From positions 1 to 35,451 of the forward strand of contig JAJTGL010000047.1 in assembly GCA_021297795.1 (NCBI GenBank): a stretch of 35,451 bases of DNA, in the 5' to 3' direction. The position numbers were made by a program, and so were the translations under genes. Shown one piece after another: positions 1 to 35,451 of this stretch (the first letter of the stretch is position 1; every line of letters starts with the position of its first letter). The notes under the pieces are model-generated. The model saw only the letters and a program-made list of their open reading frames with translations, did not search any database and was not told the DNA's origin. The DNA is from Planctomycetaceae bacterium. GTDB lineage: Bacteria > Planctomycetota > Phycisphaerae > Phycisphaerales > SM1A02.

Positions 1-26
1 GCGGCAATACGCGTCTTGAGACCCAT
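1..26 (-). CDS. N-terminus of an unidentified protein, cut by the window edge
   Basis: Read on the minus strand, an ATG at 26-24 is followed by open codons (MGLKTRIA) to the window edge. A purine-rich AGGGAG lies about 8 nt upstream at a plausible Shine-Dalgarno distance, and a perfect 8-bp hairpin lies just before that. Only eight residues are visible, so no function can be assigned. The structured, comparatively AT-rich upstream region supports a real gene start. Confidence 0.4.
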
Positions 27-235
27 TTCCCAAACTCCCTCTGCAGCGGGTTCCCGCCCGCTGCTCCCTTCTTCTTTAAGGTGGACGGATGCCCACCTCC
101 CAATGAATCGGACCTTATCACCGATTTGCGCATGGCCAAATCGGACGGATGCTTTTTCGGCAAGTTGTCGTCAGAACCAGGCCAAGAAACTGGTTCAGGC
201 GCATCCTTGCGGCGGGAGGACTTCCCAGGATCGAT
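27..235 (-). other. hairpin-rich intergenic region, likely leader or promoter of the minus-strand gene at 1-26
   Basis: No gene is seen here. Inverted repeats visible by eye are GCAGCGGG 43-50 with CCCGCTGC 57-64, CCGATTT 121-127 with AAATCGG 138-144, and GAACCAG 174-180 with CTGGTTC 190-196. The 10-mer GGACGGATGC occurs at 83-92 and again at 143-152. The region is more AT-rich than its surroundings. It could be a structured 5' leader of the minus-strand gene, or a terminator region for the gene ending at 236. Confidence 0.3.
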
Positions 236-1444
236 TCAACGCATTTTCGAGTGGATTTTATCGGGACTTGCTGACACAGCTGGCACGAGCGACTCGATCC
301 GAAGCGGATCGTGAGCGCCGTAGCGGGACCCCGGAACGGGCCCGAGACCAAGAAGCGCGAGAGCAAGATTGCCCGCATCCGCGTTGCGGATGGGCTGCGG
401 CACCGCGTCGGACGCCACGCGCGCCGACCCTGGTCGCGCGCGGGTGGGGTTCAGCTCGTAGAGGTCGACCGCCTCGGCATCCCGGCCTGCCCACGTGAGG
501 AATGGGATGCGGAAGTTGAGCGCACTCGTCACGTCGGTATGCGTCTTCAACGGCGCGCCGCCGCCGTGGTCGGTGGTGAGGATGATCGCCGTGCGTCCGG
601 CGAGGCCCGGCGTCGCGTCGATGGCGGCGAGGATCTCGCCCAGCGCGACGTCGACCTCCTGCAGCGCGGCGAAGTAGCGCGAGTCGGCGGCGACGATCCA
701 GTCGTGCGCGTGGCCGGCGGCGTCGGGCGCCGCGAAGTGGACGAAGTCGAGCGTGCCGACCCGGCGTGCCGCCGCCGAGCGCAGCCGCTCCGAGGTGCAG
801 CGCGCGATCTCGGCGGTCTCCCGCGCGTAGATGAAGAGATCGATCTTCGCCTTTCCGAAGTCCGGTGGCAGAGCGTCGGCCGCACCGGACGACGGGCCGT
901 ACGACTGCTCGAACAGCCAGAACTTCGTCTTGCCTGCGATCACGGCCGTCGCGAGGCCGGCGTCGTGCGCCACGTCGAAGGCGCTGGCGACGTACGAGCC
1001 CTTGTTCGCGTGCAGCGTGCCACCCTGGGTCCGTCCCGGTGGATCGTCGTTGATCTTCCAGCCGTGTCCATCCGGGCCATCGAACGGTCGCCCGGTGAGC
1101 ATGCCGACGTGGTTCGGAAGGGTGACGGTGACGTCGGCATCGGTGCGGGCGTCGAGCGTGTGGGCGCCGCGACGCAGGCGCGCGAAAGCGGGGAGCTCCG
1201 CGAGCAGCGGCGGCTCGACGGCATCCGGGCGCAAGCCGTCGACCGACACGATGAGGACGTGGCGAAAGGGGCGCTCGAGGGCCGCGGGGAGCGGGTCGCT
1301 GCTGGTCGGTCTGCCCGCGCTACTTGTCGGATCGCCTGCGGCGCGTGACGGCTCCGGAGCTCGATCACACGCCGCGATGGTTCCGGCGGCGCATGCGGCG
1401 GACAGAAGGAGCGCGGCGGGCCTGCCGCGGTTCATGCACAACAT
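236..1444 (-). CDS. secreted lipoprotein of the nucleotide pyrophosphatase / type I phosphodiesterase (alkaline phosphatase superfamily)
   Basis: A predicted two-metal phosphohydrolase exported as a lipoprotein. Residues 1-26 form a signal peptide ending in a lipobox with Cys26. The residues expected in the NPP family are all visible: D69 in VSVDGLRPD, the likely nucleophile T108 in TLPNH, D221 and H225 in PDAAGHAHD, D272-H273 in TTDHGGG, and H282. At 402 residues it has the usual length, so the enzyme looks intact. Substrate cannot be told; phosphodiesters or pyrophosphates are typical of the family. The start at 1444 is chosen because a TATCGT hexamer lies 7 nt upstream with no Shine-Dalgarno sequence. 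The alternative ATG at 1435 would remove only three residues. Confidence 0.85.
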   Translation of the reverse strand: MLCMNRGRPAALLLSAACAAGTIAACDRAPEPSRAAGDPTSSAGRPTSSDPLPAALERPFRHVLIVSVDGLRPDAVEPPLLAELPAFARLRRGAHTLDARTDADVTVTLPNHVGMLTGRPFDGPDGHGWKINDDPPGRTQGGTLHANKGSYVASAFDVAHDAGLATAVIAGKTKFWLFEQSYGPSSGAADALPPDFGKAKIDLFIYARETAEIARCTSERLRSAAARRVGTLDFVHFAAPDAAGHAHDWIVAADSRYFAALQEVDVALGEILAAIDATPGLAGRTAIILTTDHGGGAPLKTHTDVTSALNFRIPFLTWAGRDAEAVDLYELNPTRARPGSARVASDAVPQPIRNADAGNLALALLGLGPVPGSRYGAHDPLRIESLVPAVSASPDKIHSKMR

Positions 1445-1451
1445 GGCGCGC

Positions 1452-1457
1452 ACGATA
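1452..1457 (-). promoter_or_regulatory. -10-like hexamer for a leaderless start
   Basis: On the minus strand TATCGT ends 7 nt before the ATG at 1444, which would place the first transcribed base at or next to the start codon. The surrounding 14 bases GCTATCGTGCGCGC are identical to those before the ATG at 33558. No convincing -35 box is seen. Confidence 0.45.
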
Positions 1458-1481
1458 GCCGCACGCGTGCCGAGCCCGGCA

Positions 1482-2630
1482 TCACCCGCGTCGGCGCACG
1501 AGGTCGCGGCCGAGCGTGCGGATTTCGGCGGGAGAAACGACGCCGGCGAGCGCCATCGCCAGCTCGAACTCGGCGCGCAGGATGTCGAGCGCGCGGCGGA
1601 CGCCGGCCTCGCCACCGGCACCGAGCCCCCAGAGGATGGGCCGACCGACCGCGACCGCATCGGCGCCGAGCGCGACCGCGCGCAGGATGTCGATGCCGCG
1701 TCGCACACCGCCGTCGACGACGACCGTCGCCCGTCCGCGCGCGGCGCCGGCGCACTCGGCGAGCACGTCGGCGGTTGCCGGCGCCCCATCGAGCTGCCGT
1801 CCGCCGTGATTCGAGATCCACACGCCCTTCGCGCCCGAGTCGATGGCGGCGCGGACGTCGTCGGGGCGGCAGAGGCCCTTCACCAGCACGGGGCGCGACG
1901 TGCTCGATGCGAGCATCTCGACGTCCTTCCAGGTCAGCGTGGCGTCGATCGTCCACGACAGCGCGCCGCCGATGCCGACGCCGGAATGGCCGGTCGGCCC
2001 GCCCGGCCGCTCGAGGTTGACGATGCGCAGGCCGTCGGGCACGCGGAAACCGTTGCGCATGTCGCGCTCGCGGATACCCCAGACCGGCGTGTCGGCGGTG
2101 ACGGCGAACGCCTCGATGCCGGCTGCCTCTGCGCGCGCGACGAGGTCGCGGGTGAAGCCCCGGTCCTGCGAGATGTAGATCTGCATCCACAGCGGGCCGC
2201 TCGTTGCCGCGCGGACGTCCTCGAGGGCCGTGGTCGAGAGGCTCGAGAGGCACATCGGGAGTCCGGCGGCGCCCGCGGCGCGCGCCGCCGCACACTCGCC
2301 GTCCGGGTGCGCCATCTTCTGCATCGCCGTCGGTGCGAGCACCAGCGGGCAGGGGACCTCGCGGCCGAAGAGCGTGGTCCGCCCGTGGCGCCCCGACACG
2401 TCGACCATGCCGCGGTAGTGGATCTCGAGTTCCCGCCAGGCATCGGTGTTGCGCGCGAGGGTGGTCTCGTCCCAGGCGCCCGAGCGGTAGTAGTCCCATG
2501 CCGTCCGTTCGATGCGGCTGGCGGCAAGCGCCTCGAGGTCGGCGAGATTGACCGCCGCATCGACACCCGCAGGGCGAGGCGCCGCCGGGTTGAAGCCGGC
2601 GGCGGGGGATGTGCCGTCTCGCGACGTCAT
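1482..2630 (-). CDS. FMN-dependent alpha-hydroxy-acid oxidase/dehydrogenase (lactate/glycolate oxidase family)
   Basis: A TIM-barrel flavoprotein predicted to oxidise an L-2-hydroxy acid to the 2-oxo acid. The 382 residues match the family length of about 350-400. Visible marks are the N-terminal YYRSGAWDE helix region (residues 47-55, with W where many members have N), the APTAMQKM FMN-contact segment (99-106), K251 in VLVKG, the catalytic SNHGGRQLDG with H275 and R278, and the phosphate-binding DGGVRRGIDILRA followed by GADAVAVGRP. No signal peptide or membrane segment is seen, so it is probably cytoplasmic. The substrate (lactate, glycolate, mandelate or a longer 2-hydroxy acid) cannot be read from the sequence. 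A TAGCCT hexamer 9 nt before the ATG may be its -10 element. It lies 37 bp from the phosphodiesterase gene on the same strand. Confidence 0.9.
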   Translation of the reverse strand: MTSRDGTSPAAGFNPAAPRPAGVDAAVNLADLEALAASRIERTAWDYYRSGAWDETTLARNTDAWRELEIHYRGMVDVSGRHGRTTLFGREVPCPLVLAPTAMQKMAHPDGECAAARAAGAAGLPMCLSSLSTTALEDVRAATSGPLWMQIYISQDRGFTRDLVARAEAAGIEAFAVTADTPVWGIRERDMRNGFRVPDGLRIVNLERPGGPTGHSGVGIGGALSWTIDATLTWKDVEMLASSTSRPVLVKGLCRPDDVRAAIDSGAKGVWISNHGGRQLDGAPATADVLAECAGAARGRATVVVDGGVRRGIDILRAVALGADAVAVGRPILWGLGAGGEAGVRRALDILRAEFELAMALAGVVSPAEIRTLGRDLVRRRG

Positions 2631-2896
2631 GGGTGGGAGAGGCTACCGCAAGCGAGGCGCGCGGGAAACGCCCGCGGCGACGGAACGCGCGCGGTGGTTC
2701 ACGAGGAGCCGAGGGTCCGACGTCCACCTTCCGAACGGCCCCACAGCGAAATCTCTCAGAATTCGGACGCGTGCAGAGAGATCGATCCCGCTCATCCGTA
2801 TCCAAGGGTGGAAGGACACACCGGTCGGGACAACCGGCCTTCCAACGCCCAATGCAGGTCGGTGGACAGGACCGACCGCACGCACAGGACTCAGAC

Positions 2897-2932
2897 CTCG
2901 CTCCTCTCGCTCCTCTCGCTCCTCTCGCTCCT
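2897..2932 (+). repeat. four perfect tandem copies of the 9-mer CTCGCTCCT
   Basis: Copies begin at 2897, 2906, 2915 and 2924, and degenerate CT-rich sequence continues to 2946. The unit is a multiple of three, but no start codon with a ribosome binding site makes a credible protein of it. Confidence 0.9.
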
Positions 2933-2945
2933 CTCTCCTCTCTCT

Positions 2946-2983
2946 CGCCCGACGCCGACCGACAGGTCGGCGTCGGGCGTTTT
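2946..2983 (+). terminator. intrinsic terminator
   Basis: A perfect 15-bp GC-rich stem (2946-2960 with 2965-2979) has loop GACA and is followed immediately by TTTT (2980-2983). On the opposite strand the hairpin is followed by purines, so it acts only in the plus direction. Confidence 0.75.
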
Positions 2984-3096
2984 GCGTGTTTTGCTCGGAC
3001 CTTCGGGGGTGCTTCCTCAATCCGCAAGCGTGGCGTCAGCCGATACTCCCCCGTCCACGGATCGACACATCTCGCCTGCTCGGGTTTCGACGCTCG

Positions 3097-4464
3097 ATGA
3101 CCACCGACGGACTCATGCTCCCACACGAGATCACGCAGCTGGCCCTGTCGCTGGGCGTGGGGCTTCTCGTTGGGTTCGAGCGCGAGCGCCGGACCGACAC
3201 CTTCGCGGGCGTGCGCACCTTCGGACTGGCGGCTCTCGCGGGCGGCATCGCGGCGCTGGTCGGCCCGCGCGACGGGACGCCGTGGCCGCTGCTCGTGGTG
3301 ACGGCGATCGCGGCCGCCGCCGGGATCGCCGGTGGCATCGCGTCGAGCCGCGGTTCGACGGCGACCGACGAGGCGGTCGCGTCCGCCGATCGACCGCGCG
3401 AACTCGGCCTGACGACGGCGTTCGCGCTCGTGGTCACCACGCTCCTGGGTGGATACGCGGTGCTCGGTGATCGCGCGACGACGGTCGCCGGTGCGGGCAC
3501 GCTGTTCCTCCTTCTCTACGCGCGCGATCCGCTGCACGCGGTCATCCGGAGGCTGTCGAAGGAAGACGTCCGTGCGATCGCGATCTTCGTCCTGATCGCG
3601 CTCGTGGTGCTTCCGGTGCTCCCGGATCGCGACGTCGGGCCGTTCGATGCGGTGAATCCGCGCTCGGCGTGGCTGCTCGTCGTGCTCGTGGTCGGGCTCA
3701 GCCTCGCCGGCTACGTGGCGCAGGCGCTGCTCGGCCCTCGTGCGGGCGTGCTTGCGACCGGTCTCCTCGGAGGTCTCGTCTCGAGCACCGCGACCACCGC
3801 AGGCGCCGCGCGGCGCGTCGGCGAGGGCGGTGCGGCGCGCGCTTCGGCCGCCGCCGCGCTCCTTGCCTGCGGCGTCCTGCCGATTCGCCTCATCCTGCTC
3901 CTGGTCTTGGTCTCGCAGCCACTCGCGCAGGCGATCTGGCCATGGCTCGGGGGAGTCGCGATCGCGACCCTCATCGCGGGGCTGATCGCGCTCCGGCGCG
4001 GCGCGGAGACGCCGGCGGGGGATGGCCCGAGCGCGTCCACGCAGATCGTTCCGCCGCGCAACCCCACGCAGCTCTCGTCGGCGCTCGTCTTCGCGGGCGT
4101 CTTCGTCCTGATCCGCATCGTCACCAAGGCGACGATCCTCTACGCCGGAACGGGCGCACTGCTCTTCGTTGCCGCGGTGAGCGGCGTCTCCGACATGGAC
4201 GCGATCGCGCTCTCGATCGCGCGCGAGCTCGAGGGCGCACGCGGGCTCGTTGAAGCGAGCGCGTCCGCTTCGAACGCTGCGGCAGACGTCGCCACGATCA
4301 CCGCATCGACCGCCGTGCAGGCCACGCTGGTCGCGCTTGCCGCAAACACGGTCTTCAAGCTCGGCATCGCGCGCGCGATGGGCGATGCGCGCTTCTTCCG
4401 GCTGATGCTGCCCGGTCTTGGCGCGGCGCTCGCGGTCGCGGCGGCTGGTATCGCGCTCGCCTGA
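3097..4464 (+). CDS. DUF4010 / MgtC-SapB-like polytopic membrane protein
   Basis: A 455-residue inner-membrane protein with about twelve hydrophobic segments. The N-terminal part (about residues 10-140) has the MgtC/SapB-like opening, with GLLVGFERERR at about 20-30 and GVRTFGLAALAG soon after. The remainder matches the DUF4010 layout, including RRLSKEDVRAIAIFVLIALVVLPVLPD and the small-residue GLLGGLVSSTATT segment. Family members are annotated as putative membrane proteins linked to divalent cations; the transported species is not established. The start at 3097 puts MTTDGLMLPHE at the N-terminus; the ATG at 3115 is an alternative. It converges with the gene ending at 4473, leaving 8 bp between them. 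Confidence 0.8.
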   Translation: MTTDGLMLPHEITQLALSLGVGLLVGFERERRTDTFAGVRTFGLAALAGGIAALVGPRDGTPWPLLVVTAIAAAAGIAGGIASSRGSTATDEAVASADRPRELGLTTAFALVVTTLLGGYAVLGDRATTVAGAGTLFLLLYARDPLHAVIRRLSKEDVRAIAIFVLIALVVLPVLPDRDVGPFDAVNPRSAWLLVVLVVGLSLAGYVAQALLGPRAGVLATGLLGGLVSSTATTAGAARRVGEGGAARASAAAALLACGVLPIRLILLLVLVSQPLAQAIWPWLGGVAIATLIAGLIALRRGAETPAGDGPSASTQIVPPRNPTQLSSALVFAGVFVLIRIVTKATILYAGTGALLFVAAVSGVSDMDAIALSIARELEGARGLVEASASASNAAADVATITASTAVQATLVALAANTVFKLGIARAMGDARFFRLMLPGLGAALAVAAAGIALA

Positions 4465-4472
4465 CGCGCGAG

Positions 4473-5624
4473 TCAGCGGTCGACCGGCATCGTGAAGTGG
4501 TCGGCGGCGAACTCGATCGGTTCGATGCGGCGCAGATGCAGTTCGCGCGGCGGAAACGGCGGAAGCATGCCGCGCGCGGGCCGGTAGTCGTCCATCGGCG
4601 GAGGAAGCGGCCCACCTGGCGGCGGCTGCATCATGCCGCGCGGCGGCATGCCGTCGCGTGGTTGCATGCCGTCGCGTGGTTGCATGCCGTCGCGTACTGG
4701 TCGATCTTCGCGCAACGGTCGCTCGTCGCCGGGTGCAGGTCCTCGTGGACCACGCGGCCCGCCCCGCTGCTCCGCGGTGCCGACCCACAAGAGCCGCGCC
4801 GCGAGCACGACGTTGCGGTCGGTGTCGATCCAGAGTTCGATGTCGTCGGGACCAAGCGCACGCTGGGCGCGCGTCGCCACGATGTGCATCGATCCCCGCA
4901 GTTCCGCCGGGCTCTCGTCGCCGGCACGCGCGGCGACCGCGACATACGACCGCTGCACGAGACGCAGCAGCGCATCCATCCGCTCGATCGCGACCTCGCC
5001 CGACGGATCCTCGATCCAACGCGGCCAGAGGACGCGGGAATCGAGCGGGCGCACCGTGCCGTCGATCGCGCGTTCCCATGCGCCATCCGGGCTTGCGACG
5101 CGCGTGGTGCTGCCGTGCGGGCCTGCGACGAGGTCGAGTCGCGCCGCCTCACCGCGCAGATCCCATGTGCCGACCAGTTCCGTCGCGGGCACCGGGCCGC
5201 GCGGCGTGTCGGTGCGCGGCGGAAGCACCACGCGGATCTCGTAGCGTCGCGAGCCGCTCGCCGACTTCGTCGACGATTCGGCGCGCAGCGCGGCATCGAG
5301 GATGTTCGACGCGCTGGTCTCGTAGGGGAAGAGGAGGAAGAGTGCGCCGAGCGCAAGCGCGATCATCGCGGCACGCGCCAGCGGCAGCAGGCGTCGGCCG
5401 CGGCTCGCACCGGGGAACGGGATCGTGCGGCCGCGCGGGTGCTTCCCATCGCGCTCCCCGTCCCGATTCCCATCGCGCGCTGCGTCGAGAGCCGCGAAGG
5501 CGCGCACGATGCGCTCCTCACGCGCCTCGTCGTTCTCGAAGTGCGCGGCGAGCAGTGCATCGATCAGGGCGTCGTCGACGGCGGCGTGATCCGTACGGGG
5601 GATGTCGCGTCGTTCCTCGTTCAT
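4473..5624 (-). CDS. single-pass membrane protein paired with an ECF sigma factor; putative anti-sigma factor
   Basis: A 383-residue protein whose ATG overlaps the stop of the sigma-factor gene by 4 bp (ATGA), so the two are probably translationally coupled. Residues 1-60 are acidic, hydrophilic and helical, as expected of a cytoplasmic sigma-binding region. One transmembrane segment lies at about 83-100. The rest is probably periplasmic and includes a beta-rich region (about 105-290) and a low-complexity Pro/Gly/Arg tail with RDGMQP repeats. There is no HxxxCxxC zinc motif, so it is not a classical ZAS anti-sigma factor. The anti-sigma role rests only on position and topology. I do not recognise the periplasmic domain; an outer-membrane-lipoprotein-carrier-like fold is one possibility. 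Confidence 0.65.
   Translation of the reverse strand: MNEERRDIPRTDHAAVDDALIDALLAAHFENDEAREERIVRAFAALDAARDGNRDGERDGKHPRGRTIPFPGASRGRRLLPLARAAMIALALGALFLLFPYETSASNILDAALRAESSTKSASGSRRYEIRVVLPPRTDTPRGPVPATELVGTWDLRGEAARLDLVAGPHGSTTRVASPDGAWERAIDGTVRPLDSRVLWPRWIEDPSGEVAIERMDALLRLVQRSYVAVAARAGDESPAELRGSMHIVATRAQRALGPDDIELWIDTDRNVVLAARLLWVGTAEQRGGPRGPRGPAPGDERPLREDRPVRDGMQPRDGMQPRDGMPPRGMMQPPPGGPLPPPMDDYRPARGMLPPFPPRELHLRRIEPIEFAADHFTMPVDR
4651..4694 (-). repeat. 18-bp in-frame tandem repeat coding for RDGMQP
   Basis: Two perfect 18-bp copies (4651-4668 and 4669-4686) and a partial third lie inside the membrane-protein gene. They add six-residue RDGMQP units to its Pro/Gly-rich tail. The period is a multiple of three, so copy-number change would keep the frame. 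Confidence 0.85.
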
Positions 5625-6202
5625 GCCACCGCTCCTTCACCACCGCCGACCTCATCCGCGAACGCACCCTTGCCACGCAGGCAGTGCGCGAGCAGCGCGC
5701 GCGCACGCTGCAGGCGCTTCTTCACCGCCTCCTCGTTGTCGCTCGTCGCCCGCGCAATGTCGGCGAGCTGCCGATCGTCGCGGTAGGCCGCCTGGACAAC
5801 CTCGGCGTACATCGCCGGGAGCCGCGAGAGGCAGTCGTCGAGCGCGACGAGGCGCTCGCGGAAGCTCATCGCGGGCTCGGCGCCTTCGACGCGCGCGCGC
5901 TCGAAGGCCGCGACGTTCCGCTCGATCGCGTCGAAGGTCGCGGGATCCGCGACCTGCATCCGGCGCTGCCGCGACGCGAGGTCCATGGCGACGAGGCGTG
6001 CGATGCCGCGCAGCCACGGGCCGAACGGGCGCGTGCGGTCGTAGTCGGCGAGGCGCCGCCAGGCGACCAGCACCGTCTCCTGGAAGACGTCGTCGGCATG
6101 CGCGCGTCCGATCCCGGCGCGGATCGAGGCCATCAGCGCGTCGGCGTGATCGCGGACGAGCACCTCGAAGAGTTCGCGGGCGGTCGGGTCGGTCGGTGGC
6201 AT
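5621..6202 (-). CDS. ECF-type RNA polymerase sigma factor
   Basis: A 193-residue sigma-70 family protein. Sigma-2 covers about residues 8-80, with ADDVFQETVLVAWRRL (region 2.1/2.2) and the WLRGIARLVAMDLASRQRR promoter-melting helix. A charged linker follows, then sigma-4 at about 115-175, ending in the helix-turn-helix ARATSDNEEAVKKRLQRARALL. All parts are present and of normal length. It probably directs polymerase to its own promoter and a small regulon, controlled by the membrane protein encoded immediately downstream with a 4-bp overlap. The start is taken at MPPTD; a weak CAAGAT hexamer lies 7 nt before it and there is no Shine-Dalgarno sequence. Confidence 0.9.
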   Translation of the reverse strand: MPPTDPTARELFEVLVRDHADALMASIRAGIGRAHADDVFQETVLVAWRRLADYDRTRPFGPWLRGIARLVAMDLASRQRRMQVADPATFDAIERNVAAFERARVEGAEPAMSFRERLVALDDCLSRLPAMYAEVVQAAYRDDRQLADIARATSDNEEAVKKRLQRARALLAHCLRGKGAFADEVGGGEGAVA

Positions 6203-6283
6203 GCGGGGGATCTTGCCGGGATCCGGCCTCCGGGGGACGGCAAACGGGGTGTTTCCCGCCGATTCACCCCCGACGCCGCGTTC

Positions 6284-6793
6284 TCAGGCGTCGATGCCCC
6301 GGGCGACGACCAGTCCGAGCGCAATCAGCGCTCCCGCGCCGAGGAGCCCGAGGAACATCGCCGAGAACCCGATGCACTGGCACACGCCGAAGAGCAGGAC
6401 AAAGAGCCCGCCCTGGGCGCGTCGGCGGGGCATGCAGCGGGTGAAGAGGAGCATCGACGCCCGGCCCGCGCGCCAGCCGAACCACGCGATCGCGAGCGGC
6501 GCGGGCAGAAGGAGAAGCATGCCGATGGCGATGCCGTCGCTCCCTCTTGGAGTTGCGATGCTGGTGACGAGGCAGGCGATGGTCGCGATCGCGACCGGCA
6601 GCGCGAGATACCCGGCGGCCCGCGCGAGGCGGAACCGACGCGGAATGCCCGTGGTCGCAGGTTCGAAGTCCGAGCCGCACTCGGGGCAGATGCCGCGCTC
6701 GGCGAGCCCCGAGAGCTTGAAGCCGCAGTGGTCGCAGTGCGGCTCCGCGAGCGCGGTCGAGTAGCGGTCGATGAAGCGTTGCGACTCGGCCAT
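6284..6793 (-). CDS. zinc-ribbon, four-helix membrane protein of unknown function
   Basis: A 169-residue protein beginning MAESQRF. Residues 20-45 hold two Cys pairs, CDHCGFKL and CPECGSDF, spaced like a rubredoxin-type zinc ribbon. Three or four hydrophobic segments follow between about residues 60 and 168. Small proteins of this plan, a cytoplasmic zinc ribbon plus membrane helices, are common in Phycisphaerae and uncharacterised as far as I know. The upstream in-frame ATG at 6868 would add residues that do not resemble the family plan, so 6793 is preferred. Confidence 0.7.
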   Translation of the reverse strand: MAESQRFIDRYSTALAEPHCDHCGFKLSGLAERGICPECGSDFEPATTGIPRRFRLARAAGYLALPVAIATIACLVTSIATPRGSDGIAIGMLLLLPAPLAIAWFGWRAGRASMLLFTRCMPRRRAQGGLFVLLFGVCQCIGFSAMFLGLLGAGALIALGLVVARGIDA

Positions 6794-6898
6794 GCGTGGG
6801 CTTCCTGTGCGGATTCTCCGTGCGAGGCACGGAGAACGCAGGATCGCAGGACGCCAGGGCCTGTGCAAGCGCTGCCCGGTTCGGCGCGGTGTCGATCC

Positions 6899-8023
6899 TC
6901 AGCGCGCCGCCGCGAGGCGCGGGTAGTCGTTGTAGCCGCGGGCGTCGTCGCCGTAGAAGGTCGTGTCGTCCCACGGCGCGAGCTCGGCGCCGCCGGCGAG
7001 CCGCTCGGGTAGGTCCGGGTTCGAGATCGCAAGCCGACCGAAGGCGACCGCGTCGCCGAGGCCGCTCGCGACGTCGGCCTCGGCCGCCGCGATGTCGGCG
7101 CCGTAGCCGTTGAGCACGATCGGTCCGTCGAAGAGGGCCTTCATCGAGCGCGCGAGCCGCTCGCTGAAGTGGCCGCTCCAGCGGTCCTTCGCCCAGTAGT
7201 GGTTGAAGAGGTGGAGGTACGAGAGCCGCCGCTTGCCCAGTTCCTCCGCGACGCGCTCCATGAGCTCCTCGTCGTCGTGGTGGTGCGGCAGGTCGTTGGC
7301 GCTTCCCATCGGCGAGAGCCTCACGCCGACGCGCGCGTACGAGAACACCTCGCCCGCGACATCGATCACGTGGAGGAGGAGCCGCATGCGGTTCTCGATC
7401 GAGCCGCCCCACGCGTCGTCGCGCTGGTTGAGGCTCCCGGAGAGGAACTGGTTGATGAGGTAGGAGTTCGCGGCGTGGACCTCGACACCGTCGAAGCCCG
7501 CGGCCTTCGCGCAGGAGATCGCGTGCGCGAAGTCACCGATCACGCGCGCCATCTCGCCGGTCTCGAGGGCGCGGGGCATGCTGGCCTCGACGCGCTCGCG
7601 GCGGCCGTCCGGGTGGCGAACGCTCACGTAGCCCTTGGAACGGACCGCGACCGGCGCGACCGGCGGCTGGCCGTTCGGCTGGTGCGCGACATGGCTCACG
7701 CGGCCGACGTGCCAGAGCTGGCAGAAGATGCGCCCGCCCGCCGCATGCACGCGGTCGGTGACCAGCTTCCAGCCTGCGATCTGCTCCTCCGAGTAGATGC
7801 CCGGCGTCTGCGGGTAGCCCTTGCCTTCGGGCGAGATCTGCGTGGCCTCGGTGATGAGGAGGCCGAAGGACGCGCGCTGCGCGTAGTGCTCGGCCTGCAG
7901 CTCGCCGGGGACGTCGCCCGGCTGTCTGGCGCGCTGGCGCGTGAGCGGCGCCATGAACACGCGGTTCGGGCACGCGAGCGAGCGGAGCGAGATCGGACGG
8001 AGCAGGTGTTCTGGAATGGGCAT
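6899..8023 (-). CDS. old-yellow-enzyme family alkene reductase (NemA-like)
   Basis: A 374-residue FMN-dependent TIM-barrel oxidoreductase predicted to reduce activated C=C bonds (enones, N-ethylmaleimide) or nitro compounds with NAD(P)H. The N-terminus has the family opening NRVFMAPLTRQRA. The substrate-anion-binding pair H183 and N186 is in EVHAANSYLINQFL, with Y188 as probable proton donor, and the signature continues with GGSIENRMR. GDAVAFGRLAISNPDLPERL near the C-terminus forms the FMN-phosphate region. Length and motifs indicate an intact class I/II enzyme. No signal peptide is seen. The promoter is not evident and the neighbours do not suggest a pathway. Confidence 0.9.
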   Translation of the reverse strand: MPIPEHLLRPISLRSLACPNRVFMAPLTRQRARQPGDVPGELQAEHYAQRASFGLLITEATQISPEGKGYPQTPGIYSEEQIAGWKLVTDRVHAAGGRIFCQLWHVGRVSHVAHQPNGQPPVAPVAVRSKGYVSVRHPDGRRERVEASMPRALETGEMARVIGDFAHAISCAKAAGFDGVEVHAANSYLINQFLSGSLNQRDDAWGGSIENRMRLLLHVIDVAGEVFSYARVGVRLSPMGSANDLPHHHDDEELMERVAEELGKRRLSYLHLFNHYWAKDRWSGHFSERLARSMKALFDGPIVLNGYGADIAAAEADVASGLGDAVAFGRLAISNPDLPERLAGGAELAPWDDTTFYGDDARGYNDYPRLAAAR

Positions 8024-8145
8024 GGCTGGATCCGCGGGGCCTCATCTTCGCAGGAATGCGCTGATCCGATGCGCGTCCGTCGGTGCGCTTCCGACGTTTC
8101 GAACATCGATACACTCGCCCCGGTCCAACCGAACAGGCTCCCCGC

Positions 8146-8745
8146 ATGCGATCCACCACGCTCGTCCGTTCCACGCTCGCCCGCGCCCTCGTTTGCGTCA
8201 CGGCATGTCTCGGCCTCGTGGCGACCGGTCTGGTCGCGACGGGTTGCAACACGGCGCCGAAGTACGCGAACCGCCAGTCGTTCGCCCTCGAGGCGAAGGC
8301 GGCCGAGAACTGGTTCGGCGACAACGTGTCCGGCTTCCGCGATCAGATCCGCGGCAGCGGCGGGTACATCGTGTTCCCCGACGTCGGCGAGTGGGGCATC
8401 GTCTTCGTCGGCGGCACCTTCGGTCGCGGTGGCGTCTACTCGGCCGACGGCACGCAGATCGGATGGGCCGCGATCAACCGCACCGGCGTCGGGCTCACCC
8501 TCGGTGCGCAGGGGCAGAAGGTCGCGATCGTGCTCAAGGACGAGGAGACGATGCGCAAGTTCAAGCAGGGCACCTGGTCGGGCGATGTGGCGGCGACGGT
8601 GGTCGCCGCGCAGGAGGGCGCCGCGGCATCGAAGCAGTTCAAGGAAGGCGTCGTCATCTACGTCGGTGACCAGGCCGGACTGATGGCGGGCGTCTCGATC
8701 GCGCTCTCGCATGTCCGCTACAAGTCGCTCGCCGATCTCGAGTGA
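8146..8745 (+). CDS. SYLF-domain (YSC84-related) lipoprotein
   Basis: A 199-residue exported lipoprotein. The signal peptide runs to a lipobox LVATGC with Cys34 as the predicted lipidated residue. The mature part (about 60-195) is a SYLF domain, with the repeated GGxxG turns of the family (GSGGYIVFPDVGEWGIVFVGGTFGRGGVY) and a C-terminal VVIYVGDQAGLMAGVSI strand pair. SYLF domains bind phospholipids, so a periplasmic or outer-membrane-associated lipid-binding role is plausible. A possible -10 box TACACT lies about 28 nt upstream of the start. Confidence 0.85.
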   Translation: MRSTTLVRSTLARALVCVTACLGLVATGLVATGCNTAPKYANRQSFALEAKAAENWFGDNVSGFRDQIRGSGGYIVFPDVGEWGIVFVGGTFGRGGVYSADGTQIGWAAINRTGVGLTLGAQGQKVAIVLKDEETMRKFKQGTWSGDVAATVVAAQEGAAASKQFKEGVVIYVGDQAGLMAGVSIALSHVRYKSLADLE

Positions 8746-8748
8746 GCA

Positions 8749-8774
8749 GCGGGCGGCTCGACGCGGCCGCCCGC
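8749..8774 (+). other. terminator-like hairpin without a U-tract
   Basis: GCGGGCGGC (8749-8757) pairs perfectly with GCCGCCCGC (8766-8774) across an 8-nt loop, starting 4 bases after the SYLF stop codon. No T-run follows, so it may stabilise the 3' end or pause polymerase rather than terminate alone. Just downstream the 13-mer GTCCCGCCGACGA occurs twice in tandem. Confidence 0.4.
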
Positions 8775-8923
8775 GTGGTCCCGCCGACGAGTCCCGCCGA
8801 CGAATCCGAAGCGCGCGATTTCCGAACCTGACCGCACGGGGGCTCCGTTCCGAAGGGTCGGCGCGATATCTTGCGATTCCACGTGCGCGGGCGCTCCGTC
8901 CGCCGCCTTCAGAGGAGATCGAG

Positions 8924-10252
8924 ATGCAGGACCAGACCCGACGTGAATTCCTCGCCCTCACCGCGGCCGTCAGCGCCGCCGGACTCGTCGCGCCCGCCGG
9001 ATTCGGCATGCGGCTCGCGTCCGCGCAGGACACCGCTCCCGCGGGCGGCACGGGTGGTGCCGGTGGCGGCAAGATCGTGCGCATCGGCCTCGTCGGCTGC
9101 GGCGGACGCGGCTCGGGGGCGGCGAACGACTCGCTGACCGCGAATCCGAACGTGCGCATCGTGGCGATGGCCGACGTCGATCTCGCGAAGGCGAAGGCCG
9201 CGCGCGACGCCCTCAAGGAGGCGCACGGCGCGCGCGTCGAGGTGACCGACGAGCGCATCTTCGGCGGTCTCGACGGCTACCAGAAGATCTGCGACCTCAA
9301 GGATGTCGATCTCGTCCTCCTCGCGACGGCGCCGGGCTTCCGCCCGATCCACATCGCGGCCGCGGTCGCCGCGGGCAAGCATGTGTTCGCCGAGAAGCCG
9401 GTGTGCGTCGACACCGCGGGCTACCACGTCTGCTGCGCCGCGCACGACCTCGCGAAGAAGCAGGGCACCGCGATCGTGACCGGCACGCAGTACCGCCGGC
9501 AGCCGAGCTTCATCGAGGGCATCGCGCGCATCCGGGAGGGCATGATCGGCGAGGTCGTCGGCATGACCGCGCGCTACTGCTCGAACGGCATCTGGTACCG
9601 CGAGCGTCAGCCCGGCATGAGCGACATGGAGTACCAGATCCACAACTGGATGCACTTCATCTGGCTGTCGGGCGACCAGATCGCCGAGCAGGCCGTGCAC
9701 AACATCGACATCGTGCACTGGGTGATGGGCGGGCCGCCGGTGCGCTGCTTCGCGTCGGGATCGCGCTGGAACCGGCCTGCCGATAGCGAGATGTGGGACT
9801 CGATCTCGTGCGACTACGAGTTCGCGAACGGAAAGCTCTGCTCCTTCACCGGTCGCCACTGGCCGAACTCGGACAACCAGCTCGACAACGTCGTCTACGG
9901 ATCGAAGGGCGTCGCGTACCTGCGTGCGTTCGACGGCGGCACGCAGATCTACGACCACGCGGGCAAGGAACTCTTCTCGATCAAGGGCAACCTCGGCGCG
10001 GCCTATCGACAAGAGCACAAGGAACTGGTCGAGTCGATCGTGGCCGGCAAGCCGATCGTCGAACTGCGCCAGACCGCCGAGAGCTCGATGATGGCCGTGA
10101 TGGGTCGCGAGGCCGCGTACTCCGGCCAGATCGCCACGTGGGACTTCATGGTCAACACGTCGAAGCTCGATCTGATGCCGAAGGTCGTGAAGATCCCGGG
10201 CGACGCGCCGAAGCCGTTCGTGCGCAAGCCTGGCGAGTACCGACTGCAGTGA
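8924..10252 (+). CDS. Tat-exported Gfo/Idh/MocA family NAD(P)-dependent oxidoreductase
   Basis: A 442-residue sugar- or cyclitol-type dehydrogenase. It begins with a twin-arginine signal, TRREFLALTAAVSAAGLV (R6-R7), pointing to folded export. The Rossmann fold starts at about residue 50 with GLVGCGGRGSG (G58, G60, G63) and an acidic residue after strand 2 (MADVD). The family lysine is in the conserved EKPV at 157-160, and a C-terminal alpha/beta domain with HNIDIVHWVMGG follows. Secreted members of this family are strongly expanded in planctomycetes; their substrates are mostly unknown. A good Shine-Dalgarno AGAGGAG (8911-8917) decides the start. A strong terminator follows, so it appears to be monocistronic. 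Confidence 0.92.
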   Translation: MQDQTRREFLALTAAVSAAGLVAPAGFGMRLASAQDTAPAGGTGGAGGGKIVRIGLVGCGGRGSGAANDSLTANPNVRIVAMADVDLAKAKAARDALKEAHGARVEVTDERIFGGLDGYQKICDLKDVDLVLLATAPGFRPIHIAAAVAAGKHVFAEKPVCVDTAGYHVCCAAHDLAKKQGTAIVTGTQYRRQPSFIEGIARIREGMIGEVVGMTARYCSNGIWYRERQPGMSDMEYQIHNWMHFIWLSGDQIAEQAVHNIDIVHWVMGGPPVRCFASGSRWNRPADSEMWDSISCDYEFANGKLCSFTGRHWPNSDNQLDNVVYGSKGVAYLRAFDGGTQIYDHAGKELFSIKGNLGAAYRQEHKELVESIVAGKPIVELRQTAESSMMAVMGREAAYSGQIATWDFMVNTSKLDLMPKVVKIPGDAPKPFVRKPGEYRLQ

Positions 10253-10270
10253 TCAAGCAACGATCGAAAC

Positions 10271-10307
10271 CGCGAGGCCGGCAGTGCTGCCGGCCTCGCG
10301 TCGTTTT
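10271..10307 (+). terminator. intrinsic terminator of the Gfo/Idh/MocA gene
   Basis: A perfect 14-bp GC-rich stem (10271-10284 with 10287-10300) is closed by a tiny TG centre and followed by TCGTTTT. It begins 19 bases after the stop codon. It may also serve the converging minus-strand gene, since GGTTTC follows the stem on that strand. Confidence 0.85.
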
Positions 10308-10365
10308 CCACATTGCCGTTTCCCTGTGGAGTTCCCTTCCGCCGCCGCCCGCGTCGCGTGCTTCG

Positions 10366-11028
10366 TCACTTCCGCCGACGGAAGAGCGCGAGGCCAGCGA
10401 TGCTCGCGGCCGCGAGTCCGAGCGTCTGTGGGAGCGGCACGACCGCGATCTCGCCGGGCACCTTGTCGGAACCTCCGTCGGCGAAGCCGCGGAACCGCGC
10501 CGCGAAGCCGTAGCCGTTGGAGGTGTCGAAGAAGCTCGCATCAGAAAGCGATGCGAGCAGCGTGTCGTCGCCCGACACATCGAAGGTGAACGCGCCGGTC
10601 GAACCCACGCCGATGCCGGCGTTCGGAGAACCGCCGCCCTCCCAGTTGCCATCCAGCGCGGCGCCGAAGTCGAAGTCGGGGAACGGGCTCGCGGAGACAT
10701 TCGTCATGCCAATCCACGAGCCGTTCGGCGCGGTCGCGAGCGTCATCCCGACGCCGCTCGCGGTATTGAACGCAAACCCCGTGAGATACCCGCCATTCGC
10801 GGCCGGCGAAGTGTTCGTCAGCGACACCGCGAGCGTGCCCGCCCCCGAGCCGAGGTACGTCCACGTCATCGAGCCGGTGAAGCTCCCGAGTCCCTCGAGG
10901 CCGTTCGATCCGGCCAGGCTGAGTGCGCCGCTCGCGGTCGAGGCGAACGAGGCGACCGCGAGCGTTGCCGAGCATGCGAGTGCCCTGCGAGCCGATGGCG
11001 AGGCGATTCCGTTTCGAGTCATCTGCAT
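10366..11028 (-). CDS. PEP-CTERM-type sorted surface protein
   Basis: A 220-residue exported protein. The N-terminal signal peptide is about residues 1-34 (ALACSATLAVASFASTASGA). The mature part is a Gly/Ser/Thr-rich beta-strand protein without recognised catalytic residues. The C-terminus has the PEP-CTERM tripartite signal: a VPLPQT motif, a hydrophobic helix and a terminal RRRK cluster. V-P-L-P in place of V-P-E-P is a common planctomycete variant. Proteins of this type are processed by an exosortase at the cell envelope; no exosortase gene is in the window. A clear AGGGAG 6 nt upstream sets the start at 11028 rather than the second ATG 6 bases later. Confidence 0.8.
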   Translation of the reverse strand: MQMTRNGIASPSARRALACSATLAVASFASTASGALSLAGSNGLEGLGSFTGSMTWTYLGSGAGTLAVSLTNTSPAANGGYLTGFAFNTASGVGMTLATAPNGSWIGMTNVSASPFPDFDFGAALDGNWEGGGSPNAGIGVGSTGAFTFDVSGDDTLLASLSDASFFDTSNGYGFAARFRGFADGGSDKVPGEIAVVPLPQTLGLAAASIAGLALFRRRK

Positions 11029-11277
11029 GTGTTTCTCCCTTTCGAATCCGACCCGTGCCACCGCAGGAAGGCAGGAAGCGCGGGGCCTTCGGTCTGGGCG
11101 TGGACGGTAGGTCTGCCGCAGCGTCGCGTCGTGTCGCGCGGCACGGGGATCTCGCCGCGATCTCGCCGCCCGGTCGATCGCGTGTCGCCGAGTCGCGCAA
11201 GCTTCCCTGTCGCGCTGCGCGACGAACCCGCGAGACTCGCATCGCGCCTGCGGGGTGAACACGGGCAAGGAGACGAC

Positions 11278-14200
11278 ATGCGTCCCGATCGACCGACGAG
11301 ACGACAGCGAACATGGGTGAGGATCGCGGTCGCGTGCGCGATCGCCGCGGCGATCGTCGGCGGGGCGGCGGCGGCGCGCGCGTGGCGCCGTGCTCGGCAG
11401 GAGGCGGTCTCGCGCGAGATCGGCCTCGAGGCTGCGGGGCGCGGCGAGTGGGACGCCGCGATCCGGAATCTCGGCGTGCTCGTCGCGCGCAAGGTCGCCG
11501 GTCCCGAGGAGGCACTCGCCTTCGCCGACGCGCGCCTGCACGTGCCGCTCGACGATGCCGCGCACGTGGCGCAGGCGATCGCTTCGATCGATCTCGCGCA
11601 GTCGGGTGGTGCGGATCAGGGTCGTTGCGATCGACTGCGCCTCGAGGCGTATGTCGAGGGAGGAATGGCCGCCGAGGCGCAGCAGGAGGCCGAGCGCGTG
11701 CTCGCACGCGATGAGCGTGACGCGAAGGCGAGGCGCGTGCTGGTCCATGCATGCATCGCACGCGGGCGATTCGAGGAGGCCGAGCGGGCGCTTCGCCGTG
11801 CCGTCGAGCTCGAGCCTGGCGCGCTTGCGAACCGCATCGCGCTCGCCGAGATTCTCGCAAGACGTGTGCGCGAGGCGTCGCTCGACCGGATCCTGGATCC
11901 CGCGCGCGCGCGAAGCGTGGTCGCCGAGGTGCAAGCGTGGTCGCGCGATCCCGATGCACCGGCCGGGATCGATGCGCTCGCGCACGCGGTCGCGCTCGAC
12001 CTCGGCGTCGCGTCGCGCGAGGTGCTCGCGTCGCAGGTCGTCGGACCGGAACGTGCTGCCCGCTCGAGCGAGGAAGCGCGACTGCGCGCCGGGATCCTCG
12101 ACGCGGTCGGTCGGCGTCAGGACGCCGGGCTTCTGCTCGCGGGGTTCCGGGCGACGCTTCCGGTGGGCTCCGAACCTCGTCGCGAACTTGCGCTCGTCGA
12201 GTTCCGACGGGCGTTGTTCTCGGGAGATGGAGCCGATGCACGGGACGTGCTGGCGCAGGAGTTTGCGCGGGAAGTTGAGATGGATCCCGAGATAGATCCC
12301 GAGGGACTTGATCTGGTCCTTGAGGCGGCGACGCTCGTCATGGAGGGGCGCGTGCGCGAGGCGCGCGCGGTGGGCGAGGGTGCTCGATCGACCTCGCGCG
12401 AGGTTGGCGCGTGGTTCGCTGCGCTTGGTGCGGCGTGGTCGGGGGAGCCGTCCGGAGACCGTGGGGGTGCTCGCGCGATCGACGTGGTCGCGGAGGCGAC
12501 CCTTCGCCTCGTCGCGGCCCGGAGGCTGCTCGGGTCGGGCATGCACGGCGAGGCGCTTCGGCATGCCGACGACGCCGTGCGTCTTGCCCGAGGACGATTC
12601 GATGCGGCCGAGGCCGTCGCCATCGAGGCGCTCGCGCGATGTGGACGGAGCGAAGAGGCGCTGGCGCGTGCGACGAGGTTCGTCGAGACGACGGGAGGCA
12701 GCGCTCCCGCGCTCGTGCTGCGGCTCCGGTGCGAGTCGCTGCTGCTCGCGCGGCATCCGGGCGACGATGCGCTGGCGCGGCATCGCCGATCGCGCGAGGC
12801 GATCATCCGGGATGCACGCGCGATTCTCGATGCGGAGGATGCGGAGCCATGCGATCGCGTCGTTGCGGCGGCGATCCTCGGTGCCAATGGCGGCCGCGAG
12901 GAGGCGATGGCGGTGTTCACGCGGTCCCTCGAGACGGCGACCGTCGCCGACGACGAGGCGGTCGCCCTCGCCGAGGCGGCAGCAATGCTCGCGCGCGCCT
13001 TCGACGACATGACGGTGCTTGGACCGGTCCGTGCGTGCATCGCGCGCGCATCGGATCCTCCCTCCGACGACGCGCGCTGGGCGCTCGCGTGGATCGATGC
13101 GCTCGAGTCCGAGCACCGGGGCGAAGTCGCGCGTGGATACGCGGTCCTTCGCGCGGCGGCGGGCGATCGGCGCGATCGGCTTGCAATCGCCGGTCGGTTC
13201 GGCGACGCGCGCGGACTCGCGGGTGCGTCGAGCGTCCTTCGTGCGTCGCTCCCCGAGGGCGCGTCGATCGTCGTCGGATCGAACGCCGCGCGCAAGGATG
13301 CGCGGCTTGCGGTCGAAGGCGCGGAGGCGCTGCGTCAATCGGGCGATCGTCGAGGCGCGGCGCTTGCCCGGCTTCGGCTCGCGACCCTGCACCCCGGTCA
13401 CTTCGATGCGAACGAGGTGCTCGCCTTCGCCGCCGAGGCGCGGAGGCTTGCGCCGCAAGACGTCGAGCTGCTCGCCGCGATCGCCGGGTTCCTGCTGGCG
13501 GCGTCGCCTCCGGATCCCGCGCAGGCGCTGGTCCTTCTCGGTGACGCGCTGCGACTCGCCGGAGAGCATCCGCTGCTGCGCGAGCATGCCGCGCGCGCGG
13601 CGCTCCTTGCGGGCGACCCGCAGCTTGCGAAGGAGCATGCGGAGGCGCTTGAATCGGGAAGTCCGGAGCATGGGTTGCTGCGCGCGTCGATCGCGATCGC
13701 CGAGGGCGACGGCGGCACGGCGGAGGCTGCGCTTGCCGTGGCCGGCGCGGAGACGTCCGGGCAGGGCGCTTCGCTCCAGACGTGCGCGCTCCTCCTCGGG
13801 GGCGATGTCGAGCACATCGACCTCGCGGCGTTGGATCGATCGATCGTCCGCATCGCGCGCATGGTGCCGCGCACGCATCATCGGGCGCTCGTGGTCCGTT
13901 GCGCCTCGGAGGCTCGCGACCCCGTGCTGGTCTCGCTCCTCGCGGCCGAGTTCCTGCACCGCGCGCACGACGGAGAGATCGAGTCGATCGCGCGGGCCGC
14001 GGCCGTGCATGCGCTCGAGCGCGGCGGCGAAGACGCTGCGTTGGCCGGGTTTCGGGCGGCGGTCGCATGCGGGGACGACGCGCTTGCCGCGCGTGCGCGA
14101 AGCATGCTCGCGATCGACGAAGGAACGCGCGCGGCGGCCGCGCTGCGGCGGGAGAAGGCGCTGGCGTTGCTCTCGCGTGATCCGGCCACGGCGCGCGACA

Positions 14201-14556
14201 TCGCCGACGAACTGCTCCGTTCGGACCCCGAGGATGGCGAGGCCGCGCTCATCGCCGTGGCGGGCGCGATCGCGTGTGGCGCCGTCACGCCGGCAGAGGC
14301 CGATCGCCTCGAGCGGTTGCCCCGATCGCCGGAGGTCGTGCTCCTCGTGGCACGGTTGTCGCTTCATCGCGGGCGGCCGCACGAGGCACGGCGCGCGGCG
14401 CGCGAAGGGCTCGAACTCGCGTCGCGGCGCGCCTACGTCGCCTTCGAGACGCGCGCGGCGCTCCAGGCGATCGCCGAGGCGGATCCTTCCGCGTCGCCCG
14501 CCACACCGTCCGTCACACCGGGCGCAGGCATCGAGCCTGCGGCGGAATCGTCGTGA
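11278..14556 (+). CDS. large membrane-anchored tetratricopeptide-repeat protein
   Basis: A 1092-residue protein with a basic N-terminus and one membrane anchor or uncleaved signal at about residues 12-33 (WVRIAVACAIAAAIVGGAA), so most of it lies outside the cytoplasm. The rest is almost wholly Ala/Glu/Arg-rich helical repeat. Typical TPR units are visible, such as ARRVLVHACIARGRFEE followed by AERALRRAVELEPG near residues 150-185. Similar units recur to the C-terminus, which ends in a disordered Pro/Thr/Ser tail. No catalytic domain is seen. TPR arrays of this sort scaffold protein complexes; the partner is unknown. GGAG 7 nt before the ATG supports the start. It is divergent from the PEP-CTERM gene and convergent with the esterase gene. 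Confidence 0.8.
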   Translation: MRPDRPTRRQRTWVRIAVACAIAAAIVGGAAAARAWRRARQEAVSREIGLEAAGRGEWDAAIRNLGVLVARKVAGPEEALAFADARLHVPLDDAAHVAQAIASIDLAQSGGADQGRCDRLRLEAYVEGGMAAEAQQEAERVLARDERDAKARRVLVHACIARGRFEEAERALRRAVELEPGALANRIALAEILARRVREASLDRILDPARARSVVAEVQAWSRDPDAPAGIDALAHAVALDLGVASREVLASQVVGPERAARSSEEARLRAGILDAVGRRQDAGLLLAGFRATLPVGSEPRRELALVEFRRALFSGDGADARDVLAQEFAREVEMDPEIDPEGLDLVLEAATLVMEGRVREARAVGEGARSTSREVGAWFAALGAAWSGEPSGDRGGARAIDVVAEATLRLVAARRLLGSGMHGEALRHADDAVRLARGRFDAAEAVAIEALARCGRSEEALARATRFVETTGGSAPALVLRLRCESLLLARHPGDDALARHRRSREAIIRDARAILDAEDAEPCDRVVAAAILGANGGREEAMAVFTRSLETATVADDEAVALAEAAAMLARAFDDMTVLGPVRACIARASDPPSDDARWALAWIDALESEHRGEVARGYAVLRAAAGDRRDRLAIAGRFGDARGLAGASSVLRASLPEGASIVVGSNAARKDARLAVEGAEALRQSGDRRGAALARLRLATLHPGHFDANEVLAFAAEARRLAPQDVELLAAIAGFLLAASPPDPAQALVLLGDALRLAGEHPLLREHAARAALLAGDPQLAKEHAEALESGSPEHGLLRASIAIAEGDGGTAEAALAVAGAETSGQGASLQTCALLLGGDVEHIDLAALDRSIVRIARMVPRTHHRALVVRCASEARDPVLVSLLAAEFLHRAHDGEIESIARAAAVHALERGGEDAALAGFRAAVACGDDALAARARSMLAIDEGTRAAAALRREKALALLSRDPATARDIADELLRSDPEDGEAALIAVAGAIACGAVTPAEADRLERLPRSPEVVLLVARLSLHRGRPHEARRAAREGLELASRRAYVAFETRAALQAIAEADPSASPATPSVTPGAGIEPAAESS

Positions 14557-14595
14557 TCCCGATGCGGGTCCTCGTCGAGGGCTCCGCGAGCGCGC

Positions 14596-15978
14596 TCATC
14601 CCCACGCGGCGAGCAGCGCCGCGAGGTCGGATGCGCCCACCTGCCCATCGCCATCGAGATCGGCGGGGCATCCCTTGCACGCACCCCAGGCGCCAAGCAG
14701 GATCGCGAGGTCACCCGCACCGATGAAGCCATCGCCGTCGAGGTCGGCCGGGTTGGCCGCGGCGGTGAACTCGACCGCAAGCGCGAGCGACACGCCCGCG
14801 CCATCGCGGACGCGCACCGCGTCGATCGCGAGCGTGTCGGTGGCTGCGACCGCCGACGCGACGCGCACGGTGAAGACCGCGCTGCCGCCCGCCGCGATCG
14901 AGGCGCTCTCGGCCGGATCGAACGTGACCGCGAGATCCGTGCCCGTCGCGCGCGGACGGAAGGCCGTCGCATCCGGTCCGACGTTCGTGACCGTCAGCGT
15001 GGTGACGAGCTCGGTGCCCGCCTCGCCCATGAGCGAGGCGTTCGCGATCGAGGCCGTCGTGCGGGCGTCGCGGTTCGCCGTGGTGCCGGCCATCGCGCCC
15101 GCGATCCAGCAGGTGGCGAACGCATCGGCATCGCGGCGGAGATGTGCGTCGAGGAAGTCGACGAGGAGCGCGCGCGTCATCGCGAGCTGCTCCGCGCGCG
15201 GCAAGGAGACCGAGTCGCAGCCGATGAAGCTCGCGTCGACGAAGCCGCAGTGCGAACCGCCGGCGATGTTGACGAACTGCCGCGGCGCGTCGCAGTTGTT
15301 GTACTGGCCGACCGTCGTCGACGGCGCGACGATGGTGTCGGCGCTGCCCACGATCGCGCGCAGCGGGAACTGCACCGACGTCGACGCCGCGGCCGACGAT
15401 GGATTCGTCTCGGCGGCTGCGAGGGTCGCGGCACAGCGGATGCGCGCATCGGCTGCGGCCGCGAGCATCGACGCCCCGCCGCCCATCGAGTGGCCCGACA
15501 CGCCGAACGCGCCCTCGTTCACGGCGCCGAAGAGGAACCCGCCCGAGAGCGCATCCTGCTGCTCGAGCCAGGTGAGGCACTGGCGCATGTCGACGGCGTA
15601 GTTGGCGTGGTTCGGGAAGAGCTCGCCACCCGACGTGGTGGCGATCACGATGTAGCCGTGGCTCGCGAGGTGATCGAGCGTCGAGTCGTAGAGGTCGACC
15701 GACGTGAGGAAGCCGTGGCCGAAGGTGACGGCCGGTGCGGGCACGGCGCCGGGCGCGACCGGCGCGTTCGCCGCGGTCGAGGTCGCGGGGTAGCGGAGCT
15801 GCGCTGTGAAGGTGGTTCCGTTCGTGCGCGTGACGGTGACGTTTCGCTGCGAGACAGGGAAGGGCCCGGGGAGCGAACTGTCGGCGTGGAGCGGGGCGGC
15901 GCAGGCGATGGCGGCGGCGAGCGCGAGCATGCCGAACGATGGACGGATCATGCGGAACGATGGGTCGGAGGAAGGCAT
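14596..15978 (-). CDS. secreted PET-hydrolase/cutinase-like serine esterase with C-terminal dockerin-type repeats
   Basis: A 460-residue exported alpha/beta hydrolase. The signal peptide covers about residues 1-32. The hydrolase (about 40-290) shows the order seen in polyesterase-lipase-cutinase enzymes: an LASHGYIVIAT strand, nucleophile S164 in GHSMGGGAS, acid D214 in GSADTIVAP, and H243 in GGSHCGF. Cys residues near the active site (C229, C244, C254) could form disulfides. A beta-sandwich-like linker (about 310-405) follows. Two EF-hand-like dockerin segments close the protein (409-432 and 437-460). The substrate is unknown; a dienelactone-hydrolase or general esterase role is also possible. 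An internal ATG at M10 is an alternative start. The 3' end converges on the TPR gene with a gap of about 40 bp. Confidence 0.8.
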   Translation of the reverse strand: MPSSDPSFRMIRPSFGMLALAAAIACAAPLHADSSLPGPFPVSQRNVTVTRTNGTTFTAQLRYPATSTAANAPVAPGAVPAPAVTFGHGFLTSVDLYDSTLDHLASHGYIVIATTSGGELFPNHANYAVDMRQCLTWLEQQDALSGGFLFGAVNEGAFGVSGHSMGGGASMLAAAADARIRCAATLAAAETNPSSAAASTSVQFPLRAIVGSADTIVAPSTTVGQYNNCDAPRQFVNIAGGSHCGFVDASFIGCDSVSLPRAEQLAMTRALLVDFLDAHLRRDADAFATCWIAGAMAGTTANRDARTTASIANASLMGEAGTELVTTLTVTNVGPDATAFRPRATGTDLAVTFDPAESASIAAGGSAVFTVRVASAVAATDTLAIDAVRVRDGAGVSLALAVEFTAAANPADLDGDGFIGAGDLAILLGAWGACKGCPADLDGDGQVGASDLAALLAAWG

Positions 15979-16126
15979 GGCTCGTGAGTCCTCAAGGGGA
16001 ACGGGGCTTCGCGTGAGACGCCGCTCCGTTGCGAAGGGTGCGCCCGATTTCGCGGAAGTCGAACGGAATCCCGGGGGAAAGGGGCGCATCGAGGCCGGGG
16101 TTCCCCGCATCGCGGTGGCGGGACGC

Positions 16127-16132
16127 CATACT
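16127..16132 (+). promoter_or_regulatory. -10-like hexamer CATACT for a leaderless start
   Basis: CATACT ends exactly 6 nt before the ATG at 16139, and no Shine-Dalgarno sequence is present. The same hexamer at the same or nearly the same distance precedes the genes at 24600 and 25270. Confidence 0.5.
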
Positions 16133-16138
16133 GCGTCC

Positions 16139-17317
16139 ATGACGGTCGCCATCTTCGTCGCCCTCGCGCTTTCCCGCTCGTCAGCCGCAACCATCGTCGC
16201 CCCAGCGACATGCATCGACGCCGCCCCGCCAGCGATCTCGGCCGTCACCGATGTCTTCGTCGGCGGCGAGGGCGGATATCCGGTCTACCGGATCCCGTCG
16301 ATCGTTCGGTTGGAGCAGGGCGGTGCCAAACCGCGTCTCCTGGCCTTCGCCGAGGCGCGCGGCAGCTATGCCGACGTCGGCGAGAACGACCTCGTCCTGC
16401 GCATGTCGGACGATGATGGCGCCACATGGAGCGCGCAGCGCACGATCGCCGAGATCGCGGGCCGCTCGCTCAACAATCCGTGCGCCGTCGAGGTACGTGG
16501 ACAGACGCATGCGGGTCGCGTGATCCTGATGTTCCAGTCGTATCCGAAGGATCGCGGCGAGGCGAAGGTGGTGGAGGGATTCGGCACGTCCGCCGACGCG
16601 CCGGACGACCTCATCTGCCGCACGTATGTCATCCACTCCGACGACCGCGGCGCCACGTGGAGCGCGCCTCGCGAGGTGACGCGCGGCGTCAAGCGGGCGA
16701 CGCGCGCCACGAGCACCGCGACCGGCCCCGGCATCGGCATCGAGCTTGCGCGCGGCGCCTATCGCGGCCGGATCCTGATGCCCTTCAACGAGGGTCCATT
16801 CGACCGCTGGAGGGTGTACGCCGCGATCAGCGACGACGGTGGCGACACGTGGCGCGTGGGCGAGACCGCGCCGGATGGCGCGAAGGGCGTGGCGAACGAG
16901 GTGCAGATGTTCGAGCGTGCGGACGGTGCGGTCGTCCTCAACGCGCGGCAGCATCTCGGCGCGAAGGTCCGCAAGAGCGCGGTGTCGACCGACGGCGGCG
17001 CGACGTGGACGACGCTGGTCGACGAGCCGAATCTCGCGGAGCCGACCTGCATGGGCGGGATCACCACCGTCGACGGCACGACCGTCTTCTACACCGGCCC
17101 CGACAGCGAGACGCGTCGTGCGCTCGGCACGCTGTGGATCTCGCGTGACGGCGGACGCACGTGGCCGTCCGCGGGTTCGCCCGATCGGATCCTCATCGAG
17201 CCGGCGGGGTTTGCCTACAGCGTGCCCGTGGTGCTCGCGCCGGATGAGGTCGGCGTCCTCTTCGAGGCGGCGGGGTACAAGCGCATCGTGTTCCGGCGCG
17301 TGTCGCTCGCGCGGTAG
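16139..17317 (+). CDS. secreted exo-alpha-sialidase (BNR/Asp-box family)
   Basis: A 392-residue six-bladed beta-propeller glycosidase predicted to release terminal sialic acids from glycans. A short signal peptide precedes YRIPSI (50-55), whose R51 belongs to the substrate-carboxylate arginine triad. Five Asp boxes of the form SxDxGxTW are visible, beginning at S90, S157, S211, S263 and S315. A conserved ENDLVLRMS segment lies near residues 82-90. Y340 in GFAYSVPVVL is the best candidate for the catalytic tyrosine. Length and motif order indicate a complete GH33-type enzyme. Related propellers annotated as sialidases can have other substrates, so the specificity is inferred. Confidence 0.88.
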   Translation: MTVAIFVALALSRSSAATIVAPATCIDAAPPAISAVTDVFVGGEGGYPVYRIPSIVRLEQGGAKPRLLAFAEARGSYADVGENDLVLRMSDDDGATWSAQRTIAEIAGRSLNNPCAVEVRGQTHAGRVILMFQSYPKDRGEAKVVEGFGTSADAPDDLICRTYVIHSDDRGATWSAPREVTRGVKRATRATSTATGPGIGIELARGAYRGRILMPFNEGPFDRWRVYAAISDDGGDTWRVGETAPDGAKGVANEVQMFERADGAVVLNARQHLGAKVRKSAVSTDGGATWTTLVDEPNLAEPTCMGGITTVDGTTVFYTGPDSETRRALGTLWISRDGGRTWPSAGSPDRILIEPAGFAYSVPVVLAPDEVGVLFEAAGYKRIVFRRVSLAR

Positions 17318-17354
17318 CGGGTCGCCCATGCAAGCGCCGCGACCATCCGGCCCT

Positions 17355-17360
17355 TACCAT
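17355..17360 (+). promoter_or_regulatory. -10-like hexamer TACCAT
   Basis: TACCAT ends 7 nt before the ATG at 17368 and overlaps the upstream in-frame ATG at 17359. If used, transcription would begin at 17368, making the first ATG untranslated promoter sequence. Confidence 0.3.
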
Positions 17361-17367
17361 GCGAAAC

Positions 17368-17997
17368 ATGCGAAACGCTCTTCTTCTCGCGGCGCTCGTC
17401 GCCCTTCCGGTCTCGCTCGCTCCGATGCTCGCCACCGCGCCCGTTCCGGCGCGGCAATCCGCGACCGCGGCGAGCGCCATCACGTTCGACCCCATCCACT
17501 CGATGGCGATCTTCCGCATCCAGCACCTCGGGGCGGGCCATTTCTACGGACGCTTCAACGAGCTCACCGGCACCGCCACGTGGCCGCTCGACGACAGCGC
17601 CGCGCCCGTCTTCGATGTGACCGCCGAGGTGAAGAAGGTCGATACCGGCAGCGAGAAGCTGGATGGCAACCTCCAGGGGCCGAACTTCTTCAATCAGGCC
17701 GAGTTCCCCACGATCCAGTTCAAGTCGAAGTCGGCGGAGCGGATCGGCGAGCGGCACTGGAAGGTGAAGGGCGACCTCACGCTGCGCGGCGTGACGAAGG
17801 AGATCGAGACCGACTGCACGGTGACCGGCATCGGCAAGGGGCCGACCGGTCAGAAGGTCGGATTCGAGTGCGCATTCACCCTGATGCGCGCCGACTACGG
17901 CATGAAGTGGGGGATCGAGGCGCCGAAGGGCGCGCTCGGCAACGAGGTGCGCATGACGATCGCGCTCGAGGGCGACGTCGCGAAGGCGAAGGAGTGA
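17368..17997 (+). CDS. periplasmic YceI-family lipocalin-like protein
   Basis: A 209-residue exported protein. The signal peptide is about residues 1-30, and the YceI domain (about 38-205) forms a lipid-binding beta-barrel. Typical motifs are FDPIHSMAIFRIQHLGAGHFYGRFNELTG at the start, GPNFFNQAEFPTIQFKS in the middle, KGDLTLRGVTKEI, and ADYGMKWG near the end. Members bind amphiphilic isoprenoids and are linked to stress or base-induced responses. The ATG at 17359 is in frame and would add three residues by repeating ATGCGAAAC; 17368 is preferred because of the TACCAT hexamer 7 nt before it. The next gene starts 8 bp after its stop, suggesting an operon. Confidence 0.88.
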   Translation: MRNALLLAALVALPVSLAPMLATAPVPARQSATAASAITFDPIHSMAIFRIQHLGAGHFYGRFNELTGTATWPLDDSAAPVFDVTAEVKKVDTGSEKLDGNLQGPNFFNQAEFPTIQFKSKSAERIGERHWKVKGDLTLRGVTKEIETDCTVTGIGKGPTGQKVGFECAFTLMRADYGMKWGIEAPKGALGNEVRMTIALEGDVAKAKE

Positions 17998-18004
17998 CGC
18001 GCGG

Positions 18005-18955
18005 ATGGATGGCGTCATCGGATACATCGTGTCGGTTGTCGTGATTCCTGCGGTGCTGGCGGCGGTTGTCGGCGGCCTGGCGCTCGCGACCCCGCTGCGC
18101 CGCCGCGAGTGGGCGGTCGGTGCCGGTCTTGCGATCGCGCTGCCGCTCGCGTTCGTCGCGAGCTTCGTGTCGGAACTCGGTTCCGTCGCGATGCTGCGCA
18201 AGTTCATGGTCGTCGAGGGTGACGACGCGCCGTTCGAGCGCTGGCACTGGCTCGGGATCGCCTGCGCCGCGCTCATCGCGCTCGGGTTCGCGACGACGTT
18301 CGCACGCTCGCAGGTTGCGCGTGGCGGCGAGCGATTCGTCGACCTTGCATCGCTCCTCGTCGCGGCAGTCGCCGCGGGCATCTTCGTCCAGTTCCCGCAG
18401 CCTTCGATCGCATCGCAGATCGGGATCGCCGGGCTCGTGCTCGCGGCCGGTTCCGCCGTCGCGCTCGCGGGTGGAGCGCTCCTCTGGATCTCGTGGGGTG
18501 CCTTCGGCATCCTCGCGGCGCTCGCGGGCATCGGCGGCTTCGCATCGCTCGCGGTGATGGCGGGCGCCGTGAGCATGGCGTCGTTCCTCCTCGCGATCCT
18601 CGCCGCGATCGGCGGGAAGTCGATCAGGGACGCGAAGCCCGTCGAATCGGCGGGTGCGCCGCTTGTCGTGGTGGCCTCGATGCTCGCCCTCATTGCGCGC
18701 GGCGGCGATGCCTACGACCAGTCGAGGACGCCGGACTGGATCTGGTGGCTTGTGCCGCTCGTCCCGGGATTTGCGCTGCTCTTCATGCGGCAGTCGCTGC
18801 GCGCGCCGTCGATCGCGGCCGCCACGTTCTGGCGTACGTTCGGTGCCGCGCTCGTCGGCGTCGCCGTCCTTGGTGCGGCGATCGCGATGGATGCGTCGGG
18901 CGGCGGCGCCGAAGGGGACGACGCGGATCCCTACGCCGACATGTACGGCGGGTGA
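18005..18955 (+). CDS. polytopic membrane protein of unknown function
   Basis: A 316-residue protein with about nine hydrophobic helices (first at about 5-28, last at about 282-300) and an acidic C-terminal tail rich in Gly and Asp (EGDDADPYADMYGG). No motif that I can name is present. It follows the YceI gene after only 7 bp and probably shares its transcript, which hints at an envelope role. In many bacteria yceI neighbours a cytochrome b561-type membrane protein, but the conserved histidines expected of that family are not seen here. Confidence 0.65.
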   Translation: MDGVIGYIVSVVVIPAVLAAVVGGLALATPLRRREWAVGAGLAIALPLAFVASFVSELGSVAMLRKFMVVEGDDAPFERWHWLGIACAALIALGFATTFARSQVARGGERFVDLASLLVAAVAAGIFVQFPQPSIASQIGIAGLVLAAGSAVALAGGALLWISWGAFGILAALAGIGGFASLAVMAGAVSMASFLLAILAAIGGKSIRDAKPVESAGAPLVVVASMLALIARGGDAYDQSRTPDWIWWLVPLVPGFALLFMRQSLRAPSIAAATFWRTFGAALVGVAVLGAAIAMDASGGGAEGDDADPYADMYGG

Positions 18956-18976
18956 TCGCCGCGCGTCGTGCGCCTC

Positions 18977-20824
18977 TCAGCAACCGGCGCCGCGCTCGTC
19001 GAACATGATCTCGAACGATCCGGTCGCCGCATCGCCTCCGATCGTGAAGCGCACCGCGAGGCGGCGGCTGCCGGCGCCATCGCGACGCGCGGCGTGCGAG
19101 AGCTCGACGCGCACCGTCACCGGCCGGTCGGTCGGGATCTGCGCGCCCATGCGGAGATCGAGCGACGTGCCCCACACCGGGAAGGCCTTCGTCACGTAGC
19201 CGAGCATGCGCAGCGTGGACACGATCGCGGCATCGCCCGCAAGGCGGATCGCAAGCGGCATCGACACGAAGCCGACGGGGCTCGAGACGGCGAAGTCGAA
19301 CTCGAAGGCGTGCGTTCCCTCGCTGCGTGCGGCGAGGTACGAGAAGCGCTCCTCGCAGAGATCCTCGCGGAGCACCTTGCTCGAGAGCGGCATCAGGGTG
19401 TCGAGCGCGATCGATTCCTTCGCGGCGCGCGAGCCGGTGGCCGAGCTCCACTGGTACCCGCGGGCAAGCGGTTCGTCGAGCCCGGCGGCGCGCGGCGACA
19501 CGCGTGCGATCGAGCCATCCATGCGCACGAGGAGTGCGCCGCCCGCGCGGCGACCGTTGAAGGTGCTCGCGAGCGAGGCGCAGTAGGCCCCCGTGTGCTG
19601 CACGAGGATCGGATCGCCGGCCGCGAGGCGCGAGGTATCGGTGGCGGGGAGCAGCGTGTCGCCCGAGAAGCAGAGTGGTCCGCCCAACGAGTCGTGGCCC
19701 TCGGTCGCAAGCGCCTCGCCATCGGGGCCGAGCACCGGATGATGCCAGGAGAGGAGCGTGATCTTGGCAAGCTGATCGGTGCCGACATCGGCGATGGTCC
19801 AGCGCTTGCCACGCACCGCCTTCACCGCGACGATCGAACCAAGTAGAGCGACCGCGTCGCCGACGAGCGCGTGGCCCGGCTCGAACCAGTGCTCGAAGCG
19901 CGGATCGAGTGCGGGAAGGAGCGCGTCGCCCAGTGCATCGATCGACGGGAAGCGGTCCTTCTCGGCGAAGGGAATGCCGAGTCCGCCACCGAGGTCGAGG
20001 ATCGTGGGAAGGACGCCGGTGCGCGCCGCGATCGCACGGGCCAGCTGCGCGAGGTGCGCCGCAAGCAGCACGAACGGCTCGACGTGATCCATCTGCGTGC
20101 CGACGTGCGCGTGCAGGCCGTCGACCTCGAGATGGACGAGCCGCGACACCGCGTCGACGACTTCCTCCGAGGGAATGCCGAACTTGCCCGACTTCTTCGC
20201 GTGCGAGGTGAGGTCGCTCCACGACTCGGCCTTCCGGTAGCGGATGTCGATCGAGGGATTGACGCGCACGAGGAGGCGACCTCGCGGCAGCGTCTCGCCG
20301 GCCCGATCCGCGGCGGCAGCGCGCTCTTCGAGCGCGGCAAGGAACTCGCGCGAGTCGGCGACCACGGTGCCGCCAGCGGTGAGGAGCTTCCAGGCGGTGG
20401 CGAGATCGGCGGCGGGCGAGTTGTAGGCGATGCGGTCGTCGGTGAAGCCCGCGAGGCGTGCGAGGAGGATCTCGGCGGGGGATGCGCAGTCGGCGCTCGC
20501 GCCTGCGGAGGCGAGGATCTCGAGGATCGCGGGCGAGGGATTCGCCTTCACCGGGTAGAGGATGCGCGCGGCGGTACCCGCGAGGCGCGTCCAGGCGGCG
20601 AGGTTCGCCCGCAGGCGCGACTCGGAGATGATCCAGACGTTCGAGCCGTGTTCGGCGAGGAGGGTGCGCAGCGGGAGGCTCCGTGACCACGTCTCGATCG
20701 TGGCGCTGGGGCATTCCGACGCCACGCCGGGAGCTTCGAGTTCGACCGGCACCGTTGGAAGCAGCATGCTCCGGGAAACGGGGGCGGTCGCGGACTTCAT
20801 CCGGGCGCGGGTACGGCTCGACAT
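18977..20824 (-). CDS. fold-type III PLP decarboxylase (diaminopimelate/ornithine decarboxylase-like) with an additional C-terminal domain
   Basis: A 615-residue protein. Residues about 60-450 match the alanine-racemase-fold amino-acid decarboxylases: Schiff-base K93 in PVKANPSP, the HAHVGTQ segment near 218-224, the glycine-rich phosphate loop DLGGGLGIPF (257-266), EPGHALVGDA (315-324), and the CxxxD motif in LCFSGDTLL (C405, D409) followed by GAY (422-424). The substrate side cannot be fixed between meso-diaminopimelate, lysine, ornithine or carboxynorspermidine types. About 165 residues beyond the normal end form a separate alpha/beta region that I do not recognise; its pattern of one long helix and several strands is compatible with a hotdog fold. 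A Shine-Dalgarno GAGGAG 9 nt before the ATG sets the start at 20824; the in-frame ATG at 20905 is less likely. Confidence 0.8.
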   Translation of the reverse strand: MSSRTRARMKSATAPVSRSMLLPTVPVELEAPGVASECPSATIETWSRSLPLRTLLAEHGSNVWIISESRLRANLAAWTRLAGTAARILYPVKANPSPAILEILASAGASADCASPAEILLARLAGFTDDRIAYNSPAADLATAWKLLTAGGTVVADSREFLAALEERAAAADRAGETLPRGRLLVRVNPSIDIRYRKAESWSDLTSHAKKSGKFGIPSEEVVDAVSRLVHLEVDGLHAHVGTQMDHVEPFVLLAAHLAQLARAIAARTGVLPTILDLGGGLGIPFAEKDRFPSIDALGDALLPALDPRFEHWFEPGHALVGDAVALLGSIVAVKAVRGKRWTIADVGTDQLAKITLLSWHHPVLGPDGEALATEGHDSLGGPLCFSGDTLLPATDTSRLAAGDPILVQHTGAYCASLASTFNGRRAGGALLVRMDGSIARVSPRAAGLDEPLARGYQWSSATGSRAAKESIALDTLMPLSSKVLREDLCEERFSYLAARSEGTHAFEFDFAVSSPVGFVSMPLAIRLAGDAAIVSTLRMLGYVTKAFPVWGTSLDLRMGAQIPTDRPVTVRVELSHAARRDGAGSRRLAVRFTIGGDAATGSFEIMFDERGAGC

Positions 20825-20930
20825 GGCTGCTCTCCTCGCAGCCGCCGAAGGTCGGACGTGACCTGAACACAGGCTGCACCCTGCTTCCGTCCTGCCGGGG
20901 GGCATCTCTCAGGAGGAGAGGAGATTTCGC

Positions 20931-21068
20931 ATGCTTTCAAAGCATGGTCTCTCAAAGCATGGACCCTCAAAGCATGGACTCTCAAAGTCCGCGCCCGTCG
21001 CGGGGGGCGGGGGCGGGGCCGCCAGCGGCAAACTTCGGCCCCGACTTCGGCCCCGACTTCGGCCCTGA
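20931..21068 (+). CDS. likely 45-residue repetitive cationic peptide
   Basis: An ATG 7 nt after an unusually strong Shine-Dalgarno run (AGGAGGAGAGGAG, 20911-20923) opens 45 codons. The peptide begins MLSKHG, repeats LSKHG/PSKHG, passes through a Gly/Ala linker, and ends with LRPR, LRPR, LRP before TGA. Both repeat periods, 15 and 12 bp, are multiples of three and stay in this frame. It has ten Lys/Arg residues, three His and no acidic residue, so it is strongly basic. There is no signal peptide. It could bind nucleic acid or the ribosome, or act as an antimicrobial-type or toxin peptide; none of these is shown. The main doubt is that repeats keep several frames open, so translation needs proof. 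Confidence 0.4.
   Translation: MLSKHGLSKHGPSKHGLSKSAPVAGGGGGAASGKLRPRLRPRLRP
20935..20979 (+). repeat. three 15-bp tandem repeats (consensus TCTCAAAGCATGGAC)
   Basis: Copies lie at 20935-20949, 20950-20964 and 20965-20979, each differing by one or two bases, and a fourth begins at 20980 with TCTCAAAG and then diverges. Within the small open frame they encode the five-residue SKHG-containing unit. Confidence 0.9.
21032..21067 (+). repeat. three 12-bp tandem repeats (ACTTCGGCCCCG)
   Basis: Copies lie at 21032-21043 and 21044-21055 (identical) and 21056-21067 (one change, ending CCCTG, which creates the TGA stop of the small frame). In that frame each copy encodes L-R-P-R. Confidence 0.9.
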
Positions 21069-21135
21069 ACGTCGTTTCCGGCGCCATCCGAGGTCGTCGG
21101 TCGGGTCGGGCCACCATGGGTGCGTGGCGATACGG

Positions 21136-23793
21136 TCACCGCTTCAGAATCGCGTCGCAGTAGGCGACCAGCGACGACTTGTCGCCGAAGGCGCCGATGC
21201 TCCGCCGGCGTATGTCCTGCGCCATCGCGCTGGCCTCCACGCGGTCGGCCTCGGAGGCGCTCATCGAGAGCACCTCGGCAAGGGCGATCTCGACGCGGAG
21301 CCGCGCATCGGAGGACGTCTCGAGGGTCATGCGCGCCGCATCGGCGTCGCCCCGAAACCGCGCGATCCACGACGCATCGGCGATCCACGGCTCCGTACCC
21401 GCGGCGCGTCGAAGCTCGCGGGGGAGCTCGCTGCGGAACATCGCGCCGTGTACGGCGCTTCCTCCGATGCTCGAGAGCTCGTCGCCGAAGTCGCGCGCAA
21501 GCCGCAGCGCTGCATCGCGACCTTGATCGGAGAGGATCTGCCGGTACAGCATCTTGGCGGCGCTGAAGGTGGGCGCCGCGTGCGCGGTTCCGGCTCCCGC
21601 GAGCTCGATCAGGCCCTCGCGAAGCTCGGTGAGAGCGCGCTCCCTGTCGCCTGGCGCGTCGCGCACCTCGAGCGTCCGAGCGAGATGGCGTCGGGCGTTG
21701 CCTCGGGCAAGAAGCGACTCGGGGGTCTCCTCCTGCAGCGAGTCGATGATCGCGAGGTGCAGCGCGACCGCGTCGTCGAGGCGCCCGAGCACGCGCAGCG
21801 TCAGCGCAAGCTGCGATCGCCCTGGTGTCGCCGCGGGATGGCCCTTCCCGAAGTGCGCCTCGCGGATCGCGAGCGACTCCTCCGCGAACGGAAGCGCCTC
21901 GGCGGCCCGGTTGGTGTTGGTCAGCATCATCGCCGCGTTGTGCAGCATGCGCGCCCGCTCGGTCGGCCGGAGATCCGGAATCGTCCGCGCGAGTCCAGCA
22001 GCCTCGAGCGCCTGCTCGGTCGCCTCCGGGAGTCGGCCGACGAGTTCGAGTGCGAGCGCCCGCGTCGACATCGCGTGCGCGAGCACCGCTTCTTCGCGCG
22101 CGGCGCGAGCGAGCGCGATCGCATCGTCCGCGACGGCGAGCGCATGCGCGGGCTGCCCGGCGAAGACGAGCGTCGTCGCGAGGATCCCCGTCGCCTCGGC
22201 CCGGAGCGGAAGCGGCGCGTTGATCCGATCGATGACGGCGAGCGCATCGCGCGCCCGGTCGGGCGCCTCGGTGCGACGCGACGAATGCTGGAGCGACCGC
22301 GCCTCGGCGAGCAGCACTTCCGCGAGGTGCACGGCGTCCGCCGGCGCCGTGAGGAGTTCGGCCGCGCGCGCGTACTGGAGCGCCGCGCGCGGATAGTCGC
22401 CGATCTCGTGGAAGGCCAGGCCGAGCGTGCGTCGGAGATCCGCCTCCGATTCGCGCGGAACACCGGCGCTCTCGATGCTCTCGGCCGCGAGCGCGATGAT
22501 CTCCCTCGCACCCCCGCGATCGCCCGCCGCCTCGCGTTCGCGCAGGTTCGCGAGGAGATCGCGGAAGAACCCGTTCATGCGCTCGGCGCGATCGCGCGCG
22601 CGGTCGGCCTCGTCGGCGCGTGCGACCGCGGCGTTGCGCGCCTCGCTCGCGTCGATGGCGAGATAGGCCGACACGACGGTTCCCGACACGACCGCCCCGG
22701 CGGCAAGCGAAGCCAGCGCGGTCACCGCCTTGTGGCGTCGCACGAACTTCCTGATCACGTACATCGTGCTCGGCGGGTGCGCATCGATCGGCTCCTCGGC
22801 GAGATAGCGCTCGAGATCGCGCCGGAAGGCGTCGGCCGACTGGTAGCGGCGCTCGGCGTCCTTCTCGAGCGCCTGCATCGTGATGAGGTCGAGTTCGCGA
22901 GGAACGGCGTCGCGGAGGCGCGAGGGCGACGGTGGCACCTCCGACGTGATCGCCTCGAAGAGCGGAAGGATCGGAAGTCCGGTGTCGAAGGCCGTCCTGC
23001 CGGTGAGCGCACGGTAGAGCAGGAGTCCGAGCGCGTGCACGTCGGTGCGCGCGTCGATCGCCTCCGGACGCGCGGCGACCTGTTCGGGCGAGGCCCAGCC
23101 CGGCGTTCCCGCGAAGCCTCCGGTCCGGGTGATCAGCGGCGTCTCGGCGAATCCCTTCGCGAGTCCGAAGTCGAGCACCTTCGCCTCGTCGGTGGATGTG
23201 ACCAGCACGTTCGAGGGTTTGAGATCGCGGTGCATCACGCCGCGCCGATGCGCCGCGGCGACGGCCGAGGCGATGTCGGCGACCGCGCGCACGATGCGCG
23301 TCGTCGCATCGGCGGGGACCTGCGCGGACCACACGCGGTCCGCCCAGACATCGAATGGCACGCCGTCGACCCACTCCATCACGATCAGACGCGAGCCGTC
23401 GTCGTTCGGTGCGGCGAGCAGCGCGACGATGTTCGGATGCGCGAGCGCCGCGAGCGTCTCGGCCTCGCGCGCGAAGCGCGCGGCCTCGACCGATCCGCCG
23501 TCCTCGGAAGGAAGCCTCTTGATCGCAACGCGACGACCGGTGCGTGGTTCGCGTGCCTCGTACACGACGCCCTGCGCGCCACGCGCGACGACGCGCTCGA
23601 TGCGGTAGCCCGCGAGGATGCCCAGCTCGGACTGCGCGACCGCGCGCGACGTGCGCGCCATCCAGGCGTCGTCGGCGAACGCGCGGGCAACCGCCGCATC
23701 GATCTCGATCGACGGTTCCCCTCGGGAGCGCGCGCCTCCCGCAAGCCCAGGAGGTGTCGACGCAAGGGCGAGATCGTCCGGAGGCGGCTTCAC
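21136..23793 (-). CDS. membrane-anchored Ser/Thr protein kinase with a TPR-like sensor region
   Basis: An 885-residue receptor-type kinase. The Hanks kinase domain covers about 63-335, with RGAQGVV in the glycine loop (first Gly replaced by Ala), K92 in VAIKRL, HRDLKPSN at 188-195 (catalytic D190), DFG at 208-210 and SPE at 235-237, so it should be active. One transmembrane helix lies at about 357-380. The extracytoplasmic part (about 400-885) is an Ala/Glu-rich helical array resembling TPRs. The start is GTG at 23793: GAGGAGGAGAC directly precedes it, and GTGA overlaps the sigma-factor stop by 4 bp, indicating translational coupling. Planctomycete kinases of this plan are believed to control the adjacent ECF sigma factor by phosphorylation; that link is inferred here. 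Confidence 0.9.
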   Translation of the reverse strand: MKPPPDDLALASTPPGLAGGARSRGEPSIEIDAAVARAFADDAWMARTSRAVAQSELGILAGYRIERVVARGAQGVVYEAREPRTGRRVAIKRLPSEDGGSVEAARFAREAETLAALAHPNIVALLAAPNDDGSRLIVMEWVDGVPFDVWADRVWSAQVPADATTRIVRAVADIASAVAAAHRRGVMHRDLKPSNVLVTSTDEAKVLDFGLAKGFAETPLITRTGGFAGTPGWASPEQVAARPEAIDARTDVHALGLLLYRALTGRTAFDTGLPILPLFEAITSEVPPSPSRLRDAVPRELDLITMQALEKDAERRYQSADAFRRDLERYLAEEPIDAHPPSTMYVIRKFVRRHKAVTALASLAAGAVVSGTVVSAYLAIDASEARNAAVARADEADRARDRAERMNGFFRDLLANLREREAAGDRGGAREIIALAAESIESAGVPRESEADLRRTLGLAFHEIGDYPRAALQYARAAELLTAPADAVHLAEVLLAEARSLQHSSRRTEAPDRARDALAVIDRINAPLPLRAEATGILATTLVFAGQPAHALAVADDAIALARAAREEAVLAHAMSTRALALELVGRLPEATEQALEAAGLARTIPDLRPTERARMLHNAAMMLTNTNRAAEALPFAEESLAIREAHFGKGHPAATPGRSQLALTLRVLGRLDDAVALHLAIIDSLQEETPESLLARGNARRHLARTLEVRDAPGDRERALTELREGLIELAGAGTAHAAPTFSAAKMLYRQILSDQGRDAALRLARDFGDELSSIGGSAVHGAMFRSELPRELRRAAGTEPWIADASWIARFRGDADAARMTLETSSDARLRVEIALAEVLSMSASEADRVEASAMAQDIRRRSIGAFGDKSSLVAYCDAILKR

Positions 23794-24389
23794 GTCTCCT
23801 CCTCGGCGATCTGGCTCGCGACCAGCTCCTGCATGCGGTTGCGGATCCGCTGCTTGACCTTGTGGACGGCCTGCTCGGTCGTCGCGAATGCCGCGGCCAC
23901 CGTGTCGACGCCGTCGCCGCGCATCAGCCGTTCGAACATCGCCACGCCTTCCGTCGAGAACGTGCGTCGGATCTCGGCGAACGCCGTGCGGAAATGCTGG
24001 TCCATCCACTCCGACTCGAAGAGCTCGCGCGTCTCCGCCTCGCCGGCGAGATCGGCAACGCCGCCGAGCGCGTCGAGACTGCCCGCCGCTGCGCCCGCGG
24101 GTCGCGCGGCGCGCGCTCGGAGCCGATGGATCTCGTTGCGCACGGCCCGGAAGAGATAGTCGCGGAAGCGGCCCCTCGAAGCGTCGAGTTCGAATCCCCG
24201 CATGGCCCCGAGAAGCGACTGGAAGACCGCCTGCGCCACGTCCTCGGCATCGCTCTGCTGCAATCCCTGCTTCATCGAGAAGCGGACGACGAGCTCGCGG
24301 TAGTTCGCCTCGAAGCGCGCCCAGGCCGCCTCGTCGGAGGGGTCGCGGAGCCGCGCGATGAGCGTGAGCTGCGTCTGGGGAACGGCCAT
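23790..24389 (-). CDS. ECF sigma factor of the kinase-associated type
   Basis: A 199-residue sigma-70 family protein. Its opening QTQLTLIARLRDPSDEAAWARFEANYRELV is typical of planctomycete ECF factors encoded beside kinases. Sigma-2 (about 10-95) includes SDAEDVAQAVFQSLL and GRFRDYLFRAVRNEI. Sigma-4 (about 130-190) ends in a complete helix-turn-helix, VDTVAAAFATTEQAVHKVKQR. Its stop codon overlaps the GTG start of the kinase. There is no Shine-Dalgarno sequence. A TAGACT hexamer ends 6 nt before the ATG, so the message is probably leaderless. Confidence 0.9.
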   Translation of the reverse strand: MAVPQTQLTLIARLRDPSDEAAWARFEANYRELVVRFSMKQGLQQSDAEDVAQAVFQSLLGAMRGFELDASRGRFRDYLFRAVRNEIHRLRARAARPAGAAAGSLDALGGVADLAGEAETRELFESEWMDQHFRTAFAEIRRTFSTEGVAMFERLMRGDGVDTVAAAFATTEQAVHKVKQRIRNRMQELVASQIAEEET

Positions 24390-24395
24390 CGCCTC

Positions 24396-24401
24396 AGTCT
24401 A
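24396..24401 (-). promoter_or_regulatory. -10-like hexamer TAGACT for a leaderless start
   Basis: On the minus strand TAGACT ends 6 nt before the ATG at 24389. A weak TTCGGG lies 17 bp further upstream at the expected -35 spacing. Confidence 0.45.
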
Positions 24402-24587
24402 CCGATCGCGTCCGCGACCCCGAAGCCTGATATCCCTCGTTTGGACGCGAACGGCGGACTCGAGGATCCGGATCGCGGAGCCGCGATTCTCGGGCGTCGA
24501 ACGCCCCGTCGCGCGGCGTGATCGGGGCATTCCGAGCAGGCGTTTGTTCGAGTTTCGAAGGCGGATTCCATGGCGATGGGTTTGCTG

Positions 24588-24593
24588 CATACT
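24588..24593 (+). promoter_or_regulatory. -10-like hexamer CATACT for a leaderless start
   Basis: CATACT ends 6 nt before the ATG at 24600, the same hexamer and spacing as before the sialidase gene. Confidence 0.45.
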
Positions 24594-24599
24594 TCCGTC

Positions 24600-25127
24600 A
24601 TGACGTTCACGCGGCCGACGTGCATGAGGACACCTCGATTCGCACCGCTTCTCCTGCGCGCGACGGGTCCGTCGAACTGGACGAGCCTCGGCCCCTTCGA
24701 CGCCTCCGCGCAGTTCCTCGGCTTCGAGATCGTCGACGCGCCGCAGCCCGACCTCGTCGTCGCCCGCGCGCACACGGTGCTCTACCAGCAGGTGGCCTTC
24801 GTCTGGACGCTCGCGGACGGACTGCACCGATTCGACCGATCGATCGTCAATCTGCCGTCGGGCCCGATTCCGCCGATCGAGGTGGTCGATGCGAACGCGT
24901 CGGGCGTCGTGCTTGTCAACCTCGGTGCGTCGCTCGCGCCCTACACGCTGGTGCAGCTCGAGCCCGGCGATACGAACGGCGATGGGCGCATCAACGCCGC
25001 GGATCTCGCACTCCTGCTCGCCACGTGGGGTCCGGTGCCCGCGGGCCGGCGGGGCGCGGCCGACTTCGATGGCGATGGCGATGTCGACGCGGCGGACCTC
25101 GGCTTCCTCCTGACGAGCTGGAACTGA
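24600..25127 (+). CDS. short dockerin-type protein, possibly the 3' remnant of a longer surface protein
   Basis: A 175-residue protein. The last 55 residues carry two dockerin-like EF-hand segments, DTNGDGRINAADLALLLATWG and DFDGDGDVDAADLGFLLTSW. The middle has strands such as QVAFVWTLADGLHRF, which resemble HAF-type repeats of planctomycete surface proteins. No convincing signal peptide exists at the chosen start, nor at the upstream ATG 24570. This suggests that the gene has lost its 5' part or uses an atypical export route. The start at 24600 is supported by the CATACT hexamer. It is divergent from the sigma/kinase pair. Confidence 0.65.
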   Translation: MTFTRPTCMRTPRFAPLLLRATGPSNWTSLGPFDASAQFLGFEIVDAPQPDLVVARAHTVLYQQVAFVWTLADGLHRFDRSIVNLPSGPIPPIEVVDANASGVVLVNLGASLAPYTLVQLEPGDTNGDGRINAADLALLLATWGPVPAGRRGAADFDGDGDVDAADLGFLLTSWN

Positions 25128-25256
25128 AACGAGCCCCGACGACCGCCGACGGACGACCGACGTCAGCGGACTTCGCGTGCCCGGCCGAGGCTCGTGGCGC
25201 CCGATGCTCCGGCGACCCGCAACGCTTCCGTACACGCGAGGCGATGGGCGATCTGT

Positions 25257-25262
25257 CATACT
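25257..25262 (+). promoter_or_regulatory. -10-like hexamer CATACT for a leaderless start
   Basis: CATACT ends 7 nt before the ATG at 25270. No Shine-Dalgarno sequence and no clear -35 box are present. Confidence 0.45.
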
Positions 25263-25269
25263 GCGATCG

Positions 25270-25899
25270 ATGAACCGCCCAATGCTCGCATGCTCCACGG
25301 ACCGATCGAAGCGGATCGCTTGGATCGGGCTTGTCCTCGCGATCATCGCACCGAACTCGATGATCGCGGCGGATGCGCGCGCGATGTCGCAGGACGAGTC
25401 GGACGAGGTCGTGGAGCTCTCGGTCGACACGGGCGAACTCGACGAGCGCGAGGTCTGGGCGGGCGAGGTCGCCGGCGAACCGGCGTCGCTCGTGATGACG
25501 CCGCGCGAGGCGACGGTGGACGGAGTCTTCTTCCTCTGGCGCGGGCCGGTTGATCCGGCGCTTCGTGGCGCGGGCGGAAGCGCGGTGATCACACGCGAGG
25601 GCGTGCGACTCGCCGCGAACTTCAAGCTCGAGGCCGGGCGGACGCCGATGGCGCAGCTCGAGATCCCCGACACCGGGGTCTGGAAGATCGAGGTGATCCC
25701 GCCCGTGGTCGATGCGGCGACGGTGTTCGCGAAGCCGATCTCGTTCGCGGTCACCGCCGGCGAGAGCAAAGTCGAGGCGCCGCGTGAGCGTCGTCCGATC
25801 CGGCGCTTCTTCAGAAGACCAGAGGTCCGCTACACCATCATGGGCGTCGGATGCTTCGTGCTCGCGATCGGCATCATCGTGTATCGGTACCGGGGATGA
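25270..25899 (+). CDS. exported protein with C-terminal membrane anchor, unknown function
   Basis: A 209-residue protein with a signal peptide at about 1-38 (RIAWIGLVLAIIAPNSMIAADARA), an acidic stretch, and a beta-rich domain (about 50-165). A Pro/Arg-rich basic segment (about 168-182) and one transmembrane helix at about 186-205 (YTIMGVGCFVLAIGIIVY) follow, ending in a short basic tail. This topology puts the beta domain outside the cytoplasm. The GIDE-LemA gene starts 86 bp downstream on the same strand, so a shared transcript is plausible. I do not recognise the domain. Confidence 0.65.
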   Translation: MNRPMLACSTDRSKRIAWIGLVLAIIAPNSMIAADARAMSQDESDEVVELSVDTGELDEREVWAGEVAGEPASLVMTPREATVDGVFFLWRGPVDPALRGAGGSAVITREGVRLAANFKLEAGRTPMAQLEIPDTGVWKIEVIPPVVDAATVFAKPISFAVTAGESKVEAPRERRPIRRFFRRPEVRYTIMGVGCFVLAIGIIVYRYRG

Positions 25900-25985
25900 G
25901 CTGCACGAAATGAACTCGTGGTCGATGCGAGGATGTCTGCGGGGATTCATGCGGCGCGGATGACGATGTTGCGAGGAGGAACGGC

Positions 25986-27329
25986 GTGCACTTGACCATC
26001 GCGAGCCACGATCCTGCGCAGCTGATCCCACCGGCCGTCGGTGGTGCGCTTGCGCTGCTGTGCGTCTGGGCCGCGGTGCGCGCATCGCGCATGCGACGTT
26101 TCATCGATGACATGCCGACGTCAAAGACGGCTGGCGTTTTCATCGGTGATGTTGAGTTGAAGGGCACCGCCGAGACATCGCAGCCGTTTACGACGTATCT
26201 CTGGGGCGGCAAGTGCGTCCTGTACAGCTGGACGGTCGGCGAGCACTGGAGCCGCACCGTCATCGAGACCTACACCGATTCGAAGGGTCGCACGCAGACG
26301 CGGACGCGTCGCGAGTCGGGCGTCACGACGGTCGCCTCCGGCGGTGAATCCGCGCCGTTCTACCTGCTCGACGATACGGGACATCTCCTCATCCGCCCCG
26401 AAGGTGCGAACCTCGAGCCGCGCACGGTGTTCTCCCGCACGGTCGGGCGCGGAGACTCGCTCTACTACGGCAAGGGTCCGCCGGGTGCGGTATCCAACTC
26501 CGATCATCGCCGCACCTTCACGGAGGTGGCGATTCCGATGCACGAGCCGATCTTCGTGATGGGCATGGCGCGCGAACGGAAGGACGCGGTGGCCGCCGAG
26601 ATCGCGCACAGCGCAGATCAGGTGCACTTCCTCATCTCGGTGCGCGATGAGAAGGCGATTTCAGGCGGATACGCGTGGGGCACGTGGCTCTGGGCGATCT
26701 TCGGATTCATCCTTTTCGTCGTCGGAGTCGTGATCGCCGAGCGCAACGGTCGATTCGTGCAGGAGACATCGATCGCCATCTACGTTGCCGCGGTGGTCGC
26801 GTTCCTCGGCGTCTACTTGATCGCGTGGTCGCTGACCGTCTTCAACTCAATCCTTCGACTTCGGCAGCGTGCGCGTCGCGCATGGTCGAATATCGACGTC
26901 GAGTTGAAGCGTCGACACGATCTCATCCCGCGGCTTGCCGAGTGTGTGAAGGGCTACGCGATGCACGAGCGCGACACCCAGCAGGTGGTCACGCTGCTCC
27001 GCTCGCAGTATGCGCTTTCCCCCGAGGAGGCGCGCGGCCGCGAGGCGAAGGTGATCGGGCTTTCGCCCGCGATGGTTGCGGTTGCCGAGGCATATCCCGA
27101 TCTCAAGGCGTCGGAGTCGTTCCTTGCGCTGCAACGCGAGCTCGCCGTCACCGAGAGCCGCATTGCGATGGCGCGCACGTACTACAACGGCGTCGCCACC
27201 GCGTTCAACGGACGACTTGCGGTCGTGCCTGATGCATGGCTCGCCGCGATTGCGCGATTGAAGGCGTTCGAACTGTTCGAAGCGAAGGGTCTTGAGCGCC
27301 AGAGTGTGGCGGTTGACTTCGCGCAGTGA
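25986..27329 (+). CDS. GIDE-domain / LemA-domain fusion membrane protein
   Basis: A 447-residue protein starting with GTG, set by a strong AGGAGGA (25974-25980) 5 nt upstream. The N-terminal helix (about 11-30) is followed by a GIDE-like region (about 45-215): VFIGDVELKGTAE, a KCVLYSWTV strand, SAPFYLLDDTGHLLIRPEGA, and FTEVAIPMHEPIFVMG. Two transmembrane helices lie at about 225-247 and 255-278. The LemA domain (about 280-447) opens with NSILRLRQRARRAWSNIDVELKRRHDLIPRL and includes a TESRIAMARTYYNGVATAFN helix. In eukaryotic MULAN the GIDE region is the substrate-binding part of a membrane E3 ligase; no RING is present here. LemA proteins are membrane proteins of largely unknown role. Joining both in one chain suggests an envelope-associated complex. 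Confidence 0.8.
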   Translation: MHLTIASHDPAQLIPPAVGGALALLCVWAAVRASRMRRFIDDMPTSKTAGVFIGDVELKGTAETSQPFTTYLWGGKCVLYSWTVGEHWSRTVIETYTDSKGRTQTRTRRESGVTTVASGGESAPFYLLDDTGHLLIRPEGANLEPRTVFSRTVGRGDSLYYGKGPPGAVSNSDHRRTFTEVAIPMHEPIFVMGMARERKDAVAAEIAHSADQVHFLISVRDEKAISGGYAWGTWLWAIFGFILFVVGVVIAERNGRFVQETSIAIYVAAVVAFLGVYLIAWSLTVFNSILRLRQRARRAWSNIDVELKRRHDLIPRLAECVKGYAMHERDTQQVVTLLRSQYALSPEEARGREAKVIGLSPAMVAVAEAYPDLKASESFLALQRELAVTESRIAMARTYYNGVATAFNGRLAVVPDAWLAAIARLKAFELFEAKGLERQSVAVDFAQ

Positions 27330-27365
27330 GTGCGGGTTTTGCACGCGCCCGCTCGACGCAAATTC

Positions 27366-30300
27366 TCAACGGATACGCAGGATTCCGACGCGGTCCACTG
27401 CATGAATCGCGTCACTCTCAAACCACAGTGAGCGAAGTTGTTCCTGCGAGAGAAGCAGCATCATCTGCTCCTCCAGAGTGTTCGCGTCGAGTATCCGCAT
27501 CGTGCCGTCTGCCCCGCCGGTCACGAGGCGCGAACCGTCGAGAGTGACGGCCATGCACGACGCGCGCGTGCGCTGTCGGCGCGATTCGGCGAGCACGCCG
27601 CCGTCGTGCGCATCGAGCGCCACGACGAGTCCGTCACGGTCGGCCGCAAACACACGTGTGCCGTCGACCGACGCGGCGACGTCGGTGCAACTTGCGCCGA
27701 TCGGGCGTCGCCAGCGCTCGCATCCGTCGCGCGCATCAAGGGCCACGCAACCGAGCGTGCGCGATGCGACATACGCGCTGTGGTCGACGCCGTCGAGGGC
27801 GAGCGACGGAATGCCTTGCGGTTCATGAATATCTTCGGAGCAAAGCGCGGTCGTCGACCAGCGCACGCGTGCGGTGGCGGTCTCGACCAGCGAGATCGTC
27901 CCGCACGCCCGGAGGACGAGGACCGTCGCGTCGTCGGGCGCGATCGCCACGCGCGAGACCGCGCCTTCGCCTGGAATCGGAGGAAGGCGTTTCTCGAGGC
28001 CAGTCGCGACTTCGGAGAGGCGCGGCTCGGGGCGCGCCGCGGTGGACGGCTCGACACGCAGCGCACGGCCCGTGCGCGAGAGGGGATCGATCGAGCCGCG
28101 GCCGATCCACGCATCGCGCGCCTCTGGCTGGGCGAGCGTGAGTGCGCCCTGCGATGCGGTCGCCAGCGAGCCATCGGGCGCGGCGGCCAGCGACCAGACG
28201 ATATCGTCGGCAAACGGAATCGTGGCGATCGCGGATCCATCCTCGATCCGCCAGAGCCGCAGCGAGCCGTCCGCTCCGGCGGAAAGGATGCGCGCTGGTT
28301 CTGTACGCGCGTCGATCTCGATACTCCACACGGCATCGTGATGTCCACGTGCGGTCCACAGCGGACGCGCCTGCAACGGATCGTGCAGCCGCACGGTGCG
28401 GTCCCATCCGCCGATCGCGAGTCGGCGGCCGTCTGGTGTCCAATGCAGCGCGACCTGATTGGCCTGCGGGGTTTCGAAGCGAGTGGCCACGCGCAGGCCG
28501 TCGTCCGAGCGCTCGAGAAGCACGGCGCCACCGTGGCCCGCGACGGCGACGAGCCTCGGATCGCTCGGTGAGAACGCGATCGCGCGGAGGCTTCCGACGC
28601 CAGGGTCGATCGCCGCGATGACGCGCGCAGGGTTGTCGATCGGCCGGAGTTCGAGTCGGCTGCGTGCGATCGCGATGGTGCCATCGGAGGCAAGTGCGAT
28701 GGCGCAACTGTTCGGAATCGGTTCATCGCATGGAATCGTCGCAAGGACCGTACCGTCCGCGACCTCGAGCACGACGATTCCGCAATCCGCATCGATCACC
28801 GCGACGCGCGCACTATCCGCCGACACCGCGACCGTGTTCGTCACCGTCGGGTTCGCCGCGGTCGACCACATGCGGCGCCAGCGCACGGGTGCGCCGCGGA
28901 TCTCGGCGTCCAAAGCACTCTCCCGCTCGAATCGCGCGAGGATCGGGCCGTCCTTCGAGCCGGGCGGATAGCCGACGGCCAGTACGCCGTTCGCGTCCGT
29001 GCGCGCCATCGCGTACCAATCGCCCTCCGCGATCGTCGCTCCGCGCAGACCGATCGCGCGCTCGATGATCGCACGCTCGATCGATCCGTCGTCTGCGCCG
29101 AGCGCCTCGGCATGCTGCTCGACAAGCATGAGGTCGCCGGCATCGATTGCGCGCGCCGCGGCACTGAGGTTTGCGAGTCGCGCCTCATGTCGCGCGGAGC
29201 GTGCAAAGGTGAGGGAGATGCTTGTCGTCGCGACAAGGAGGCCCGCGATGAGCGCGCTGATCGCGACCACGCGTCGATGCCGACGCAGCGCGCGGACAAG
29301 CCGCTCGCGCGGCGATTGGAGTTCAGCGAGCACCGGTTCGCCGGCAAGATGGCGTCGGAGATCCTCGGCGAACTGCGATGCGCTTGCGTATCGGAGCGCG
29401 GGATCCTGCGCCGTCGCCTTCGCTGTGATCCGGTCGAGATCGCCGCCGAATCGCGGCGAGGCGGCCACGAGCCGCGGCGAGGCGGTTCCGATGGTCTCGG
29501 CCATCATGCCCGTCAGATCAGATGAGCGGAACGTGCGGAAAGCTCGGCGCGCGAGCAGTTCGTAGAGGATTGCACCGAGCGCGAAGATGTCGGCGCGGAC
29601 GTCGGGGCGCGATGCCGGATCGAGCGCCTCCGGTGCGGCGTACGCGAGGGTTCCCTGCACGCGTGCGCCGAGCACGTGGAGATGGATGACGCCGCGACCG
29701 TGGGCGAAGGCGACGGCTTCGGCGATCGCGATCATCATGCGTACGCAGGTGGTGTCGTCGTGCGCCTCCGAGGCCCACTCCGCGAGGGTGCGGCCGCCGG
29801 GCACGAACTGCATCGCGAGGTAGCGCCGTTCCGCGCCGCCCGCGGCGACCGTTCCGGTCTGGTAGAGCCGTGCGATCGACGGATGCTCGAGGCTCGCGAG
29901 GAGCTCGGCCTCGCGGGTGAGTCCCGCGCCGCCGATGAAATCGTCGAGCAGGAGCTTGAGCGCGACCGCGCGGGTCGGAGTCAGTTGCGTGGCGAGGTAG
30001 ACCTCGCCCGTGGCGCCCCGTCCGAGGAATCCGTCGATGCGAAACGCGCCGACCATGGACCCGACGAGCAGCGTCCCCGGGCGGCCGCGTCCGGCGGACT
30101 CTCCCGACGGCGCTTCGATCTCGCCATGGGTTTCCGCGGCGTGGGCGGCGTCTGGCGACGCGTCGGGCAAGGATGGGGTTTTCGGGTTCGCGGTGCCGAC
30201 TTGACGCTCGAGTTCGACATGACGGGCCAGCATCGCCTCGGCCTCTTCGAACACATCTGCCGGGAACCGTCGACGTGCTTCCTCCCGATTCCCTTCGTAC

Positions 30301-30374
30301 AGTGCCGAGAAGCATGCATGCACCGCGATCAGGCGGTCGTTCGGAGAAGCGGACTCGGCATGGTCCCGGAGCAT
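27366..30374 (-). CDS. membrane-anchored kinase-like protein with WD40/PQQ-type propeller, lacking the catalytic loop and DFG (pseudokinase)
   Basis: A 1002-residue protein. An N-terminal helical region (1-100) precedes a Hanks-type kinase fold (about 108-345), a transmembrane helix at about 369-390, and a beta-propeller of WD40-like repeats (about 450-1002; for example DGRRLAIGGWDRTVRLHD and ARILSAGADGSLRLW). The kinase keeps LGRGATGEVYLA, K140 in VALKLLL, an alpha-C Glu, AAPE (246-249) and DVRADIFALGAILYELL. However, H231 of GVIH is followed directly by LHVLGARVQGTLAYAAPE: the HRDLKPxN loop and DFG are missing. From that His to the Glu of the APE motif is 18 residues, against 49 in the kinase at 21136-23793. 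The frame is intact. TAAGAT lies 9 nt before the ATG. Confidence 0.85.
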   Translation of the reverse strand: MLRDHAESASPNDRLIAVHACFSALYEGNREEARRRFPADVFEEAEAMLARHVELERQVGTANPKTPSLPDASPDAAHAAETHGEIEAPSGESAGRGRPGTLLVGSMVGAFRIDGFLGRGATGEVYLATQLTPTRAVALKLLLDDFIGGAGLTREAELLASLEHPSIARLYQTGTVAAGGAERRYLAMQFVPGGRTLAEWASEAHDDTTCVRMMIAIAEAVAFAHGRGVIHLHVLGARVQGTLAYAAPEALDPASRPDVRADIFALGAILYELLARRAFRTFRSSDLTGMMAETIGTASPRLVAASPRFGGDLDRITAKATAQDPALRYASASQFAEDLRRHLAGEPVLAELQSPRERLVRALRRHRRVVAISALIAGLLVATTSISLTFARSARHEARLANLSAAARAIDAGDLMLVEQHAEALGADDGSIERAIIERAIGLRGATIAEGDWYAMARTDANGVLAVGYPPGSKDGPILARFERESALDAEIRGAPVRWRRMWSTAANPTVTNTVAVSADSARVAVIDADCGIVVLEVADGTVLATIPCDEPIPNSCAIALASDGTIAIARSRLELRPIDNPARVIAAIDPGVGSLRAIAFSPSDPRLVAVAGHGGAVLLERSDDGLRVATRFETPQANQVALHWTPDGRRLAIGGWDRTVRLHDPLQARPLWTARGHHDAVWSIEIDARTEPARILSAGADGSLRLWRIEDGSAIATIPFADDIVWSLAAAPDGSLATASQGALTLAQPEARDAWIGRGSIDPLSRTGRALRVEPSTAARPEPRLSEVATGLEKRLPPIPGEGAVSRVAIAPDDATVLVLRACGTISLVETATARVRWSTTALCSEDIHEPQGIPSLALDGVDHSAYVASRTLGCVALDARDGCERWRRPIGASCTDVAASVDGTRVFAADRDGLVVALDAHDGGVLAESRRQRTRASCMAVTLDGSRLVTGGADGTMRILDANTLEEQMMLLLSQEQLRSLWFESDAIHAVDRVGILRIR

Positions 30375-30475
30375 GCGAACGGGATCTTACGGAATCGCTG
30401 CCCGCGATCCGATGCTCCGACGCTTGATTCGCTGCCTGCTGTCGTCGCGGCAGGGGCTTGGTCCGTACAGAATGG

Positions 30476-31102
30476 ATGGCAGTGCACGAGGATCCAAAAA
30501 CATCCCACGGGATATCGCAAGGTTCCGAGTCGGCGTCCGCGCCGATGGACGCCACGCGATCGGCGGCGGAATCACGGCAGCGGTTGGTCGAGCAACTGCT
30601 CGCCCGACATGCGTCGGGTGAGGGTGGGGCGCTGGAAGCACTGTGGCGCGAGATCTACGGGGAGGTTCACCGCCTGGCGCGCACGATGCTCTCTCGCGAA
30701 GGCGCTCGGCGTCCGATCGATACCACCGTCCTCGTTCACGAGCTCTTCCTCAAGATGGGCGGCGCGACCTTCGAAAATCGTGCGCATCTCTTCGGATCGC
30801 TCGCGCGGATGATGGGTCAGATCGTGATCGACGCGGCCCGCAAGGCGACCCGCGAGCGTCGTGCCGGCGAGTACTTCGCCGACGAGGCGCGTGCGGGCGC
30901 AACCGACGGACGCGGGCTCTCGCTCGATACGCAGGCGATCGGCCTGCCCCGGGATGGGACCGGCGAACTCAGTGCCTCCGTGATTGGTGTCCTTGGTCGA
31001 CTGGATCGTCTTGCGCCACGCGCGGCCGCAGTGGCGGCGTTCGCACGCGCGTGGATGCACCGGGAGCTGTCCGGGATGGACGGGGGTCCACGCGGAGCCT
31101 GA
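30476..31102 (+). CDS. ECF sigma-factor-like protein lacking the sigma-4 DNA-binding helix-turn-helix
   Basis: A 208-residue protein of the planctomycete ECF type. Sigma-2 is complete: ALEALWREIYGEVHRLARTMLSREG, TTVLVHELFLKMGG and FGSLARMMGQIVIDAARKATRERRAG. In sigma-4 the opening helix LGRLDRLAPRAAAV runs directly into AAFARAWMHRELSGMDG, which is the usual end of the recognition-helix region. The segment that normally lies between them in this family (roughly 25-35 residues, of the form ELRFFGGLTxxExAxxLGxSxxTVxRDW) is absent, with the junction near 31031-31040. It may be an eroded gene or a core-binding protein that no longer reads the -35 element. The start is uncertain: ATG 30476 is used, with GTG 30482 and ATG 30545 possible. 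It is divergent from the pseudokinase. Confidence 0.75.
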   Translation: MAVHEDPKTSHGISQGSESASAPMDATRSAAESRQRLVEQLLARHASGEGGALEALWREIYGEVHRLARTMLSREGARRPIDTTVLVHELFLKMGGATFENRAHLFGSLARMMGQIVIDAARKATRERRAGEYFADEARAGATDGRGLSLDTQAIGLPRDGTGELSASVIGVLGRLDRLAPRAAAVAAFARAWMHRELSGMDGGPRGA

Positions 31103-31205
31103 GGTGTCGGAGTCGTGTGAAGCGGGAACTGATCGCGGGAACTGATGGTGAGGCGTGCGTTACGCCCGCCGGTGGATCGGCAAGATGGTCATGAAGGAGA
31201 TCGGC

Positions 31206-31463
31206 ATGCATCACGCATATGCAAAGGAACCGGACGCAGCGCGCTTGGCGACGGAGCCGTCGGCGGCGGATCGGCGCCGCTGGGACGAGATTCAACGGCT
31301 CTTCGAACGCTGCCGGGAGCGACCGAGGGACGATTGGCACGCGTTGCTTCGGGCCGAATGCGAGGGCCGTGAAGGCATCGCGTTTGAGGTGATGTCGCTC
31401 CTCGTTGCGGCCGAGAACCTGCCGCCGATCGAAGAGCCGGCATCGATGTCGAAGGCAGTCTGA
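31206..31463 (+). CDS. orphan N-terminal accessory domain of a planctomycete Ser/Thr kinase
   Basis: An 85-residue protein with a good AAGGAG 6 nt upstream of its ATG. The segment RRRWDEIQRLFERCRERPRDDWHALLRAECEGREGIAFEVMSLLVAAE matches the short helical domain that in planctomycete sigma/kinase modules precedes the kinase domain (pattern RWxxlxxLFxxaLxxpxxxRxxfLxxaCxxxxxLrxEVxsLLxAxe). Here the frame ends soon after, at VSKAV-type residues and TGA, with no kinase following. It sits 103 bp after the sigma-like gene, the position a kinase would take. It is therefore probably a truncated kinase kept as a small protein, or a remnant. Confidence 0.6.
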   Translation: MHHAYAKEPDAARLATEPSAADRRRWDEIQRLFERCRERPRDDWHALLRAECEGREGIAFEVMSLLVAAENLPPIEEPASMSKAV

Positions 31464-31568
31464 GAGATTTCTGCCCTTTCGGGTAGTTTGGGACGCACGT
31501 GTCCTGTCGGAAGTTCTCGTCCGGCGATTTCGTGCATGCAGCCACGTTTCATCTTGAGGAGTTTGAAG

Positions 31569-33470
31569 ATGCGTTCCGAGTCGATGGTCGGTGTCTTGAC
31601 GATGGCGATTGCGGTGGCATGCGCGGGCGCCAGCTCGGCGTTCGGCGGTTCCGGCTGCCCGACCGTCATCCATGTTCCGAAGCAGGCTGCGTCGATTGAC
31701 GCTGCGATCGCGCAGGCGTGCCCCGGTGTGCCGCTTGAGGTGGTCGTCGCGCCAGGCACGTGGACGATGGAGATCGACACGGGCGATCCGCTCATCGACA
31801 TCACGATTCGTGGTGTAGACAAAGAGACGACCATCATCACAGGTGGAAAGCCGGGCACACTCCTCAACGCGCGGTACGGATCTGCGGTGCTGCTGAAGCA
31901 CCTCACGCTCTCCAATGCCGTGCAATCAGGCTCAACCGTCGAGGATCTTGCGTGGGATCTCTCGTTCGACGACTGCATCGTCGAAGGTTGCGTGGGCGCA
32001 TTCCTTTTTGGTGCGCCCGCGTCTCGTCCCGCCGCAAGCAAGACGCGCTTCGAAAATTGCGTCGGTTCAAGTTACGCCGTGCTCTATCTCGAATCGCATG
32101 ATGTTTCGAATTGCGAGTTCGTCGACTGCGCGCGCCCTGTCATCTCGTGGGGAACATCGGAAATCACCGATTCGACCTTCATCGGATCCTCCGGTTATGC
32201 CGTTCAAACGCGCAGCAACTTGACGGTCGCGCGTTGTTCCTTTCAGCAGAGCGTTGGACATGCGGTGGTTGGTATCGCCAATCAGCCGATCACTGGAACG
32301 ATTGTCGACAGTCAGTTCGTCGGTGGTTCCGACAGTGCCATCGTCGACACATACTTCAACCCCGCGACAGTGTCTGATGCCGCGGGGAGTTGGAACATCG
32401 TTGGAAGCACATTCATCGACAACACGACGGCCACGAAAGGCGGTGCGATTCGCGTCGGCATCAATCGTGCCGTGACGCTCGCCGATTGTCAGTTCCTCGG
32501 AAACACCGCGGCTGAACCCGGTGGCGCATTTGCGCAGGAATTCGGCGGGTACGCGCAACGGTTGGAAGCGGATGGCTGCACCTTTATTGGGAACTCGTCG
32601 ACTGGAAGCGTGGGCGGCGCGCTGTCGGTCGTTGGTTGGTATGGAATCATGGAACTCAGCGGGTGCACATTTCGAGAGAACACGGCCCTCGCATCAGGTG
32701 CGATCGTTCTCGACCGCACGGTGATGGTCGTCGAGGATTGCGTCTTCGAGGACAATGCAGCGACCAAGGTGTTTGCAGGCGCGATCTCGACACTCATTGC
32801 GCGTCCGGGCAGCGTGATTCGGCGCACAAACTTTATCGAGAACTCTGCCGCAACTTCCGCGGGAGCGTTACACCTCTATTCCTACAGTCACGTAGACCTC
32901 GAGGACTGTGTGTTCCGTGGCAACTCCTCCGTGTCGAGTGGTGGCGCAGTGGTCTCCGATCTCGCGTGCGAGGTCGACATCACACGCTGCCACTTCGAAG
33001 GGAACACGGCGCTGAGTGGTTCGGCTGTTGTCGGCTCTGGACCGAATTTCGTGCTTGCGATGAGCGATTGCTCCGTCGCGGGTGAGATCAATTCGTCGGC
33101 CGAGCAGCATCCAGTGCTCGCCGATGAACAAGGTCTCACGGTCGCTACGACGACTTTCTGCGCAAGCGGTGCGGAACCGTTGAGTGCGCTCGTCGCTGAC
33201 GCCGGCGGCAACTGCATCTCCGAGTACTGCACCGACTTCGATGCGAACGGCGCTCCCGACGTGTGCGAGTGCGCGACGAATCCCGCGCTTCCCTCGTGTT
33301 GCCTCGGCGACCTCTTCAACGACGGCGCGGTGAACGCCGCCGACCTCGCGGTGGTGCTCACGCAGTGGGGCGAGAAGGGCCTCGGACTCGAGGCCGACCT
33401 CGACGGCAACGGCATCGTGAACGGCATTGATCTCGCCATCGTGCTCTCGAACTGGGGTGTGTGCGACTGA
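31569..33470 (+). CDS. secreted right-handed beta-helix protein with C-terminal dockerin repeats
   Basis: A 633-residue exported protein. The signal peptide is about residues 1-27 (MVGVLTMAIAVACAGASSAFG). Residues about 35-540 form a parallel beta-helix of pectate-lyase-like or polymorphic-outer-membrane type, with repeated Cxx.xNxA/S...GGAI turns such as CTFIGNSSTGSVGGALS, CTFRENTALASGAIV and CVFRGNSSVSSGGAVV. A Cys-rich linker (YCTDFDANGAPDVCECA) follows, then two dockerin segments (about 578-633) containing NDGAVNAADLAVVLTQWG and LDGNGIVNGIDLAIVLSNWG. No catalytic site is evident, so a structural, adhesive or polysaccharide-binding role is as likely as a lyase. Shine-Dalgarno GAGGAG 7 nt upstream decides the start. 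By eye the helix part is less GC-rich than neighbouring genes. Confidence 0.85.
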   Translation: MRSESMVGVLTMAIAVACAGASSAFGGSGCPTVIHVPKQAASIDAAIAQACPGVPLEVVVAPGTWTMEIDTGDPLIDITIRGVDKETTIITGGKPGTLLNARYGSAVLLKHLTLSNAVQSGSTVEDLAWDLSFDDCIVEGCVGAFLFGAPASRPAASKTRFENCVGSSYAVLYLESHDVSNCEFVDCARPVISWGTSEITDSTFIGSSGYAVQTRSNLTVARCSFQQSVGHAVVGIANQPITGTIVDSQFVGGSDSAIVDTYFNPATVSDAAGSWNIVGSTFIDNTTATKGGAIRVGINRAVTLADCQFLGNTAAEPGGAFAQEFGGYAQRLEADGCTFIGNSSTGSVGGALSVVGWYGIMELSGCTFRENTALASGAIVLDRTVMVVEDCVFEDNAATKVFAGAISTLIARPGSVIRRTNFIENSAATSAGALHLYSYSHVDLEDCVFRGNSSVSSGGAVVSDLACEVDITRCHFEGNTALSGSAVVGSGPNFVLAMSDCSVAGEINSSAEQHPVLADEQGLTVATTTFCASGAEPLSALVADAGGNCISEYCTDFDANGAPDVCECATNPALPSCCLGDLFNDGAVNAADLAVVLTQWGEKGLGLEADLDGNGIVNGIDLAIVLSNWGVCD

Positions 33471-33545
33471 TCGTCTCGCACGGCTCGTCGCTGAAGAGTG
33501 GGAAGACTCCCTGTCCGCCTGAACCGTGGCTTCGCACGGCGGCGC

Positions 33546-33551
33546 TATCGT
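33546..33551 (+). promoter_or_regulatory. -10-like hexamer TATCGT for a leaderless start
   Basis: TATCGT ends 6 nt before the ATG at 33558, in the same 14-base context as the hexamer before the phosphodiesterase gene on the other strand. Confidence 0.45.
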
Positions 33552-33557
33552 GCGCGC

Positions 33558-34454
33558 ATGAGCGACAAGATTGCAACCGAATCGGCGCACACGACCCGCG
33601 ACCGCGTGCGCGAGGGCTACTCCGAGATCGCCCGCGCGGGCACGTGGAATGATGCCAGGAACGATGCACGCGCGGAGCCTGCCGGCGCCGCCTGCTGCGC
33701 GGGCGGCGGGTGCTGCGGGCCTTCCACCTTCACGCCCGAACAGCTCGCCGCCGCGATCGGCTACTCGAAGGAGGAGCTCGCCTCGGCGCCCGAGTCGGCG
33801 AACATGGGACTTTCCTGCGGCAATCCGACCGCGCTTGCGTCGCTGCGCGCGGGAGAGATCGTGCTCGACCTCGGCGCAGGCGGTGGCTTCGACTGCTTCA
33901 TCGCGGGGCCGAAGGTCGGGGCGACGGGCCGCGTCATCGGCGTCGACATGACGCCCGGCATGCTCGCGAAGGCGCGCGCGAACATCGCGCTCTACCGCCG
34001 CGAGACCGGGCTCGACAACGTCGAGTTCCGGCTTGGCGAGATCGAGCACTTGCCCGTTGCGGACGCAAGCGTCAACGTGGTCATCTCGAACTGCGTGCTC
34101 AACCTGTCGCCTGACAAGGCCCAGGTCTGGCGCGAGATCGCGCGCGTGCTCCGGCCGGGTGGACGCGTGGCGGTCTCCGACCTCGCGCTGCTCCGTCCGC
34201 TGCCCGAGGCGCTTCGTCACGACCTCGAGGCGCTCGTCGGATGCGTTTCCGGCGCCGTCCACATCGACGAGATCCGGCGCGATGCCGAGGCCGCGGGCCT
34301 CGCCGACATCGTCATCGCCTCGAAGCCTGGCTACGTCGACGCGCTGACCGCGTGGGACGACCCGCTCTACCGGAAGATCGTGGCCGCGATCCCCGTCGGA
34401 CTTCTCCCGAGCGATTTCGTGACGAGCGCCGACATCTCCGCGCGGCGCGCGTGA
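33558..34454 (+). CDS. arsM: arsenite S-adenosylmethionine methyltransferase
   Basis: A 298-residue SAM-dependent methyltransferase expected to methylate arsenite in the cytoplasm. The SAM-binding motif is [16 protein letters not shown] (about 101-116) with the acidic GVDMT after strand 2. The three cysteines needed for As(III) binding in ArsM enzymes are present: C87 in LSCGNPTA, C169 in [12 protein letters not shown] and C219 in VGCVSGA. An extra N-terminal Cys cluster, CCAGGGCC (46-53), may also hold metal(loid). N-terminal helices [10 protein letters not shown] match the family. No arsR, arsB or arsC lies nearby. No Shine-Dalgarno sequence is present and the start fits the TATCGT hexamer. 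Confidence 0.92.
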
Positions 34455-34610
34455 GGACATCGCTCCATCGCGCATGCATCCCTGCGCGCACCCGAGCGGG
34501 CACGGTCACGCGGGGACGCTTGAGCGCGGACGCCGCCCGCTTTGCGCTGAAGGTGGTCGGATTCGATCCGACTCGCTCGACTGCGTGCGCGGCCTCCCTA
34601 CGGTTCCCCG

Positions 34611-34660
34611 TCGGCGCACGCCCTCGTGGCGTCGGTCGGCGCACGCCCTCGTGGCGTCGG
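34611..34660 (+). repeat. two perfect 25-bp tandem repeats
   Basis: The 25-mer starting TCGGCGCACGCCCTCG occurs at 34611-34635 and, immediately after, at 34636-34660 without a mismatch. It lies in the 227-bp gap before the next gene, ending just upstream of its ribosome binding site. A palindrome GTCGGAT-TCG-ATCCGAC (34556-34572) lies 40 bp earlier. Confidence 0.9.
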
Positions 34661-34681
34661 GACCGGCGAAGGGAGACCAGC

Positions 34682-35104
34682 ATGCCGGGCACAATCGACG
34701 GTTCCGACGCTGCGCATTTCGCGCAGCGCTTCATCGAGTGGTATCTCGCGAGCGCGCTGCTCGTCGTTGGCACGAGCCTCTTGCTCCGGTCGAAGGCGTG
34801 GATCGCCGCGATGGCAAGCGCGGTGACGCATCCGCTCGCGCCGTTTCTGTCGGGGCTCTACGCGCTGCTCGTCGGGCTGCCCATCATCCTTCTGCACAAC
34901 GTCTGGACGACCGACGCGCGCGTCCTCGTCACGGCGCTCGGCTGGCTTGCCGTCGCGACGGGAACGCTCTTCCTCGTGATCCCCGCGTCCTATGCAGCGA
35001 TCGTGCGCCGCATGCCCATGACGCCGCAGTTGATCGCCCTGCGTGGCCTTGTGCGCGTTGCGATCGGCGGAACGATCGTCGGATACCTGCTGTCGCAGGG
35101 CTGA
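34682..35104 (+). CDS. small four-helix membrane protein of unknown function
   Basis: A 140-residue protein with four predicted transmembrane segments at about 20-36, 51-71, 80-104 and 122-137. It has no motif I can name. AAGGGAG (34669-34675) precedes the ATG at a normal distance and sets the start. It may share a transcript with arsM, although 227 bp and a tandem repeat separate them. A multi-hairpin region with a terminator follows. Confidence 0.65.
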   Translation: MPGTIDGSDAAHFAQRFIEWYLASALLVVGTSLLLRSKAWIAAMASAVTHPLAPFLSGLYALLVGLPIILLHNVWTTDARVLVTALGWLAVATGTLFLVIPASYAAIVRRMPMTPQLIALRGLVRVAIGGTIVGYLLSQG

Positions 35105-35130
35105 GTCGGGCGGGTCAGAGACGGATTGAG

Positions 35131-35253
35131 GTCGCTGGTTGCTCGGCGACACGGACAGCGCTCCCCCTCGGAGCGCGGCGAGGGCCCCGTGCCCTCCGCA
35201 CAGGCTGGGCGGCGGAGACCGACGCGTCGGTTCTTCGCCGCCCGCCGCTTTTT
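35131..35253 (+). ncRNA. candidate structured RNA: four successive stem-loops ending in a terminator
   Basis: Stem-loops in order are GTCGC 35131-35135 with GCGAC 35146-35150; GCGCTCC 35158-35164 with GGAGCGC 35170-35176 (loop CCCTC); GAGGGC 35180-35185 with GCCCTC 35191-35196 (loop CCCGT); and the terminator 35207-35243 with TTTTT. The dense array of perfect stems with C-rich loops, in a gap without an open frame, suggests a small RNA, a 3'-UTR-derived RNA, or an attenuated leader of the gene at 35370. No known riboswitch class is recognised. Confidence 0.4.
35207..35253 (+). terminator. intrinsic terminator
   Basis: GGGCGGCG (35207-35214) pairs with CGCCGCCC (35236-35243), enclosing an inner CCGA/TCGG stem with one bulged base. 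TTTTT follows at 35249-35253. It lies 103 bp after the stop at 35104 and 116 bp before the ATG at 35370. Confidence 0.65.
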
Positions 35254-35369
35254 GCGCCCGATCCGACGATGGGGGAGCGGCTACTCTTCAGGCCCGGGAC
35301 GGGCGACGTAGGTGCAGGCTGCGCATGCCGTACCGAAGTCCGTCCCCGCCGAGTTCCGCTGGAAACGCC

Positions 35370-35451
35370 ATGACCACCTTCGCCACCGGCACCACCCTCG
35401 TCGACAAGGTCGACCTCCAGAACCGCCTCTTCGCCGCACTCTCGGCGATGT
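35370..35451 (+). CDS. N-terminus of an unidentified protein, cut by the window edge
   Basis: An ATG at 35370 opens a frame to the end of the window, giving 27 residues beginning MTTFATGTTLVDKVDLQNR and ending LFAALSAM. The upstream region has GGAAACGCC directly before the ATG, which is only a weak ribosome binding site. The LFAALSAM helix slightly recalls the start of DUF1338/2-oxoadipate dioxygenase proteins, but this is far too short to assign a function. Confidence 0.55.
   Translation, partial: MTTFATGTTLVDKVDLQNRLFAALSAM

Follow-up and report, generated by a model that had tools for sequence, protein, structure and literature searches.

Clean in-frame holes in a WD40 kinase gene and its divergent ECF sigma factor gene most likely mark scaffold joins in a draft planctomycetal genome

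A protein kinase whose catalytic core is missing from an otherwise open reading frame may be explained in several ways. The remaining lobes could be kept as a binding or sensing module, the core could have been deleted only recently, or it could be missing from the assembly and not from the organism. The question is raised by a gene in the window, that is, the whole stretch of 35,451 nucleotides analyzed here, which comes from the draft genome of a Planctomycetaceae bacterium and contains no N letters. The gene (27366..30374, minus strand) is an open reading frame of 1002 codons that encodes a kinase domain, a transmembrane helix, and a WD40 propeller. Pfam splits its Pkinase domain into two stretches and adds WD40-type propellers; the hydrophobic stretch, read by eye, begins at residue 369. 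Our analysis indicates that the 102 bp missing from this gene are probably an unmarked scaffold join in the draft and not the mark of a kept pseudokinase.

In the translation of the window, the codon of H231 (29682-29684) directly abuts that of L232 (29679-29681), after which the protein continues as LHVLGARVQGTLAYAAPE. The stretch from HRD through DFG is thus absent in frame, and both catalytic aspartates are gone between H231 and the APE motif. The original prediction, which had GVIH running straight into L232 with the HRDLKPxN loop and DFG cleanly missing, is confirmed in this respect on the 1002-residue translation. The motifs that it described as retained were all located as well: the ATP-site lysine (K140), the glycine loop (GRGATG, from residue 118), and APE (residues 247 to 249). 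From the histidine to the glutamate of APE there are 18 residues, versus 49 in the intact kinase-TPR protein of the window (21136..24009, minus strand) that had served as the comparison; we reproduced both counts, the latter by eye on the translation. As written, the protein could not phosphorylate, in line with the original proposal. Structure models from single sequences were of unusable quality for the window kinase domain and for an intact control alike (mean pLDDT of 36.6 and 39.4, respectively).

We searched for orthologues in 61 genomes and in the 16 genomes of the genus. They were found in four other genomes of the genus (G004, G005, G010, and G011) and, in the 61-genome search, in one of the same family (G032, which carries a second copy). 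The orthologues of all five genomes keep DFG and HxD-LKPxN, with HCD in G004. Relative to G005, G010, G011, and G032, the window kinase is short by 34 codons, or 102 bp, reaching from the HRD loop to the activation segment (junction H231|L232, 29681..29682, minus strand); relative to G004, it is short by 36. The junction edges are sharp in the orthologue alignment, with about 1 bp of shared sequence. None of the five orthologues lacks this block, and the loss therefore exceeds chance variation. The clean gap first described stands, whereas its size, 31 by the first comparison, which was with a paralogue, has to be revised. Orthologues that all keep these motifs, together with a copy traced to an assembly error, had been named as the outcome that would overturn the first reading; the former is what the five genomes show, and the latter we judge only to be most likely.

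If the short kinase were a kept form, it might recur in other genomes, as the original prediction anticipated. When 301 genomes of the order were searched with a 68-residue query that spans the junction, 115 of them gave a match; among the matches listed, only the window's own genome matched the full query. Because weak matches also ran over the junction, the best loci of 30 of these genomes were fetched and read. HxD and DFG are kept in 29 of these (27 by pattern and 2 with HRDITPRN and DFG), while in the remaining locus, which retains DFG, the HxD loop is masked by a run of N. Among the kinase loci from the 61-genome search, 28 of 29 are intact, and the last is a C-terminal contig piece of G010 without the N-lobe. 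No second short form was thus found among the matches listed from the 301 genomes, in the 30 fetched loci, or in the 29 earlier ones, and the same loci show no loss of catalytic residues common to several genomes, such as would define a pseudokinase family.

The window holds a second hole, which the original prediction did not mention. Starting 83 bases upstream of the kinase gene and divergent from it lies a gene for an ECF sigma factor (30458..31102, plus strand; PF07638 and TIGR02999-like by Pfam and NCBIfam profiles). This protein covers only positions 4-104 of 185 in PF07638 and 4-102 of 183 in TIGR02999, and its homologue L061:8731-9549 spans positions 13-184 of 185 in the former profile; ECF region 2 is present in the window sigma factor, and the region 4 helix-turn-helix is absent. 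At the junction A193|A194 (31036..31037, plus strand), homologue alignment shows that 84 bp are missing (28 codons, W..DW, the sigma-4 helix-turn-helix). The 28 residues are kept in five homologues from four genomes, and their loss is clean and in frame; five 84-bp gaps of this kind were counted (L061, L064, L065, and L067), and L063 is shown intact in the homologue alignment. A divergent sigma gene adjoins the kinase gene in G004, in G005, in G010, and in both G032 copies, and the G011 contig stops short. The two clean holes are 1.36 kb apart and fall in two genes of one route, so that a shared cause has to be considered.

If the holes are joins, the pair is probably intact in the organism and would consist of a membrane kinase with a WD40 sensor propeller and a divergently encoded ECF factor. 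In kinase-regulated ECF factors, as described in PMC8103513, uncharged residues replace the DAED motif, and the factor binds core polymerase again once Thr or Ser at this site is phosphorylated. The window sigma factor has DTTV at residues 88-91, and its homologues have ETTV or DTTV, the match to the DAED position having been placed by eye. The kinase would phosphorylate the Thr-Thr stretch that replaces the DAED motif and thereby switch the ECF factor on, so that an outside signal would lead to kinase activation, sigma phosphorylation, and transcription. The intact relatives resemble a conventional sensor kinase paired with an ECF factor under kinase control.

To see whether the remainder is decaying, we counted, for each copy, the deviations at positions on which the five other homologues are unanimous. 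The window kinase deviates at 2 conserved sites of the N-lobe and 3 of the C-lobe; the intact kinases of G005, G010, G011, G004, and G032 deviate at 3, 0, 1, 4, and 13 sites of the N-lobe and at 0, 2, 1, 5, and 14 sites of the C-lobe, respectively. For the sigma factor, there are 2 deviations in the window copy and 2, 1, 2, 3, and 14 in the others. The window copies thus fall within the range of 0 to 5 of the close intact copies (G005, G010, G011, and G004), and by these counts there is no sign of relaxed constraint or decay outside the holes in either gene. The loss must then be very recent or else absent from the organism itself.

Identity is nonetheless uneven along the kinase gene. The window and G005 are 63% identical in the N-lobe and 76% in the propeller, whereas G005 and G010 are 82% and 70% identical, respectively. 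Accelerated evolution of a dead domain was considered and rejected: the outgroups G011 and G004 are not correspondingly more distant, and differences are also seen in synonymous change. Codon counts of the latter were saturated and were given no weight. We read the unevenness as mixed ancestry rather than relaxed constraint. The window gene itself looks mixed, its residues up to about 340 standing apart from G005 and G010 and those from about 680 being close to G005. Farther along the window, a block of 2193 bp that includes a beta-helix/dockerin gene (31278..33470, plus strand) aligns gap-free with its syntenic counterpart in G005 at 96.6% identity; its neighbors are 69-75% identical to G005, and GC drops from about 0.69 to about 0.60. 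This block is either a recent exchange or a chimeric join. On the other side of the kinase gene, a protein at 25986-27329 has a GIDE domain followed by a LemA domain according to Pfam and is found in G005, G010, and G011 too.

Holes of the same kind occur elsewhere in the draft. From the genome G013, 215 genes were compared with 0.97 Mb of the draft and another 42 with a further 0.18 Mb (1.15 Mb), and we took as clean any loss of at least 80 bp in which both 12-residue flanks are identical at 11 or more positions. Clean losses were found in 2 of the 257 genes, both unrelated genes on other contigs. One removes 111 bp from the gene for pyruvate phosphate dikinase (L112, near 3097, on contig C1; Pfam domains PPDK_N, PEP-utilizers, and PEP-utilizers_C), in which the residues around the hole are 86-90% identical to those of G013; the other removes 114 bp from a peptidase-like gene (L104, near 18449, which is near 65,448 of contig C53) with an HELGH motif and no Pfam match. 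The reverse scan of 193 draft genes against G013 DNA gave no such loss in G013, where the largest equally clean loss is 51 bp. The numbers are small, 2/257 versus 0/193 is not significant by itself, and the gene sets of both scans may contain shadow ORFs. When the flanks were relaxed to at least 9 of 12, the draft gained one loss of 138 bp, and no out-of-frame loss of at least 40 bp was seen in it with such flanks; looser out-of-frame losses measure 151, 139, and 185 bp, the 139-bp one being a run of 30 N. A frameshift scan of all ORFs was spoilt by antisense shadow ORFs in GC-rich DNA (26 and 34 events) and was replaced by these gene-based scans. Among 45 rows of the draft, no ABC_tran domain is split over two frames. 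The draft has 16 kinases above the cut-off, counted from rows; those on contigs C113 and C114 show small frameshifts in the activation segment near the contig starts (L097, about 939-1618, and L098, about 1025-2051).

The N runs of the draft show how its gaps are written. There are four in 1,154,636 bases, of 36, 30, 2, and 14 bases, and none in 1.2 Mb of G013. The best measured case is the run of 36 N, which represents about 187 bp by comparison with the G013 homologue and is therefore short by about 151. The run of 30 N represents about 169 bp, a shortfall of about 139 from a less certain alignment, and those of 2 and 14 N are short by about 59 and 27 bp on a weak basis (a repeat-protein match of 36-39% and inferred dockerin spacing). 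The shortfall is not constant across the four runs. If the understatement reaches about 150 bp, a join that lacks 84 to 114 bp would be written with no N at all and could then resemble a clean deletion.

Taken together, four clean losses in unrelated genes and the understated N runs point to the assembly. Contig ends flanking the conserved kinase core would have been placed end to end with a gap estimate of zero or less, so that no N was written, and a join of the same kind would have been made in the partner sigma gene, the pyruvate phosphate dikinase gene, and the peptidase-like gene. That assemblies do break at this place is indicated by the G010 orthologue, which is divided over two contigs within the kinase domain, and by another kinase in G274, in which an N run covers the HRD loop. 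The holes are most likely such joins, given their sizes and sharp edges, the intact relatives, the lack of decay, and the understated gaps. Several points count against this reading, among them the lack of out-of-frame losses with good flanks in the draft, the uneven shortfall of the N runs, and the small gene counts. An overlap-free join is not made by a plain de Bruijn graph, so that a scaffolding or gap-closing step is needed. In addition, all four holes (84, 102, 111, and 114 bp) are multiples of three, for which the chance is 1/27 in the three that were not selected for an open frame. Collapse of a repeat was also considered. Between the 60-base flanks of these junctions and the remainder of the draft examined, shared sequence is limited to 14-17 bp, a length comparable to that at 150 random sites (mean, 14.6; 95%, 18), and since there is no long repeat in the flanks, simple repeat collapse is not the cause.

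The in-frame holes would agree better with true, very recent deletions in the strain, or in part of the sampled population, that knocked out both kinase and sigma factor and left no time for decay. The proposed mode, by short homology or blunt, suits the clean junctions, at which about 1 bp is shared, as would be the case after end joining. The two genes hit belong to one pathway, in keeping with pathway loss, and the adjoining region 31278-33470 may have recombined recently. Yet the loss of a pathway cannot explain like holes in pyruvate phosphate dikinase and in the peptidase-like gene, and the N runs show that gaps in this draft are understated. We therefore regard recent deletion as a rather unlikely, if serious, alternative.

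We give very little credence to the first proposal, that of a kept pseudokinase whose lobes and propeller act as a binding or sensing module, with the sigma factor, now lacking region 4, as a decoy or titrating protein. In its favor, the frame is open through 1002 codons, the domain is conserved outside the hole, and pseudokinase families whose activation loops are shortened are described in bacteria (PMC12599244). Against it, the lysine, the glycine loop, and the later motifs are all retained in the form seen in active kinases; the deletion-bearing family ActPs3 in the same source has all motifs degraded. The short form does not recur among the matches listed from 301 genomes or in the loci read, constraint is not relaxed elsewhere in the domain, and the sigma factor lost its DNA-binding part simultaneously. 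The catalytic loop holds the C-lobe of a kinase together, and it is this loop that the hole removes. Were the losses real, enzyme activity and DNA binding would have been lost as a pair in one signaling route, by one clean in-frame deletion each. Were they also kept, the result might be a nonenzymatic pair, for instance one in which the dead kinase lobe of a propeller sensor holds a sigma decoy that binds core polymerase, an outcome that we consider highly improbable. With an unmarked scaffold join as the preferred reading, the loss of the catalytic core is present in the sequence but probably not in the organism, and the kinase becomes ordinary once corrected. The case serves as a warning: before a clean in-frame hole in the most conserved core of a gene from a draft metagenome genome is called a pseudoenzyme, partner genes, N runs, and unrelated conserved genes should be inspected.

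These features can be set against known systems. Chen et al. (PMC7111523) describe, in 2020, local assembly errors in metagenome drafts that not even one read supports, with one assembler mainly suspected. The likeness is a join whose sequence possibly lacks read support; the difference is that its passages on such errors mention neither clean losses without N nor the word deletion. The pseudokinases ActPs3 and EssB/YukC (PMC12599244) share with the window copy the lost HRD and DFG motifs and a shortened activation segment, but they are families that are conserved across many species and whose motifs are all degraded, whereas the window has one copy in which the remaining motifs are intact. 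Planctomycetal Hanks-type kinases with C-terminal WD40 repeats are predicted to have a cytoplasmic kinase and a periplasmic WD40 part (PMC11032199). The window protein has the same kinase domain, transmembrane stretch, and C-terminal WD40 repeats, and it differs in being without both catalytic aspartates; the same source counts kinase domains as functional only with the K, D, and D sites. The closest counterpart for the pair is the kinase-regulated ECF43/EcfP type (PMC8103513). The window copy differs from it in being without region 4.2 and is likened to it by neighborhood and motif only: the kinase gene adjoins the ECF gene, and DTTV lies, as placed by eye, roughly at the DAED position.
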